This document shows positions 1 through 64,000 of a DNA stretch of 64,000 nt, one piece after another. Origin of the DNA: Vagococcus sp. CY52-2 (GTDB lineage: Bacteria > Bacillota > Bacilli > Lactobacillales > Vagococcaceae); the NCBI RefSeq assembly GCF_022655055.1, contig NZ_CP093384.1, positions 558,001 through 622,000 on the forward strand, read 5' to 3'. Below the pieces are notes generated by a model that was not told where the DNA came from, ran no database searches, and saw only the letters and a list, made by a program, of their open reading frames with translations. The translations under genes were made by a program, and so were the position numbers. The stretch's first letter is position 1. Every line of letters begins with the position of its first letter.

Positions 1-689
1 ATAAAATCTTTTTGTTTGATAGCCTCTTTCATAGCGATTAAATCCTTTTTCGCTTCAGTTACCCATACTGGGTAAAATGGTGAGGTATCGACTGTTAGTT
101 TCATACCAACACGGCTTGATAATTTCTTTTTATGCTTGTTAATCGCAATGACAATCATTCCGATGTCCCATGATGCGTCATCAATTTCGATTGCGTAACT
201 GGATTCAGATATATCTCCTTCTCCCATGTTCCATTCAACTAAACCACCGTAGATACTTCTAGTTGAACTTCCACTTCCACGACGAGCGTAAGTAGAGAGG
301 GTTTGTTTGTCTAAATTAAGTTGCCAAGCAGTATTTGCAGCACCAGCAAGGGCAGCAAAAGCTGAAGCAGAAGAAGCAAGACCTGCAGCAGTTGGTACAT
401 GATTGTAGCTTTCAATTTTAGCATGTACATCTCTGTTTGCTGTTTGACGAAATAAATCAAGAAAGCGGCTAATTTTTTTTGTTTCGTCTTTATTTTGTTT
501 TATTCCATTTAGGAAAAATTCATCCGTTTCAAGATTAGAATCAAGAGTAACAGAGGTATCAGTATAAAAAGCATCTAAGGTTAAAGATAGACTACTATTC
601 ATTGGTAAAAAAAGATCACTATTTCTTTTACCCCAATATTTAATTAAGGCTATATTTGTATGGGCACGACAGCGTCCAATTTGTCTCAT
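1..689 (-). CDS. mvaD: Diphosphomevalonate decarboxylase, 3' end outside window
   Basis: Catalyses the ATP-dependent decarboxylation of mevalonate diphosphate to isopentenyl diphosphate, the last step of the mevalonate route. The visible N-terminal ~229 residues begin MRQIGRCRAHTNIALIKYWG, typical of the family. The GHMP-kinase ATP loop follows as PTAAGLASSASAFAALAG, then the RRGSGSSTRSIYGG segment. The start ATG (687-689) overlaps the stop of mevalonate kinase as ATGA, so the two are translationally coupled. The gene runs off the left edge; phosphomevalonate kinase would be expected next, which is inference from the usual operon order. Identification is very secure. Confidence 0.96.
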   Translation of the reverse strand, partial: MRQIGRCRAHTNIALIKYWGKRNSDLFLPMNSSLSLTLDAFYTDTSVTLDSNLETDEFFLNGIKQNKDETKKISRFLDLFRQTANRDVHAKIESYNHVPTAAGLASSASAFAALAGAANTAWQLNLDKQTLSTYARRGSGSSTRSIYGGLVEWNMGEGDISESSYAIEIDDASWDIGMIVIAINKHKKKLSSRVGMKLTVDTSPFYPVWVTEAKKDLIAMKEAIKQKDF

Positions 690-1636
690 AATAGTTGTTC
701 ACTCATTTCATAAACCCATGTTTGTTTTGCTCCATGAACTTCTAAAGCTTGAGCAATTTCATGAGCCGATTTTTTATCCATCGCTAATGCTATCATACAT
801 CCACCACGACCGCCACCGGTTAATTTTGCCCCAAGAGCGCCATGACTTAGGGATTCTTCAACAAGTTTGTCTAATTTTTCGCTAGATACATCTAACTCTT
901 TTAAGATATTGTGAGCTTGTGTCATATAATTACCTAAAATCGTTGCTTGATTAGTCTCTAATGCAACTTTTCCTTTTTTTGGTAAGTCACCAAGAGAGCT
1001 GATTAAAAATTGATAATGTAGAGAATTTTTTTGTTGTAGCTTTTGGTTAATACTTTCAACAGCCTCTTTTGTTTGTCCAGTTTCACCAGTATCGGCAACG
1101 ACTAAGTAAGCTTCTAAAACCATATTTAAAGGAACCTCTTCTTGTCCTTTAATAAAATAATAAGGTGAAGAGGAACTTGTCATTAGGGCATCTAACCCAC
1201 TTGGGTTACCATGAGCGATTTTTTCAGATGTGTTGACCAGTTCGAGTAGTTTTGATTGTGTTAATTCAGTATCAAAATAATCAAAAATCCCTCTAACAGT
1301 CGCCACAGCAACTGCAGCACTTGATCCCATACCGCGTTCAGCAGGAATGGTGCTCTTTATAGTGATAGATAAAGGATAAGTTTCTTGATTTAATGTCTTC
1401 AGACTTAGGTGAATCGCTTCTTTTAAGCTATCTAATAACTCTGGCATATCATCAAGTAATCCAGTATAAAAGTCACAAGAGATAGTTTGATGAGATGTCG
1501 CTTTTTCTACGATTGTTTGGATAGATGTTTTAGGAAAAGGTATAGCAATCGACGGATAATTATAAACTACTGCATGTTCTCCTAGCAAGATAATTTTTCC
1601 ATGTGATTGCCCCATTCCAGTTTGTTTTGGTACCAT
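686..1636 (-). CDS. mvk: Mevalonate kinase
   Basis: Phosphorylates mevalonate to 5-phosphomevalonate, opening the isoprenoid branch from mevalonate. The 316-residue protein has the GHMP motifs: GKIILLGEHAVVY near residues 13-25, GMGSSAAVAVATV at about 102-114, GNPSGLDA further on, and the C-terminal KLTGGGRGGCM. The frame is open up to 1663, but AAAGGAG lies 7-8 bases before the ATG at 1636, so that start (MVPKQTG) is preferred over the upstream one. It is the first visible gene of a minus-strand operon overlapping mvaD by 4 bases. Confidence 0.95.
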   Translation of the reverse strand: MVPKQTGMGQSHGKIILLGEHAVVYNYPSIAIPFPKTSIQTIVEKATSHQTISCDFYTGLLDDMPELLDSLKEAIHLSLKTLNQETYPLSITIKSTIPAERGMGSSAAVAVATVRGIFDYFDTELTQSKLLELVNTSEKIAHGNPSGLDALMTSSSSPYYFIKGQEEVPLNMVLEAYLVVADTGETGQTKEAVESINQKLQQKNSLHYQFLISSLGDLPKKGKVALETNQATILGNYMTQAHNILKELDVSSEKLDKLVEESLSHGALGAKLTGGGRGGCMIALAMDKKSAHEIAQALEVHGAKQTWVYEMSEQLL

Positions 1637-1858
1637 GTACAAACTCCTTTTATAACGTGACATGTTTCATAAAAAATGAATCTCTCTTAGCATAATACAA
1701 TAAATGACTATATAACAACTAAAACTAGCCAATATTTTATAAATTCTTATATTATTTTTAGAAAAAAATGTTTAATGAACGAATCATAGTTATATGTTTT
1801 TTTATATTAGACAATGAACAATTGAAAAAGTTTTAATTAATAAAATGGAGGAGGTTAT

Positions 1859-2178
1859 ATGAATAAAAGTATGATTGATTCAATCCCCTGGAATGGTTGA
1901 TACTAGTAGTTACGTACTTGTTAGTATATTATCTTTTCCAATTACTTTGTTAGGTACATATGCTGTAAAAAATGTTTCTATGATAGATTGGCTTCACAAA
2001 AAATTTCCAGTATACCATTATCAGTTGCCTTTACCATAAATATGGTATTGTTTTAAATTCTACTGATAGGCATATTACCTTCGTGGGGGAATCTTTTAAT
2101 ATCGTGTTAACATTGTTAATGGTTTTATGGTCTGTTTTATCGAGTTTATCAGAGCTTTACTTTTTAAATAAAGCATAA
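1859..2178 (+). pseudogene. Decayed small membrane protein
   Basis: A good ribosome binding site (GGAGGAGG, 1847-1854) precedes an ATG whose frame stops after 13 codons. A +1 frame then continues with a hydrophobic stretch (VSILSFPITLLGTYAV) and ends at TAA near 2040. Another frame carries a second hydrophobic segment (IVLTLLMVLWSVLSSL) ending ELYFLNKA before the stop at 2176-2178. At least two frameshifts and one internal stop are needed to join the pieces. I do not recognise the family. The composition suggests an ancestral protein of about 100 residues with two or three membrane segments. Confidence 0.6.
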
Positions 2179-2220
2179 AACATTCTACTAACTGTTATCT
2201 ATCAGCTAGTAGAATGTTTT
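2177..2220. terminator. Bidirectional terminator
   Basis: A perfect 14-bp inverted repeat, AAAACATTCTACTA (2177-2190) and its complement (2207-2220), has A/T tails on both sides. It sits between the decayed plus-strand gene and the 3' end of the minus-strand cyclophilin gene, so it can serve both. Confidence 0.85.
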
Positions 2221-2222
2221 AA

Positions 2223-2984
2223 TTATTTAGTTGCTTCTTGAAGAATATTGATTTTTTCAATCTTAATATCTTTTTTAGGTTTATCATTTTCTCCTGTTTC
2301 AGCTTTTGCAATGTTATCAACAACATCCATGCCTTCAATAACTTGTCCAAACACAGTATGTCTTCCATCTAAGTGAGGTGCGCCACCTTTTTTATAAGCG
2401 TCGATAATTTTAGTTGGAACATCTTCTGCTAATAATCCATCAGACATGTCATCACTATTTTGAACGATAAAGAATTGACTCCCATTTGTATTTGCACCAG
2501 AGTTTGCCATAGATAGAGCACCTCTTAAGTTGTACAATTGATTTGAGAATTCATCTTCAAATGGTTTATTCCAAATACTTGCTCCACCTGTTCCGTTTCC
2601 TTCAGGATCGCCACCTTGAATCATGAAATCATTTATAACACGATGGAAAATTAACCCATCATAGTACCCATCTTTTGCGTGTGTCATAAAGTTTTCCACA
2701 GCTTTAGGAGCAATTTTAGGGAATAATTTAATTTTGATTGAGCCTTCTGTTGTCACCATTTCAACCAAGTCTTCATCTTTTGCTACCTCAGTTGATAATT
2801 GTGGTAGCTCTAAAGAATTAATATCTACTGATTCTGAAGTTGCTGTACTTGAAACAGCTGTTGATTGTTCTGTTTTACTTGTTGCAGTTTCTTTTTTTGC
2901 TGAATCGTTATTACCACAAGCGGAAAAGAGAGCCAAAGATAAAAGAAGAGTTGTTGAAGCAATTAGCCATTTATTATTTTTCAT
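2223..2984 (-). CDS. Cyclophilin-type peptidyl-prolyl isomerase lipoprotein
   Basis: An extracytoplasmic prolyl isomerase anchored as a lipoprotein. The 253-residue product starts with a signal peptide ending in the lipobox LFSAC (Cys23), followed by a Ser/Thr/Lys-rich linker. From about residue 75 comes a cyclophilin domain with FHRVINDFMIQGGDP and the NSGANTNGSQFFI core. It would help fold secreted proteins at the membrane surface, a role established for the family; clients are unknown. GGAGG lies upstream of the ATG at 2984. A promoter (TTGGCA, 17 bp, TACTAT) reads into it. Monocistronic. Confidence 0.92.
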   Translation of the reverse strand: MKNNKWLIASTTLLLSLALFSACGNNDSAKKETATSKTEQSTAVSSTATSESVDINSLELPQLSTEVAKDEDLVEMVTTEGSIKIKLFPKIAPKAVENFMTHAKDGYYDGLIFHRVINDFMIQGGDPEGNGTGGASIWNKPFEDEFSNQLYNLRGALSMANSGANTNGSQFFIVQNSDDMSDGLLAEDVPTKIIDAYKKGGAPHLDGRHTVFGQVIEGMDVVDNIAKAETGENDKPKKDIKIEKINILQEATK

Positions 2985-3289
2985 TAATAAAGCCTCCGTA
3001 TGTTATTTAATTTATAACCTCCTCATAATAGTAACAGACTTTAAAACTCTTGCCAATTACAAAAGGAGGTATAAAAGTAATTATATTAAAAATAAAAACA
3101 GTTTCATCAACAATTTTTATGTAATTTTTTTGTTTTAGTTGCGTTAATGAATAAAAGCCTATATTCTATAGTATGGAACTAGGTTCAATAGTAGGAAAGC
3201 AAAGTGAAGAATTGATGAACTTTGTAGACAAACAAAAAATGAACCGATACAATAGAAAAGAGATTTTAATAGAAAAGAGGTGGACTAAC
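2985..3289. other. Gene-free divergent intergenic region
   Basis: About 305 bases between the diverging cyclophilin and obg genes. It holds the minus-strand promoter described separately. A plus-strand frame is open from 3173 into obg, but it lacks a ribosome binding site and resembles nothing. TATA-like hexamers at 3160-3172 with TTGCGT at 3139-3144 could be the obg promoter, but the spacing is poor. No RNA leader structure was recognised. Confidence 0.5.
3028..3056 (-). promoter_or_regulatory. Sigma-A-type promoter for the cyclophilin gene
   Basis: On the minus strand TTGGCA (3056-3051) and TACTAT (3033-3028) are separated by 17 bases, upstream of the isomerase ATG at 2984. It matches the vegetative promoter pattern; not experimentally shown. 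Confidence 0.6.
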
Positions 3290-4606
3290 ATGTCCATGTT
3301 TTTAGATCAAGTCACAATTGATGTGAAAGCCGGTAATGGTGGAGACGGAATGGTGGCATTTAGACGAGAGAAATATGTTCCAGATGGAGGACCAGCTGGT
3401 GGAGATGGTGGTCGTGGTGGAAGTATTATATTTCAAGTAGATGAAGGATTACGAACTTTAATGGATTTTAGATACAATCGTCACTTTAAAGCACATCCAG
3501 GGGAACATGGGATGAGTAAAGGGATGCATGGTAGAGGAGCAGAAGATACTTATGTCAGTGTCCCACCAGGAACGGTTGTAAGGGACGTTGAGACAGGTCA
3601 AATTTTGGGTGATTTACTAGTCAAGGGGCAAACACTTTTAGTGGCTAAAGGCGGTCGTGGTGGTCGCGGAAATATTCGATTTGCGACACCAAGAAATCCT
3701 GCACCGGAAATATCAGAAAATGGTGAACCAGGACAAGAAAGAAAAATCGAGTTAGAATTAAAAGTTTTAGCTGATGTTGGTCTTGTTGGGTTTCCTTCAG
3801 TTGGAAAATCAACGTTGTTATCTATTGTATCAAAAGCTAGACCCAAAATTGGCGCGTACCATTTTACAACGATTGTTCCTAATTTAGGAATGGTCACAAC
3901 AAGTGATGGACGCAGTTTTGTTATGGCTGATTTACCAGGATTAATCGAAGGAGCTTCTGAAGGAGTAGGACTTGGAACGCAATTCTTACGCCATATTGAG
4001 CGAACACGCGTTATTTTACATGTGGTTGATATGAGTGGAATGGAAGGGCGAGATCCATTTGAAGATTACTTATTGATTAATAAAGAGCTAGAATCTTATG
4101 ATTTACGTTTGATGGAAAGGCCACAATTAATTGTGGCTAATAAAATGGATATGCCAGATTCAGAAGAAAATTTAGCCATTTTTAAAGAAAAATTAGCAGA
4201 GTTGAAAACAGATGAATGGGAAGATGATATTAAAATATTCCCAATTTCAGGTGTCACACAACAAGGTGTTGCGCCATTGTTAAATGCAACGGCTGATTTA
4301 TTGGAAGTAACACCAGAATTTCCTCTTTATTTTGAAGATGAAGAAGAGGATGATGTGGTTAACTATACCTTTACAGAAGATGAACCTGAATTTGTGGTAT
4401 CTCGTGAAGATGATGCGACATGGGTCTTATCAGGTGATAAACTTGAAAAATTATTTGTTATGACAAACTTTGATAGAGAAGAAAGTACCATGAAATTTGC
4501 TCGTCAATTACGTGGAATGGGTGTAGACGAAACACTTAGAACGATGGGAGCAAAAGACGGTGATTTAGTTCGTATCAAAGATTTTGTGTTTGAATTTGTG
4601 GATTAA
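3290..4606 (+). CDS. obg: GTPase Obg
   Basis: An essential ribosome-associated GTPase acting in 50S assembly and stress signalling. The 438 residues show the glycine-rich Obg fold ([31 protein letters not shown]), a G domain with P-loop GFPSVGKST at about 167-175, [12 protein letters not shown] and NKMD, and a C-terminal OCT domain of about 80 residues. The frame is open 39 codons further upstream, but AGAGGTGG just before ATG 3290 (MSMFLDQ) sets the start. A hairpin follows the stop, so it appears to be its own transcription unit. Confidence 0.96.
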
Positions 4607-4610
4607 TCAA

Positions 4611-4643
4611 AATGAGAAAGAGTTATTCTTTCTCATTTTTTTA
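4611..4643 (+). terminator. Terminator after obg
   Basis: An 11-bp stem, AATGAGAAAGA (4611-4621) with TCTTTCTCATT (4627-4637), 5-base loop, followed by a run of T. Confidence 0.85.
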
Positions 4644-4723
4644 TTTTTTAAGGTGCGATACTCTGTAAAAATTGATACAATAGTTGTTATAATTAAAAAG
4701 AATGAAAGAAAAGCAGGGGAAAA

Positions 4724-5653
4724 ATGGAATTACAATTTTTAGGAACAGGTGCAGGAGTACCTGCCAAGCAACGTAATGTGACTAGCATTGCTTTAAAGTT
4801 ATTAGATGAAAGAAATGAAGTTTGGTTATTTGATTGTGGGGAAGGAACACAGCAGCAAATACTGCACACGACCATTCGTCCTCGAAAAATCGCTAAAATA
4901 TTTGTGACGCATTTACACGGGGATCATATCTTAGGATTACCAGGGCTTATTAGTAGTCGTTCATTTCAAGGAGGGTCAGACCAACTTGAAATATATGGGC
5001 CAAAAGGAATCAAAGACTATATTGAATTAACTCTTAGGATTTCTGATACACATTTAAAATACCCTATTAAATTTATTGAAATAGATAAATCAGGGCTTAT
5101 TTTTGATGATAAAACCTTTAGTGTGTATTGTGATTATTTGGATCACCGGATTGAATGTTTTGGTTACAGAATAGTAGAAAAAGATTATCCTGGTGAATTA
5201 AATGTTCAAAAATTACGTGAAGAGCAAATTATGCCAGGACCGATTTATAAAAAAATAAAAGACGGTGACATAGTGACTCTACCTGACGGACGAATAATTA
5301 ATGGAAAAGATTATTTAGGCCCTAATATCAAAGGTCGTATTGTGACGATATTAGGTGATACTAGAACACATCCTAATTGCTACACATTAGCCGAACAAGC
5401 GGATTGTTTAGTACATGAGAGCACATTTAGTGCCTCAGAAGGTAAGTTAGCGAGAAATTATTATCATTCCACCAGTTTACAAGCAGCAACAGTAGCTAAG
5501 AAAGCAAACGTTAAGCAATTGTATTTAACGCATATTAGTGCACGATACTTAGGAAGACAGGCACTTGAATTACAACATGAAGCACAGACTGTGTTTAAAT
5601 CTTCTACAATTGTAAAAGATTTTGATGTGTTTGATATTCCTTTAACAAAATAA
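4724..5653 (+). CDS. rnz: Ribonuclease Z
   Basis: A zinc-dependent endonuclease that cuts the 3' trailer from tRNA precursors. The 309-residue protein is a metallo-beta-lactamase fold enzyme. It has FLGTGAGVP near the N terminus and the metal motif THLHGDH (His63, His65, Asp67, His68). Further on are GDTR and the C-terminal THISARY. Length matches bacterial RNase Z. A purine-rich ribosome binding site precedes the ATG. The SDR gene starts 15 bases after the stop, so the two are probably cotranscribed; the same pairing is known from Bacillus (yqjK-yqjQ region). Confidence 0.95.
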
Positions 5654-5668
5654 AAAGGAGGAGTCAAA

Positions 5669-6466
5669 TTGACAGTAAAAACATTGAAAAATAACTATGT
5701 ATTAATCACAGGAGCATCTAGTGGACTGGGTGAAATGATTGCTTATGAGGCGGCAAAAAAAAATGCCTCTTTAATATTATGTGCTAGAAATATGGAAAAA
5801 TTAAAAAAAGTGGCAAGTATATCTCAAGCTATGACAACGGGGAAAGTATTGATTCAGTCATTGGATATTTCTGATTATAATAGTGTAGAACAATTAATGA
5901 CATTTATTGAAGAAAATGAGCTACCTATTGATGTATTAGTTAATAATGCAGGGGTTGGTATTTTTAAACCATTTTTAGAGACAAGTCAAGAAGAGATAGA
6001 TATGATGTTTTCAGTTAATATTTTAGGATTAATGACTTTAACGCAAAAAGTAGCTGTGATGATGGCTGAAAATAAAAAAGGTCATATCATTAATATCGCA
6101 TCACAAGCAGGAAAAATGGCAACACCGAAATCTAGCGTGTATGCGGCAACAAAATTTGCTGTGATTGGATGGTCCAATGCACTAAGATTAGAATTAAAAC
6201 CATTTGGTATTAAAGTGTTAACCGTTAATCCTGGACCGATGAGAACGAATTTTTTCGATACAGCAGATCCAACAGGTGACTATTTAAAACAAGTTTCAGC
6301 GTTTGTTACAGAACCTGAGCGATTAGCTAAGAAGGTTGTTAATACGATTGGTAGTAATAGACGTGAAATTAATACACCATGGATGATGGAAGTTGGCAGT
6401 ATTGGTTACACGTTATTTCCAAGAGTGGGTGACTTTTTAACTGGGGGATTATTTAATAAAAAATAA
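5669..6466 (+). CDS. Short-chain dehydrogenase/reductase (YqjQ-like)
   Basis: An NAD(P)-dependent oxidoreductase of the classical SDR fold. The 265 residues include the cofactor motif TGASSGLG (14-21), NNAG (92-95) and the catalytic Ser145, Tyr158 and Lys162 in the YAATK context. The substrate is unknown. The PGPMRTNF loop and the C-terminal hydrophobic segment resemble the YqjQ group found beside rnz. Translation begins at TTG, supported by AAAAGGAGG 7 bases upstream. It sits in a run rnz - SDR - LapA-like - rodA with short gaps. Confidence 0.88.
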   Translation: MTVKTLKNNYVLITGASSGLGEMIAYEAAKKNASLILCARNMEKLKKVASISQAMTTGKVLIQSLDISDYNSVEQLMTFIEENELPIDVLVNNAGVGIFKPFLETSQEEIDMMFSVNILGLMTLTQKVAVMMAENKKGHIINIASQAGKMATPKSSVYAATKFAVIGWSNALRLELKPFGIKVLTVNPGPMRTNFFDTADPTGDYLKQVSAFVTEPERLAKKVVNTIGSNRREINTPWMMEVGSIGYTLFPRVGDFLTGGLFNKK

Positions 6467-6483
6467 GGAGTGACATAAATAAA

Positions 6484-6912
6484 ATGAAAAATACAACTAA
6501 AACGATTGTGATATTATTACTATTGTTTGTCGTCGTGTTATTTGCTGTGATTAATGCTCAACCTATTGCGATTAATTTTATCTTTACTAAACAAAGGGTA
6601 CCATTAGTATTAATCATTATTACTTCAGTCATCATTGGAGCATTAATCGCTTTAATAGGCACTATAGGTACTATCTGGAAGAAAAATCGTTTAGTGAAAG
6701 AATTAAATCAACAATTAGTTGATTCAAAAAATACTCAATTAGAAGGGGATGACAACCAACAACGAGTTGAATTAGAGCAAAAGTTAAAAGAAAGTCAGCT
6801 TGAGATTTCTGATTTAAGACACAAGTTAGTCAACCAAATGATGTCTAGTTCAACAACTACGTCAACTCCTGAAGAAGAACCTGAAATTGTTGAAGTAACA
6901 AAGAAGGATTGA
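6484..6912 (+). CDS. LapA-domain membrane protein (DUF1049)
   Basis: A 142-residue protein. Two hydrophobic helices (about residues 6-25 and 39-60) flank a short NAQPIAINFIF-type extracytoplasmic loop, which is the LapA/DUF1049 signature. A charged, probably coiled-coil cytoplasmic part (about 70-115) and an acidic, Ser/Thr-rich tail follow. In Gram-negatives the family helps lipopolysaccharide assembly; in Firmicutes the role is not established. It ends 4 bases before rodA, which suggests cotranscription with a cell-shape gene. Confidence 0.78.
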   Translation: MKNTTKTIVILLLLFVVVLFAVINAQPIAINFIFTKQRVPLVLIIITSVIIGALIALIGTIGTIWKKNRLVKELNQQLVDSKNTQLEGDDNQQRVELEQKLKESQLEISDLRHKLVNQMMSSSTTTSTPEEEPEIVEVTKKD

Positions 6913-6916
6913 TAGT

Positions 6917-8092
6917 ATGTTACGAGTAGAAAAAAGGGAGTTACATCAGGTTGATTATCGAATCTTATTGCCAGTTTTTTTATTAAGTATTATTGGGTTA
7001 ATGTCAATGTATGTTGCTATTAGTGGGGAGTATTCTTCTGCTGAGGCCATAAAAAAAATGATGCAGCAAATTTTATGGTATGCCATTGGGGGAATTGCTT
7101 TATATGTCACAATGGTGATTAAACCGGATACCATTTGGAAATTAATACCATATGCCTATATTATAGGGATTATATTAATGATTGCGCTACTGTTTTTTTA
7201 TGATGCAGCTCTTGCTATAGAAACAGGATCGAAAAATTGGTTTCGATTTGGACCATTAACGTTTCAACCAGCAGAACTAGTCAAAATATTATATATATTA
7301 ATGCTATCATACGTCGTGACAAGGCATAATCAAGAATTTGGAAAACGAGATATGAAAACGGATGGATTATTAATAGGTAAGATGTTGTTGGTTACCTTGC
7401 CTATTGCTATATTACTTAATCTACAAAATGATTTTGGAACGATGTTAGTATTTTTGGCTATATTAGGAGGTATATTTTTAGTTTCTGGTATTTCGTGGAA
7501 AATTGTATTATCCGTTGTGGGAATCTTTTTAGTATTAGGTGTCACACTGATTTTTTTAGTGACAACAGAAAATGGTCGTCAATTTTTGTACAGATTGGGA
7601 TTTAAATCTTATCAGTTTGCTAGAATTGATGCATGGATTAATCCATTTTTTGATCCGACAGGTCAATCCTATCAACAAGTTCAAGCATTATTAGCTATAG
7701 CGACTGGTGGCTTTTTTGGTAAAGGATTCAATGTATCTGATGTTTATGTTCCTGTTAGATCATCTGATATGATTTTTTCAGTAATTGCGGAAAATTTTGG
7801 TTTTGTGGGTAGTATTTTCGTGATTCTTTTATACTTACTACTGATTTATCGAATGATTCATGCCTGTTTTGAAACAAAAAATGTATTCTTTTCTTATGTG
7901 ACAGCTGGTGTGGTGATGTTGATTCTTTTCCATGTTTTTGAGAATATTGGAGCAAATATTGGTTTGCTTCCCTTAACTGGAATTCCTTTACCTTTTATTA
8001 GTCAGGGTGGTTCAGCTTTAGTCAGTAATATGATTGGTGTGGGCTTAGTTATGAATATGAGATATCATTATTCATCGAAAAAAACAAGCTAG
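6917..8092 (+). CDS. rodA: Rod-shape/peptidoglycan polymerase RodA (SEDS family)
   Basis: An integral-membrane SEDS glycosyltransferase that polymerises lipid II during cell elongation, normally with a class B PBP. The 391 residues form about ten membrane helices. Family motifs include GSKNWFRFGPLTFQPAEL and, near the C terminus, the ENIGANIGLLPLTGIPLPFISQGG region typical of RodA/FtsW. RodA is preferred over FtsW from the P-L-T-G-I-P-L-P-F-I form and lack of division-cluster neighbours; this is moderately certain. A strong hairpin overlaps its stop codon. Confidence 0.88.
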   Translation: MLRVEKRELHQVDYRILLPVFLLSIIGLMSMYVAISGEYSSAEAIKKMMQQILWYAIGGIALYVTMVIKPDTIWKLIPYAYIIGIILMIALLFFYDAALAIETGSKNWFRFGPLTFQPAELVKILYILMLSYVVTRHNQEFGKRDMKTDGLLIGKMLLVTLPIAILLNLQNDFGTMLVFLAILGGIFLVSGISWKIVLSVVGIFLVLGVTLIFLVTTENGRQFLYRLGFKSYQFARIDAWINPFFDPTGQSYQQVQALLAIATGGFFGKGFNVSDVYVPVRSSDMIFSVIAENFGFVGSIFVILLYLLLIYRMIHACFETKNVFFSYVTAGVVMLILFHVFENIGANIGLLPLTGIPLPFISQGGSALVSNMIGVGLVMNMRYHYSSKKTS

Positions 8093-8124
8093 CGTAGTTT
8101 AATAACTATGTTAGCTTGTTTTTG
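8081..8124 (+). terminator. Terminator after rodA
   Basis: 19-base arms, AAAACAAGCTAGCGTAGTT (8081-8099) and AACTATGTTAGCTTGTTTT (8104-8122), pair with two G-T wobbles and lead into T residues. The stem includes the rodA stop. The A-rich left side could also act for the convergent regulator gene. Confidence 0.8.
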
Positions 8125-8128
8125 TAGC

Positions 8129-8782
8129 TTAATTTGTTGAAAAAATAATATTGGCTTGTTTATTACTAATATGATGTTGTGAGTCATTTTTATTAATCTT
8201 AAATATAATTAATTCATTGAAGTCATCGATATCTAAAATAGTGATGGTATCACCAATAGATAAGTTGATACTATCCAGATAAGTTAAGACAGATACATCA
8301 TCCATCACTCGTCCAATAATTGGCATATCGCCAATTTTAAATTCAGTTAAGGGAATAATCGCTTGTTCGCGGTAATTTTCTTCTGTTGGGATAATACCAC
8401 CATGGGGACAATTTGTTGGGTTACCTAGATAGTCATAGAGTCTATCAAAAAAGACAGAGTCTTTGACATGTTCTAATTCTTCAGATAAATGGTGTAAATC
8501 ATATAAAGAGTATCCCAATTTATCATATAAGAATGTTTCGATGATACGATGATTTCGAATGATGATAATTGTTTGATTTAATCCTTCTAAAGTTAATTTA
8601 GCACCAGTATAAGGTTTATACTCAATCAAGCCATCTTTCTGCAGTTTTTCAACCATTTCACTAACAGATGCTGGGGATACATGAAGATGTTGGGAGAGTG
8701 TCTTGTTTGAAACAAATTCGTCAATTCCATTATTTTCATAAATTGCTTTTAAATAGTCTTCTTTATTGGAAGATCTTGACAT
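8129..8782 (-). CDS. DtxR/MntR-family metal-dependent repressor
   Basis: A 217-residue transcription regulator that senses Mn(II) or Fe(II). It has an N-terminal winged helix (LSQHLHVSPASVSEMVEKL, about 29-47), a metal-binding dimerisation domain with the HVKDSVFFDRLYDYLG and PTNCPHGG motifs, and a C-terminal SH3/FeoA-like domain (from about 140), as in the ScaR/TroR/EfaR group. It probably represses a manganese transporter located elsewhere, since none adjoins it. GGAGGG lies upstream of the ATG at 8782. Which metal it senses cannot be read from the sequence. Confidence 0.88.
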   Translation of the reverse strand: MSRSSNKEDYLKAIYENNGIDEFVSNKTLSQHLHVSPASVSEMVEKLQKDGLIEYKPYTGAKLTLEGLNQTIIIIRNHRIIETFLYDKLGYSLYDLHHLSEELEHVKDSVFFDRLYDYLGNPTNCPHGGIIPTEENYREQAIIPLTEFKIGDMPIIGRVMDDVSVLTYLDSINLSIGDTITILDIDDFNELIIFKINKNDSQHHISNKQANIIFSTN

Positions 8783-8940
8783 GCTTGTCCCTCCTACAAA
8801 ATAATTGCTAAAATATATTAACTAATTTATTCTATCATAAAATTTAAAATTATATTAGAAAAAAGAAAAAATGAATCTTTTTTTTAATAATTGATATGCT
8901 ATACTATAAACGTATTAAATAAAGAAGTGAAGGTGAGAAA

Positions 8941-9297
8941 ATGACAACTTTTTATTGGTATCCTAAATGTTCAACTTGTAAAAAAGCGATAGCTTGGTTA
9001 GATGAACATAATATTGAGTATAACTTAATAGATATGATTGAATCACCACCTACAAAAGAACAATTAATTCATTGGATGGAGACAAATGACTATCCAATTC
9101 GTCGTTTTTTTAATACAAGTGGTGTACGTTATAGAGAACAACATTTAAAAGAAATTGTAAATGATTTTTCTAAAGAAGAGGCTGCAACACGTTTAACTGC
9201 TGACGGTATGTTGATTAAGCGACCTATTTTAGAAGTAGGAGATAAAGTGTTATTAGGCTTTAAAGAAACAGATTATGAGTCATTATTGTTAAACTAA
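8941..9297 (+). CDS. ArsC/Spx-fold protein (YusI-like)
   Basis: A 118-residue thioredoxin-fold protein of the ArsC/Spx superfamily with a CSTCKKA motif at about residues 10-16 and the conserved RRFFNTSG and DGMLIKRP segments. It resembles Bacillus YusI rather than true arsenate reductase (no ars genes nearby) or Spx. Its biochemical role is unknown; redox activity through the CxxC pair is inference. The gcvH-like gene begins 16 bases downstream. The yusI-yusH(gcvH) pairing is conserved in Bacillus, which supports both calls. Confidence 0.85.
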   Translation: MTTFYWYPKCSTCKKAIAWLDEHNIEYNLIDMIESPPTKEQLIHWMETNDYPIRRFFNTSGVRYREQHLKEIVNDFSKEEAATRLTADGMLIKRPILEVGDKVLLGFKETDYESLLLN

Positions 9298-9313
9298 ATA
9301 AGGAAGTGTTAAT

Positions 9314-9595
9314 ATGTCAGAAGAAACATTATGGGTTAAAGACGTTGAGAAGGGGAAAATGGTTGGCTTAACTTCTACAGCTCAAGACGATTTAGGAAGT
9401 ATCACATTTGTGATGTTGCCAAAAGTAGGTAAAGAGATAAAAATAGGCGATCCTATCGTTGAATTAGAAGCTGAAAAAGCAGTTGTTGAATATGATTCAC
9501 CTGTTTCAGGTACTATTGTATCCATTAACGAAGAAGCTGAAAAAAATCCTAAGTTACTTGATGAAAAAGATGCTTGGCTATGTATTATTAAATAG
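9314..9595 (+). CDS. gcvH: Glycine-cleavage H-like lipoyl protein
   Basis: A 93-residue lipoyl-domain protein, shorter than the usual ~125 residues of GcvH. The candidate lipoylated Lys55 sits in LEAEKAVVEYDSPVSG, followed by GTIVSINEEAEKNPKLL. No gcvP or gcvT is visible here. In Firmicutes GcvH can relay lipoyl groups to other enzymes (established for Bacillus LipL), so a carrier role is plausible. It forms an operon with the ArsC-fold gene and ends at a hairpin shared with the convergent small gene. Confidence 0.83.
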   Translation: MSEETLWVKDVEKGKMVGLTSTAQDDLGSITFVMLPKVGKEIKIGDPIVELEAEKAVVEYDSPVSGTIVSINEEAEKNPKLLDEKDAWLCIIK

Positions 9596-9596
9596 A

Positions 9597-9628
9597 AAAG
9601 AACCCACATAATGTGTGGATTCTTTTTT
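9597..9628. terminator. Terminator between gcvH and the convergent small gene
   Basis: AAAGAACCCACA (9597-9608) pairs with TGTGGATTCTTT (9614-9625) apart from one mismatch, and is followed by T residues. It reads well for gcvH; the A-rich left flank may also stop the minus-strand operon. Confidence 0.75.
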
Positions 9629-9782
9629 ATTTTCTGTCCTTATCAGTAGGGGATGGCTTGACTGAAAAATTAACGGTTGTTTTTTCTTTTTCAGGTTTAT
9701 CTTTTTTATCCTCTTTTGGTTCTATTGCAAATTCTTCAAACATCTTTTCAAGTGAGTCTTTTCGTTTAAATGTTAATCCCAT
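9627..9782 (-). CDS. Small charged protein, 51 aa
   Basis: A 51-residue, strongly charged hydrophilic protein (MGLTFKRKDSLEKMFEEF at its start, then a Lys/Glu/Asp-rich tail). Its ATG follows the stop of the upstream oxidase without a gap (TAAATG), and GGGAGG lies in the oxidase's last codons, so translation is coupled. The N-terminal pattern recalls the small SPJ_0845-type proteins of streptococci, which I offer only as a tentative resemblance. Function unknown. It ends at the hairpin shared with gcvH. Confidence 0.72.
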   Translation of the reverse strand: MGLTFKRKDSLEKMFEEFAIEPKEDKKDKPEKEKTTVNFSVKPSPTDKDRK

Positions 9783-10922
9783 TTATAATTCCTCCCAGGT
9801 TATAGGTTTGATATAGTGATTGGGTTGAGCTTTATACCTGTCAAAATTTGTTTCTTTCTTTAATAACCAGTCTACCAATGTTTTACCAATTATTGGTCCA
9901 GTTGTCAAACCAGAAGACCCTAAGCCACTGGCAACCCACAAGTTTTTAAGGCCTTTTACTTCGCCAAAAAATGGTAAAAAATCTGATGTGTAAGCACGAG
10001 TTCCCACTCTGTGTCGTGTGATAGGTAATTCAACTAAAGAATTAATAGTATCACTTGCCACCAGTTTTAGATGCTCTAATTGTGTATAATCGGGTGTTAA
10101 GTCAAATCCTTCATCATTTTCATGAGTAGCACCAATTAATATGTTTCCATCATAAAAAGGGATGATATCAGATTCTCCAACAGGCATGATAACAGGTAAA
10201 TCTGCTGTAGAAAGATTAGATTGTACTTCAATGAGTTGTCCTTTTTGTGGTCTAATATCAACATGATAGTGAAGTGGTTCTAACAACTGAGGTAACCATG
10301 CTCCAACACTTAAAATTAATGAATCAAACATCAAAATGTCATGTTTAGTATGGACGTTCCATTGATGATTCATATATTCTATCTTGGATACGCTCGTTTT
10401 TATTAACTGATCACTTTCTTTTAAAATAGAATGAATCCCATTGATTAGTTGTTCTCCATCAATTTTAGCACCACCTGTAATAAATAAGGCATCATCTGTT
10501 GATGTGATAAATGGGTACAATTGGTTGATTTCTTTGTCTGATAGATGAGAGATATCGCCAATTTCTGGAGCATCTACTAAACGTTTGTGAGCCATTGATT
10601 CTAATTTATCAAGAAGTTTAGGCGTTTTTTTATAAAGTAACGTTCCAGTTTTATGATAGATTTTTGTTGTATCTAAAAAATCTGATAAATCTGACATGTA
10701 CCGAGTGTAAAACTTAGCCCCTTCTTTAGCTAGAAAGTACCACTCCTTATTTCTTCTTTGTGATAACCAAGGTGAAATGATACCGGCAGCAGCTGAGCTG
10801 GCTTGACCAGTTCCATCATCAAACAAGGTGACATCAATAGTTGGTTCCTGAGATAAATAAAAGGCGGCAGTTGAACCAACAATACCACCACCTATAATTC
10901 CTACTTTATGTTTTAATGACAT
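9783..10922 (-). CDS. FAD-dependent amine/amino-acid oxidase (DadA/ThiO-like)
   Basis: A 379-residue flavoprotein of the DAO family. It has the N-terminal dinucleotide fold GIIGGGIVGSTAAFYLS (about 8-24), the GQASSAAAGIISPW segment that packs on the flavin, and C-terminal ASGLGSSGLTTGPIIG. Substrates in the family include D-amino acids and glycine; this one's cannot be told. No thiamine genes adjoin, which argues against a dedicated ThiO. AAAAGGA precedes the ATG. It is followed directly by the 51-residue protein and preceded by a CDF transporter on the same strand. Confidence 0.85.
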   Translation of the reverse strand: MSLKHKVGIIGGGIVGSTAAFYLSQEPTIDVTLFDDGTGQASSAAAGIISPWLSQRRNKEWYFLAKEGAKFYTRYMSDLSDFLDTTKIYHKTGTLLYKKTPKLLDKLESMAHKRLVDAPEIGDISHLSDKEINQLYPFITSTDDALFITGGAKIDGEQLINGIHSILKESDQLIKTSVSKIEYMNHQWNVHTKHDILMFDSLILSVGAWLPQLLEPLHYHVDIRPQKGQLIEVQSNLSTADLPVIMPVGESDIIPFYDGNILIGATHENDEGFDLTPDYTQLEHLKLVASDTINSLVELPITRHRVGTRAYTSDFLPFFGEVKGLKNLWVASGLGSSGLTTGPIIGKTLVDWLLKKETNFDRYKAQPNHYIKPITWEEL

Positions 10923-10942
10923 ATTATCATATCCTTTTAGCT

Positions 10943-11821
10943 TTATTTACTTGGATAAAAAGGCTCGACATGGACATCAATGTCAAAAATATCATATTTT
11001 TCTTTTAGCTCAGTTTCTAATTGATCGACTAATTGATGACTATTTTCAACAGTTAGAGTTGGATTCATTGAGACAACAACGTCTAAGAATACATTAGCCC
11101 CTAAACTTCTAGCACGAATGCTAACGACATCCATAATACCATCCATATTCAGGATATCATTTTTATATACTGTTAACAAATCTTTATCAAAACCATCAGA
11201 TAAATAAAATGTACTTTCTTTGAAAATTTCATAAGCTGTTTTCAAAATGATACAGCCAATAATAATCGCAGTTAATGTATCAAGCCAACCTAATTTAAAT
11301 GAAGCAGCAAAAACAGCAATAGAAGTCCCAATACTTGTTAGCATGTCACTAAAATTGTCTTTGGCGACGGCATGTAAAGCTTGACTGTTATTTTTTTCTG
11401 CAATTTTTTTATTAATCAAGTAAACCCCATACATAATTGAAGCAGAAAATAGACCAACATAGGCAGCTAATTGACTTGGTTGTTCCAGTTGCCTATCTAC
11501 AATAGAACGGATACCATCCATCACCACTTGAACCCCCACAGCAAACATAATTAAAGAAGTTAATAAAGAGGCGACGTTTTCTGCTTTCCAATGCCCATAT
11601 CGATGCTCATTATCAGCAGGTTTACGAGAAACTTTTAGTCCAATTAAAACAGCAATAGAAGCAATCATATCTGTGAAGTTATTCAACCCATCAGCAGATA
11701 AAGCTTGAGATTTACCATAATAACCAGCAGCTAATTTGATAAAAGCTAAAAAAATGTACGTAAAAATACTAATAAGGGCGCCTTTTTCTGCTTGTTTAAT
11801 TTCATTAATCCTTTTTGTCAA
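10943..11821 (-). CDS. Cation diffusion facilitator (CDF) transporter
   Basis: A membrane antiporter exporting divalent metals such as Zn, Mn or Fe in exchange for protons. About 292 residues with six membrane helices carry the paired metal-site motifs SADGLNNFTDM (helix 2) and HAVAKDNFSDM (helix 5), then a ~85-residue cytoplasmic domain ending DVHVEPFYPSK. The frame opens with GTG at 11830, but that codon overlaps the AAGGAG sequence. TTG at 11821, 8 bases beyond it, is therefore the likelier start. Metal specificity is not readable. It is 20 bases upstream of the oxidase gene. Confidence 0.88.
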   Translation of the reverse strand: MTKRINEIKQAEKGALISIFTYIFLAFIKLAAGYYGKSQALSADGLNNFTDMIASIAVLIGLKVSRKPADNEHRYGHWKAENVASLLTSLIMFAVGVQVVMDGIRSIVDRQLEQPSQLAAYVGLFSASIMYGVYLINKKIAEKNNSQALHAVAKDNFSDMLTSIGTSIAVFAASFKLGWLDTLTAIIIGCIILKTAYEIFKESTFYLSDGFDKDLLTVYKNDILNMDGIMDVVSIRARSLGANVFLDVVVSMNPTLTVENSHQLVDQLETELKEKYDIFDIDVHVEPFYPSK

Positions 11822-11943
11822 TAAACTCACTCCTTAAATGATACGAGAGTTAGTATAACAGACAAATGACCATTTAGAACAGATAGAAAAAAATATTAAG
11901 GCAACCTAAAAAATAAAATAAAAAGCCCCAAAATTAATTGAGA

Positions 11944-12207
11944 CTAAGCTGCAGGATTAATTAATACCCCGTTAATATTATGGACTGTTGTTAAATTAAT
12001 ACGTTCATCATATTTTTCATCTGTTCCTTTTTTAGAAAAATTAAAGTATAGGTCATCCCCGTTATAAACTAATTCAAAAAAGTCGATATCATCATAGATA
12101 AAACGTTCAGAATTATTATAGATAACGACAATTCGTCCTTTTGTAATATATAAATTTGATAATAATACTTTATTTTTTAACTCAATAAGTGAATGTTTTC
12201 TTGGCAT
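11944..12207 (-). CDS. Hypothetical protein, 87 aa
   Basis: An 87-residue protein with a clear AAAAGGAGAG ribosome binding site. It is soluble, beta-rich by appearance (GRIVVIYNNSERFIYDD, YNGDDLYFNF), and lacks a signal peptide or membrane helix. I do not recognise the family. It stands alone between the CDF transporter and the aminotransferase; codon use is like its neighbours, so it looks like a genuine gene. Confidence 0.7.
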   Translation of the reverse strand: MPRKHSLIELKNKVLLSNLYITKGRIVVIYNNSERFIYDDIDFFELVYNGDDLYFNFSKKGTDEKYDERINLTTVHNINGVLINPAA

Positions 12208-12269
12208 AATTATCTCTCCTTTTGTATGTAGTGTATCATAAATAACAGAGTTGATAAAATAATTAGAAA

Positions 12270-13421
12270 TTATTCAAACGTTAGAGTTTCTAAACGATCA
12301 AAAGCTTCTTCTAAAACAGGAATATCTTGTGTCGCTGCTAATCGAATAAAGTTTGAACCACTTTCTCCAAAGGCTTGACCTGGGATAACAAGAATTTGTT
12401 TTTCTGTTAATAATTTCTTAGAAAAGGCGACAGAGTCCAAACCTGTCCGACTAATGTTAATGAAGGCATAAATACTTCCTTTTAGTGAGTGAACACTTAA
12501 AAATGGAATGTCTTGGATACGTTTTTCAATATATTCTAAACGTTCTTTAAATAAATGAACCACTTCTTTTGATACATCTTGATAGTGGTCTAAAGCATAA
12601 ATACCAGCCCGCTGAGAAGGAGTAGGAGCAGAGTAAGTCACATCTTCAGATAATAAATGACAGGCATCGTTAATATATTTTGGTGCAATCATATAGCCTA
12701 TTCTCCAACCAGTCATAGCAAATGTTTTTGAAAAACTACTAAAGGTAATCGTATTATCTGGCGCTAATGAAGCCATAGGAGTAAAAGGTTCGCCAAAAGT
12801 GAATGCTTCATAAACTTCATCTGATAAGATAAATAAATTATGTGTTATTGCGAGTTCCGCTATTTTAGTTAAGGTACCTTTAGAAAAAACGGCACCAGTT
12901 GGATTATTTGGAGAGTTAATGATAATGGCTTTTGTTTTTGTCGTAATAGCTTTTTCTAAAATAATTGGATCAATTTGAAAGTCATCTTTCTCATAAGTTG
13001 GAATGATAATAGGTGTTCCACCAGCCTCAATAACTTGTGTTTTATAAGGAGAAAAGTAAGGTTCATGTATAATGACTTCATCTCCTTCATTTAATAAAAC
13101 TTGAAGAGTAAGATACATACCTTGTAAAGCACCCACAGTAGCGCGTACTTGATTTTTTTCAAAAGATAAATCATATTGTTTTTTATAAAAATTGATAACG
13201 CTTGTTAAAAAGTCGTCACTTCCATCAGAAGCAGTGTAATGCGTGTGTCCGTTATAAGTGTCTTTAAATGCCGAGTCAATAATTTCTTTAGGAGTTGTGA
13301 TGTCGGGATCGCCAATAGATAGATTTAATAGGTTAGGGGTTTTACTGGCTAAATCAGTAAATTCCATTAATAAATTTTCGCTTGGTATTTGGTAAAAAGT
13401 ATTTAACATTGTTTTATTCAT
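12270..13421 (-). CDS. PLP-dependent class I/II aminotransferase
   Basis: A 383-residue fold-type I aminotransferase. It shows NSPNNPTGAVFSKG, the PLP-lysine motif SFSKTFAMTGWRIGY, and the C-terminal NFIRLAAT that carries the carboxylate-binding arginine. It resembles the PatA/aspartate-type group; the amino acid used is not determinable. GGAGG lies 6 bases before the ATG. A strong hairpin separates it from the glutamine transporter genes upstream, so it is probably transcribed alone. Confidence 0.88.
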   Translation of the reverse strand: MNKTMLNTFYQIPSENLLMEFTDLASKTPNLLNLSIGDPDITTPKEIIDSAFKDTYNGHTHYTASDGSDDFLTSVINFYKKQYDLSFEKNQVRATVGALQGMYLTLQVLLNEGDEVIIHEPYFSPYKTQVIEAGGTPIIIPTYEKDDFQIDPIILEKAITTKTKAIIINSPNNPTGAVFSKGTLTKIAELAITHNLFILSDEVYEAFTFGEPFTPMASLAPDNTITFSSFSKTFAMTGWRIGYMIAPKYINDACHLLSEDVTYSAPTPSQRAGIYALDHYQDVSKEVVHLFKERLEYIEKRIQDIPFLSVHSLKGSIYAFINISRTGLDSVAFSKKLLTEKQILVIPGQAFGESGSNFIRLAATQDIPVLEEAFDRLETLTFE

Positions 13422-13440
13422 TGATATCCTCCTTAATAAT

Positions 13441-13476
13441 AAAAAAAGTCAAAGGTTTCTCCTTTGACTTTTTTAT
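13441..13476 (-). terminator. Terminator after the glutamine-type ABC operon
   Basis: AAAAAAAGTCAAAGG (13441-13455) and CCTTTGACTTTTTT (13461-13474) form an 11-14 bp stem with a 5-base loop. On the minus strand it ends in a T run and overlaps the last codon of the ATPase gene. Confidence 0.85.
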
Positions 13477-14195
13477 AGTACTTTTTCTAAAAAGCCTTGT
13501 GTTCTGTCATTTTTTGGGTGTAAAAAGATATCATCAGGGGCTCCTTCTTCTTGAATTACCCCTTTATCCATAAAAATCACTCGATCGGCTACTTCTCGGG
13601 CAAATCCCATCTCATGAGTCACGACGACCATGGTCATGCCTTCTTCGGCTAACGCATTCATAACGGCTAGAACTTCACCAACCATCTCAGGATCTAGCGC
13701 ACTCGTTGGTTCGTCAAATAACATGACATCTGGATGCATCGCTAGGGCACGCGCGATCGCGACACGTTGTTGTTGACCACCAGATAAACTTTTTGGGTAT
13801 TGATTGGCTTTATCTTTTAGTCCAACTCGTTCTAATAGAGCAAGTCCTTCTCTGTCAGCTATGTCTTGTGACTCATTTTTTACTTTTACTGGGCTAATAG
13901 TCAAATTTTCTAACACTGTTTTATGTGGGAAGAGGTTAAAGTTTTGGAACACCATCCCCATTTTTTGACGGAGTTGATTGATGTCTACTTTTGGATCAAG
14001 TAGGTTGGTTCCCTCAAATTCAATCATACCACTAGTCGGTGTTTCGAGTAAATTTAAACAACGTAGAAACGTACTTTTTCCGCTACCAGAAGGGCCAATC
14101 ACTACAACCACTTCACCTGCTTTTATATCTAGATTAATTCCTTTTAAGACGTCATTATCACCAAAGGATTTTTTTAAATCGTGTATCTTAATCAT
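13473..14195 (-). CDS. glnQ: Polar amino-acid ABC transporter ATPase (GlnQ-type)
   Basis: The ATP-hydrolysing subunit of a polar amino-acid importer. The 240 residues contain Walker [10 protein letters not shown], the Q-loop, [15 protein letters not shown] and Walker [17 protein letters not shown], typical of GlnQ-type ATPases. The frame is open to 14204, but TTG there is too close to GGAG. ATG 14195 (MIKIHDL) lies 11 bases from it and overlaps the permease stop by 8 bases. It pairs with the fused receptor-permease encoded just upstream. Glutamine is the likely substrate by family, not proven. Confidence 0.93.
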
Positions 14196-15645
14196 TGGTA
14201 CCAATTCTCCTTTCAGCTACACCTAATGCACGAGATAAGGTGAAGGTTAATACAAAATAAATCAATGATGCAATTAAAATTGGTAAGAATGGTTTGAAAC
14301 TTGCACCACGTACTACGCCTGCTTGGAACATTAATTCAGATACCCCGATAACAGATACCACAGATGATTCTTTAATGACAGTCACAAACTCATTTCCTAA
14401 AGCAGGTAAAATATTTTTAATCGCTTGTGGCATGATAATATATCGCATCGCTTTTTTCTGACTCATACCTAGAGATCGTGCCGCTTCAGCTTGTCCTTTA
14501 TCAACGGCGTTTAACCCAGCACGAATGATTTCAGCTACATAAGCCCCACTGTTTAGTGATAAGGCCACACAACTTGATGCAAGAGCACTTAGGTTAATTC
14601 CTAAAACATTTAGTCCAAAGAACACTAAAAAGATTTGAACCAGTAGGGGAGTCCCACGCACGTATTCGATGTAGATGACTGAAATCCACTTAAATAATTT
14701 ATTTTTCGATTGTTTCATTAACGCAAGCAGTGTTCCTAAAATACTACCAAACAGTACCCCAATAATGGCTAGGAAAATCGTGTAGCCAGTCCCTTTAATG
14801 TAGTAGGGAGCATATTTTTTCATAAAAGACTCATCTTGGAACATATAAGGAATGACTTCTTTTTTGTACTCAGTCATTAAATCTTTATCATTAATTTCCT
14901 TTATAGAAGCATTAACTAAATTTAAAAAATCAGGTGCATTTTTTTGTATAGCCACTGCCGTTCCTTTATTTGCATTATCAAGTCTAATATCAGCAAACAT
15001 TAATGAGTTGTCTTGTGTTAGGTAAGCTTCAGCGACTGGCTCTTCAATGACAGCAGCATCAATTTTCTTTTTTTGGAGTTGTAAAATAATATCAGGTACT
15101 TGTTGGAGAGAGACTGTATTGGCATGTAATTCATCGTTAGAAAGTTCTTCTTGCATGGATTGAACTTGTGCTCCAACTTTTATACCGTTAAAATCATCAA
15201 CTGTTTTAAATTTATCTTTGTCTTCTTTTCTAATAACTATTTTTTGTTCGACTGTCATATAAGGATCAGAAAAATTAACTTCTTTTAATCGTTCTGGAGA
15301 GGGAGACATACCAGAGATAATTAAATCAATTTTTCCAGTTTTAAGCGCCCCAATTAACGCATCAAATCCATACTCTTCGACTTTTAATTTAACGCCCATA
15401 TCATCTGCAATTTTTTGAGCGATTAAAATATCAGTCCCAACGACTTGATCTTTTCCATCCATTGTTGCGTGGAACTCATATGGAGCATAATCAGCAGACA
15501 AACCAACTGTCAATACCCCTTTATCTTTAATATTTTTCAAAATAGTCTCTTCTTCTGCAAATGTATGTAATGGCACTATAGTAGTTAGTACACCAATAAT
15601 AAGTGTAAATAATAGCATTAACTTTTTTCTTAGTGAGCGTTTCAT
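14188..15645 (-). CDS. Fused substrate-binding protein-permease (GlnPH-type)
   Basis: A 485-residue fusion. It consists of a signal peptide (hydrophobic residues 9-28, ending near HTFAEEE), one periplasmic-type amino-acid-binding domain (about 35-260, with [10 protein letters not shown] and [13 protein letters not shown]), then a permease domain. The permease has [15 protein letters not shown] and the [22 protein letters not shown] coupling loop. Such fusions are known in lactic acid bacteria as GlnP, importing glutamine/glutamate. Only one binding domain is present, whereas Lactococcus GlnP has two. GGAG lies upstream of ATG 15645. Confidence 0.92.
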
Positions 15646-15873
15646 TACAAAACTCCTTTCTTTTTATCATGTTTTTCATTATAGAATAAATATAATTATT
15701 ATTCAATATTTTTTGGATAAATGTATAAAAATGACTTATATTCAATTTTTTAAGACTGTTTATACATTTTAAGGATAATTATATTTTTATAATGATAAAA
15801 ATTAAAAATAGATTGAGTTTGTTATAATCAAGCAGGTTGAATAAACCTCATTAGATGGAAGAGGAGGAGTAGG

Positions 15874-16716
15874 ATGAATAAAAAATAAAAATTGGGTTAG
15901 CGCTATTTGGTGCAACAGTACCGAGAAGATGCAAATCTTGTTGGGGTGCCTGATGGTAGAACCATTTATTGAGAGACGAATCAAGAAAAAAGATAAATAT
16001 TTTGACAATTTAAACTTACGTAAAGCTCTATCATATGCAATAGATGGAGAAGCCATTATCAACCATGTACTAGGAGATGGATCTAAGATTGTATGCGGGA
16101 TTGTATCTAAAGGGCTTTCGTCAAATCCCAAAACAGTAAAAGATTTTGTTGCAGATTCATAGAAGTACAAAGAGTTTGATGAAAAAAGAAAAAGAATATT
16201 TTGAAAAAGCTAAAAAAGAGTTGATTATTGATACGCATCGTTTCGAGATTTTAACAGATGATCATGACTCAACGAAAACATTGCTGAGTACATTCAAAGT
16301 GCTTATAAAGATGTATTAGGAATTGAAACAAACGTAGCAATTACCACAAAACCCATTCGTCCTGACTGTACGACTGCAAAAGGGGGGGAGATGGTCGTGA
16401 CTGGTTGGGGAGCAAATTATAACGATGTGAGTTCATTCTTAAATTTATTTGTGACAGGAAATAGTTACAACAAAGGGAAATATTCTAATCCTAAATACGA
16501 TAAATTAATCGAAGGATCTAGAACAACGCATGCAACTAATTTAGAAGCGAGATGGCAAAATCATTTGGATGCTGAAAAAGTATTGTTGGGTGAAGGTTAT
16601 GCTGTCATTCGACTATATCAAGTAGTTGAAGGACATTTAATTAATCCTAAAACAAAGGATATGGTCGTCATGTTGCTGGAGCTCCCTATGATTATAAATA
16701 TATGTCAGTAGAGTAA
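15874..16716 (+). pseudogene. Oligopeptide-binding protein (OppA-like), degraded
   Basis: Remains of a peptide ABC transporter receptor. GGAGGAGT precedes an ATG that meets TAA at codon 5. After that signal-peptide scraps (KLGLALFGATV) continue. A large part of the N-terminal domain is missing. Later segments, in different frames, include NLNLRKALSYAIDGEAIINHV-like text, MVVTGWGANYNDVSSFLNLF, and the C-terminal GAPYDYKYMSVE end typical of lactic acid bacterial OppA proteins. Several frameshifts and stops separate them. No other opp genes lie nearby, so this may be a decayed orphan receptor. Confidence 0.85.
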
Positions 16717-16931
16717 TCATAAATTTGAGTATAGAGATTTTACTTAGAATAGTTTTTATATAATTAATCAATAAAATGTAACAAAGTACCCCGTTGAATT
16801 CATGTAAGAGTGAAGCTGAACGGAGGTGTTTTTTATTTTTAAATTTGTTTTGAGTATCAAATTAAAATGATTTTTGTTATAATTAGACAATAGTTACTGA
16901 ATGTCTAGATGTCTAAAGGAGGCGTATTTGT

Positions 16932-17063
16932 ATGTTACCACAAACAGGAGAAGTTATTATGAATTGGCTGCCATATATAGGCATTGCACTTGTTGTCGTT
17001 GTAGCTTTTTTATTGTTTAAGAAAAAAAAATCTAATGACGATGAAGAACAAAATGAACCATAA
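16932..17063 (+). CDS. 43-aa microprotein consisting of an LPQTG sorting signal
   Basis: A 43-residue frame starting MLPQTGEVIMNWLPY, then a hydrophobic helix (about 15-29), a KKKK cluster and an acidic tail. It is laid out like a sortase C-terminal sorting signal, but with nothing in front of it: no signal peptide and no surface domain. AAAGGAGG (16917-16924) is well placed before the ATG. A TATAAT lies at 16878-16883, and a small hairpin follows, so it looks like a complete gene rather than the tail of another. Short LPXTG-only proteins may be known in related bacteria; the function is unknown to me. The alternative is the stub of a deleted surface protein. Confidence 0.68.
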   Translation: MLPQTGEVIMNWLPYIGIALVVVVAFLLFKKKKSNDDEEQNEP

Positions 17064-17070
17064 CACAAGA

Positions 17071-17093
17071 AGCACCTTTTTAGGTGTTTTTTT
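17071..17093 (+). terminator. Small terminator before pepT
   Basis: CACCT (17073-17077) and AGGTG (17082-17086) with a 4-base loop, followed by seven T residues. The stem is short but the T run is good. Confidence 0.6.
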
Positions 17094-17117
17094 GCTATAA
17101 AGAAAAGGAGAGATAAT

Positions 17118-18338
17118 ATGTCAAAACTACTAGAGCGTTTTATTACATATGTCAAACTAAATACACGTTCAGATGCAAGTAGTAGCACCATCCCAACGAC
17201 TTATTCTCAAGTGGAATTTGCCTTAATATTAAAAAAAGAATTAGAAGAAATGGGATTAGATAGTATTTTTTATAATGAAAAAAATGGTTTTTTGACAGCC
17301 AAATTACCTAAAAATAGTGATGAAAAGGTGACGTCAGTTGGATTTATTGCACATTTAGATACAGCTGATTACAATGCTGATAATATCACACCACACGTCT
17401 TTTCTAATTATGATGGTGGTGATGTGGTATTGAATAAAGAAACGAACATCATCATGAAGGTGGATGAGTTTCCTAACTTGAAGGACTATGTAGGAGAAAC
17501 ATTAATTACAACTGATGGAACAACTCTCTTAGGTGCAGATGATAAGGCAGGAATTGTGGAAATATTAGAACTGTTGGACTATTTCATTAGTCATCCAGCG
17601 ATTGAGCATGGAGATATTTATGTTGCTTTTGGTCCTGATGAAGAAATTGGAACAGGGGCAGACCATTTTGATGTATCATATTTTCCAGTGGACTATGCTT
17701 ATACTATTGATAGTGGACGTATCGGACACTTTGAGTATGAAACGTTTAATGCTGCTCAAGCCACGTTAACGATAGATGGGACAAGCGTTCATCCAGGGAC
17801 AGCATATGGCATGATGGTTAATGCATTAAAAGTGGCAATAAATATAGATGCACAACTTCCTCAATTGGATGTACCAGAAAAAACACGAGGTTACGAAGGA
17901 TTTTATCTACTTCATGATTTAGAGGGAAGCATTGACTCAGCGACAATGACTTATATTATTCGAGATCATGATAAAGCTCGCTTTGCTGAGAGAAAAGACT
18001 ATATGACACGACTTGTTGATGAAATGAATAAGACGTTTGATCGTCCAAGAATTTCTCTTCAATTAGTTGATCAATACTATAATATGAAAGACATCATAGA
18101 ACAAGATATGAGAAGTGTTGATGTTGCTGTTAAAGCAATGAAACAGTTAAGTATTGACCCAATTATTACCCCTTTTAGAGGTGGAACAGATGGTTCAAAA
18201 ATATCATTTATGGGTGTGCCTACACCAAATATTTTTACAGGTGGAGAAAATTTTCATGGGCAATATGAATTTATTACATTAGAATCGATGGAAACTGTTG
18301 CAAAATTATTGATAGAAATTGTTAAATTAAGTGATTAA
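17118..18338 (+). CDS. pepT: Peptidase T (tripeptide aminopeptidase)
   Basis: A dizinc M20-family enzyme releasing the N-terminal residue from tripeptides in the cytoplasm. The 406 residues carry FIAHLDTADYN (first metal ligands), TTLLGADDKAGIVEIL, GPDEEIGTGADHF and, near the C terminus, FRGGTDGSKISFMG and NIFTGGENFHGQYE. Length and motifs match PepT throughout. AAAGGAGAG precedes the ATG. The dehydrogenase frame starts 15 bases after the stop with its own GGAGG, so the two may be cotranscribed. Confidence 0.95.
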   Translation: MSKLLERFITYVKLNTRSDASSSTIPTTYSQVEFALILKKELEEMGLDSIFYNEKNGFLTAKLPKNSDEKVTSVGFIAHLDTADYNADNITPHVFSNYDGGDVVLNKETNIIMKVDEFPNLKDYVGETLITTDGTTLLGADDKAGIVEILELLDYFISHPAIEHGDIYVAFGPDEEIGTGADHFDVSYFPVDYAYTIDSGRIGHFEYETFNAAQATLTIDGTSVHPGTAYGMMVNALKVAINIDAQLPQLDVPEKTRGYEGFYLLHDLEGSIDSATMTYIIRDHDKARFAERKDYMTRLVDEMNKTFDRPRISLQLVDQYYNMKDIIEQDMRSVDVAVKAMKQLSIDPIITPFRGGTDGSKISFMGVPTPNIFTGGENFHGQYEFITLESMETVAKLLIEIVKLSD

Positions 18339-18353
18339 AAGGAGGAACAATTT

Positions 18354-19295
18354 ATGACTTAATGGTTATTAACATGTGTCGATTTAAAAGAAGAACAAAA
18401 GATTTACCTTCAGGATAATTTTCCAACAATTAGGGTTGTTTCAATTGACTTGTTAGCTGTATCAGATTACGAAAAAGTGACTATTATCTATGGATGGTCT
18501 GATAAGCTTCCTTCATTGACTCATTTTCCTTCTTTAAAATGGTTACAAACTCTTTCAGCTGGAGTGAATTATTTACCATTAGAAGAATTGGCTAAACGAG
18601 ATATTCTGGTGACAACAACAAGTGGTATTCATGGTCATCAAATGACTGAGAGTGTTCTAGGAATGCTGTTTAGCTATACTAGAAATATTCGCGAATCTAT
18701 TTTAAAACAAGAAAAACATGAATGGGGGATAGTAAATACCGGAACTGATTTAGTTGATAAACGGGTGTTAATTTTTGGGACAGGAAGTATCGCACAACAA
18801 TTAGCAAAAACGTTACAAGTATTTGGTTGTGATGTCTTTGGAATTAATCGAAGTGGAAGACAGGTGGATCATTTTACACAAACGTTTAATTATCAAGAGG
18901 GGAAAAGTAAGTTAAATACAATGGATATTGTAATTAACTTACTGCCTGGGACAAAGGAGACGTATCATTATTTTAATGACGATCTATTTTCTAATATGAA
19001 AGATGGTGTGGTCTTTATCAATATGGGACGTGGTACTTCAGTTAGTACAAGTGATTTAATTTCTCATATTAAGACAGAAAAAATAGGATTTGTAGCACTG
19101 GATGTTTTTGAAGAAGAACCTTTACCTAAAGACAGTGAGTTGTGGAATTTACAAAATGTTTTAATTCCCCCCCACATATCCGGTGCAACGGATAAATATA
19201 ATGACCGTGCATTTACTATTTTAACGGATAATTTAATTAAATTTATGAATCATGAAGAGTTAAAAAATGTTGTGGATTTAAATTTAGGGTATTAA
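18354..19295 (+). pseudogene. D-2-hydroxyacid dehydrogenase with a stop at codon 3
   Basis: The frame after AAAGGAGG reads ATG ACT TAA (TAA at 18360-18362) and then continues open for about 310 codons. All downstream family features are intact: the Rossmann motif FGTGSIAQQLA, NMGRGTS with the substrate arginine, the glutamate in DVFEEEPLP, and the active-site histidine in PPHISGAT. A single nonsense change therefore separates this from a full-length NAD-dependent 2-hydroxyacid dehydrogenase. An in-frame TTG at 18450 could restart translation, losing 32 residues, but has no clear ribosome binding site. Whether it is inactive or a sequence error cannot be told here. Confidence 0.8.
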
Positions 19296-19312
19296 CTTAA
19301 TTATAAGCAGGT

Positions 19313-19340
19313 AGCCTCTTATTTTTATAAGGGGCTTTTG
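19313..19340 (+). terminator. Terminator after the dehydrogenase
   Basis: AGCCTCTTAT (19313-19322) pairs with ATAAGGGGCT (19327-19336), with one G-T wobble and a short T tail. Confidence 0.75.
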
Positions 19341-19441
19341 ATAATGCTTTGTAGGATATGTCATATATTTTTGATAAAAAGTGTTTAGAGAATTATAGTT
19401 AATTTAGTCATATATATATGTCATTTTTTAGAGAGGAAATT

Positions 19442-19642
19442 ATGAATCGCATAAAAGAATATCGTAAGCAACAAGGATTATCACAAGCTGAACTGGCAAA
19501 ACGTGTCGGAGTGGCACGTCAGACGATTAACTTAATTGAAAATACAACGTATAATCCATCATTAGAATTATGTATAAATATAGCCAAAGAACTTCAAACA
19601 GACTTGAATACACTATTTTGGAACGTAGAAGGTGAGGAATAA
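19442..19642 (+). CDS. XRE-family regulator (short Cro/CI type)
   Basis: A 66-residue DNA-binding protein that is essentially one HTH domain (QGLSQAELAKRVGVARQTINLIE, about 9-31), of the small YozG-like group. The frame extends upstream to 19418, but AGAGAGGAAATT precedes ATG 19442 (MNRIKEY), which is the better start. The next gene, a membrane protein, begins 2 bases after its stop. Such XRE/membrane-protein pairs are common in Firmicutes, and the regulator often controls the pair; that is inference here. Confidence 0.85.
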   Translation: MNRIKEYRKQQGLSQAELAKRVGVARQTINLIENTTYNPSLELCINIAKELQTDLNTLFWNVEGEE

Positions 19643-19644
19643 AA

Positions 19645-20154
19645 ATGAAGAATATAGAACAAACATTACTTAAACATTTTGTTGGTTACATTGATGATAG
19701 AGATGAATACCAACAAAAAATGATTATTAAAATATTGGCAGATGCTAATATGATGACCTTTATTTTACTAACGGTTTGTATGATGATTAGTTTTATCTGG
19801 GATGCTTGGCATCATACAGTGTCATTAGGAACAATCTTTTTATTTTTAATTCAGCAATTGAATTCTTATTATATTTTAGTAAAAACAAAGAAATTTGATG
19901 TTCTTAAAACAGAAGTATTTGATGAAGATAGCTATAAAAAAGAATTGGGTAAAATTAAAAAAAGTGCCATTTTATCAGGCATTAACTGGGGGATTTCCAT
20001 GTTCGCTTGGATGGAATTTTTATTTCCACTTATACTAAATGAGCCCATTGAATTAAAATGGTTTAATGTATGTGTGTGATTTATTGCAAGTATACTATTT
20101 GGTGGATCAGTGTATGTAATTGGTAAAGGAAAATTGAAATTAATCAAAGAATAA
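19645..20154 (+). pseudogene. DUF3278-like membrane protein, stop near C terminus
   Basis: Partner of the XRE regulator. The product has 144 residues before TGA at 20077-20079, and the same frame continues for 24 more codons to TAA at 20152-20154 (FIASILFGGSVYVIGKGKLK). It has four probable membrane segments, the last two split by the stop, and a charged cytoplasmic loop at about 85-105. The pattern fits the DUF3278 family that accompanies short XRE regulators. The TGA probably replaced a tryptophan codon. Loss of the last helix likely disables it; read-through or a partly working form cannot be excluded. Confidence 0.72.
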
Positions 20155-20196
20155 AAAAGATTAGGTTATCCAATAAACTGAATAACCTAATCTTTT
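20155..20196. terminator. Bidirectional terminator
   Basis: A perfect 15-bp repeat, AAAAGATTAGGTTAT (20155-20169) and its complement (20182-20196), serves the converging membrane-protein and lactonase genes. A TTTA tetranucleotide repeat follows to about 20216. Confidence 0.85.
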
Positions 20197-20206
20197 ATTT
20201 ATTTAT

Positions 20207-21232
20207 TTATTTATTTTTTACACACACCACTTCAGGAGCAAAGACATCTTTTTGTAAAAGAGTCAATAAGCCAGTTTCTTTGTTTCTTTCAAACAGAGTT
20301 AAGTTATCTGAATTTTGATTTGCTACAACAATAAAGTCTTCATTTTTTGATAGGTTAAAGTCACGAGGGAAATCTCCCTCCACTGAAATCCACTGTAATG
20401 TGTTTAGTGTTTTACCATCTTCTGATACTTCATAAACCACAAGTGAATTATGTCCCCTATTAGATGCATATAAGAATTTACCATTTTTTGAAATACGAAT
20501 AGCAGCCCCACCGTTAAATTCAGTATGAGTTTCAGGTAAAGTTGAAATGGTTTGAAGTGCTTTAAAGCTACCAGTTGCAACATCGTAATCTAAAGCAATC
20601 ACGTTGCTTGATAATTCACCGAATAAATAAGCGATTGGTTTTGTTGGATGAAATACAAGATGACGAGGTCCAGTGCCAGGAGTAGCTATAAATTTAGCTA
20701 CTTCGGTTAATTTACCATTATTGTCGACATCATAGGTATAGACTGTGTCATTTCCTAAATCGCAGACTACTAATCGGTTATCAGGTGTTAAATCGGCATA
20801 ATGGACATGAGGGCCGTCTTGATTTTCATGGGGACCGTTACCAGTATCTTGGATTTTATCAGCAAGTGAGACAGCCCCGTTTTCATCAATAGTATAAGAA
20901 TATAAAATTCCTTGATGATAGTTTGCTCCGTAGACCACTTGTCGCTTATTATCAACAGCGACATAGCAAGGAGGAGCTCCTTCTACCATGACACGATTGA
21001 TTAAAGTATACTCTCCATTTTCTTCTGTTTTGTAGCTAGCGACTCCACCTAGATTGCCTTCTTTTGCTACTGAATATAAAATCCCTTTGTTTGATACATC
21101 TAGATAAGTTGGGTTGTCTTCGTTTATTAAGTGATTTAAGTGAACAAGCTCTTTCTTTTTTGTATCTAATGAGATTTCATAAATCCCTTGACTGATTCTT
21201 CTTGTATATGAGCCTAATAAAAATTTTTCCAC
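20207..21232 (-). CDS. Lactonase-family beta-propeller (6-phosphogluconolactonase-like)
   Basis: A cytoplasmic seven-bladed beta-propeller of the YkgB/Pgl type, whose known members hydrolyse 6-phosphogluconolactone in the oxidative pentose phosphate route. The ~341 residues show the family repeats GPHVHYADLTPDNRLVVCDLGNDTVYTYD-like blade text, GTGPRHLVFHP and LYASNRGHNSL. ATG at 21241 directly abuts AAAGGA, so the GTG at 21232 (MEKFLLGSYT) has better spacing and is used here; the ATG remains possible. Monocistronic, ending at a strong bidirectional hairpin. Confidence 0.85.
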   Translation of the reverse strand: MEKFLLGSYTRRISQGIYEISLDTKKKELVHLNHLINEDNPTYLDVSNKGILYSVAKEGNLGGVASYKTEENGEYTLINRVMVEGAPPCYVAVDNKRQVVYGANYHQGILYSYTIDENGAVSLADKIQDTGNGPHENQDGPHVHYADLTPDNRLVVCDLGNDTVYTYDVDNNGKLTEVAKFIATPGTGPRHLVFHPTKPIAYLFGELSSNVIALDYDVATGSFKALQTISTLPETHTEFNGGAAIRISKNGKFLYASNRGHNSLVVYEVSEDGKTLNTLQWISVEGDFPRDFNLSKNEDFIVVANQNSDNLTLFERNKETGLLTLLQKDVFAPEVVCVKNK

Positions 21233-21491
21233 GTCACTCATTCCTTTCGCGTTGATGCGTTTATTATAGCATTAGAATAAATTATACGCACTTTTGAGAT
21301 AAAATATGAAATGAAATATTCTTTTGTTTATTAGATAATACTAGGAATCTATTGTTATGATGATAAAATTAGTGAAATTCCCATACAGAAGAGAGGATGA
21401 AAAAAGACGGTCAACCTTGTTTATTGGTTACTGATTGTAGTAAGATGATGAATGAAGGATATTATGTAATAAGGAAAGAGTAAGGTAGATA

Positions 21492-22412
21492 ATGAAAAAA
21501 AAGACAAAATCACAACACATAAAACCTAAAAGTTTTCAAAGCACTCGTTTTACTGTCGAACAAGAGGATGAGTTATTACCATTTCTATTGACACACATTA
21601 ATAAAAGTCGTAATGCGGTAAAATCTATTTTAACTAGAGGGCAAGTTGAGGTAAATAATACTCCGACAACAAAACACAATTATAAATTAACAAGTGGTGA
21701 TGTTGTTAGTATTCAAAGTAATGAATCTTTAATGAAAGAAAAAGCGTTAATAGGCTTATCAGTTGTTTATGAAGATGATGATATTATTGTGATTGATAAG
21801 GAAGCAGGGTTATTATCAGTTGCCACTGATAAAGGAAATGAACCCACAGCACATAATCAACTAATGGGTTATGTGAAAAGAGACCATCCTAAAAATCGAG
21901 TGTTCATTGTACATAGATTAGATAAGGATACATCTGGTGTCATGTTATTTGCTAAAAAAGAATCTGTGAAACATGCCTTACAAGATAGTTGGAAAGAGTC
22001 TGTTCAAGAAAGATTGTACACGGCATTAGTTGAAGGCAAAGTAAAAAAAGAAAATGACACGATTACTTCTTGGTTAACTGAAAGTAAAACCTTTAAAGTT
22101 TATTCAAGTCCGAATGACAATGGCGGGAAAAAAGCGATTACCCATTATAAAGTAACGCGACAAAATAATGATTATAGTTTGTTGGAAGTGTCACTTGAAA
22201 CTGGACGGAAAAATCAAATTCGAGTTCATATGGAAAGTATTGGTCATCCTATTGTTGGCGATAAAAAATATGGCGCAACGAGTAATCCATTGAAACGGTT
22301 AGGATTGCATGCTACGACATTAGTATTTAGTCATCCCACTACTGGAAAAAAAATGGTGTTTAAATCTAAAATACCACGTTCATTTATAAAGAAAACACAA
22401 GTAAGTAAATAA
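21492..22412 (+). CDS. RluA-family RNA pseudouridine synthase
   Basis: A 306-residue enzyme converting uridine to pseudouridine in RNA. An N-terminal S4 RNA-binding domain (about 20-75, INKSRNAVKSILTRGQVEV) leads to the RluA-type catalytic domain. The active-site aspartate lies in VHRLDKDTSGVML; later come LETGRKNQIRVHM and HPIVGDKKYG. The exact target (23S rRNA or tRNA) cannot be assigned; RluD-type activity is likely. A hairpin downstream ends the unit. Confidence 0.9.
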   Translation: MKKKTKSQHIKPKSFQSTRFTVEQEDELLPFLLTHINKSRNAVKSILTRGQVEVNNTPTTKHNYKLTSGDVVSIQSNESLMKEKALIGLSVVYEDDDIIVIDKEAGLLSVATDKGNEPTAHNQLMGYVKRDHPKNRVFIVHRLDKDTSGVMLFAKKESVKHALQDSWKESVQERLYTALVEGKVKKENDTITSWLTESKTFKVYSSPNDNGGKKAITHYKVTRQNNDYSLLEVSLETGRKNQIRVHMESIGHPIVGDKKYGATSNPLKRLGLHATTLVFSHPTTGKKMVFKSKIPRSFIKKTQVSK

Positions 22413-22500
22413 ATTTTTTGTTTTTCTACTAAGTAAATATTGAGTGGTATCTTAATTGATTAACAGTACATTATGTTAAGAAGAAAATAAATATAATAAA

Positions 22501-22554
22501 AAAAGAGTAACCATTAAACTTCAATTATAAGGTGTATGGTTATTCTTTTTTTTA
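22501..22554. terminator. Terminator between the pseudouridine synthase and YxeA genes
   Basis: AAAAGAGTAACCAT (22501-22514) pairs with ATGGTTATTCTTTT (22536-22549) with one wobble, followed by a T run; A/T rich on both flanks. Confidence 0.75.
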
Positions 22555-22598
22555 TTTAATTTTTCTTTTGCTTTAGTTGAAATATTATCTTTTTGAGT

Positions 22599-22916
22599 TT
22601 ATTCCCAAGTAAGAACGCCTTTAATATCATTTACTTTTATTTTTAAATAAGCATGTTCTTTTAATGGTTTATCTTTGTAAGCATCAAATTCAAGTTCTTT
22701 TTCCGTTCCTTTATCGTCAAAACTAGCAAGATTATAAGCATAGATTGAACCCTGTTTAATCTCTCTATCATCTAGTGCCTCTTTAGTCTTAGAAGGTTCT
22801 TTCGTAACTTTTGTATAATAGTATGTACCACCTTGGTACTTGTGGTAAAGAGACATTGGTGTTGCAATACAGGCGATTAAAATAAGTGCTAATATTATTT
22901 TTTTGTAGTAGGTCAT
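22599..22916 (-). CDS. YxeA-family secreted/membrane-anchored protein
   Basis: A 105-residue protein of the YxeA (DUF1093) family: one N-terminal hydrophobic helix (about 5-24), then a small extracytoplasmic domain with YQGGTYYYTKV and the C-terminal GVLTWE. Function is not known; YxeA genes often accompany ABC transporters, and an ABC ATPase remnant lies beside it on the other strand. The frame is open to 22937, but GAGGGGG favours the ATG at 22916. Confidence 0.82.
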   Translation of the reverse strand: MTYYKKIILALILIACIATPMSLYHKYQGGTYYYTKVTKEPSKTKEALDDREIKQGSIYAYNLASFDDKGTEKELEFDAYKDKPLKEHAYLKIKVNDIKGVLTWE

Positions 22917-22939
22917 GATAAATCCCCCTCTCTTCAAAC

Positions 22940-23155
22940 ATTAGTATAGATAAAAATGTTATAACATTAATGATTACACATAACATGGAAGATGCTATAA
23001 AATATGGAAATCGCTTAGTCATGTTACATGAAGGGAAAATTGTCGTGGATATCAATCAAAAAGAAAGAGAAGGGTTGAAGGTCCAAGACTTAATGGATTT
23101 ATTTCAAAAAAATAGTGGAAAATCATTGACAGATGATGCACTGATATTATCTTAA
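22940..23155 (+). pseudogene. ABC transporter ATPase, C-terminal remnant
   Basis: About 70 codons of open frame encode the end of an ABC ATPase: the H-loop region TLMITHNMEDAIKYGNRL, then LHEGKIVVDI and the last helices. Walker A, the signature and Walker B are absent. There is no start signal, because the upstream bases already belong to the divergent YxeA gene region. This is the leftover of a deletion that removed the rest of the transporter. A hairpin that probably terminated the original operon remains downstream. Confidence 0.82.
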
Positions 23156-23165
23156 TGTCTTATTT

Positions 23166-23199
23166 AAAAAACTCAAATCAAATTGATTTGAGTTTTTTT
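23166..23199 (+). terminator. Terminator after the ATPase remnant
   Basis: A perfect 15-bp stem (23166-23180 with 23184-23198), AAAAAACTCAAATCA type, 3-base loop and T tail. Confidence 0.85.
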
Positions 23200-23322
23200 G
23201 TTCGTGAAATTTTTATTTTAATATTTGTGATTAAAGTTCTTTTATAAGCATTTTAATCAAATTTAATCTTGTGAAAACATTATAAAAAGGGTTTATTTAA
23301 TGTTAAAAACATCACAAATAGA

Positions 23323-23369
23323 TTGTGTAAACGTTATTTTATGATATAGTAGTTACTAAGGTAGCTACT
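23323..23369 (+). promoter_or_regulatory. Promoter with operator-like repeat for the TrmB-TauE-OCD operon
   Basis: TTGTGT (23323-23328) and TATAGT (23345-23350) with a 16-base spacer form a plausible vegetative promoter. Over the expected start point lies the imperfect inverted repeat AGTAGTTAC-TAAG-GTAGCTACT (23349-23369; one mismatch per arm). It is well placed for repression by the regulator encoded next. Its use by that regulator is inference. Confidence 0.55.
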
Positions 23370-23390
23370 AAAAAAGAGGTTGAAAAAATT

Positions 23391-24200
23391 ATGGAAACAA
23401 TAATACAAATAATGAAAAAATATCATTTTTCTGAGATGGAGACATTAGTGTACACCACACTGTTGGAACAAGATAAGCTAACAGGTTATGAAATAAGTAA
23501 ACAATCTGGTGTACCACGCTCAAAAGTGTATAACATTTTAGAAAAGTTATTGAAAAAAAATTTAGTTATTGTGAATAAATCAGAACCAAAGTTGTATCGA
23601 GCGATATCTTCAGATGAATTTATTGAACGCTTAGAAAAGGATGTCAAACAGGATTTAGCTGTTTTGGATAAGCAATTAGGCGAGATAAAAGAAGCTGAAG
23701 AAGAAGAGTTATTATGGAAAATTGAAGGGTATTCTCATGTTTTGGAAAAAGTTGAGCATTTAATCAAGCACTCTAAAAAAAGTTTGTTGGTTCAAATATG
23801 GAAACAAGATATCAGTAACGAGCTATTATTTTTATTACAAGAAGCTGAGAAACGATTAGACGAGTGTGTGGTGATTCTATTTGATACAGAACATCATTAT
23901 AATCTGCCATTAAATCATTATTATCAACATGGGTTTGAAGAAGAAAAATTAAAAGACTTTGGATCTAGGTGGATTAACATTGTTCGAGATGAAAAAGAAG
24001 TGGTGTTTGGTACATTATCAGAAGAAACAAGTCAAACAGACGTCACGTGGACAAAAAATAATGCGATGGTTAGTTTATCAAAAGAATACATTAAACATGA
24101 TGCTTATACATTGAAAATTATTGAAGAATTGCCTCAAGAATTGCGTAGTAAATATGGTCACGAGTTTGAAAAAGTGCGTTCAATATTTAAGGGGGAATAG
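23391..24200 (+). CDS. TrmB-family transcriptional regulator
   Basis: A 269-residue regulator with an N-terminal TrmB-type winged helix (about 12-75: FSEMETLVYTTLLEQ, TGYEISKQSGVPRSKVYNIL). A charged coiled-coil-like stretch (about 80-105) and a C-terminal phospholipase-D-like/effector-binding region follow. TrmB-type proteins sense sugars in archaea; in Firmicutes ligands are mostly unknown. It is the first gene of a three-gene operon; the permease starts 2 bases after its stop. An operator-like repeat covers its own promoter, which fits autoregulation. Confidence 0.88.
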   Translation: METIIQIMKKYHFSEMETLVYTTLLEQDKLTGYEISKQSGVPRSKVYNILEKLLKKNLVIVNKSEPKLYRAISSDEFIERLEKDVKQDLAVLDKQLGEIKEAEEEELLWKIEGYSHVLEKVEHLIKHSKKSLLVQIWKQDISNELLFLLQEAEKRLDECVVILFDTEHHYNLPLNHYYQHGFEEEKLKDFGSRWINIVRDEKEVVFGTLSEETSQTDVTWTKNNAMVSLSKEYIKHDAYTLKIIEELPQELRSKYGHEFEKVRSIFKGE

Positions 24201-24202
24201 TT

Positions 24203-25081
24203 ATGGTCAGAACAGTTTTATTAACATTAATTATATTAGTCAATGGATTTTTCGCTTTTACTTTTGTGAAAGATTTAATGAGTCATAAAGAAGAATTTAA
24301 AGAAGAAAAAGCGAATGTAAAATGGTTGCCTTTTACATCATTTATCATGTTTTTCCTATCAACATTTGGTATTTCAGATTTTGCAATAGGAACCGTTCTT
24401 TATCCAAAATTAGGTTGGGTAAATATGAAAAAATTACCAGGAACATTAAACACACAATGTGTTATACCTGTAGCAGCAATGGCATTATCATATATTTCAG
24501 GGGTAAATGTTGGGATTAAAACATTAGCCATTTGTATTGTGGCACAAGTTATTGGTGCTTATATTGGACCAAAATTTGTTGTAAAATTACCTGAAGATAC
24601 CATAAAAAAATTCGTTGGTGTTGGGTTAATTATTGCCGCATTCTTAATTTTTGCGGGACAAGTTAATTGGATTCAATCAAATGGGACAGCAACAGAGTTA
24701 TATGGTGGTAAACTAGTCCTAGCAGCGTTTTTATTATTTGTATATGGGGCATTAAATAATATTGGGATTGGGTCATATGCTTTGACAATGGTTACAGTTT
24801 ACTTATTAGGAATGGATCCAATTGCCGCTTTCCCAATTATGATGGGAGCGTGTACCTTCTCAGTGCCAATCGGAAGTGTTCAATTCATTAAATTTGGTGA
24901 ATATAGCCGTAAAATCACATTATTTACGTCAATATTTGGTGTTCTAGGGGTATTGGTAGCAGTCTTTTTAGTGAAATCACTAAATACTTATATGTTGAAA
25001 TGGGTTGTTATCTTTGTTCTTTTATATAGCTCATATTCAATGTTAGCAGCACAACTTAAAAAAGGATCACAAACAGCTTAA
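24203..25081 (+). CDS. TauE/SafE-family (TSUP) permease
   Basis: A 292-residue membrane protein with about eight helices in two related halves (helices at about 3-20, 44-65, 85-107, 110-130, then from about 175 on). Motifs include STFGISDFAIGTVL in the first half and GALNNIGIGSYALTM in the second. TSUP members export sulfite, sulfoacetate or related organic anions, but substrates vary and are often unknown. It lies between a TrmB regulator and an ornithine cyclodeaminase-like enzyme, so it probably moves that enzyme's substrate or product. GGGGG precedes the ATG. Confidence 0.88.
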   Translation: MVRTVLLTLIILVNGFFAFTFVKDLMSHKEEFKEEKANVKWLPFTSFIMFFLSTFGISDFAIGTVLYPKLGWVNMKKLPGTLNTQCVIPVAAMALSYISGVNVGIKTLAICIVAQVIGAYIGPKFVVKLPEDTIKKFVGVGLIIAAFLIFAGQVNWIQSNGTATELYGGKLVLAAFLLFVYGALNNIGIGSYALTMVTVYLLGMDPIAAFPIMMGACTFSVPIGSVQFIKFGEYSRKITLFTSIFGVLGVLVAVFLVKSLNTYMLKWVVIFVLLYSSYSMLAAQLKKGSQTA

Positions 25082-25094
25082 GGGGGAAAAGAGT

Positions 25095-26078
25095 ATGTTA
25101 TTTTTGAAAAAAGAAGATATTGAAAAATGTTTTGATATGAGAGCGGCAATGGATGCATCACTAGAGGCATTAAAAATTTATTCAGAAGGTCGGGCAAGTA
25201 TTCCGTTACGAACAAATATTCCAGTACCAAAAGCAGAGGGACAAAGTCTTTATATGCCTGGTTATGTTGAATGTGACAGTGGAAAAGATGCATTAGGTGT
25301 TAAAATTGTGTCGGTTTACCCAAAAAATATTGAAAAAAATATCCCAAGTGTTCCAGCGACAATGGTCGTTCTTGATGCGGAAACAGGGATTGTGAATGCG
25401 ATGCTTGATGGCACTTATTTAACACAATTAAGAACAGGGGCTGTGCAAGGAGCTGCAACAGAACTTTTGGCGAGAAAAGATGCAAAAATAGGGGCACTGA
25501 TTGGAACAGGTGGACAAGCTGAAAGTCAATTATGGGCGATGTTGACAGCAAGAGACTTAACAGAAGTACGTATCTTTGATATTGATTTTGAAAGAGCCTC
25601 TGTATTTGCAAAAGAAATGGCAGAAAAATTTAAGGTTACAATGATTCCAACTCAAACAGCACAAGAATGCGTTGAGGGTGCTGACATCATTACAAGCGTA
25701 ACAACATCTAAACGTCCGACATTCTCTAGTGAGTGGGTGAAAAAAGGAGCTCATATAAATGGAGTGGGAGCATACACACATGATATGTGCGAAATTCCAC
25801 GAGAAATCATTAAAGAATCTGACTTAATTATCTTTGATACAATGGACGGTGTGTTACAAGAAGCAGGCGACTTTATGCAACCACTAGAAGATGGCTATCT
25901 ATCAAAAGATAAATATGCTGGTGAATTAGGAGAGCTTGGTTTAGGTAAATTAACTGGTAGAGAACATGATGAAGACATTACTATTTTCAAAACAGTTGGT
26001 TCAGCTGTACTAGATGTATACGTGGCGCAAAAGATGGTTGAACAAGCGAAAGAAAAAAATATTGGTTTAACTGTATAA
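25095..26078 (+). CDS. Ornithine cyclodeaminase / mu-crystallin family enzyme
   Basis: A 327-residue NAD(P)-dependent enzyme. Arg39, Lys70 and Arg113 match the substrate-binding residues of the family, and the Rossmann motif GALIGTGGQAESQL starts near 133. The loop GVGAYTHDMCEIP (about 220) is closer to mu-crystallin/ketimine reductases and related dehydrogenases than to classical ornithine cyclodeaminase. The reaction may thus be ketimine reduction, opine-type chemistry or deamination; the sequence does not decide. Last gene of the TrmB-TauE operon, 13 bases after the permease, with a terminator behind it. Confidence 0.87.
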   Translation: MLFLKKEDIEKCFDMRAAMDASLEALKIYSEGRASIPLRTNIPVPKAEGQSLYMPGYVECDSGKDALGVKIVSVYPKNIEKNIPSVPATMVVLDAETGIVNAMLDGTYLTQLRTGAVQGAATELLARKDAKIGALIGTGGQAESQLWAMLTARDLTEVRIFDIDFERASVFAKEMAEKFKVTMIPTQTAQECVEGADIITSVTTSKRPTFSSEWVKKGAHINGVGAYTHDMCEIPREIIKESDLIIFDTMDGVLQEAGDFMQPLEDGYLSKDKYAGELGELGLGKLTGREHDEDITIFKTVGSAVLDVYVAQKMVEQAKEKNIGLTV

Positions 26079-26083
26079 GAATA

Positions 26084-26117
26084 AAAAATCAATCACTTAT
26101 GTGGTTGATTTTTTTAT
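26084..26117 (+). terminator. Terminator after the OCD-family gene
   Basis: AAAAATCAATCAC (26084-26096) with GTGGTTGATTTTT (26101-26113), 4-base loop, T tail; one wobble pair. Confidence 0.85.
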
Positions 26118-26201
26118 TAGACAAAAATAGTTATAAAACAATCATATTTATTTATTATTTAAATGTTTAAATGAAAAGAATAAATAAGTAGAGGTGATTA
26201 A

Positions 26202-26779
26202 ATGAAAAAACTAAGCAAAGCCATATTTATTGTAGGATTAGTAATAGTGATTGTTGCCATTTTTTTGCTTTTAAATATAATTTATTTCAAAATCCGGTCA
26301 TCTTGAAAAAATTTGTTCATCGATTTGGCTTTTTTGGTCCAGTTATCTTTATTTTAATTCAAATCATTCAACCAATTGTGCCGATTATTCCTGGTGGGGT
26401 AAGTGATGTTGCTGGGATTTTATCTTTTGGTCCTGTTCTTGGTGTATTGTATGCTTCAGCTGGATTAGTAATAGGAGAAATCATATTATTCTTACTTGTG
26501 CGTAAATATGGTAGAAAATTTGTTTTATCAATCACATCAGATAAAAATATGCCCCGTTTAGAAAGGCTAGTTGATGTCGGAAATAAACACACTATTTGGA
26601 TGTTAATTATTGTGTTTCTGATGCCATTTGGTCCAGATGATTTAGCGTGTCTAGCTTCTGGGTTTACAAAGATATCTTTAAAAGATTATATTAAAACGAT
26701 TATATTATTAAAACCAATTTCTGTAGCTATTCATTGTTATTTATTGCTAGATGTTTTTAAAATGGTGAAAATAAACTAA
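26202..26779 (+). pseudogene. TVP38/TMEM64-family membrane protein, frameshifted
   Basis: A DedA-superfamily-like membrane protein. The ATG at 26202, after AGAGGTGATT, opens a first hydrophobic helix that goes out of frame at a run of seven T (26260-26266). One extra T would join it to the long downstream frame (FQNPVILKKFVHRFG, then FILIQIIQPIVPIIPGGVSDVAG, VIGEIILFLLVRKYG). The rest is intact to the stop at 26777-26779. A TTG at 26303 could start the downstream part, but has no ribosome binding site. The T run makes slippage, phase variation or a sequencing error all possible. Confidence 0.75.
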
Positions 26780-26868
26780 TAGTGCTAGTAATTTAGATAA
26801 AACATGTTACACTGATAAAGCTAAAATAAAGAAAATAGGCGAGTGGCTTATTTATGAAGGATGTTAAC

Positions 26869-28350
26869 ATGGTAAAAAATAAATTTAATCTATTTGGTAT
26901 TGATGAGTCGATAATTGAGGCATTAGATGTTTTAGGTTATACAACCCCCACAGAAGTTCAGAAAGAAGTGGTACCATTACTTCTTGAAAAAAAAGATATG
27001 GTGGTACAATCTCAAACAGGTAGTGGGAAGACAGCCGCTTTTGGTATTCCTGTTTGTGATACAGTAGAGTGGGAAGAACGATACCCTCAAGTGTTAATTC
27101 TAACGCCAACTAGAGAATTGGCGACACAAATTCAAGAGGAATTATTTAATATAGGTCGTTATAAGCGATTAAAAGTCGTGAGTTTATTTGGAAAAAGTTC
27201 TTTTCAAATGCAGGTTAAACAATTGAAACAACGAACACATATTGTAGTTGCAACACCTGGTCGGTTGTATGACCATATCATGCAAAAAACAATCAACCTA
27301 AGTAAAATCAATCAAGTGATTATAGATGAAGCAGATGAAATGTTTGCGATGGGATTTATCGAGCAATTAGATCAAATCATGCCGAGATTACCTAAAAAAA
27401 GAAATACGGCGCTATTCTCTGCTACAATGCCAGATGCGGTGAAACGATTATCTAAAAAGTACCTACATAATCCAGTATATGTTGAAATAAAAAAAACGGA
27501 TGACCAGAAGAAACGTATTTCACAATACTATCAATGGACAGCTGATGATGAAAAAAATGCGCAGTTTAAAGATACATTGATTGTTGAGAATCCTGAGACA
27601 AGTATTATTTTTTGTAATACAAAGGTTATGGTTGAAGAGTTAACGAAGCAACTAAAAAATCTAGGTGTTAATTGTGAGATGTTACATGGTGGGATGGAGC
27701 AACGAGATCGAACACGTGTGATAAAAGATTATAAACGTGGATACATTCATTGTTTAGTCGCAACAGATGTCGCAGCTAGAGGGATTGACGTATCAGACAT
27801 TAAGCTAGTTGTGAATTATGATATTCCTGATAAAGTTGAAACCTATACGCATCGAATCGGCCGTACAGCTCGTTTTGAAAAAAGTGGGAAAGCTATATCA
27901 TTTGTCAATTCGAAAGATAAATCCTCTTTTAAAGCGATTTTGGCTAAACAAGGCGATAGTCTTGAAGAAATGCGTTGTCCCAATCAAGAGTTAGTAAAAG
28001 AGATGAAACGTCCATTTTTAGATAGACAATTAGAATCTCCAAAATTACGTAAAGAAAAAGGGTTGTCTTTTAATGAAGACATTATGAAAATTCATATTAA
28101 TGCAGGGAAAAAGCAAAAAATGCGTGCCGGTGATATTGTTGGAGCCTTATGTCAAATTGATGGTATGACTGCAGATGATATTGGTGTGATCGATTTATTA
28201 GATATTTCAACTTTTGTCGACATTTTAAATGGTAAAGGTGATTTGGTATTAAAAACACTTCAAACAAAACCAATTAAAGGACGTTTGAGAAAAGTAAACA
28301 AATCAAACGTTACAAAGTATGAGCAAGATTTACAAAAATATCAACGCTAA
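26869..28350 (+). CDS. DEAD-box RNA helicase (DbpA/YxiN-like)
   Basis: An ATP-dependent RNA helicase, 493 residues. It has a Q motif, SQTGSGKTAAF (motif I), PTRELA, DEADEMFAMGF (motif II), SAT, and HRIGRTARF (motif VI). A C-terminal DbpA-type RNA-binding domain follows (about 400-475: MKIHINAGKKQKMRAGDIVGAL). Proteins with that domain bind 23S rRNA hairpin 92 and act in 50S assembly. An ATG at 26854 is in frame, but GAAGGA lies 7 bases before ATG 26869 (MVKNKFN), which is chosen. A hairpin follows. Confidence 0.92.
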   Translation: MVKNKFNLFGIDESIIEALDVLGYTTPTEVQKEVVPLLLEKKDMVVQSQTGSGKTAAFGIPVCDTVEWEERYPQVLILTPTRELATQIQEELFNIGRYKRLKVVSLFGKSSFQMQVKQLKQRTHIVVATPGRLYDHIMQKTINLSKINQVIIDEADEMFAMGFIEQLDQIMPRLPKKRNTALFSATMPDAVKRLSKKYLHNPVYVEIKKTDDQKKRISQYYQWTADDEKNAQFKDTLIVENPETSIIFCNTKVMVEELTKQLKNLGVNCEMLHGGMEQRDRTRVIKDYKRGYIHCLVATDVAARGIDVSDIKLVVNYDIPDKVETYTHRIGRTARFEKSGKAISFVNSKDKSSFKAILAKQGDSLEEMRCPNQELVKEMKRPFLDRQLESPKLRKEKGLSFNEDIMKIHINAGKKQKMRAGDIVGALCQIDGMTADDIGVIDLLDISTFVDILNGKGDLVLKTLQTKPIKGRLRKVNKSNVTKYEQDLQKYQR

Positions 28351-28386
28351 AAAAGAGTTCTTTTAAGAGAGCTCTTTTCTTTTTTC
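28351..28386 (+). terminator. Terminator after the helicase
   Basis: AAAAGAGTTCT (28351-28361) pairs, with a mismatch, with the AGAGCTCTTTT side (to about 28379), followed by a T-rich run. Confidence 0.7.
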
Positions 28387-28411
28387 GAATGTTTATAGAA
28401 AGAAGGGTGTG

Positions 28412-28773
28412 ATGATTGAATGGTTTTATCAAGCTTATTGTTTTTCTTAGGGGCATCTTTGGCTTCTTTTTTTGTATTAGTGGGTGAGAGAGTATCTAAA
28501 CAGGAATCCATTGTCCTACCTAGGTCTCATTGTTCTTATTGCCAACATGAGTTAAGGTGGTCTGAATTAGTTCCAGTGTTTTCTTATTGTTTCTTGAAAG
28601 GTCGCTGTTTATATTGCTTTAATCATATTGGTCATGCTAGTACATTGTGGGAATTATTTTCAGGTCTTTTATTTATGTTATTATATAGTTTAGAGGTAAA
28701 CACATTACAAGGTGTTTTATTCTGTCTAGTTTGGTTTATCTTACTATCAAGGTTGAATCAGACAGATTATTAA
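28412..28773 (+). pseudogene. Type 4 prepilin peptidase (ComC-like), truncated and frameshifted
   Basis: The N-terminal domain of a prepilin leader peptidase/methylase. GASLASFF and a double CxxC zinc motif (CSYC and CLYC) surround ELVPVFSYCFLKGRC. The catalytic aspartyl domain with GxGD is missing, because the frame ends at LSRLNQTDY after about 117 residues. The well-spaced AGAAGGG belongs to the ATG at 28412 (MIEWFYQ), whose frame stops after 12 codons; the remaining part is read only from 28420. So both a frameshift and a truncation are present. Competence pilin processing by this gene is presumably lost. Confidence 0.75.
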
Positions 28774-28886
28774 AAAAACTCTCTATGAAAAAATCTATTA
28801 TAAATAGTAAAAAAGTATTTGATTGGATGATTTTTTTCTAAATTTACAGTATACTATCATAGGATAAACTAAGGAGAGTAAAATAA

Positions 28887-29483
28887 ATGGCTCAATTATT
28901 TTTTAAATATGGTGCGATGAATAGTGGGAAAACGATTGAAATTTTAAAGGTTGCTCACAACTATGAAGAACAAAATAAACCAGTCGTTTTGATGACCAGT
29001 GGATTGGATACAAGAGATGAGATTGGTGTTATATCCAGTCGCATTGGATTACGACGAGAGGCTATTCCGATTTTCCATGAAACCAATGTTTATGATATAG
29101 TAAAAAAGATGACTGATAAACCATACTGTATCCTAGTAGATGAGTCTCAATTTTTAGAACAAGCTCATGTGGTTCAATTTGCTAAAATTGTGGATGAATT
29201 AGATATTCCAGTAATGGCATTTGGACTTAAAAATGATTTTAAAAATGAGTTGTTTGAGGGCTCTAAGTATTTATTATTATACGCAGATAAAATAGAAGAA
29301 TTAAAAACAATTTGTTGGTTTTGTCATAAAAAAGCCACAATGAATCTAAGAATGGATAACAATAAACCTGTTTATACAGGTGAACAAATTCAAATAGGTG
29401 GCAATGAAGCTTATTACCCAGTTTGTCGTAAGCATTATGTGAATCCGCCGTTGTCAAATCGAAAGGATGAAGAAAATGTTTGA
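28887..29483 (+). CDS. tdk: Thymidine kinase
   Basis: Phosphorylates thymidine to dTMP in the salvage pathway. The 198 residues show the P-loop [12 protein letters not shown] near the N terminus, the Walker B-like ILVDESQFL, and a zinc-bound lasso domain with CWFC plus a C-terminal cysteine. This is typical type II thymidine kinase. AAGGAG precedes the ATG. The stop overlaps the start region of prfA, as in many Firmicutes where tdk-prfA-prmC form one operon. Confidence 0.95.
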
Positions 29484-30546
29484 TCAATTACAATCAATCG
29501 AAGACCGTTATGAAGAATTAGCGGAGTTATTAAGTGACCCAGATGTCGTCAGTGACACGAAACGCTTCATGGAGCTATCTAAAGAAGAAGCAGGAACACG
29601 TGAAACAGTAGAAGTTTACCGTCGTTATAAAGAAGTGATAGAAGGAATTTCGGATACAGAAGAATTATTAGGTGAGAAACTTGATGATGAGATGCAAGAA
29701 ATGGCAAAAGAAGAGTTGTCAGAGTTAAAAACAGAAAAAGAAGAATTAGAAGAACGGATTAAGATTCTTTTATTACCAAAAGACCCTAATGATGATAAAA
29801 ATATCATTTTAGAAATTCGTGGCGCTGCTGGTGGAGATGAAGCGGCATTATTTGCAGGTGATTTGTTTGAAATGTATCAAAGTTACTCTCAAAATCAAGG
29901 TTGGACATTTGAGGTGATGGACGCTAATATCACTGATATTGGTGGTTACAAAGAAGTGACTGTGATGATTACTGGTAATAGTGTTTTTTCTAAGTTAAAA
30001 TACGAAAGTGGTGCACATCGTGTACAACGTGTCCCATCAACTGAATCACAAGGTCGAGTGCATACATCAACGGCAACAGTTGTTGTGTTACCAGAAGCAG
30101 AAGAAGTTGAATTAGATTTAGAAGATAAAGACATTCGTGTGGATATTTATCATGCAAGTGGAGCTGGTGGACAGCACGTTAATAAGACTGCCTCTGCTGT
30201 GCGTTTGACACATATCCCAACAGGCATTGTTGTTGCGATGCAGGATGAGCGTTCTCAGTTAAAAAACAGAGAAAAAGCAATGAAGGTATTACGTGCTAGA
30301 GTGTATGACCAATTACAACAAGAAAGTCGTAGTGAGTATGATGCAAATCGTAAATCGGCTGTTGGTACAGGGGATCGCTCTGAACGTATTCGCACTTATA
30401 ATTTTCCACAAAATCGTGTCACTGATCACCGAATTGGCTTAACGATTCAAAAATTAGATCAAATCTTAGCAGGAAAATTAGACGAAATTGTAGATGCTTT
30501 AATTATTTATGATCAAACAGCTCAATTGGAGAAATTAAATGGATAA
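29476..30546 (+). CDS. prfA: Peptide chain release factor 1
   Basis: Recognises UAA and UAG stop codons and triggers release of the finished peptide. The 356 residues include the codon-recognition region [14 protein letters not shown] (PxT-type motif, here P-S-T) and the catalytic GGQ in [10 protein letters not shown]. An upstream ATG at 29467 is in frame, but AAAGGA lies 8 bases before ATG 29476 (MFDQLQ), which is used. It overlaps tdk by 8 bases and prmC by 8 bases. The neighbouring methyltransferase modifies the GGQ glutamine. Confidence 0.96.
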
Positions 30547-31378
30547 GCCTATTACATATTTTGAAGTCCTGAAATGGGCTTCTTCTTTTTTAGAAGCACA
30601 TGATAAAGACGCTTCAATTGCTGAATATTTATTACTTGAGTATAATCAATGGACAAAAACAGACTTGTTGTTACATTTTAAAAAAGATGTTCCCCAAGAT
30701 TTATTGGACAGATTATCAAATGATTTAGAAAAGGTCAGTCAAGATTACCCACCCCAATATTTGATTGGCTCATGTGAATTTTATGGTGAACGCTTTTTAG
30801 TGTCAGAAGACACCTTAATTCCAAGACCAGAAACAGAAGAACTGGTAGAATGTTGTTTAACAGAAAATGATTTTCAAAACAAAGTTGTGGTGGATGTTGG
30901 AACAGGAACAGGTATTATTGCCATTAGTTTGAAAAAGAACAGACCTAATTGGACGGTTAGGGCGATTGATTTATCACCCGAAGCATTGGAAATAGCACAA
31001 AAAAATGCCAAATATTTAGAAACTGACATTGAGTTTTATGAAGGAAATACCCTTGAACCAGTAGCAAATCAGATGTTTGATATTATATTATCTAATCCAC
31101 CTTATATTAGTGTTGATGAATGGGAAGAAATGGATGAATCAGTAAGAAATTATGAACCAAAATTAGCGTTATTTGCTAACGATAACGGGTTGGCTATTTA
31201 TGAAAAACTAGCAAAAGAAGCAACGCAATTATTAACAAGTGATGGAAAGATTTATTTAGAGATAGGATATAAACAAGGAAGTAGCGTAGCACAGATATTT
31301 CAAGAGTATTTCCCTAATAAAATAGTAGAAATTGTAAAAGATATGTCAGGACATGACCGAATCGTTAAAGTTTACTAA
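30539..31378 (+). CDS. prmC: Release factor glutamine methyltransferase
   Basis: Methylates the glutamine of the GGQ motif in release factors 1 and 2 using S-adenosylmethionine. The 279-residue protein has an N-terminal helical domain, the SAM motif [14 protein letters not shown] (about 119-132) and the catalytic NPPYIS. Its start overlaps prfA by 8 bases, so enzyme and substrate are translationally linked. Typical length and motifs; no oddities. Confidence 0.96.
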
Positions 31379-31392
31379 AAGGAAGTGTAAAG

Positions 31393-32430
31393 ATGGGTAC
31401 AACAGTATATCATCATGATGAAATAAAAGAAGCAGCAAAAATTATTAAGCAAGGGGGACTCATCTCATTTCCAACTGAAACCGTTTATGGATTGGGAGCA
31501 GACGCAACCAATACAGAAGCGGTGAAAAAAGTCTATCTAGCTAAGGGACGTCCCAGTGATAACCCTTTGATTGTTCATGTGAATTCAAAAGAGATGGTAG
31601 AAGAATATGTTGATACTATTCCTGATAAAGCTTTACAGTTGATGAAGATATTCTGGCCAGGACCATTAACGCTTATTTTTAATTTAGCACAGAACAATAA
31701 TTTATCAACCAGTGTAACAGCTAATTTAAATACAGCTGCTTTTAGAATGCCTAATAACTTTGTCACACTGGAATTGATTCGTCAGTCAGCTACACCACTA
31801 GTTGGTCCAAGTGCTAATACATCAGGTAAACCAAGTCCAACTACTGCCATTCACGTATTGAATGATTTAAGCGGAAAGATTGAAGGGATACTAGATGACG
31901 GTGAATGTGAGGTTGGGATAGAATCGACTGTGTTAGATATGAGCAATCCTAACATGCCGACTATTTTAAGACCAGGAGCGATTACAAAAGAAGAGATTGA
32001 AGAAGTTATTGGTGAAATAGCGATAGATACACACTTAATTGATGAACACAACGCCCCAAAATCGCCAGGTATGAAATACAAACATTATTCTCCTGACACA
32101 CCAGTGGTAATGATAGATAGTGAATTAGATAATTGGGAAGAAGCGGTTGAATATTACCAACAATTAAATAAAACAGTTGCTATTTTATCTAATAAAGAAA
32201 TAGTGAGTCGTTTAGTGGATTATTCGGTATTTGCTCATTATATACTATCAGACAAAAAAGATGTTAAATCTGCTATGCATCATTTGTTTGGTGGATTAAG
32301 GGCCCTCGATGCTGAATTATTAGGATATAATGGTGTAATTTTAGCAGAAGGGTATCCTGAAGTAAGCCAAAATATGGGTTATATGAATCGACTAAAAAAA
32401 GCAGCAAATCAAACATTTTTTAGAAAATAA
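31393..32430 (+). CDS. L-threonylcarbamoyladenylate synthase (Sua5/YwlC)
   Basis: Makes threonylcarbamoyl-AMP from threonine, bicarbonate and ATP for the t6A37 modification of tRNAs. The 345 residues comprise a YrdC domain (PTETVYGLGADATN, KGRPSDNPLIVHV, GPSANTSGKPSPTTA) and a C-terminal Sua5 domain (from about 215, APKSPGMKYKHYSPDTPV), so this is the long Sua5 type, not the short TsaC. AAAGGAAG precedes the ATG. It sits between prmC and glyA, as commonly seen in Firmicutes. Confidence 0.94.
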   Translation: MGTTVYHHDEIKEAAKIIKQGGLISFPTETVYGLGADATNTEAVKKVYLAKGRPSDNPLIVHVNSKEMVEEYVDTIPDKALQLMKIFWPGPLTLIFNLAQNNNLSTSVTANLNTAAFRMPNNFVTLELIRQSATPLVGPSANTSGKPSPTTAIHVLNDLSGKIEGILDDGECEVGIESTVLDMSNPNMPTILRPGAITKEEIEEVIGEIAIDTHLIDEHNAPKSPGMKYKHYSPDTPVVMIDSELDNWEEAVEYYQQLNKTVAILSNKEIVSRLVDYSVFAHYILSDKKDVKSAMHHLFGGLRALDAELLGYNGVILAEGYPEVSQNMGYMNRLKKAANQTFFRK

Positions 32431-32487
32431 TAGTAATCATAAAGAAATATGGTACAATAGTATAAAAAATCGGGAGTGTGTTTGCAT

Positions 32488-33726
32488 ATGGATTATAAAA
32501 AAGAAGATGCTGTTTTGTGGGATGCTATAGCGAATGAAAAACAAAGACAACAAGAAACAATAGAGCTAATTGCTTCAGAAAATTTTGTATCTGAGGCTGT
32601 TATGGCAGCCCAAGGAAGTGTATTAACAAATAAATATGCAGAAGGATATCCTGGACGCAGATATTATGGTGGATGCGAATTTATTGATGTGGTAGAAAAT
32701 TTAGCGATTGATCGTGCGAAAGATTTATTTCAAGCTGATTTTGCTAATGTTCAGGCTCATTCAGGTTCACAAGCTAACACTGCAGCCTACTTGTCTTTAG
32801 TTGAAGATGGGGATACTATTATGGGAATGGACCTAACAGCAGGAGGGCATTTAACGCATGGCTCTCCAGTAAACTTTAGTGGTAAAACATATAACTTTGT
32901 GTCATATGGTGTAGATCCAGTGACAGAAGTTATCGACTATGAAGTGGTGAGAATTTTAGCAAGAAAACATCAACCAAAACTGATTGTAGCTGGAGCAAGT
33001 GCATACTCTAGAGACATTGATTTCAAGAAATTTAGAGAAATAGCAGATAGTGTTGGAGCTAAATTAATGGTTGATATGGCTCATATTGCTGGACTTGTTG
33101 CAACAGGTCTCCATCAAAATCCAGTTCCGTATGCAGATATTGTGACATCAACGACTCATAAAACATTAAGAGGTCCTAGAGGTGGCCTTATTTTAACTAA
33201 CTCTCCAGAATTAGCTAAAAAGATAAATAGTGCTATTTTCCCAGGTATTCAAGGGGGTCCATTAGAGCATGTTATAGCAGGAAAAGCTGCGGCATTTAGA
33301 GAAGCGCTATTACCAGAATTTAAAGATTATAGTAAACAAGTATTAGCAAATGCTAAGGCTATGGCTCGTGTAATCAATCAAACACCAGGAGCTCGTTTAA
33401 TTAGTGGAGATACAGATAATCATTTATTATTAATAGATGTGACAGGGTTTGAGTTAACTGGTAAAGAAGCAGAAGCTATTTTAGATAGTGTACATATTAC
33501 AGTTAATAAAAATACCATTCCATTTGAGAGCCAAAGTCCATTTGTAACAAGTGGTATCCGTATTGGGACACCCGCAATTACAACACGTGGATTTAAAGAA
33601 GAAGATGCTAAAAAAGTAGCTGAATTAATTGTTGAAGCACTAACTTATCATGGAGAAGAAAGTGTGTTAGAGAAAGTAAGAAAAGAAGTAGCAGAATTAT
33701 TAAAGAGCCACCCACTTTATAAATAA
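32488..33726 (+). CDS. glyA: Serine hydroxymethyltransferase
   Basis: A PLP enzyme interconverting serine and glycine with tetrahydrofolate, feeding one-carbon metabolism. The 412 residues include [15 protein letters not shown], the PLP lysine in [13 protein letters not shown], and GTPAITTRG. An in-frame start exists at 32476, but GGGAG 10-15 bases upstream and the family N terminus favour ATG 32488 (MDYKKED). A perfect 11-bp hairpin terminates transcription. Confidence 0.96.
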
Positions 33727-33733
33727 AATTTTT

Positions 33734-33763
33734 AGGGAATTGACTAGTCAATTCCCTTTTTTT
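33734..33763 (+). terminator. Terminator after glyA
   Basis: A perfect 11-bp stem AGGGAATTGAC (33734-33744) with its complement (33747-33757) and a T tail. Confidence 0.88.
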
Positions 33764-33807
33764 CGGCTACAATAGATAAGAATAAAATTTAAAAGGAGAA
33801 TCGCATT

Positions 33808-34437
33808 ATGGGAAAATTTCAAGTGATAGATCATCCGTTAATCCAACACAAGTTAACAATTATCAGAGAAAAAAATTGTGGAACAAAGGTTTTCAGAGAA
33901 GTTGTTGATGAGATTGCTATGTTAATGGCTTATGAGGTATCTCGTGATATGCCATTAGAAGACATTGAAATTGAAACACCAATGGGAACGTCAGTACAAA
34001 AAACGTTAACTGGTAAGAAAGTAGCGATTATCCCAATCTTAAGAGCAGGTATTGGAATGGTTGATGGTATGTTAGAATTAATACCAGCAGCTAAAGTTGG
34101 ACATGTGGGTTTGTATCGTGACCATGATACTTTAGAACCAGTTGAATATTTTGTTAAATTACCAGCAGATATTGCTGAAAGACAATTATTTGTTGTAGAC
34201 CCAATGTTAGCAACAGGTGGCTCAGCTATTATGGCAATTGATTTATTAAAACGTCGTGGCGCAACAAATATTAAATTTGTTTGTTTAGTAGCTGCTCCTG
34301 AAGGTGTCAAAGCTCTTCAAGAAGCTCATCCAGATGTTGATATCTATACTGCCGGTTTAGATGAAAAATTAAATGAAGAAGGTTACATTGTTCCTGGTTT
34401 AGGGGATGCTGGTGACCGTTTATTTGGTACAAAATAA
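33808..34437 (+). CDS. upp: Uracil phosphoribosyltransferase
   Basis: Salvages uracil to UMP with PRPP. The 209 residues end in the uracil-binding [18 protein letters not shown], and the PRPP loop is [11 protein letters not shown]. Full length for the family. AAAAGGAG precedes the ATG. Separate transcription unit with hairpins on both sides. No PyrR-type attenuator is visible in the short leader. Confidence 0.96.
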
Positions 34438-34450
34438 TAAGATTTAAAAG

Positions 34451-34481
34451 AGATCAGACTACATATTCTGGTCTTTTTTTT
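34451..34481 (+). terminator. Terminator after upp
   Basis: AGATCAGA (34451-34458) pairs with TCTGGTCT (34467-34474), one wobble, followed by T residues. Confidence 0.72.
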
Positions 34482-34648
34482 GTGAAAAAATCTCTTTTTC
34501 CAATTGTCAATAGGACAAACCTATTAAAATAACTATTAGATTCCATAATATTCCATAATATTCTGTAATTTATAATCGGTTACCAATCATTATAAATTAA
34601 ACTTATATTTTGCGAGAATATAATAAAATAAATATAAGAGAGAAGGTT

Positions 34649-34902
34649 ATGGAAAATATTTGTATTAACTTAACTATTATCAACGTATTGTTATTCAATT
34701 AATCATTGTGATAACTATTGGCTCAGTATTAGGAATACTTTAGCTTAAAACACTTCATTTATGGCCTTTTGGAGGAAATCATTTAGGATTAGAGCATCCT
34801 ATGCTAGGTATTCTAGGTGGTCAATTCGTTTATATGATGCCAATGCTATTTATGAATACTTTCTTTGATAAATGGCCAATGTCGTATTATAAAGAGAAAT
34901 AA
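34649..34902 (+). pseudogene. Decayed small membrane protein
   Basis: An ATG at 34649 closely follows AGAGAAGG, but its frame stops after 17 codons. Another frame from 34672 encodes a hydrophobic helix (IVIQLIIVITIGSVLGIL), meets TAG at 34741-34743, and then runs on with LHLWPFGGNHLGLEHPML, a second hydrophobic stretch and the end DKWPMSYYKEK. I do not recognise the family. A frameshift plus a stop suggest an inactivated protein of about 80 residues with two membrane segments. Confidence 0.55.
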
Positions 34903-34950
34903 TAGTTTAAAACCGTCAGACAGAAGGTTTTTTTCTTTGAGTAAAATTTA

Positions 34951-34992
34951 AAAAATGGTTACATCAATTAGTTATGATGTAACCATTTTTTT
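34951..34992. terminator. Bidirectional terminator before azoR
   Basis: A perfect 16-bp stem, AAAAATGGTTACATCA (34951-34966) with its complement (34975-34990); A and T runs on both flanks. Confidence 0.88.
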
Positions 34993-35602
34993 AGAAGGCT
35001 TTAGCTAATTCTTTTGTGTTTTCAATAATAGATGCCAAGATGTCATCAGATTTGTCTGGTTGATAGTCTAATCCCTCAATGATAATAGAATCTGTTTCTT
35101 CTACGCCAACAAAGTTAAAGATTTCTTTGACATATTTAGAGGAAGTATCTTCACCAGAGTGAATGCCCCCACTTGCTTGAATATGCAACATCTTTTTCCC
35201 TGGAACCAAGGGGATTTTACCAGTTTCAGTGTATTTAAACGTCTTGCCTGCAACAACGATGGTATCAATCCATGCTTTTAATTTAGTTGGAATATTTAAA
35301 TTCCATAAAGGATTAGCTACGATAATTTTATCTGAATTCAGAAATTGTTCTGTCAATTCAGAAAAACGTTCAATTTTTTTGGCTTGTTCTTCCGTAATTT
35401 CTTTTCCTTCTCTTAAATTAGTCCAACCAGTTAAGATATCTTTATCAATTTCTGGTATGAAATCATCATAAACATCAACAAATTCAACCATATCTGTTGG
35501 GTGACTTTCTTTGTAAGATGTCAAAAAGGCATCTAATACTTTAAGGGTACGAGAATCATCTGTTGTTAAGGGGTGTGCTTTAATAACTAATACATGTGAC
35601 AT
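34991..35602 (-). CDS. azoR: FMN-dependent NADH-azoreductase
   Basis: A 203-residue flavodoxin-fold oxidoreductase reducing azo bonds and quinones with NADH. The N terminus MSHVLVIKAHPLTTDDSRT provides the FMN phosphate loop. NPLWNLNIPTKLKAWIDTI and LHIQASGGIHSG are classic AzoR motifs. Physiological role is probably quinone detoxification. GAGGA precedes the ATG. Single gene, divergent from the fabK-like gene across a 228-base gap. Confidence 0.92.
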   Translation of the reverse strand: MSHVLVIKAHPLTTDDSRTLKVLDAFLTSYKESHPTDMVEFVDVYDDFIPEIDKDILTGWTNLREGKEITEEQAKKIERFSELTEQFLNSDKIIVANPLWNLNIPTKLKAWIDTIVVAGKTFKYTETGKIPLVPGKKMLHIQASGGIHSGEDTSSKYVKEIFNFVGVEETDSIIIEGLDYQPDKSDDILASIIENTKELAKAF

Positions 35603-35830
35603 ATAATTTCCTCAATTTATTTATATTTTACTTATTATTTATCAGTAAATATAAATATATAGTATTTTTTGAGAAATAGCAAAGTTTTTTTATTTGTGCT
35701 ATAAACAAACAATTTATCATGTATTATTTTTAATAATAGAGTCCTTAAGAAAAAGTGATTTGAAATCGTTAACAATAACAGGTACTATTAACTTTATTAA
35801 AAGTAATATGAAGGAAAGAGGAATATTGCG

Positions 35831-36754
35831 ATGTTAATTAATGAGTTATTAGGAATAAAATACCCAATTATTCAAGGAGCAATGGCCAAAATATCGACAT
35901 CAGAATTAGTTAGTGCCGTATCAGAAGCAGGAGGACTTGGTGTTATTGCTTCTGGTGGTATGACAACGGAACAAGTAAGAGAAGAAGTCCGAAAAACGCA
36001 AAAACTAACAGATAAGCCATTTGCGGTTAATGTGATGTTGATGATGGAAAACCGAGATGACATTATTGATGTAGTGATTGAAGAAGGGGTTAAAATTATT
36101 ACCTCAGGTGCAGGAACACCAAAACCATATATGAAACGTTTAAAAGAAGCAGGCGTTATTGTCATACCTGTTGTTCCAAATGTTGACATTGCCTTAAAGA
36201 TGGAAAAATTAGGAGCGGATGCTGTGATTGTCGAAGGGATGGAAGCAGGAGGACATATTGGAGAAGTTTGTACATTTCCACTAGTGTCTGCGGCAACACA
36301 AGCGTTGAGTATTCCAGTTGTGGCTGCAGGAGGATTATCGAATGGCCAGTCATTAGCTGCAGCGTTAGCATTAGGTGCAAAGGGAGTCCAAATGGGAACA
36401 GTTTATCTAGCAACAAAAGAGTGCCCAGTCTCAGATGCGTATAAAGAACAAATCCTTTTATCTAATGAAGCATCAACCGTTGTGACAGGTCGAAAAAATG
36501 GGGCCCCTGTAAGAAACATCCGCAACGAGATGACAAGTCACTATTTAGAATTAGAGGATAAGGAAGTATCAAGAGATGAATTAGAAGCTTTAACCATAGG
36601 CTCCTTGTATAAAGCTGTTAAAGAAGGGGATATGGTGAATGGTTCGGTGATGGCTGGACAAATTATTGGGACAATTTCGACAATAAAAACAGTTCAAGAA
36701 TTACATGATGACATTCTAGAGCAGTATAGAAAAGTATCACTGCCTAAAATATAG
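35831..36754 (+). CDS. FabK-like flavin enoyl-ACP reductase / nitronate monooxygenase family
   Basis: A 307-residue FMN TIM-barrel protein. It shows YPIIQGAMAKIST at the N terminus, EAGGLGVIASGG, EGMEAGGHIGE with the catalytic His region, and the phosphate site AAGGLSNG plus GAKGVQMGT. FabK (enoyl-ACP reductase II) and 2-nitropropane dioxygenase share this fold. Length and motifs favour the FabK side. It stands alone rather than in a fab cluster, so its role in fatty-acid synthesis is uncertain. AAGAGGAA precedes the ATG; a hairpin follows. Confidence 0.85.
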   Translation: MLINELLGIKYPIIQGAMAKISTSELVSAVSEAGGLGVIASGGMTTEQVREEVRKTQKLTDKPFAVNVMLMMENRDDIIDVVIEEGVKIITSGAGTPKPYMKRLKEAGVIVIPVVPNVDIALKMEKLGADAVIVEGMEAGGHIGEVCTFPLVSAATQALSIPVVAAGGLSNGQSLAAALALGAKGVQMGTVYLATKECPVSDAYKEQILLSNEASTVVTGRKNGAPVRNIRNEMTSHYLELEDKEVSRDELEALTIGSLYKAVKEGDMVNGSVMAGQIIGTISTIKTVQELHDDILEQYRKVSLPKI

Positions 36755-36762
36755 ATAGAAAG

Positions 36763-36788
36763 GACGACTTACGTGAGTCGTCTTTTTT
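36763..36788 (+). terminator. Terminator after the fabK-like gene
   Basis: GACGACT (36763-36769) with AGTCGTC (36776-36782), followed by six T residues. Confidence 0.85.
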
Positions 36789-37153
36789 GTTTTGTGTATA
36801 ATAAATGGTCAAAAGGTATTTTAAATAATAATTGAAAGTACAGATATTAGAAAGTAGATTAGCACCTATTGAGTGACTAATAATAAAGGTTTTAAAATGG
36901 TGGTATTATTTTGATGTAAATTATGAATCGAATTTAAACAAATGATGTATCTTTCTTTATGTTAATGTAGGGAGAAACCAAAATAATTGTTACGTCATAA
37001 AATCGTTCCAATAATCATAAATATTCAGAAAAGTAAAAAAACACATGATGCGTATTGTTTTAATAGTTAACTGATAGGTTGAACTTCTTTTTTAAGGCAG
37101 TGTTCTGTTTTTTTATTTTTTATTTGTTATACTTTAAAAGAAGGGGTGGGCAA
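36789..37153. other. Gene-free region upstream of dnaD
   Basis: About 365 AT-rich bases without a convincing gene. A frame open from 37079 into dnaD has no ribosome binding site. TATACT at 37128-37133 may be the -10 of a dnaD promoter, with only a poor -35. No structured RNA, repeat or recognisable protein remnant was seen. Confidence 0.5.
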
Positions 37154-37858
37154 ATGTTATCACTAGATTATTACTTAAATTCAGGGACAACAACTGTTTC
37201 AAATTTATTGTTTAAATATTATAAAAAAATTGGTATGACGGACTCTGAATTGGTGTTTTATTTACAATTATTACAATGTAGTCAAAAAGGAAATGATTTT
37301 CCAACAATGGATATCATGTCACAATATATGGGCATAACAAATGAAATAGGCTATCAAATGGTTCAACAATTAATGACAAAAGGCGTTTTATCTATTGAAA
37401 CGAGTCGTAATGAATTTGGCAAAACAGAAGATCGCTATGATTTAACGTTAGTCTATGAAAAGATAGAAAATGTTATGAATCAAGAAGCAGTTCAGACAAC
37501 AGAAAAAATTCAAGAAGATAAAAAAGTAAATTTATTTAATAAGTTTGAACAAGAATTTGGTAGATCTTTATCACCAATTGAAATGGAGACTATCCAACAG
37601 TGGCTAAATGAGGATAAATATTCCGTTGAGTTAATTGAATTAGCTCTTCGTGAAGCCATACTAAATCAAGCTTATAGTTTAAAGTATATGGACCGAATTT
37701 TATTAAATTGGGAAAGAAAAAATTTGCATTCTAAACAAGCAATACAAAAGGATCAAAAACAGCGTTTAAAAGAAATAGATGAAAAAAAACTGACAACGAC
37801 TGATGAGAAACTGCCAGAAATACCGATGTATAATTGGCTAAATCCACATGATAAATAG
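37154..37858 (+). CDS. dnaD: DnaD-family replication initiation protein
   Basis: A 234-residue primosomal protein needed with DnaA and DnaB for loading the replicative helicase in Firmicutes. It has an N-terminal winged-helix oligomerisation domain (about 1-95, MTDSELVFYLQLLQ) and a C-terminal DnaD domain (about 130-200) with YSVELIELALREAI and LKYMDRILLNWERK. GGGGTGGG lies just before ATG 37154; the longer frame from 37079 is hydrophobic and unsupported. It is followed 8 bases later by nth, the conserved dnaD-nth pair. Confidence 0.93.
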   Translation: MLSLDYYLNSGTTTVSNLLFKYYKKIGMTDSELVFYLQLLQCSQKGNDFPTMDIMSQYMGITNEIGYQMVQQLMTKGVLSIETSRNEFGKTEDRYDLTLVYEKIENVMNQEAVQTTEKIQEDKKVNLFNKFEQEFGRSLSPIEMETIQQWLNEDKYSVELIELALREAILNQAYSLKYMDRILLNWERKNLHSKQAIQKDQKQRLKEIDEKKLTTTDEKLPEIPMYNWLNPHDK

Positions 37859-37866
37859 GAGAAGAT

Positions 37867-38511
37867 ATGTTATCTAAAAAAAGAACGATAGAAGCCATTG
37901 ATTTGATGAAAGAACTCTATCCAAATGCTAAAGGGGAATTAAATCATGATACCCCATTTCAGTACTTGATTGCAGTGATATTAAGTGCTCAAGCAACAGA
38001 TGTGTCAGTAAATAAAGCGACACCTTTTTTATTTGAGGCATACCCAACAGCAAAAGATTTAGCTAAAGCACCACTAGAAGATGTGATGAGGCGTATTAGA
38101 ACAATTGGACTTTATAAGACAAAAGCTAAAAATATTATTAAAACATCTCAGATGTTAGTTGATAAATTTGATGGAGAAGTTCCTCGTACAAAGAAGGAAT
38201 TAATGAGTTTACCCGGAGTAGGGAGAAAGACAGCCAATGTGGTGGCTGGAGATATATTTAATGTTCCTTCTATAGCAGTTGACACGCATGTCGAACGAGT
38301 TAGTAAACGGTTAAGAATTTGTAAGCAGTCTGCCACAGTTGATGAAGTGGAAGAAACATTGATGAAAAAAGTACCCGAAGAACGTTGGATAGATACTCAT
38401 CATACGATGATTCTATTTGGTCGTTACCACTGTACAGCTAGAAAACCAAAATGTGAAGGATGTTTGTTATTAGATTTATGTGCTGAAGGACAAAAAAATA
38501 TGAAAAAATAA
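37867..38511 (+). CDS. nth: Endonuclease III
   Basis: A DNA glycosylase/AP lyase removing oxidised pyrimidines. The 214 residues contain the helix-hairpin-helix LPGVGRKTANVV with the catalytic lysine, VDTHVERVSKRL with the catalytic aspartate, and the C-terminal 4Fe-4S cysteines (Cys-x6-Cys-x2-Cys-x5-Cys in CTARKPKCEGCLLLDLC). In an operon with dnaD. A very strong hairpin separates it from convergent pbp1A. Confidence 0.96.
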   Translation: MLSKKRTIEAIDLMKELYPNAKGELNHDTPFQYLIAVILSAQATDVSVNKATPFLFEAYPTAKDLAKAPLEDVMRRIRTIGLYKTKAKNIIKTSQMLVDKFDGEVPRTKKELMSLPGVGRKTANVVAGDIFNVPSIAVDTHVERVSKRLRICKQSATVDEVEETLMKKVPEERWIDTHHTMILFGRYHCTARKPKCEGCLLLDLCAEGQKNMKK

Positions 38512-38557
38512 AAATACCTTATAATGATTTTACTTGTAAAATCATTATAAGGTATTT
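38512..38557. terminator. Bidirectional terminator, 22-bp perfect stem
   Basis: Arms 38512-38533 and 38536-38557 are exact complements with only a 2-base loop. It lies between converging nth and pbp1A, with the T/A runs expected for both directions. Confidence 0.88.
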
Positions 38558-38558
38558 A

Positions 38559-40805
38559 TTAATTATTATTATGAGATTGAGAGGTTGTAGGGGAGGATGC
38601 ATTGTTTTCTTCGCTATTATTCGTCTCATTATTTTGACCATCATTGTTATTCTGATTACCGTTATTTTGGTTGTTGTCATTAGTTGTTGGTTTTTCTTTA
38701 GTTGCTTCAGGCGTTTCCTCTTTTTTTTCAGATTTAGTCTCTTCTTTGCTAGCTGAAGGTTTTGTTGCTTTAGATTCTTCTTGTTGATAGTAGTTATAAT
38801 TAGTTACTCCTTCTGATTGTTTATAGTAATTGTAACTTGGTTGAGTTTGTTGTGTGTAACCTTTAACATAAACCTCATTTCCAATTCTTACTACGTTAGA
38901 AGGTTGCTTCCAGTCTGTTGGTTCAATATTTTGGTAAAGATAAGACATAAATTCCCTGTAAATATCCATAGCTAATTGTTGATTATATAAAGTGATGGGT
39001 TGGAAATAATCGTCATATCCTGTCCAAACAGCTAGGGAATATTTTGGTGTATATCCGACAAATGTAATATCCGGACTTCCCTCACCCTTTACTTTGTAAA
39101 GCACATCGTCATCATAATTACTCGTTCCAGTCTTCCCAGCTTGAACCACACCATTTATTTGTGCCTGAGTACCAGTACCACGGTTAATGACATCTTTTAA
39201 CATATCAGTAATGATAAAAGCAGTTGATTCCTTCATTGCACGTTTTCCTTTGGAATCAAAAGATTCTTCAGTTCCATCAGAATATACAACTTTGTTAACA
39301 TAGCTTGGTTCATAATAGATTCCACCATTAGCAAACGCAGCGTATGCTGCTGCAAGTTTTTCAGAAGAAGATTCGAATCCAATAGCAGTTCCTTCATAAA
39401 CTTTATTTGTTAAACCTAAACTTGAAATAAAGTCTTTTGACTTATCATCGCCTACTTCTTTCAACGCTTTTAAAGCAGGAATATTTCTAGAATCAACGAG
39501 AGATTCTCTCATAGTTAAGTTTCCACGATATGAACGATCATAATCGTATACCTCAGTTCCGTCAGAATATTGATAGGGCATATCGGCATAAATTTGACCA
39601 GATCCATAATTTAAATCTTCGATGGTTGGAGCATAAGCTACCAGGGGTTTAGCTGTTGACCCAATATTTCGTTTAGCTGTGACTGCTTTATTATCATTTA
39701 GAGCACCATCACCTAATTTTCGTCCACCAATTTGTGCGCGGACATCACCATTTTTTACATCAATTAAAGTAGCAGTTGCTTGAAATTCATCATCAGGAAA
39801 ATTAATAGCAGATTCATCACTATTTACGAGATTATATAAATAAGTTTGTGCATCTAAATCCATATTTGTATAGATATCTAATCCATCAGTATACACATTT
39901 TTATTTGTTTTTGATTGTACTTCATCAATGACTTGTTTAACGTAGTTATCTGTCACAACTTGCGTGGTAGAATCTTTCTTTAATGGCATTAGACCATCTT
40001 CTACTTTTGTTCCTTTAGCTTCTTCATATTCTTTTTGAGAAATAATTTTATCTTTTAACATCTCACTTAAAACTAAATCACGTCTTTTTTTTGCCATATC
40101 TGGATGAGTGTATGGGTCATAATCAATTGGAGCTTGTGGCATACCAGCTAAAAGAGCATACTGGGCTAATGATAGTTCATCTAGATTTTTATTGAAATAG
40201 TTTTTTGCGGCTGTCTGCATTCCGTATATACCATTTGCCATATAAACTCTGTTAATATAGTAAGTTAGTATTTCATCTTTTGATTTTTTTTGTTCTAATT
40301 TAACTGATAGCCATGCTTCTTGGGCTTTTCGCTTAATTGTTTGATCTTCCTTTTTAGTTGAGAAGAAAGACAGTTTAATTAACTGTTGTGTTAAAGTACT
40401 ACCACCTTGTCGGCTAGTTCCTTTTATGTTTGAAATAGCAGCTCCAGCAATCCGAATAGGGTCAACTCCTTTATGTTTTTCGAAACGTTTATCTTCGATA
40501 GAAATAATGGCTTCTTTTAACATTGGAGGAATTTGATTTGGTTCAATAATTTCACGTTTTTTCTCCCCAATTTCTAAAATCATATCTCCGTTCATCGCAT
40601 AAATTTTTGAAGAACGTGTATCCTCTAATTTTTTATAGTCGAGGGTAGGTGCATCCTTCGCGTAATAAAAGAATAATCCAGCTCCGCCGATGACGGGTAT
40701 AACGATTAGAGCAAGTAAGACAGCTAGGAAAATAAGTATCCCTTTTTTAACATTCCTTTTTTGTCTTTTTTGTGGCTCTTTTTTTCCGTTAAAACTATTT
40801 TTCAT
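38559..40805 (-). CDS. pbp1A: Class A penicillin-binding protein 1A
   Basis: A bifunctional peptidoglycan synthase, 748 residues. It has a cytoplasmic basic N terminus, one membrane helix (about 25-47), a glycosyltransferase domain (EDKRFEKHKGVDP, RQGGSTLTQQLIKLS), and a transpeptidase domain with STAKPL (active serine), SRN and KTGTS. The last ~90 residues form a Lys/Glu then Asn/Gln-rich disordered tail, common in PBP1A of lactic acid bacteria. It overlaps recU by 11 bases; this recU-pbp1A pair is conserved across Firmicutes. Confidence 0.95.
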   Translation of the reverse strand: MKNSFNGKKEPQKRQKRNVKKGILIFLAVLLALIVIPVIGGAGLFFYYAKDAPTLDYKKLEDTRSSKIYAMNGDMILEIGEKKREIIEPNQIPPMLKEAIISIEDKRFEKHKGVDPIRIAGAAISNIKGTSRQGGSTLTQQLIKLSFFSTKKEDQTIKRKAQEAWLSVKLEQKKSKDEILTYYINRVYMANGIYGMQTAAKNYFNKNLDELSLAQYALLAGMPQAPIDYDPYTHPDMAKKRRDLVLSEMLKDKIISQKEYEEAKGTKVEDGLMPLKKDSTTQVVTDNYVKQVIDEVQSKTNKNVYTDGLDIYTNMDLDAQTYLYNLVNSDESAINFPDDEFQATATLIDVKNGDVRAQIGGRKLGDGALNDNKAVTAKRNIGSTAKPLVAYAPTIEDLNYGSGQIYADMPYQYSDGTEVYDYDRSYRGNLTMRESLVDSRNIPALKALKEVGDDKSKDFISSLGLTNKVYEGTAIGFESSSEKLAAAYAAFANGGIYYEPSYVNKVVYSDGTEESFDSKGKRAMKESTAFIITDMLKDVINRGTGTQAQINGVVQAGKTGTSNYDDDVLYKVKGEGSPDITFVGYTPKYSLAVWTGYDDYFQPITLYNQQLAMDIYREFMSYLYQNIEPTDWKQPSNVVRIGNEVYVKGYTQQTQPSYNYYKQSEGVTNYNYYQQEESKATKPSASKEETKSEKKEETPEATKEKPTTNDNNQNNGNQNNNDGQNNETNNSEENNASSPTTSQSHNNN

Positions 40806-41415
40806 AAATAGAATCTCCTTTTAATATATAGTGATCAATAATTGAAAGATAAGGAACAATTGGCGCAACACCTAATTGTATTTCATACCCATAATTTTCT
40901 ATCATTTTTAATGGTAAAGACTTTCGTTGCGTGTCACTATTTTCCCAATAATCAATGACGTGGTTGGCAGAAAGAAAAAAACATCGTTGCAACGAAGAAA
41001 ACCAAATAAGGACAAAAACGATACCATGATGGTTAATACATTGTTTCATATGCTTAATCTGATGTGCATGAAAATTATGAAGTGGAAAAGATGTTTTATT
41101 TTTTGTTTCTTTTGCCTCAAAATCAAGATACCTACCTTTGTAAACACCATTATAATCTGTTGTAGAAGCTTCTCTAAAATAAGCTTCAGTAATAACAGCA
41201 GCACTTCTGTTGGGATAATTAACATGAACAATTTGGATAGGGGTCGGTTTTTTGTGAACAACTGCCATTTCTTTGGATAAATAGTATAAATTGCTTTGAT
41301 TGATGAATTCTTCAAAAGACATGCCACGATTAGAAAAAGATGGTTTTTGCTTTTTTTTTATTTTTTCTTCTTTTTGGTAACGCTTTGGGATACCGTTAGG
41401 GTAATTAATAGTCAA
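40795..41415 (-). CDS. recU: Holliday junction resolvase RecU
   Basis: A 206-residue endonuclease that resolves Holliday junctions and helps chromosome segregation. Conserved segments are NRGMSFEEFINQSN and the nuclease core TDYNGVYKGRYLDFEAKET followed by FPLHNFHAHQ. The operon order recU-pbp1A is the usual one. The start ATG at 41415 has AAGGAG upstream. Divergent from gpsB. Confidence 0.95.
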   Translation of the reverse strand: MTINYPNGIPKRYQKEEKIKKKQKPSFSNRGMSFEEFINQSNLYYLSKEMAVVHKKPTPIQIVHVNYPNRSAAVITEAYFREASTTDYNGVYKGRYLDFEAKETKNKTSFPLHNFHAHQIKHMKQCINHHGIVFVLIWFSSLQRCFFLSANHVIDYWENSDTQRKSLPLKMIENYGYEIQLGVAPIVPYLSIIDHYILKGDSIYEK

Positions 41416-41538
41416 AATACCACACTCCTTTGTTTATTATATCAAACCTTGAAATACAATGAAAAGAAAAACGAAGAATCTTATTAGAATGTTCAACAAA
41501 TTAGTTAAAATTTTAATATTTTTATTAAAACAGTTGTG

Positions 41539-41567
41539 TTACAATATAAAACTGATTATAGTATAAT
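41539..41567 (+). promoter_or_regulatory. Promoter for gpsB
   Basis: TTACAA (41539-41544), exactly 17 bases, TATAAT (41562-41567). This places the transcript start about 95 bases before the GTG start of gpsB and leaves a leader with a small hairpin. Confidence 0.65.
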
Positions 41568-41579
41568 ATGGAGGGAAAT

Positions 41580-41613
41580 ATTTATCTAATCTTTTTCATC
41601 AGATAAATTTTTT
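41580..41613 (+). promoter_or_regulatory. AT-rich hairpin followed by T run in the gpsB leader
   Basis: ATTTATCT (41580-41587) and AGATAAAT (41601-41608) can pair, and six T residues follow. It has the shape of a weak intrinsic terminator lying between promoter and gene, so attenuation is possible; an unimportant chance structure is equally possible given the base composition. Confidence 0.35.
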
Positions 41614-41670
41614 ATAACACTCAGTGATTTAGAAAGTATTTAAAAATGATATGTAGATGAGGTGTAATAA

Positions 41671-42099
41671 GTGACTAAATTAAATTTATCAGCAAAAGAT
41701 ATTTTGCAAAAAGAATTTAAATCAAAAGTTCGTGGTTACGATCCAGTTGAAGTTGACGAATTTTTGGATACCATTATTAAAGATTATGAAACATACAATC
41801 AAGAATTATTAGCATTAAAAGAAGAAAATCATCGTTTGGTTAACAAAGTAGACCAATTAACACAAAGTCAGGCAACGTTATCTCGTATGAAACAAGAAGT
41901 GCCAAATCCATCTTCTGTGACAAATTTTGATATATTAAAACGATTATCTAATTTGGAAAAAGAAGTTTTTGGTAAAAAATTAGAACAACCTTCTAGTTCA
42001 TCTTCTGTTAGTATGAATGAGCAAGCTCGTGAGTCTTTATCTTCAGTTGCTCAAAAATTTTTAGACAATGAAGACTTAGGAGCAACACGTCGGTATTAA
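41671..42099 (+). CDS. gpsB: Cell division regulator GpsB
   Basis: A 142-residue DivIVA-related coiled-coil protein that coordinates PBP1 localisation between division and elongation. The N-terminal membrane/PBP-binding domain contains LSAKDILQKEFKSKVRGYDPVEVDEFLD, followed by a coiled coil (about 35-75), a Ser-rich linker and a short C-terminal trimerisation helix. Translation starts at GTG, with GAGGTG upstream. Its known partner PBP1A is encoded just across the divergent region; rnpB follows, as in Bacillus and Enterococcus. Confidence 0.94.
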   Translation: MTKLNLSAKDILQKEFKSKVRGYDPVEVDEFLDTIIKDYETYNQELLALKEENHRLVNKVDQLTQSQATLSRMKQEVPNPSSVTNFDILKRLSNLEKEVFGKKLEQPSSSSSVSMNEQARESLSSVAQKFLDNEDLGATRRY

Positions 42100-42101
42100 A
42101 A

Positions 42102-42107
42102 TATAAT
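42102..42107 (+). promoter_or_regulatory. -10 element of rnpB
   Basis: TATAAT directly after the gpsB stop, about 8 bases before the predicted 5' end of RNase P RNA. No convincing -35 is seen (TTAGGA at 42076-42081 is 20 bases away). Confidence 0.45.
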
Positions 42108-42110
42108 AAA

Positions 42111-42497
42111 TTGTAATTTTCGGATAATCGCAGTTTACTTTAAGTAAGGTGAGGAAAGTCCATGCTCGCACAGACTGAGATGTCTGTAGTGTTCGTGCTT
42201 AATGAAACCATAAATTAAGGTACTTCTTTTTAAAGAGGTAACGGCAGGAAAAATAGCTAAGGTTTATGCTATGCTAGAGTATCCTTGAAAGTGCCACAGT
42301 GACGAAGTGATTTTAGAAATAAAATCAGTGGAACGGGTAAACCCCTCGAGCGAGCAACCCAAACAATGGTAGGGGCACCTATCCCAAGGAAATGAACTTA
42401 GGGATGGGACAGAAAAATTTCTGTAGACAGATGATTATCGTTGATTAGTGTTACCTGGCAGTAATCAATACAGAACATGGCTTATAGAAAATTACAA
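42111..42497 (+). ncRNA. rnpB: RNase P RNA, bacterial type B
   Basis: The catalytic RNA that removes 5' leaders from tRNA precursors. The conserved GAGGAAAGTCCATGCTCGCAC (P4 side) and ACAGAACATGGCTTATAGA are both present, with GGGTAAACCCC in between. The ends were set by the 11-bp P1 helix: TTGTAATTTTC (42111-42121) with GAAAATTACAA (42487-42497). The arrangement is that of Firmicute type B RNAs. It lies between gpsB and the THUMP methyltransferase and has its own terminator. Confidence 0.95.
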
Positions 42498-42506
42498 CAT
42501 CAGGGT

Positions 42507-42535
42507 GCCTTCCAGTTTGATGGAAGGCTTTTTTT
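42507..42535 (+). terminator. Terminator after rnpB
   Basis: GCCTTCCA (42507-42514) with TGGAAGGC (42521-42528), 6-base loop and seven T residues. Confidence 0.9.
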
Positions 42536-42564
42536 CTAAAATAAAGTTAATTGGAGTTACAAAT

Positions 42565-43722
42565 ATGACAGAATATAAATTAATAGCAACAGCAGCTAGT
42601 GGTATTGAGGCACTTGTTGGACGAGAACTAAGAGATATGGGAATTGAATGTGAGGTAGAAAATGGTAGAGCCATTTTTTATGGAGATATTGAAACCATTG
42701 GTCGAGCAAATTTATGGTTAAGAACAGCAGATAGAATTAAAATTGTTATCGGTGAGTTTGAAGCTAAAACATTTGAATCATTATTCGATCAAGTTAAAGC
42801 CTTGCCTTGGGAAGATTTTTTACCAATGGATGCTAATTTTCCAGTATCAGGAAAATCAATCAAATCAACGTTATTTAGTGTGTCAGATTGCCAAGCTTTG
42901 ACTAAAAAAGCAATTGTTAATCGTTTGAGTGACTATTACTCAAGATATGGTCGCTTACCAGAAACAGGGGCACAATTTCCAATTGAGGTGGCACTTTTAA
43001 AAGATAAAGTGACGTTAACAATTGATACAACGGGGCCAAGTTTGTTTAAGCGTGGTTATCGTCTAGAAAAAGGTGGCGCACCATTAAAAGAAAATATGGC
43101 AGCGGCCATTATTTCTTTAACAACTTGGCGAAAAGATAGACCATTTTATGATCCAGTTTGTGGGTCTGGAACGTTTTGTATTGAGGCAGCTCTAATCGGT
43201 CGAAATATGGCGCCTGGATTTAACCGTGAATTTTTATTTGAAACATGGCCATGGGTAGATGAATCTGTCATGGAAACATTACGAGCTGAAGCGGATGCAC
43301 AAGTTGATTATGAAACAGAATTAGATATTTTAGGGACAGATATTGATCCAAAAATGATTGACATTGCTAAGAAAAATGCGGAAGAAATTGGTTTGGGTGA
43401 AGATATTACCTTTAAACAAATGCAATTGCGTGATTTTACCACAGATAAAGAGTATGGTGTAATCGTTGCTAATCCTCCGTATGGTGAACGTCTAGGAGAA
43501 GAAGATGCGGTAAGAGAATTATATAAACAAATGGGAGACGTTTATCGTCCACTTAAAACGTGGAGTAAATATATCTTAACAAGTGATTTACAGTTTGAAA
43601 GTTTTTACGGGGCAAAAGCCACGAAAAAACGTAAACTATACAATGGCGCGTTACGAACAGATTTATTCCAATACTGGGGAACTCGCCCACCAAGAAAGCC
43701 AAAAAATGAAGGAGCAAACTAA
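42565..43722 (+). CDS. THUMP-domain 23S rRNA guanine-N2 methyltransferase (YpsC/RlmL-like)
   Basis: A 385-residue SAM-dependent RNA methyltransferase. An N-terminal THUMP domain (about 1-160: VGRELRDMGIECEVENGRA) is followed by the catalytic domain with PVCGSGTFCIEAALIGRN (SAM loop) and NPPYGERLG (N-methyltransferase motif). E. coli RlmL modifies G2445; the Firmicute homologue YpsC sits beside gpsB/rnpB, as here. The frame is open upstream through rnpB, but GGAG lies before ATG 42565. Start and function are well supported. Confidence 0.92.
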   Translation: MTEYKLIATAASGIEALVGRELRDMGIECEVENGRAIFYGDIETIGRANLWLRTADRIKIVIGEFEAKTFESLFDQVKALPWEDFLPMDANFPVSGKSIKSTLFSVSDCQALTKKAIVNRLSDYYSRYGRLPETGAQFPIEVALLKDKVTLTIDTTGPSLFKRGYRLEKGGAPLKENMAAAIISLTTWRKDRPFYDPVCGSGTFCIEAALIGRNMAPGFNREFLFETWPWVDESVMETLRAEADAQVDYETELDILGTDIDPKMIDIAKKNAEEIGLGEDITFKQMQLRDFTTDKEYGVIVANPPYGERLGEEDAVRELYKQMGDVYRPLKTWSKYILTSDLQFESFYGAKATKKRKLYNGALRTDLFQYWGTRPPRKPKNEGAN

Positions 43723-43723
43723 T

Positions 43724-45226
43724 ATGAGTCAAGAACAAGAATTTTTAGCTTATTTGAAAGAAATTGCTTTATTAAATGAAGCGGTTGGTCTAGCTGAATG
43801 GGATAGTCAAACAGGTATGCCAGAAAAAGGTGCGTCTTATCGTGCTGAAATGTCTAGTTATTTAGCAGGTATGGCTTTTGATAAATCAACAAATGAGACA
43901 ATGAGAAAATACATGGAGTATTTTTCAGATCATCCAGAAGAATTATCGGATTTTGGGAAACAAGTATTTGAAAAAACAAAAGAGAACTATGATTTAAACA
44001 ATAATATTCCAGCTGATCGTTTTCAAGAGTTTTCTCGTTTACTATCAAATGCTCATAGTGTATGGGTAACAGCTCGTGAGAAACAAGATTTTTCAATTTT
44101 CGAGCCAATTTTAACCGACATTGTAGCAATGACGAAAGAATTCATTCCATTGTGGCGTAAAAATGAAGCCACAGACTACGATGTCTTACTAAATCAATAC
44201 GAACCTGGTATTACAGTTGAAGTATTAGATAATGTATTTGACCAAGTAAAAGAAGGAATTATGTCGATTCGCAAAGAATTAGAAGAAAAAGGGACAGCAC
44301 CTAACACGGATTTTATTAACCGCACAGTGCCAAAAGAAATCCAAAAAAACTTTGTGACACAAGTTGTGGAACAATTAGGCTATGATTTTTCTAGAGGTCG
44401 TTTAGATGATACGGTTCATCCATTTATGTTAAATCTGAATCGTAATGATGCGCGTATTACAACACGTTGGGATGATAATGACTTTATTATGGCAACTTTA
44501 GGTGTGATACATGAAGCAGGTCATGGGATGTATGAACAAAATGTTGATGCCAAATTTGACTACACACCACTTGCAGGTGGAACGTCGATGGGAATTCATG
44601 AGTCACAATCATTGTTTAATGAAATCATCATTGGGGGAAGCCAAGCCTTTTGGTACAAACAATTTGATTTATTAAAACAATTAACTGGTGATACCTTTGC
44701 AGATGTTTCGACTGAAGATTTCTACAAAGGATTGAAATTAACGCAACCAAGTTTAGTGAGAATTGAGTCAGATTCACTCACTTACCCACTTCATATTATT
44801 ATTCGTTATGAAATTGAAAAAATGCTTTTCAATGGCGACTTAGAAGTGAAAGATTTGCCAAAAGTTTGGAATGATAAATATGAAGAATACTTAGGTATTC
44901 GTCCTGGAAATGATACAGAAGGTGTCTTACAAGATGTTCATTGGGCAGGTGGAAGTTTTGGTTACTTCCCATCTTATGCTCTAGGTTATATGTATGCGGC
45001 GCAACTTTATCATGCGATGAACAAAGATATTGATGTAGAAAACGTTTTATCAAGTGATGATTATTCATCCATTAGAGAGTGGTTAACTGAACATATCCAT
45101 CAATATGGAAGCTCAAAAAAACCAACTGAACTAATAGTTGAAGCCACTGGAGAAAATTTAAATCCACAATACTTGATTGATTATATGCGTGATTTATATT
45201 TCAACGTTTATGAAATTGAAGCATAA
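43724..45226 (+). CDS. Carboxypeptidase, M32 family
   Basis: A 500-residue zinc metallocarboxypeptidase of the thermostable carboxypeptidase 1 (Taq) family. The metal site HEAGHGMYEQN (HExxH form) is near residue 265, and HESQSLFNE supplies the third ligand region; IRPGNDTEGVLQDVHW is a family motif. It releases C-terminal residues from peptides in the cytoplasm. The frame extends upstream inside the methyltransferase gene, but GAAGGAG and ATG 43724 (MSQEQEF) mark the start, one base after the previous stop. Confidence 0.94.
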   Translation: MSQEQEFLAYLKEIALLNEAVGLAEWDSQTGMPEKGASYRAEMSSYLAGMAFDKSTNETMRKYMEYFSDHPEELSDFGKQVFEKTKENYDLNNNIPADRFQEFSRLLSNAHSVWVTAREKQDFSIFEPILTDIVAMTKEFIPLWRKNEATDYDVLLNQYEPGITVEVLDNVFDQVKEGIMSIRKELEEKGTAPNTDFINRTVPKEIQKNFVTQVVEQLGYDFSRGRLDDTVHPFMLNLNRNDARITTRWDDNDFIMATLGVIHEAGHGMYEQNVDAKFDYTPLAGGTSMGIHESQSLFNEIIIGGSQAFWYKQFDLLKQLTGDTFADVSTEDFYKGLKLTQPSLVRIESDSLTYPLHIIIRYEIEKMLFNGDLEVKDLPKVWNDKYEEYLGIRPGNDTEGVLQDVHWAGGSFGYFPSYALGYMYAAQLYHAMNKDIDVENVLSSDDYSSIREWLTEHIHQYGSSKKPTELIVEATGENLNPQYLIDYMRDLYFNVYEIEA

Positions 45227-45232
45227 ATTTTT

Positions 45233-45263
45233 AAAAGTTACAGATGATTCTGTAACTTTTTTT
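45233..45263 (+). terminator. Terminator after the M32 carboxypeptidase
   Basis: AAAAGTTACAGA (45233-45244) with TCTGTAACTTTT (45249-45260), plus T tail. Confidence 0.88.
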
Positions 45264-45264
45264 G

Positions 45265-45293
45265 TTGAGAAAGTGTAGGGCAAAGGGTACAAT
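45265..45293 (+). promoter_or_regulatory. Promoter for ktrB
   Basis: TTGAGA (45265-45270), 17 bases, TACAAT (45288-45293), about 37 bases before the ATG of ktrB. No ydaO-type or other riboswitch is present in the short leader. Confidence 0.6.
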
Positions 45294-45329
45294 AAGTCAA
45301 TATGATTAGTTTAGAGGAGAACATATTAC

Positions 45330-46673
45330 ATGGAAAGTCATAAAAAAGGATTAAGAAGAATCAATACGGTCCAATTTATCACCCTGATGTTTTTAATTAT
45401 TATTTTTATTGGATCTTTTCTATTATTTTTACCGATAAGTCATCAAACAGGGAAGCAGTTGACTTATATTGATGCACTATTTGTTGCGACATCATCTGTG
45501 TGCGTCACCGGATTAACTCCTATTAATATTTCACAAGTACTTAGTCCTTTTGGGCATATTGTTATGATGATTTTGATTGAAATTGGTGGTTTAGGATTTA
45601 TGTCGATTGCATTAATCGTGGCCATGATGTTTCGAAAAAGAGTGTCATTGCAGTCGCGTTTAGTTATTAAAGAGATGCTTAATTTAAATAACCATGGTGG
45701 CGTAGTAAAATTACTTAAATTTGTGGTGAAATTTTCTGTTAGTGTTCAGTTATTAGGTGTCATTTTATTAGGATTTCAGTTTATACCTGAATATGGAGTG
45801 AAACGTGGGATATTTTATAGTATATTTCATGCTGTTTCTGCCTTTTGTAATGCAGGATTTGATTTATTTGGTGATAGTTTATTGGGTTATCAACAGAATC
45901 CTTATGTGTTATTAGTTATTTCTGGACTTATTATTTCGGGTGGATTTGGATTTATTGTATGGTACGACTTAATTCATTGGCAAGATCATCGTCGCTTTTC
46001 TCTACATACCAAAATTGCTTTGATGGTTACGTTAAGTTTGTTGATTGGTGGAACAGTTCTATTTTCTATTACGGATAGATTTTATGAGATGTCGTTTGTA
46101 AAACAGCTTACTAATTCATTTTTCTTAAGTGTGACACCTCGTACAGCAGGATTTGCTTCAATTGACTATGGTTCAATGAGTTATGCAGGTCTCATTTTAA
46201 CAATAGTTTTAATGTTTATTGGCGGAACATCCGGTTCAACAGCTGGAGGAATCAAAACAACAACATTAGGGGTTCTTTTGATTCAATTAGTCAGTACATT
46301 AAAAGGCCGAGATGAAGCAGAATGGCAAGAGCGTTCTATTCCACGAAATATTGTGATGAAATCTTTTGTCTTATTTTTCTTTGCGAGTTTATTATGTTTA
46401 CTAAGTGCGTTGGTATTATCTATGACAGAATATAGTCCACAACATTCTGGGATAGAGTATGTCTTGTTTGAAGTAGTTTCAGCATTTGCAACAGTTGGTT
46501 TAACAATGGGATTAACACCTCATTTGACTCTATTTGGTAAACTACTTATTATGTGTTTGATGTTTATTGGTCGAGTAGGACTCTATACAGTCATGTATGC
46601 TTTATTAAGAAAAGAATTAAATGAACTAGGTAATAAGTTTAATTATCCAAAAGAAACTGTTTTGATAGGTTAA
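45330..46673 (+). CDS. ktrB: Potassium transporter KtrB/TrkH family
   Basis: A 447-residue K+ (Na+-coupled) channel-like transporter subunit. It contains four membrane-pore-membrane repeats with selectivity-loop glycines: SSVCVTGLTP (about 50), SAFCNAGFDLFG, TPRTAGFASID, and SAFATVGLTMGL; the GGTSGSTAGGIKTT motif marks the third repeat region. The gating partner KtrA (RCK domain) is not adjacent and must be elsewhere if present. GAGGAG precedes the ATG. Single gene by its own promoter. Confidence 0.93.
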   Translation: MESHKKGLRRINTVQFITLMFLIIIFIGSFLLFLPISHQTGKQLTYIDALFVATSSVCVTGLTPINISQVLSPFGHIVMMILIEIGGLGFMSIALIVAMMFRKRVSLQSRLVIKEMLNLNNHGGVVKLLKFVVKFSVSVQLLGVILLGFQFIPEYGVKRGIFYSIFHAVSAFCNAGFDLFGDSLLGYQQNPYVLLVISGLIISGGFGFIVWYDLIHWQDHRRFSLHTKIALMVTLSLLIGGTVLFSITDRFYEMSFVKQLTNSFFLSVTPRTAGFASIDYGSMSYAGLILTIVLMFIGGTSGSTAGGIKTTTLGVLLIQLVSTLKGRDEAEWQERSIPRNIVMKSFVLFFFASLLCLLSALVLSMTEYSPQHSGIEYVLFEVVSAFATVGLTMGLTPHLTLFGKLLIMCLMFIGRVGLYTVMYALLRKELNELGNKFNYPKETVLIG

Positions 46674-46781
46674 GATACCTCTTTTTTAAGAAAAGTATTT
46701 TTGAAAATTTTCAAATTTTAATTTAAATTTTTGTGTGTTATGTATTATAATGAGCATATTAAAATTAAAGGAGAATGTGAC

Positions 46782-47672
46782 ATGCTAGATGAAAAAACAT
46801 TAACTATTGTAAAGACACATCCAGGATTTATTGCAGCGATGGATCAGGGTGATTTGAGTACTCCAGGTGCTTTAAGACAGTATGGTGTGCCAGATGAAAC
46901 GTATCAAACATCTGAAGAGATGCATAACATTATTCATGATATGCGCACACGTATGATTATTAGTGATGAGTTTTCGTCAAAATATGTATTAGGTGTTATT
47001 TTATACAAAGATGCATTAGAAAGAACTATTTTTTCAGAACCTGTACCAAACTATTTGTGGCATAAGAAAGGTATGTTGCCGTTTTTGAAAATTGATCAAG
47101 GTTTAGCTCCTCTTAGAGAGGGCGTCCAATTGATGGATGAGTTAACAGAATTTGATGTGCTTGTGGAAAAAGCAAAAAACTTCCCTTTTATTGGATTTAA
47201 ATACCGTTCATTAATTTGTTCAGCTAATGAAGAGGGCATAAAGCAACTGGTCAAACAACAATTTGATTTAGCAAAAAAAGTGTATGCACTAGGTTATTTA
47301 CCAATGTTAGAGCCTGATATTGAGTTACATATTCCAGACAAAAAGCAAGCAGAAATTTATTTGAAAAATGCATTAAACGAGGAATTAAGTCAATTAGATA
47401 ATGACGTGAAAATCATGTTGAAATTGACGTTACCGACAGAAGCAGATTTTTATCATGATTTATTAGATTATCCAAATATTGTAAGAATGTTGGCTTCTTC
47501 CAGTGGTTTAAGACAAACAGAAGCGGACAAAAAATTAAGTGAAAATCATGATATGATTGCTAGTTTTTCAAGAGCACTAACAGAAGGATTGAGTTATCAA
47601 GAAAGTGACATGGAGTTTGATTTTCATTTAAGACAAACGCTACATGCAATTTTTGATGCATCAAATACATAG
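46782..47672 (+). CDS. fda: Class I fructose-bisphosphate aldolase
   Basis: Cleaves fructose 1,6-bisphosphate to triose phosphates by Schiff-base chemistry. The 296 residues fit the small bacterial class I aldolase known from staphylococci and lactic acid bacteria: MLDEKTLTIVKTHPGFIAAMDQG-type N terminus, YKDALERTIF, and HKKGMLPFLKIDQGL with candidate Schiff-base lysine context. AAAGGAG precedes ATG 46782; the longer frame from 46731 has no support. Separate unit closed by a hairpin. Confidence 0.93.
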   Translation: MLDEKTLTIVKTHPGFIAAMDQGDLSTPGALRQYGVPDETYQTSEEMHNIIHDMRTRMIISDEFSSKYVLGVILYKDALERTIFSEPVPNYLWHKKGMLPFLKIDQGLAPLREGVQLMDELTEFDVLVEKAKNFPFIGFKYRSLICSANEEGIKQLVKQQFDLAKKVYALGYLPMLEPDIELHIPDKKQAEIYLKNALNEELSQLDNDVKIMLKLTLPTEADFYHDLLDYPNIVRMLASSSGLRQTEADKKLSENHDMIASFSRALTEGLSYQESDMEFDFHLRQTLHAIFDASNT

Positions 47673-47681
47673 TCAATTGAC

Positions 47682-47713
47682 AGACCATCTGAAATAAACA
47701 GATGGTCTTTTTA
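47682..47713 (+). terminator. Terminator after fda
   Basis: A perfect 10-bp stem AGACCATCTG (47682-47691) with CAGATGGTCT (47699-47708), then T residues. Confidence 0.88.
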
Positions 47714-47741
47714 CGAGAATGTTTTAGATTAGGAGAAATAT

Positions 47742-48422
47742 ATGAAAACTTTAGTAGTTATTGCCCACCCAAATTCACATGAATCGGGGTTGCAATCATT
47801 TTTAAAAGAGAGCTGTTCTTCTTTAGAAAAAGTAAAAATATACGATATACAGGAAGATTTAAAAACATTTAATTTAGTTGAGGTACAAAAACTATTAAAA
47901 AAACAAGATAGAATTATTTTTCAATTTCCAATGTATTGGTATGCCGCTCCCGATATTTTGTATAAATGGTTGGAAAAAGTATTAACAAAATCATTGTATA
48001 AAGATTCTTTAAAGGGAAAAGAGCTAGGAATTGTTATTAATATGGGACAGAAATTATCGTCTTTTCAAGCAGGAGCATCTGAACATTTCACTATTTCTGA
48101 ACTATTAAGACCTTTTCAGGCAATAGCTTATAAGTGTCAAATGACATATCTGCCACCTTTTTCGATTCCGTTATTTTCTTACTTAAACGAAAAAGATAAA
48201 AAAAAATTGTTAATTAACTACCAACATTATGTGACCAAAGAAAATGATAGTCGATTTTTAATTAGAGAGAATTGGGCTATTGAACGTCTAATTGAATTAG
48301 AAAAGAAGCGAGTTATTAAAGATGAAGAAAATAGATTAACGTCAATACGGGATGCATTAGAAGATAACCGTCTAGAATTGGATAGTCTATTAATGTCTCT
48401 TGAAGAAATGAGGGATGAGTAG
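47742..48422 (+). CDS. NAD(P)H-dependent flavodoxin-fold oxidoreductase with coiled-coil extension
   Basis: A 226-residue quinone-reductase-like flavoprotein (MdaB/KefF/YwrO group): FMN/FAD phosphate loop IAHPNSHESGLQ near the N terminus and FQFPMYWYAAPDILYKWLEKVL. The fold should end near residue 175. The last ~50 residues are strongly charged and helical, which is unusual for the group and may bind the small protein encoded immediately downstream (1-base overlap). Substrate unknown. GGAG precedes the ATG. Confidence 0.85.
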   Translation: MKTLVVIAHPNSHESGLQSFLKESCSSLEKVKIYDIQEDLKTFNLVEVQKLLKKQDRIIFQFPMYWYAAPDILYKWLEKVLTKSLYKDSLKGKELGIVINMGQKLSSFQAGASEHFTISELLRPFQAIAYKCQMTYLPPFSIPLFSYLNEKDKKKLLINYQHYVTKENDSRFLIRENWAIERLIELEKKRVIKDEENRLTSIRDALEDNRLELDSLLMSLEEMRDE

Positions 48423-48598
48423 TGAATGAGAAAGAATGGTTGCTAAATGAATTATCTCTATTAAAAGGGGAAACTCAAACATATGAAGTGAGCGCCTTTT
48501 TAGATGAATTAGAAGCGATTTTGAGTGAGCAATATAAGAGAATTGAACAAGCAAAAGCTGAGATAGATGGCTTATTATGGAGTCCAAAGGAGTGGTAG
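48422..48598 (+). CDS. Small helical protein, 58 aa
   Basis: A 58-residue protein starting at GTG 48422, which shares its first base with the TAG of the reductase. GAGGGATG just upstream serves as ribosome binding site, so translation is coupled. The product is acidic and helix-forming (LNELSLLKGETQTYEVSAFL, then AILSEQYKRIEQAKAEIDGLL), and ends WSPKEW. No family recognised. Context suggests a partner of the reductase, particularly its C-terminal helical extension; this is inference. Confidence 0.7.
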   Translation: MNEKEWLLNELSLLKGETQTYEVSAFLDELEAILSEQYKRIEQAKAEIDGLLWSPKEW

Positions 48599-48658
48599 TA
48601 TTTATTTTTTAGACTAAATTTGTTATAGTAAAGAAAAACATATTTAATAGGAGAACCA

Positions 48659-49243
48659 ATGAAAAATATAAAATACTTAATACTACTTCTATTTTTAGTT
48701 GGTCTAAGTGGTTGTGGAAATAAAAAAAGCAATACAAAAGAAACAACTGAGAGTACGGTTGGTATGGTAATTAAAGATAAAAAAAGTAAGCGCAGTACAG
48801 TTGTTAATAATATGCTTGTAGGTCACTCTAAAATTAGTTTTAATAATGAAAAATATGACGTATTATCTGAAGGAAAATTTAGTCAACAAACATTATGGGG
48901 AACTTTTCAACAGGAAAATAATCGAAATACTTATATTCAAATAGATGCGTTTGACAATACTCAAAAAATGTATGGTGATATCTCAGGTTATGTATTAGAT
49001 GGTGTTAAGTGGGGAGAAGAAGAACCTGTTCAATATTTAGGAGTGATGGAAGAAGTTCTTCAGCCATCTAAAGATAAAAAAGCTCTGATGTATAAGGGGA
49101 GAACAGGAGATGTTATTTTTTCAGTAACGATGTTTGGAAAAGATAAATTAACTAATAAGGAAATACTAGATTTAAAAGAAATAGCTAAAAGTATTAAAGT
49201 TGAGTATGTAGCAGATCAAATGACAACTGTAAGTGGTGAATAA
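48659..49243 (+). CDS. Putative lipoprotein, 194 aa
   Basis: A secreted lipoprotein with a short signal peptide ending in the lipobox GLSGC (Cys about 20), then a Lys/Ser/Thr-rich linker and a domain of about 150 residues with no motif I recognise (YDVLSEGKFSQQTLWGTF, GYVLDGVKWGEEE). TAGGAG precedes the ATG. It lies 60 bases after the small helical protein and about 120 before a phosphatase gene, so operon membership is uncertain. Function unknown. Confidence 0.8.
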   Translation: MKNIKYLILLLFLVGLSGCGNKKSNTKETTESTVGMVIKDKKSKRSTVVNNMLVGHSKISFNNEKYDVLSEGKFSQQTLWGTFQQENNRNTYIQIDAFDNTQKMYGDISGYVLDGVKWGEEEPVQYLGVMEEVLQPSKDKKALMYKGRTGDVIFSVTMFGKDKLTNKEILDLKEIAKSIKVEYVADQMTTVSGE

Positions 49244-49361
49244 CTTCATCACTTTTTTATATTTTTTTGAAAAAAATTCGAAATTAACCTTACTAAAAAA
49301 AACGTAAATTTGGTAGACTGTAAGATGCAGCATATTAAATGATTTTTTTAGGAGGAATAGA

Positions 49362-50111
49362 ATGGATACATTAGTTAATTTTAGAGATTTAGGCGGTATT
49401 GTAACCTTAGATAATAAAAAAGTAGTCAATCATCAATTTTTAAGAAGTGGTGAAATAGTCCATATTTCAGCAGAAGATAAAAAAGAATTAGTTAAGATAT
49501 ACAGTTTAAAAAAAATTGTTGATTTTAGAGGGGATACTGAGGTTAGTCAAAGTCCTGATGATACTATAAGCGGTGTATCTTATGAGCATATTGATATTTT
49601 AGGTCAAACAGCTAATCAAGGAGCTGGTCTGGAAGAATTATTAAATCCTAAATATAATCCTCAACAAGCGATGATGACGATTTATGAAGAGCTTGTTTTA
49701 TCAAAAGATGCACAAAAAGGTTACTCTAAATTTTTAAGTGATTTTTTGACTAAGCCAAATGAAGCAACATTATTTCATTGTTTTGCTGGAAAAGACCGAA
49801 CAGGATTTGCAGCTGCTTTGATATTATCTAGTCTAAATGTATCCAAAGAGGCAATAGATGAAGATTATTTAAAAACAAATGATTCTAGAAAAGCGGCAAA
49901 TGATGCCATTTTAAATGAATTGAAAGAAAAAGGAGCCTCAACTAAACAATTGGCTAATATGTTAGTGATGTTAACCGTTAATAAAGATTACCTTGATTAT
50001 GCCTTTGAATTAATTAACCAACATTTTGGTAGCGTAGAAAATTATTTTACAGATATTTTAAAACTTCCAACAACATTTTCTAAAGATATGCAAACATTAT
50101 ATACAATCTAG
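49362..50111 (+). CDS. Tyrosine-protein phosphatase (Y_phosphatase3 family)
   Basis: A 249-residue phosphatase of the bacterial tyrosine/lipid phosphatase type. NFRDLGGI and FLRSGEI at the N terminus lead to the catalytic P-loop HCFAGKDRTGFAAAL (CxxxxxR, Cys about 140). Such proteins dephosphorylate phosphotyrosine or phosphoinositides; targets here are unknown. TAGGAGG precedes the ATG. It ends at a hairpin shared with convergent ogt. Confidence 0.9.
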   Translation: MDTLVNFRDLGGIVTLDNKKVVNHQFLRSGEIVHISAEDKKELVKIYSLKKIVDFRGDTEVSQSPDDTISGVSYEHIDILGQTANQGAGLEELLNPKYNPQQAMMTIYEELVLSKDAQKGYSKFLSDFLTKPNEATLFHCFAGKDRTGFAAALILSSLNVSKEAIDEDYLKTNDSRKAANDAILNELKEKGASTKQLANMLVMLTVNKDYLDYAFELINQHFGSVENYFTDILKLPTTFSKDMQTLYTI

Positions 50112-50142
50112 AAAAAGGAAATCATTCGTGATTTCCTTTTTC
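50111..50142. terminator. Bidirectional terminator between phosphatase and ogt
   Basis: A perfect 14-bp stem GAAAAAGGAAATCA (50111-50124) with its complement (50129-50142); it includes the last codons of both genes. Confidence 0.85.
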
Positions 50143-50595
50143 TAATGTAATAAGTGATTGTTTAATCGTTAAGCCAAATTCAGATGTTCCAAAGTAGCCT
50201 GTTAATTGTCCTGATTGACTGATGACTCGATGACAGGGAATAATTATTGGAATAGGATTTTTTTTACAAGCTTGGCCGACAGCTTGATAGGATCTTGGTT
50301 GATTTATTTTTATGGCGATATCTTTGTAGGTACATGTTTGACCATAAGGAATATCTAACAGTGTCGACCAAACTTTTTGTTGAAAAGCTGTTCCTGTATT
50401 TAAGTCTAGTGGTACAGTAAATTGTTTTCTATTGTATGATAAAAATTCATGTAGTTCAATTAAACATTGAATTATTATGGAATCAGTAGGTTTATTAATA
50501 TTTGATACGTCTGTAGGATGGATAAAATGGATACGTGATATTTTTTGATTTTTTTGTTCAATATCTAAAAAACAGTTATTAATTTTATAAGCCAT
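50122..50595 (-). CDS. ogt: Methylated-DNA--protein-cysteine methyltransferase
   Basis: A suicide repair protein removing alkyl groups from O6-alkylguanine. The 157 residues have FQQKVWSTLLDIPYGQTCTYKDIA (helix-turn-helix) and the acceptor cysteine in IIPCHRVIS, with GYFG behind it. The frame is open to 50628, but AAAGGAG favours ATG 50595 (MAYKINN). No ada-type regulator is fused or adjacent. Confidence 0.94.
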   Translation of the reverse strand: MAYKINNCFLDIEQKNQKISRIHFIHPTDVSNINKPTDSIIIQCLIELHEFLSYNRKQFTVPLDLNTGTAFQQKVWSTLLDIPYGQTCTYKDIAIKINQPRSYQAVGQACKKNPIPIIIPCHRVISQSGQLTGYFGTSEFGLTIKQSLITLEKGNHE

Positions 50596-50676
50596 ATAAT
50601 CGACTCCTTTAGTTATCATAATACCCAATTTTAGTGAGATATGATAGTATAAAAGATATGAGAAGGGATGCTAGTC

Positions 50677-52044
50677 ATGAAAGAGATTATTCATTTATTA
50701 CATACAAATGATATACATTCACATTTAGAAAGATGGCCTAAAATTCGTCGTTGGCTAAATGAGGAAACTAAAAATTATGAAAATCAAGGAAGCAATGTTT
50801 TTAGATTTGATGTGGGAGATTTTCTGGATAGAGTACACCCTTTAACTGAAGCAACAGATGGCATAGCAAATGTAAATTTGATGAATCAAGTTTACTATGA
50901 TGCTGTCACAATTGGAAATAATGAAGGTATTACAAATAGTAAGAGAGTATTAAATCATCTATATAAACAAGCAAATTTTCCTATTGTTTTAAGTAATTTA
51001 AAAGATAAATTAACTCATGATTATCCAACTTGGGCAAAACCTTACACTATTGTGGAAACTACTCAAAAGGTAAAAATAGGAGTGTTTGGTTTAACGGCAC
51101 CAATGGTACTGAGTTATAGTCCATTTGGTTGGGATGTGGTTGATCCATTTGTAGCCGCAAAACAGATGATTGATGAGCTTTCCGAAAAAGTAGACATTAT
51201 CATTTTATTATCCCATTTAGGTATTATGGATGATAAGAAAATGGCAAATGAATATCCACAAATTGATATTATTTTAGGAGCACATACGCATCATCTATTA
51301 CCAAAGGGATTAATCGAAAATGGTGTATTATTATGTGCCGCAGGTAAGTTTGGAGAATATGTAGGAGATGTATCGATTGAATGTCATAATGGAAAAATTA
51401 TGAAAAAAACAGCTAAAACGATTGATATAAATCTATTATCACAAGAGATTTCGGATATAAATGAAATTACTAGTTACAAGAATCAGGGGGATCAGTTATT
51501 AGAAAGTAGGCATGTGGGCAACGTGACGGGTAAGCTAAATAAACGAGATTCTTTAATAAAAATAGCCTTAAAGGCCATGGAAAAAAGCAGTGGATGTGAC
51601 GTGGCGATGGTTAATTCTGGATTATTTCTGACAGATTTAGGACCAGGAGAGATAGATGAAAAAGACCTACATGATTGTTTACCTCACCCAATGAATTTAA
51701 TAAAGGTAACACTACAAGGAAAAGACTTAATTAGATTGGCTAAAGAGGTTGTGAAAAATCGTGACTTTTTACTTAAATTTCCTATTATCGGCATGAAATT
51801 TAGAGGCAAATATTTTGGTGAAATATGGTATGATGGCTTTAATTATAATGAAAAAACACATGAAGGATTTTGGTTAGGAAAGCCAATTGAAATGGATAGA
51901 TTTTATAGTTTTGTGACAGTTGACCATTTAGCATTTATACCATTTTTTCCTACCATCGAAATAGCAGGCGAAATTGAAATATTAGGACCTAGTTTTTTAA
52001 GAAATAGTGTGGCAATGTACTTAAATAAACAAAATGATGATTAA
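50677..52044 (+). CDS. Metallophosphoesterase/5'-nucleotidase-type protein (YunD-like)
   Basis: A 455-residue two-domain protein of the UshA/YunD class but without a signal peptide, so probably cytoplasmic. Metal motifs TNDIHSH, GDFLDR, GNNEG, LSHLG and GAHTHH are in the N-terminal half; a 5'-nucleotidase C-terminal domain (NSGLFLTDLGPGEI) follows. AGAAGGG suits ATG 50677 (MKEIIHL) rather than the overlapping ATG 50668. The gene order yunD-yutD-yutF here mirrors Bacillus neighbours. Confidence 0.88.
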   Translation: MKEIIHLLHTNDIHSHLERWPKIRRWLNEETKNYENQGSNVFRFDVGDFLDRVHPLTEATDGIANVNLMNQVYYDAVTIGNNEGITNSKRVLNHLYKQANFPIVLSNLKDKLTHDYPTWAKPYTIVETTQKVKIGVFGLTAPMVLSYSPFGWDVVDPFVAAKQMIDELSEKVDIIILLSHLGIMDDKKMANEYPQIDIILGAHTHHLLPKGLIENGVLLCAAGKFGEYVGDVSIECHNGKIMKKTAKTIDINLLSQEISDINEITSYKNQGDQLLESRHVGNVTGKLNKRDSLIKIALKAMEKSSGCDVAMVNSGLFLTDLGPGEIDEKDLHDCLPHPMNLIKVTLQGKDLIRLAKEVVKNRDFLLKFPIIGMKFRGKYFGEIWYDGFNYNEKTHEGFWLGKPIEMDRFYSFVTVDHLAFIPFFPTIEIAGEIEILGPSFLRNSVAMYLNKQNDD

Positions 52045-52062
52045 AAGATAGAGGTAAGAATG

Positions 52063-52665
52063 ATGGCGAAAAAAAATAAAAAAATAGAAGAAGCAGAAGA
52101 TATCGACGTTCAACCAGAGGAAGTAGATGAAGTTCTTTTGGAGATGTTAGAAAATTATCATCCAGATTCTTTCCCATTAGCTGATGGGACATATCGATTG
52201 GTAAAAGAATATCGAGATGGATTTGATTATGAAACAGTTATTAAACGATATAATGAAGTTTTATCAAAATATGATTATATTGTTGGTGATTGGGGTTATG
52301 ATCAATTAAGATTGCGTGGTTTTTTTAAAGATGATTTTAAGAGCGCACCGCTTGATGCTAAAATTAATACATTAAATGATTACTTATATGAATTTTGTAA
52401 TTTTGGATGTGCCTATTTTGTTATTGAGCAAATTGGAGATTTTAAACGAAAGGGGCGTTCTTCCACCTTTAAATCGTCTAAAAATAAAAATCAAGCACAT
52501 ACTAGTGAAAAAAAGTATGACACTAAAAATAATAAAAAATCAAAACCTAAAGGAAGCAATCAATCAAGAAACAGTCAATCGACTAATAAAAAAAATAATA
52601 AACCACCTAAAAGTAAAGAAGGCACTAAAGAACGTCACTTTAAAATAAAGAAAAAAGAAGATTAG
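52063..52665 (+). CDS. YutD-family protein with basic tail (DUF1027)
   Basis: About 200 residues. The YutD core (about 30-125) contains [33 protein letters not shown] and [16 protein letters not shown]. The last ~70 residues are low-complexity Lys/Asn/Ser, suggesting nucleic-acid contact or disorder. Function is unknown for the family. Two ATGs are adjacent; GAGG is better spaced for 52063 (MAKKNKK) than 52060. It is 10 bases upstream of yutF-like. Confidence 0.88.
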
Positions 52666-52675
52666 GAGAGAAAAA

Positions 52676-53440
52676 ATGACTTATAAAGGCTATTTAATCG
52701 ATTTAGATGGTACCATTTATTTAGGAGACAAGCCAATTAAGGCTGGTAAGCGATTTGTTGATCGGCTAAAAGAAAAGAATATTCCTTTTTTATTTGTAAC
52801 CAACAATACAACTAAGACACCTCATGTAGTAAAAAAAAGATTACAAGACTCTTTTGACATTGATGTTTCTACTGATACCATATATACAGCAAGTCTAGCT
52901 ACAGTTGATTATATGAAAGATAAGGGCTTAGGAAAAAAAGTGTATGTGATTGGTGAAGAGGGATTAAAAGAGGCCATCTTTTCTTCAGGTTTTGTGTTAG
53001 ATGAGGAACATCCTGATTATGTGGTTGTGGCTCTTGATACAGATTTAACCTATGAAAAATTAGCAGTTGCGACACTAGCTATTCAAAAAGGGGCACACTT
53101 TATTGGCACAAACCCTGACAAGAATATTCCAACTCATCGTGGTCTGATGCCAGGAGCTGGAAGTTTGATTGCAGGAATTGAGACAGCAACGCAAAAAAGT
53201 GCAACTTATATCGGGAAACCAGAAGCCATTATGATGGAAAAAGCTTTAGAGCGGTTAAAATTAGCTGCGAATGAAGTCATGATGGTGGGCGATAATTATG
53301 AAACGGATATCCGAGCAGGAATTGATAATGATATAGATACATTATTAGTTTTAACAGGATTTACAAAAAAAGAAGATGTGGTAACACTTCCTATTGCTCC
53401 TACAAAGGTCATTGATTCTTTAGATGAATGGCAGGTATAG
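52676..53440 (+). CDS. HAD-IIA phosphatase (YutF/NagD-like)
   Basis: A 254-residue HAD-superfamily hydrolase. Motif I is DLDGTIYLG (nucleophile Asp), motif [10 protein letters not shown], then [11 protein letters not shown], and motif [13 protein letters not shown]. The capped IIA type, TIGR01457 group, dephosphorylates small phosphorylated sugars or nucleotides; the physiological substrate is not known. AGGAGAG precedes the ATG. Cotranscribed with the YutD-family gene before it and the TIGR01906 gene after it (4-base gap). Confidence 0.92.
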
Positions 53441-53443
53441 TTA

Positions 53444-54076
53444 GTGGTAAAATCAAAGGAGATAGTAAACAGGGTTGTCTTAATTCTATTTTTATTAAGT
53501 CTAGCGATTATGTTGACGATTAATGCTAGATGGTTATACGTATTTGATATTCATTATTTAGGCATTACAGAGTACACAGAATATAGTAAACAAACTATTT
53601 TATCTAACTATGATGATTTGATGCGATATTTAAACTTCTTTTGGGTAAAAACACTATCGATGAAAGATTTTCCAACTTCATCTGAAGGGGCATTTCATTT
53701 TTTTGAGGTTAAACGGTTATTTCAAATGAACTATGCTATATTGTTGATTACGTTAGTGCCAAGCCTAAAATATTTATACCATTTATTTAAAGATAAGATG
53801 GTTTGGACTCTTACTACAATGATACAGGGTATTTTACTAAGTTTAGGAGCATTGGCTTTTTTTATGGTTGTTGCTTTCAATCAATTTTTTGTCTTATTTC
53901 ATGAAGTTTTCTTTAATAACGATGCCTGGATTTTTTACCCTGAGATAGATCCTATTATTTTAGTTTTGCCTCAGGACTATTTTTTCCATTGTTTTATTTT
54001 GTTTTTTGTTTTATTTATTTTCTTTTTAATGATATTACTTATTAAAGGAAAAAAAGAATTAAAAAAAAACCAGTGA
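53444..54076 (+). CDS. TIGR01906-family integral membrane protein
   Basis: A 210-residue membrane protein with about four helices (about 12-30, 95-112, 125-148, 178-203) and an extracytoplasmic loop rich in aromatic residues (YVFDIHYLGITEYTEYSK), matching the TIGR01906 family that follows yutF in enterococci and streptococci. Function unknown. Translation starts at GTG; the ribosome binding site is weak (AGG within the previous gene's end), so coupling to yutF is likely. Confidence 0.82.
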   Translation: MVKSKEIVNRVVLILFLLSLAIMLTINARWLYVFDIHYLGITEYTEYSKQTILSNYDDLMRYLNFFWVKTLSMKDFPTSSEGAFHFFEVKRLFQMNYAILLITLVPSLKYLYHLFKDKMVWTLTTMIQGILLSLGALAFFMVVAFNQFFVLFHEVFFNNDAWIFYPEIDPIILVLPQDYFFHCFILFFVLFIFFLMILLIKGKKELKKNQ

Positions 54077-54097
54077 TGCGTAAAGTATCACTGGTTT
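54065..54097. terminator. Terminator between the TIGR01906 gene and yutG
   Basis: AAAACCAGTGAT (54065-54076) and ATCACTGGTTTT (54086-54097) form a perfect 12-bp stem. The long A run on the left gives a strong T tail for the minus-strand gene. Confidence 0.82.
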
Positions 54098-54594
54098 TCG
54101 TTTAGTCGATCGGGTTCAGAGTGAGCTAGACGACTTGCTGCAGCAGCTGCGATAGCTCCGACAATATCATCTAAAAAGGTATGAACTTGATTTCCTTCAT
54201 GTGAATTCAATTTTTCTAAAATACCTGGTTTGACTTTATCTATGTAACCATAGTTAGTAAAACCAATGGAACCATATATATTAACAATAGATAATGCTAA
54301 TATTTCATCAATTCCATATAAACCTTCATCAGTTTCAAGAATTTCTTGTAAAGGTTCTAGCACTTGATGATTTTCTGTGGCGATATCAAGTTGAATCCCT
54401 GTTAAAATAGCATTTTGAACTTCTCGTTTATTTAAAACAGCCTCAACGTTTTCTAAACACATATCAAGAGTTAAATCTTGTACGTATTTTTCTTGTAGAA
54501 AGTAAACTAGCTCTGCGATGTCTTTAATTGTTACACCACGATCTAATAATAATTGTCGAGACATTTTTTTTAGCGTTTCTTTTTTTATTGTCAT
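54088..54594 (-). CDS. Phosphatidylglycerophosphatase A-related protein (YutG)
   Basis: A 168-residue member of the PgpA/YutG family: LLLDRGVTIKDIAELVYFLQ, GIQLDIATE, and the C-terminal TFLDDIVGAIAAAAASRLAH. PgpA removes phosphate from phosphatidylglycerol phosphate. This Firmicute form lacks the multiple membrane helices of E. coli PgpA, so the enzymatic role is by family only. AAGAAGGTG precedes the ATG. Converges on the yunD-yutD-yutF run, consistent with the shared locus in relatives. Confidence 0.88.
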   Translation of the reverse strand: MTIKKETLKKMSRQLLLDRGVTIKDIAELVYFLQEKYVQDLTLDMCLENVEAVLNKREVQNAILTGIQLDIATENHQVLEPLQEILETDEGLYGIDEILALSIVNIYGSIGFTNYGYIDKVKPGILEKLNSHEGNQVHTFLDDIVGAIAAAAASRLAHSEPDRLNENQ

Positions 54595-54661
54595 TATGTC
54601 ACCTTCTTAATTTGTATTGTTAACTAGTATAACCTAGTGTCAGAGTTGTAACAAGCATGAA

Positions 54662-55651
54662 CTATTGGTCAAATAAACTAGTACTATGCATTGGTTGAAT
54701 ACGTTCTTTAGGATTTATGTGGTTTACTGCGTGGTTAACGGCAATCGGTGCTTCACCAAATCCAGTTGCGATAAGTTCAACTTTCCCATCATACGTCGAA
54801 ATATCCCCAATCGCAAAAATACCATCAACAGACGTTCTAGTAGCAGAATCCGTTACAATTGATTGACGTGTTAATTCAATTGGCCAATTCTTTATTGGCC
54901 CTAGTGAAGAAGAAAAACCGTAATTAACGAGTAAATCAGATACGTCAATCGTTTTTGATTCATCTTCTTTTGGATTAAATAGGGTAACACCTGTTAAGTG
55001 TTCTCCATCTCCATGTAATTCTTGAATAACAAAAGGCGTTTCGATTTCGACACTGGATTGTTCTAATAAGCTGATACTATGTTCATGTGCTCTAAACGTT
55101 GGACGACGATGTACCAGTTTGACAGATTTAGCAACATTTTCAAGCATCAATGCCCAATCAACCGCAGAATCACCACCACCACAAATCATGATATCTTTTC
55201 CTCTAAATTGTTCCATATCAGTCACAAAATAGTGTAGTCCTTTTCCTTCATAATACTCATGACCCTCAGTTGTTAATCGTTTTGGTTGAAACGCACCATT
55301 ACCGGCAGCGATGATTACCGTTTTGGAATAATGTGTGCTTTTTTTTGTAATAAGTTTAAACATGTCATCTTCTTTTTCAATTTGTAACACTTCTTCATCT
55401 AAACAAATCGTTTGATTAAACGGTTTAATTTGTTCAACTAATTGATCGACTAATTGTTGTGCTTTTATATTTGGAAACCCTGCTACATCGTAAATGAGCT
55501 TTTCCGGATAAAGTAAACTAAGTTGTCCTCCAAGTTGTGGTAGAGATTCAATAATTTTAGTTTTAGCTTGTCTCATTCCAGCGTAAAAAGCAGCGAAAAT
55601 CCCAGCAGGTCCACCACCAATAATTGTAATATCGTATATTTCTTTTGTCAT
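54662..55651 (-). CDS. Ferredoxin/flavodoxin--NADP+ reductase (YumC-type)
   Basis: A 329-residue thioredoxin-reductase-like flavoprotein without the redox CxxC: FAD site [22 protein letters not shown] site [15 protein letters not shown], and [23 protein letters not shown]. This is the Bacillus YumC type that transfers electrons between NADPH and ferredoxin/flavodoxin. The frame is open to 55771, but AAAGGAG precedes ATG 55651 (MTKEIYD), which is chosen. It diverges from the tetR gene across the operator region. Confidence 0.92.
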
Positions 55652-55737
55652 GTGAAACTCCTTTACTAAATCAATACACAAAGTATAAATGACATTTTTA
55701 GATAAAGAAACTATTTTGAATTTTGAAGTGTTTTTAA

Positions 55738-55783
55738 TTGTTTTATGACACAGTGTCATATACAATGACACTGTGTCATAAAA
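55738..55783 (+). promoter_or_regulatory. Promoter with two TetR-type palindromes
   Basis: TTGTTT (55738-55743), 17 bases, TACAAT (55761-55766) forms the promoter of the regulator-exporter operon. Two near-identical palindromes, TGACAC-A-GTGTCA (55746-55758) and TGACAC-T-GTGTCA (55766-55778), fill the spacer and the start-point region. They are centred 20 bp apart, and together make one 19-bp-armed inverted repeat (55741-55759, 55765-55783). Binding by the adjacent TetR protein is a strong inference. Confidence 0.82.
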
Positions 55784-55801
55784 CAGTTAGGAGGTAGATT
55801 T

Positions 55802-56470
55802 ATGCCAAGTCCCACATTTTTTCGTTTAGAAGAAGAAAAGCAGCAAAAAATTATTGCAGCATGTGAAAAAGAATTTTCTGATGTTCCAATCCATCAAGCA
55901 TCAATCGCTAATATTGTAAAGTATGCTGGTATACCAAGAGGAAGTTTTTATCAATATTTTGAAGATAAAGATGATGTCTTTTACTACATTTGTGATAATT
56001 TAGTAAAAGAACCTGAAACAACATTCATGGCATTATTTAAAGAAAACAAAGGAAACTTATTTTTAACCATGCAAGAATTTTTTGATTATTTTATTTATTT
56101 GATTTTGAGAAGTGATCATGCAAAGTTATTAAAAAATATCTTTATGTATATGGATTACAAACGTTCAAGTGAAATTTTTGATGAATTAAATATTGATCGA
56201 AAAACAGAAAAACATTTGAGAGGTCGAAAAAAGCAACGTTATCACCAATATGAAGAATTAATTGGAAATATTGATTATTCATACTTAAAAATATCTAATG
56301 CAAAAGAATTAAAAGTATTATTAAGATTATTGTTTTATACGATGCACGCATCAATTAATGAAATTTATCGTTCAGAACAAATGGGAAAAAAAGTAAATAT
56401 TGAAAAAGCGAAAGCGGAGTTTAATATGAAGTTAGATTGGATAGCTTACGGGGTAATTGAAGATAAATAG
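55802..56470 (+). CDS. TetR-family repressor of the adjacent exporter
   Basis: A 222-residue regulator with an N-terminal TetR HTH domain (about 8-55: IHQASIANIVKYAGIPRGSFYQYFEDKDD) and a helical ligand-binding domain. It is the first gene of an operon with the two ABC half-transporters (12 bases to efrA). Two palindromic operators overlap its promoter, so it most likely represses itself and the exporter until an inducer, possibly a drug, binds. TAGGAGG precedes the ATG. Confidence 0.92.
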   Translation: MPSPTFFRLEEEKQQKIIAACEKEFSDVPIHQASIANIVKYAGIPRGSFYQYFEDKDDVFYYICDNLVKEPETTFMALFKENKGNLFLTMQEFFDYFIYLILRSDHAKLLKNIFMYMDYKRSSEIFDELNIDRKTEKHLRGRKKQRYHQYEELIGNIDYSYLKISNAKELKVLLRLLFYTMHASINEIYRSEQMGKKVNIEKAKAEFNMKLDWIAYGVIEDK

Positions 56471-56482
56471 GAGGATAGAAGC

Positions 56483-58201
56483 ATGTTAAGAATCATAAAA
56501 CGAATGTCTCTACCAGCAGTTTTAGGGGCTATTTTATTCATCGTAATTCAAATTACGAGCGATTTGTATTTACCAACGCTCACGTCAAATATTATTGATA
56601 ATGGTGTTACTAAGGGAGATATCTCATACATCTGGCGCGTTGGTTTTGTGATGATAGGTATCTCATTTATCGGCATATTAGCATCTATTGCTAATACCTT
56701 TATTGCCACAAGACAAGCGCAAAAACTAGGAAAAAAATTGCGTTCTGAGATTTATGAAAAAGTAGAATATTCATCTCAACGTGAATTTGACAAGATTGGA
56801 ACAGCGTCTTTAATTACCAGAACAACCAATGATGTTAATCAAATTCAAATGGTTAGTCAAATGTTCTTAAGAATCATGATTAATGCACCGATCACATTAA
56901 TAGGTGCAAGTGTTTTGGCTTTTTATCGTGACAGAGAACTGACAAAAATATTTTTATATGTCATTCCAATGATTATATTAGTTGTGGGCGTCACAATGTA
57001 TTTTGCGATTCCATTATTTAAAAGTTTACAACAAAAAACAGATAGACTGAACTTAGTATTTCGTGAAGGACTAACAGGTGTACGGGTTATCCGTGCATTT
57101 AATCAAACAAAATTTGAAGAGCATCGTTTTGATGATGCTAATAAAGACTACACGAATACTGCCATAAAGGTAAATACACTGATGTCATTCTTATTACCTG
57201 TGATTACGTTCATTATTAGTGTGACAAATGTATCTATTATTTGGTTTGGTGGTCATAATATCGCGGAAGGAACGCTTGAAGTAGGGAACATGATGGCGTT
57301 TATGACGTATGCTATGCAAATTTTAATGAGTTTTGTGATGATGGCGATGATTTTTGTATTTGTACCCCGTGCTCAAGCATCAGCTGTTCGTATTAATGAA
57401 GTACTTGATATGAAAGACGATATTAAAAATCCAGATTCACCAAAAGCATTTAATTCAGATAGTTCATTAACATTTAAAGAAGTTAGTTATAGCTACAGTG
57501 GTGCCGAAAAACCTGCTTTATCTGATGTTGATTTTACCGCAAAAAAAGGTGATACGGTTGCGATTATCGGAGGGACTGGTTCAGGTAAATCGACGTTGGT
57601 CAATTTAATTCCACGTTTCTTTGATACAACAGAAGGTGAGATATTAGTGGATGAATGCAATGTAAAAGATGTCTTGCAACATGAACTAAGAGAAAAAGTC
57701 AGTTTTGTACCACAAAAAGCAGTGCTATTTACCGGAACAATCCGATCAAATATGCAATATGGGAAAGAAAATGCAACAGACGACGAGATTTGGAAAGCTT
57801 TAGAAACAGCACAAGCAAAATCATTTGTTTCTGAATTACCAGATGGTTTGGATAGTAAAGTTGAGCAAGGTGGAACAAACTTCTCAGGTGGACAGCGTCA
57901 ACGTCTATGTATAGCTAGAGCACTTATAAAAGACGCGTCAGTTTATGTATTTGATGATTCCTTCTCAGCACTTGATTTTAAAACAGATGCTGCTCTTAGA
58001 AAAGCATTGAAAGAGTCGATTACTGAAGCAGTAGTCGTCATAGTAGCGCAAAGAATTAGTACCGTGGTGGATGCTGATACGATTCTCGTATTAGATGATG
58101 GTGTCATGGTAGGTCGTGGCGATCACCAAACGCTAAAAGCAACAAATGATACCTATCAAGAAATTATTTCATCACAGTTGAGTAAGGAGGAAATAGCATG
58201 A
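56483..58201 (+). CDS. Heterodimeric ABC multidrug exporter, subunit A (EfrA-like)
   Basis: A 572-residue half-transporter: six membrane helices (about 15-305) followed by an ATPase domain with Walker A GGTGSGKST (about 363-371), canonical signature FSGGQRQR and Walker B VYVFDDSFSALD. An Asp stands where the catalytic Glu is expected, so its own ATP site is the degenerate one. This is the pattern of EfrA, LmrC and BmrC. It overlaps subunit B by ATGA. Drug specificity is unknown. AGGAGG precedes the ATG. Confidence 0.92.
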   Translation: MLRIIKRMSLPAVLGAILFIVIQITSDLYLPTLTSNIIDNGVTKGDISYIWRVGFVMIGISFIGILASIANTFIATRQAQKLGKKLRSEIYEKVEYSSQREFDKIGTASLITRTTNDVNQIQMVSQMFLRIMINAPITLIGASVLAFYRDRELTKIFLYVIPMIILVVGVTMYFAIPLFKSLQQKTDRLNLVFREGLTGVRVIRAFNQTKFEEHRFDDANKDYTNTAIKVNTLMSFLLPVITFIISVTNVSIIWFGGHNIAEGTLEVGNMMAFMTYAMQILMSFVMMAMIFVFVPRAQASAVRINEVLDMKDDIKNPDSPKAFNSDSSLTFKEVSYSYSGAEKPALSDVDFTAKKGDTVAIIGGTGSGKSTLVNLIPRFFDTTEGEILVDECNVKDVLQHELREKVSFVPQKAVLFTGTIRSNMQYGKENATDDEIWKALETAQAKSFVSELPDGLDSKVEQGGTNFSGGQRQRLCIARALIKDASVYVFDDSFSALDFKTDAALRKALKESITEAVVVIVAQRISTVVDADTILVLDDGVMVGRGDHQTLKATNDTYQEIISSQLSKEEIA

Positions 58202-60042
58202 GACAGCACGGACCTGGTGGAGTAAAAGGAAAAAAAGCCAAACCAAAGAATTTTTGGAAAACAACCAAACGATTGATGTCATATATGTTAAAACGATGGT
58301 ATTTAATAGCATTAGTGTTTGTGTTAGCTACCGCCTCAACAATATTTCAAATCCGTACCCCTAAAATATTAGGGGAAGCAACAACTGAAATTTTTTCTGG
58401 GTTAATGAAAGCCAAACAAACGATGATGAGTGGTGGAAAAGTAGGGAAAATCGATATCGATTTTGATAAAATTGCTAGTATTTTAATGATTGTTCTAGCG
58501 ATGTATATTGCTTCTGCTGTTTTTAGTTTTCTACAACAGTTTATTATGACACGAATTTCTCAACGAACAGTGTATCAATTAAGAAAAGAATTTAAAGAAA
58601 AAATGGGACGTGTCCCTGTTTCTTACTATGACACGCATTCAAATGGTGATATTATGTCTCGTGCGATTAACGACATGGATAATATTGCTACAACCCTCCA
58701 ACAAACGTTAACTCAGTTTGTAACAAGTATTTTAATGTTTTTCGGGGTACTGTGGATGATGTTAACAATCAGCTGGAAGTTAACAATTGTTGCAGCGTTG
58801 ACAGTGCCACTAAGTTTAATCATCACAATGATTATTGCACCAAAATCTCAACGTTATTTTGGCAAACAACAAGCGAGTTTAGGTTTATTAAACAATCAGA
58901 TTGAAGAAAGCTATAGTGGACATGCAGTTGTTAAAAGTTTTAATCATGAAAAAGATAATATAGATGTATTTGAAATTCAAAATCAACAGTTATATGAATC
59001 TGGTTGGAAATCGCAATTTATTTCAGCGATTATTATGCCATTGATGAACTTTGTAAAAAATATTAGTTATGTCTTTATTGCTGTATTAGGTGGGATTCAA
59101 GTAGCAAATGGATACATGCCTTTAGGGGACGTACAAGCTTTTATGCAATACACTAACCAATTTGCTCAACCTCTAAGTCAAATGGCGAATCTGTTAAATA
59201 CAATCCAATCAACAATTGCTTCGGCTGAACGTATTTTTGATGTATTAGATGAAATGGAAATGAGTGATGCAATAGTTGATGATTCACTTGCTAAACCAAC
59301 AGATGCAGTTGTGTCATTCCAACATATGGCATTTGGGTATGATGATAGTGAATTATTGATGAAAGACTTTAACTTAGATGTATTTAAGGGACAAAAAGTT
59401 GCCATTGTAGGACCAACAGGTGCTGGTAAAACAACGATCATCAATTTACTTGAGCGTTTTTATGACGTTTCAGGTGGATCGATTTTGTATCAAGGAAAAG
59501 ACACTCGTAATATTAAACGTGAAAAACTACGTTCTCATTTTTCAATGGTTTTACAAGATACTTGGTTATTCACTGGTTCAATTGTTGATAACATTCGCTA
59601 TGGAAAAATGGATGCTAGTGAAGAAGATGTTATTCGTGCAGCAAAAGCAGCACGTGTAGATGAATTTGTTCGTCGTTTACCAGAAGGATATGATACCGTG
59701 TTAAACGAAGACGCATCAAATATTTCTCAAGGACAAAGACAGTTAATCACCATCGCTCGGGCTTTTTTAGTTAATCCAGATGTCTTAATTTTAGATGAAG
59801 CCACTTCAAGTGTTGATACAAGAACTGAAATATTGATACAAGAAGCAATGGATAGATTATTAGAAGGTCGTACAAGTTTTGTTGTGGCTCACAGATTATC
59901 AACGATTCGCGATGCAGATAATATTATTGTGATGGATCAAGGGGACATCGTTGAAACAGGAAATCATGATCAATTACTTGAAAAAGCCGGTTTCTATGCT
60001 GAATTGTATAATAGTCAATTTTCAACAGGGGTAAGTATTTAA
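58198..60042 (+). CDS. Heterodimeric ABC multidrug exporter, subunit B (EfrB-like)
   Basis: A 614-residue half-transporter with a basic N-terminal extension, six membrane helices (about 35-340), and an ATPase domain with Walker A GPTGAGKTT (about 405-413), signature ISQGQRQ (non-canonical) and Walker B VLILDEATSSVD with the catalytic Glu. It complements subunit A: canonical signature in A faces the intact Walker B of B, giving one competent ATP site. Extra residues MMSGGKVGKIDIDFDK in the first extracellular region are typical of EfrB/LmrD. Start overlaps subunit A by 4 bases. Confidence 0.92.
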   Translation: MRQHGPGGVKGKKAKPKNFWKTTKRLMSYMLKRWYLIALVFVLATASTIFQIRTPKILGEATTEIFSGLMKAKQTMMSGGKVGKIDIDFDKIASILMIVLAMYIASAVFSFLQQFIMTRISQRTVYQLRKEFKEKMGRVPVSYYDTHSNGDIMSRAINDMDNIATTLQQTLTQFVTSILMFFGVLWMMLTISWKLTIVAALTVPLSLIITMIIAPKSQRYFGKQQASLGLLNNQIEESYSGHAVVKSFNHEKDNIDVFEIQNQQLYESGWKSQFISAIIMPLMNFVKNISYVFIAVLGGIQVANGYMPLGDVQAFMQYTNQFAQPLSQMANLLNTIQSTIASAERIFDVLDEMEMSDAIVDDSLAKPTDAVVSFQHMAFGYDDSELLMKDFNLDVFKGQKVAIVGPTGAGKTTIINLLERFYDVSGGSILYQGKDTRNIKREKLRSHFSMVLQDTWLFTGSIVDNIRYGKMDASEEDVIRAAKAARVDEFVRRLPEGYDTVLNEDASNISQGQRQLITIARAFLVNPDVLILDEATSSVDTRTEILIQEAMDRLLEGRTSFVVAHRLSTIRDADNIIVMDQGDIVETGNHDQLLEKAGFYAELYNSQFSTGVSI

Positions 60043-60170
60043 TAAAGAAAATGATATTCATCTAATTTTCTGAATATAATAATGGAATTTCTTGGATAAA
60101 AGGTGTTACAATGTAAAGTGATATTGAGGGAAAAGACATTGATTCGAAAATTTAGGGGGAAATGAATATT

Positions 60171-61055
60171 ATGGTTAACTTTTCATTAAATCCAAACACC
60201 AAATTAACTTCTGTTGCCATTAAGGTAAAAGATTTTGACAGAATGTTAAGTTTCTACCAACAAGTTGTTGGGTTTGATTTGATTAATGAAGAAAATGATA
60301 TGGCGATTTTAGGTATTGGTAGCCAGAAAAGAAAATTGCTGGGATTGATTTCGACACCAGATGGCGTGGAAGGGTCAAATATTCAGACAGGATTAAACCA
60401 TACATCGTTTGTTTTTCCAACTCGAGACGATCTTGCTCGTTTTATTAAGCATCTCATGTTATTAAATTATCCAATTGAAGGCGAAAGTGATCATGGTTTT
60501 TGTGAGTCAGTTTATATCAGTGATCCTGAAAATAATCGTTTAGAATTTAGTTGGGATAAGCCAAAAGATGAGTGGCCAATGGTAGATGGTAAAATAGATG
60601 GTGTAACAAAAGAATTAAACATTCAACAATGTTTAAACAATGTGAAAGGTGAATACACATCAGTTCCAGATGAAACAAAAGTGGGACATGTTCATTTATC
60701 AGTATCGGATTTAGAAATGGTTTATAATTTTTATGCTGAGACATTAGGATTCAAAATAAAAGATGATGATTTTAGTTCAACTCATTTATTGTCAGTTAAC
60801 GATTATCATCACCAGCTAGCCATTAATGAATCACAATCAAATGACATGTCACCTGTTATTCGTGATACTGACTTAGGAGTAGACCATGTAACGTTTGATG
60901 TCCCAACAATGGAGGATTTACTTTCATTAAAGGAGAATCTTGAGACACTTGGTAGTGACTTCTACTATAATAAAGGCAAGAGAATTATTGGATTATATGA
61001 TCCAAGTGGTATTCATTTGTGGTTTATTGTATTTAAAAAAGAGAACAAAAAATAG
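60171..61055 (+). CDS. VOC-family protein, two glyoxalase domains (CatE-like)
   Basis: About 294 residues made of two vicinal-oxygen-chelate domains (about 10-130 and 165-290): LTSVAIKVKDFDRMLSFYQQVVGF, then KVGHVHLSVSDLEMVYNFYAETLGF. Ends of domains carry glutamate ligands in DPENNRLEFSWD and the related DPSGIHLWF (Glu absent in the latter). Similar proteins are ring-cleaving dioxygenases (CatE) or of unknown function; substrate not determinable. An ATG at 60162 is too close to AGGGGG, so 60171 (MVNFSLN) is used. Confidence 0.85.
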   Translation: MVNFSLNPNTKLTSVAIKVKDFDRMLSFYQQVVGFDLINEENDMAILGIGSQKRKLLGLISTPDGVEGSNIQTGLNHTSFVFPTRDDLARFIKHLMLLNYPIEGESDHGFCESVYISDPENNRLEFSWDKPKDEWPMVDGKIDGVTKELNIQQCLNNVKGEYTSVPDETKVGHVHLSVSDLEMVYNFYAETLGFKIKDDDFSSTHLLSVNDYHHQLAINESQSNDMSPVIRDTDLGVDHVTFDVPTMEDLLSLKENLETLGSDFYYNKGKRIIGLYDPSGIHLWFIVFKKENKK

Positions 61056-61062
61056 CAATAAG

Positions 61063-61109
61063 GCTGATAATCTCTACTGGTAAGACTAGTTAGAATTATC
61101 AGCTTTTTT
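61063..61109 (+). terminator. Terminator after the VOC gene
   Basis: GCTGATAAT (61063-61071) with ATTATCAGC (61095-61103), 23-base loop that can pair further, then six T residues. Confidence 0.8.
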
Positions 61110-61129
61110 GTGGATAAGAAGGAGATAGA

Positions 61130-62152
61130 ATGTATTCTAAAACCATTCAATTTATTGAGTCATTGTGTAAAGAAAGCATCATTCCAGGTGCTAATTATTT
61201 GTTTTTTAGTCAAGATAATGTTGTAAGGGGAAGTACGGGGTATAAACAATTTTTACCTGTTAAAGAAAAAGCAACCTCTAATGTCTTATATGATATGGCA
61301 TCACTTACGAAAGTTATGATGACTAATACTGTCGTATTAAAATTAATTGAACAAAATCAACTAAATATTGATGTGCCTTTTAACACGTATTTACCCATAT
61401 GGCATGAAGACAAGGTGACATTAAGACATCTGTTAACACATACCTCAGCTATTTCAGGGTACATTGACAATAGAGATGAGCTATCAGCTGAAGAATTAAA
61501 AGAGGCGTTGTTGACGTTACCAGTAGATTATAAAAAAATGGGCAGAGAAAAAAAATATACAGATACGGGAACGTTATTAATAGGATTTATGCTTGAAGAG
61601 ATTTATAGACAGAATGTTCATAATATATTTGAAAAGGAAGTTTTAATCCCCTTAAATATGGTGCATAGTGGTTTTAGTAAAATAAACACTTCTTTATGTG
61701 CACCAACAGAGTTAACGAAAAATAGAGATTTAATTAAAGGAGAAGTACATGATCCAAAAGCATATCAATTAAAGGAACACTGTGGCAGTGCGGGGTTATT
61801 TAGTAATATTGACGATAGTTTTAAATTTGTTCAAATGATGTTAAATAAAGGAAGGCTACCAAATGGAGAAGTATTTTTAGAAGAAGAAACAGTGATGTTA
61901 TTATTAAATGATTTTACACCGAATAACGATTTATCTCGTTCACTAGGTTGGGATTTAAAGTATCATTTAGAAAAAAAACATCCGATATTATATCATACTG
62001 GTTATACTGGTACTTTTATGTTGATAGATATTATTGAACAAGAGGCTTTTATTTTTTTATCAAATCGAGTCCATCCTTATGATAATAGACAAGATTATTT
62101 AAGAAAACGTGATGAATTAATTGAAGTTTATCAAAAAGAACAGACGAATTAA
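61130..62152 (+). CDS. Serine hydrolase, beta-lactamase/PBP4* family
   Basis: A 340-residue class C beta-lactamase-related protein. Active-site SLTK (Ser58-Lys61), the tyrosine motif KYTDTG (about 145-150) and a C-terminal HTGYTG (in place of KTG) are present. No signal peptide, so cytoplasmic. Relatives are esterases or D-amino-acid peptidases rather than antibiotic-degrading enzymes. AAGGAG precedes the ATG. manA begins 53 bases downstream, with its own ribosome binding site. Confidence 0.88.
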   Translation: MYSKTIQFIESLCKESIIPGANYLFFSQDNVVRGSTGYKQFLPVKEKATSNVLYDMASLTKVMMTNTVVLKLIEQNQLNIDVPFNTYLPIWHEDKVTLRHLLTHTSAISGYIDNRDELSAEELKEALLTLPVDYKKMGREKKYTDTGTLLIGFMLEEIYRQNVHNIFEKEVLIPLNMVHSGFSKINTSLCAPTELTKNRDLIKGEVHDPKAYQLKEHCGSAGLFSNIDDSFKFVQMMLNKGRLPNGEVFLEEETVMLLLNDFTPNNDLSRSLGWDLKYHLEKKHPILYHTGYTGTFMLIDIIEQEAFIFLSNRVHPYDNRQDYLRKRDELIEVYQKEQTN

Positions 62153-62204
62153 ACAAGAAATGATATACTATTTTTATCAATATAGATGAGGTGAGGGGAA
62201 AAAG

Positions 62205-63167
62205 ATGGCAGAACCATTATTTTTAAAACCAGTATTCCAAGAAAAAATTTGGGGTGGAGAAAAATTATCGACTGAGTTTGGTTATGAATTAACTAGTAAA
62301 ATGATAGGGGAATGTTGGGCAATTAGTGCGCATCCTCATGGTGTTTGTACGGTTAAAAATGGGGATTTCAAGGGAGAAAAGTTAGATGATTTATGGAAAA
62401 AACATCCGGAACTTTTTGGTAATCCAAAAGAAGACGTATTTCCATTACTGACTAAAATTTTAGATGCTGAAGATGACTTATCTGTTCAAGTCCATCCTGA
62501 TGATTTTTATGGGTTAAGTCATGAGGGAGAATTAGGAAAAACGGAATGTTGGTATATCATTAGTGCAGAACCTGGAGCGGAAATTATTTATGGTCATCAT
62601 GCTAAATCAAAAGAAGAATTAAAAAAAATGATAGACTCAGGTGAGTGGAATCAATTATTGAGACGTATACCTGTTAAAAAAGGTGATTTTTTCTATGTTC
62701 CTAGTGGGACCATTCATGCCATTGGTAGTGGGATTATGATTTTAGAAACGCAACAAAGCAGTGACACAACTTATCGCGTATATGATTATGATAGAGCAGA
62801 TGACAATGGAAACACGCGTGAATTACATATTCAACAATCACTAGATGTGACGACTATTCCTCATATTGACCCTAAATTAGAAATAACGCAATTAAATGAG
62901 AATCAATCAAGTGTAACAACCTTTATTGAATCAGATTATTTTGATGTATTTGAGTGGAATGTCGATGGCATATTAGATATCAAATCTCATGCACCATACA
63001 CATTAGCGAGTGTTATTGAAGGGTTTGGTTATTTAAAAATCGGTGCTAATCAAACGTATGAACTCTCAAAAGGAATGCATTTCATTATTCCCAATGGTAT
63101 TGACACATGGGTATTAGAAGGTGATATGGATATCATCGCATCAGAGCCTGGAAAAAAGAATAGATAA
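62205..63167 (+). CDS. manA: Mannose-6-phosphate isomerase, class I
   Basis: A zinc cupin enzyme interconverting mannose 6-phosphate and fructose 6-phosphate. The 320 residues show IWGGEKLSTEFGY, metal ligands in SVQVHPDD, the KTECWYI segment and VPSGTIHAIGSGIMILETQQSSDTTYR-type core, all of the short Firmicute ManA type. GAGGTGAGGGG precedes the ATG. A strong hairpin lies between it and convergent ald. Confidence 0.95.
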   Translation: MAEPLFLKPVFQEKIWGGEKLSTEFGYELTSKMIGECWAISAHPHGVCTVKNGDFKGEKLDDLWKKHPELFGNPKEDVFPLLTKILDAEDDLSVQVHPDDFYGLSHEGELGKTECWYIISAEPGAEIIYGHHAKSKEELKKMIDSGEWNQLLRRIPVKKGDFFYVPSGTIHAIGSGIMILETQQSSDTTYRVYDYDRADDNGNTRELHIQQSLDVTTIPHIDPKLEITQLNENQSSVTTFIESDYFDVFEWNVDGILDIKSHAPYTLASVIEGFGYLKIGANQTYELSKGMHFIIPNGIDTWVLEGDMDIIASEPGKKNR

Positions 63168-63171
63168 TAAA

Positions 63172-63207
63172 AAAGACATCATGTTGCAAAATCAACATGA
63201 TGTCTTT
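63172..63207. terminator. Bidirectional terminator between manA and ald
   Basis: A perfect 15-bp stem AAAGACATCATGTTG (63172-63186) with its complement (63193-63207); A-rich before, T-rich after. Confidence 0.85.
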
Positions 63208-63214
63208 AGTTTCA

Positions 63215-64000
63215 TTATAATAATTCTGTGATTGGTTTATAGTCATCTAAACGATTTTGATCTTCAGCAATTACGTTTGAATTTAAACTACCATTGTATG
63301 TATTAAATCCATTTCTTAGAGCTTCGTCAGTTGCAACAATTTCTTTTAAAGATTGATTAGCCAACTTAACAATATATGGTAACGTATTATTTGTTAAAGC
63401 AAGAGTTGATGTGCGAGCTACTGCACCAGGCATGTTTGCAACTGCATAATGAACAACGTCATGTCTAATATAAGTTGGATTATCATGGCTTGTTACGTGG
63501 TCAGTCGTTTCAAAAATACCACCTTGGTCAATTGCAATATCAATGACAACAGAACCAGGTTTCATTTGTTTAATCATATTTTCAGTAACAAGTTTTGGTG
63601 CTTTACGTCCAGGTATTAAAACGGCACCAATAACTAAATCAGCTATTTTAACTGATTTTTCAATGTTATGAGAATTAGAAATAACAGTTTCAATGTCATT
63701 TCCAAAAATATCTTCTAGTTGTGCTAATCGTTGTGGATTAATGTCTAAAATTCTTACTTTGGCACCTAAACCAATGGCAATTCTAGCAGCATTCATACCA
63801 GCAACACCACCACCAATAATAACGACTTGTCCTTTTTCAACACCAGGAACAGAAGACAATAAAACACCTGAACCTTGGTTAATAGATTGTAAGAAGTATG
63901 CACCAGTTTGTGGCGCCATACGACCAGCAATCTCCGACATTGGTGTTAATAAAGGCAATGATCCATCGGGTAAACGAACGGATTCATAAGCAATTGCTGT
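63215..64000 (-). CDS. ald: Alanine dehydrogenase, 5' end outside window
   Basis: Interconverts L-alanine with pyruvate and ammonia using NAD. The visible ~261 C-terminal residues start inside the gene ([31 protein letters not shown]). The NAD site [24 protein letters not shown] and the [24 protein letters not shown] segment follow. The frame is open through the right edge, so the start lies beyond it. Ends at a hairpin shared with manA. Confidence 0.95.

Follow-up and report, generated by a model that had tools for sequence, protein, structure and literature searches.

A gene for a 43-residue protein lying directly ahead of pepT in Vagococcus sp. CY52-2 encodes a sorting signal and nothing else. 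Within the window, that is, the whole stretch of 64,000 nucleotides that was analysed, its open reading frame runs from ATG to TAA and yields the product MLPQTGEVIMNWLPYIGIALVVVVAFLLFKKKKSNDDEEQNEP. We propose, with a probability of roughly 0.45 for the explanation as a whole, that it is a gene in its own right, encoding a sortase substrate without a passenger, whose usefulness would lie on the side of the C-peptide and the sortase. The locus contains the following features:

15907-16713, forward strand: oppA (oligopeptide-binding protein) pseudogene, the upstream neighbour; matched by tblastn as fragments in two frames, without the N-terminal part.
16875-16883, forward strand: extended −10 element TGTTATAAT, the probable microprotein promoter; TGYTATAAT in all five species that carry the gene, with diverged flanks.
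16915-16922, forward strand: Shine-Dalgarno sequence AAAGGAGG, 9 nt before the ATG and invariant in the five species.
16932-17063, forward strand: microprotein ORF, 43 amino acids; LPQTG at residues 2-6, transmembrane stretch at about 8-29, KKKK at 30-33, acidic tail.
17067-17092, forward strand: hairpin resembling a terminator, with a U tract, immediately behind the stop codon; −12.1 kcal/mol, z −3.98.
17118-18338, forward strand: pepT (tripeptide aminopeptidase; NF003976, 575 bits), the constant downstream neighbour in five Vagococcus genomes.

The initial annotation had read the LPQTG, the hydrophobic helix and the KKKK stretch as a sortase signal, and the profile scores bear this out. The microprotein reaches 36.9 bits with the Pfam sorting-signal model PF00746 (cut-off 20) and 38 bits with TIGR01167 (cut-off 15.9), which places it in the domain by both models. 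It is the second-best match of PF00746 in its own genome (E = 3.5e-8), and the remaining matches above the cut-off all lie inside frames of at least 118 amino acids. Its hydrophobicity peaks at residues 8-26, where the best 19-residue Kyte-Doolittle mean is 2.25. The LPQTG, the helix and the Lys cluster are those of an LPXTG sorting signal, but such a signal normally terminates a longer secreted protein, whereas here the motif begins at residue 2. A signal peptide and a surface domain had been said to be missing, and rightly: the protein starts M-LPQTG, a single residue precedes the motif in place of a mature extracellular domain, and five codons before the ATG the frame is closed. The window contains a single match to the pattern SD-ATG-LPxTG-[DE], and 100 shuffles gave none. 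The nearest described proteins, those of the EF2685/EF0750 family (NF053819), are likewise very small LPXTG proteins, and the microprotein matches profile positions 73-104; however, the approximately 70 positions before the motif are missing from it, and its 33.4 bits, obtained with the sorting part only, stay below the cut-off of 47.

The ribosome binding site, the TATAAT and the downstream hairpin that had been advanced in favour of a gene are all present (AAAGGAGG, TGTTATAAT and 17067-17092). The interval first given, 16917-17093, holds as the span from Shine-Dalgarno to terminator, the ORF itself being shorter. No −35 box was found upstream of the gene, which would make its promoter an extended −10 one. 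In V. bubulae the terminator retains the GCACCT/AGGTGC stem with an altered loop. The oppA pseudogene of the window has broken frames and has lost its N-terminal part by deletion; homologues precede pepT in other congeners, and those of two of them (G009 and G012) are open in the stretches read. In V. bubulae oppA is gone from the locus and the microprotein ORF is intact. The survival of the ORF beside a neighbour that has decayed or vanished speaks for a selected gene. A search of Rfam gave no credible match, one of PHROGs gave weak matches only, and in a plasmid search the microprotein was unmatched, as were the first 20 kb of contig 2 of its own genome.

Among 14 Vagococcus genomes searched, five hold the microprotein ORF (the window's own, V. 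bubulae and three more), with 85-98% identity to the window protein in the other carriers. The five share the start codon, the Shine-Dalgarno sequence and the place before pepT, at a distance of 186-190 bases from start to pepT, and in their alignment TGYTATAAT, AAAGGAGG and the terminator stem are kept between spacers that have diverged. Over codons 1-35 the window's gene and that of V. bubulae differ by 18 synonymous and 4 nonsynonymous changes (binomial p 2e-9 against a neutral expectation of about 1 in 5 differences synonymous), a figure that depends on one diverged sequence in a gene that has recombined. The ordinary orthologous sorting signal of a 741-residue protein shows, in the same two species, 2 synonymous versus 5 nonsynonymous differences (Fisher p 0.016 for the contrast); the contrast loses strength when another pair of the ordinary signal is used for the comparison (Fisher p 0.07). 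With start, ribosome binding site, −10 element, terminator and protein conserved in five species under purifying selection, the microprotein ORF is almost certainly a real gene. Related genomes with a complete LPXTG protein in this place would have exposed it as a fragment; in the 13 Vagococcus genomes inspected ahead of pepT, among them the window's own, there is none. Congeners with the same pepT and no microprotein usually have oppA ahead of it, and in single cases another gene. Since no LPXTG gene occupies the locus in congeners, the microprotein is not the 3′ end of a surface protein lost there. Ordinary Vagococcus sorting signals also carry the LPxTGEV...LPxIG pattern, so the helix motif is not special, and LPxIG was dropped as a hallmark of the microprotein.

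The locus has a history of recombination. Two of the carriers (G008 and G009) differ at 58% of the synonymous sites of pepT and at none of those in the ORF; for the window's species and V. bubulae the figures are 20% for pepT and 73% for the ORF. From this pattern, the microprotein segment (or pepT) is taken to have been exchanged between species, which calls for caution in species-tree reasoning on this gene; the ratio of synonymous to nonsynonymous changes within the gene is independent of that history. In the first pair (L011 and L010, segment 1501-1626) the near-identical ORF forms a short tract of recombination, with oppA on one side and pepT on the other.

Similar microproteins occur in other lineages. 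They were sought by a pattern scan of the order (396 genomes) and by a strict scan for SD-MLPxTG[DE] in about 85,000 species. The strict scan returned 30 matches, six of which are microproteins with a helix and a Lys tail, all from Lactobacillales; the others are unrelated frames. The loose RBS-ATG-LPxTG pattern gave mostly noise in the 396 genomes, and three apparent micro-ORFs (L102, L103 and L104) were rejected as C-terminal ends of longer frames. In V. acidifermentans the microprotein MLPQTGEIIKNWLPWIGLAIILIVANVAWFFKYRKKK is 57% identical and its gene is divergent from cdaA. In the genus of Facklamia hominis an MLPQTGE... microprotein directly follows the oppBCDF operon in all five genomes sampled, with an invariant LPxTGE and a helix only 50-83% identical. 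A profile of the microproteins run over the 396 genomes gives its members E below 2e-15 and other sorting signals E above 1e-11, a separation that is descriptive and not a test, the members being its training set. The gene neighbourhoods differ by lineage (pepT, cdaA, opp, nrdH-like, fhs), and being unrelated they point to a product acting in trans. In Lactococcus plantarum (L127, L130) the genes of the microprotein MLPNTGEQVLKMLPFIGGIIIIIVIIIFFFLRKKGDKDK and of an NrdH/glutaredoxin-like protein share an ATGA, the stop codon of the first overlapping the start of the second, which suggests translational coupling. In Enterococcus alishanensis (L106, 3403-3620), next after the microprotein MLPNTGEKIMSALPWIGGAIIVIAVLIYLYKSNKK comes another tiny membrane ORF (LGFDILDIAYFLPFAVGGILCVVAIIIFVRNMRKKK), and an LPXTG gene and integrase-like frames lie beyond it; the region is possibly a mobile element.

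Relatives in the Aerococcaceae bear on the topology. In one of the five Facklamia-genus genomes (G329) an apparent signal peptide, MKVWLSFLLITFLLLGNGNKIYAHE, stands directly before MLPQTGERSSW..., and three species of genus g60 have 60-residue proteins in which what looks like a signal peptide is followed after three residues by LPNTGE, a helix and Lys, in the context SP-M(E/S)xLPNTGE (for example MKKTFLFSYILTLFMFFPVEVNA-MEVLPNTGE). Similar proteins in G333, G098 and G262 have a signal peptide or an N-terminal hydrophobic segment before the sorting signal; the signal peptides of all these relatives were called by eye. In g60 the ratio of synonymous to nonsynonymous differences is 20:3 in the sorting part versus about 10:18 in the signal peptide (p 2e-4), which makes the sorting part by far the more constrained of the two. 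The Aerococcaceae mini-proteins (G220, G244, G345, G329, G333, G098 and G262) share with the window protein a bare C-terminal sorting signal and the lack of a passenger domain, but they have a signal peptide or an N-terminal hydrophobic segment, whereas the window protein relies on its own helix. Its net charge of −1 before the helix and +4 after it predicts an N-out orientation, and the relatives in which a putative signal peptide immediately precedes this motif indicate that evolution keeps the motif exposed outside. The earlier proposal of an N terminus outside gains support from those relatives. The motif is kept outside with nothing attached, through a signal peptide in some lineages and, as we infer, through N-out insertion of the helix in others; the window protein is probably N-out and seen by sortase.

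Its genome has two complete sortase genes, neither of which passes a class-specific cut-off, one sortase fragment and about a dozen other sorting signals. As judged from its sequence, the microprotein is a likely substrate for sortase processing. In the model, insertion of the helix would place KKKK on the inner side of the membrane and the N terminus on the outer, which would leave LPQTG outside the membrane at the spacing normal for a sorting signal. A resident sortase would cut between T5 and G6. The 38 residues after the cut would stay in the membrane as the C-peptide, and what precedes them would be no more than the pentapeptide (f)MLPQT, either free or joined to a wall precursor. Because there would be almost nothing to anchor, the useful product may lie on the side of the sortase and the C-peptide. 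The microprotein would serve as a sentinel or buffer substrate, and the state of the helix, processed or not, would tell a membrane partner such as a histidine kinase whether sortase works. In Streptococcus gordonii the sortase A C-peptide of adhesins is sensed by the kinase SGO_1180 (Hall 2019, as reported in PMC11326707 and PMC11502775). There a membrane remnant of sorting acts as a signal of sortase activity, and the microprotein would leave such a remnant, but that of S. gordonii comes from large adhesins, whereas the one proposed here would come from a dedicated gene. The variable helix of the Facklamia genus fits generic membrane anchoring better than a specific partner, and we advance the C-peptide or sentinel function as the main role only tentatively. 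It is conceivable, and similarly doubtful, that Lactobacillales have a regulatory class of dedicated genes for passenger-free substrates, some with a signal peptide and some lacking one, for which sortase processing is the signal.

Nearly as likely as the sentinel role is that of a decoy or wall cap, in which the microprotein would occupy sortase and lipid II, throttling the display of larger LPXTG proteins, or would cap wall precursors with a short peptide. The lack of a passenger to display agrees with it, and an invariant LPxTGE combined with a variable helix, as in the Facklamia genus, is what a pure substrate needs; in Vagococcus and g60, however, the helix is more strongly constrained than a substrate requires, and we regard this role as somewhat unlikely. 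Less likely still, despite the opp neighbourhood in two families, is a precursor of a peptide signal, from which sortase or another protease would free MLPQT or a fragment of the helix for import by the oligopeptide permease. The adjacency (oppA-pepT in Vagococcus, oppBCDF in all five Facklamia-genus genomes) speaks for it, but it was noticed after the fact, the copies of V. acidifermentans, L. plantarum, E. alishanensis and g60 are not beside opp genes, and the oppA next to the microprotein gene is a pseudogene in the window or absent in V. bubulae.

Translation of the ORF could also govern readthrough of the hairpin into pepT, the microprotein gene being a leader or attenuator. The ORF is short, the hairpin comes right after its stop with pepT 25 bases on, neither an LPXTG gene nor any other lies between ORF and pepT, and V. 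bubulae has no oppA promoter able to serve pepT. It is nevertheless the protein sequence that is conserved, with synonymous sites near saturation, and similar microproteins elsewhere adjoin other genes, which makes a leader function improbable. That the ORF is a stub, left from the 3′ part of an LPXTG surface-protein gene that decayed and starting at an ATG by chance, is largely refuted by the purifying selection, the conserved Shine-Dalgarno sequence and terminator, and the congeners without an LPXTG gene at the locus; several Vagococcus genomes have a Met just before LPxTGE in long frames, so truncation is plausible as an origin. Type I toxins are small proteins with a single helix and a charged tail, and the microprotein resembles them in all three respects, but an invariant LPxTGE and relatives bearing signal peptides have no place in a small hydrophobic membrane toxin of a type I toxin-antitoxin pair, an equally remote explanation.

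Sortase substrates are defined by the cargo that they carry to the wall, and a conserved gene free of cargo separates the signal from the cargo. In the open-access literature no description of LPXTG-only microproteins was found; the sorting domain is known and its architecture as a dedicated conserved gene appears to be undescribed. Such ORFs are easily dismissed as fragments of surface proteins, and may be under-annotated for that reason. The passenger-free substrate proposed here would be a natural minimal tool for two questions: are C-peptides the means by which sortase activity is sensed, and can a sorting signal that lacks a signal peptide insert N-out? If it is a sentinel, it would provide a gauge of sortase activity independent of adhesins.

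Two side observations concern other frames. In viral contigs the strict pattern hit mainly a 131-133 amino acid ‘MLPxTGD’ protein whose architecture does not match; it is conserved and starts MLP(K/T)TGD in most of L135-L147, where it is a source of false positives. The small Aerococcaceae genome G396 has nine sorting-signal matches on several contigs (e.g. L234), many of them in short frames (MLPNTGESHMNLLPLA...), which may be silent cassettes or else repeated genes cut off where contigs end.
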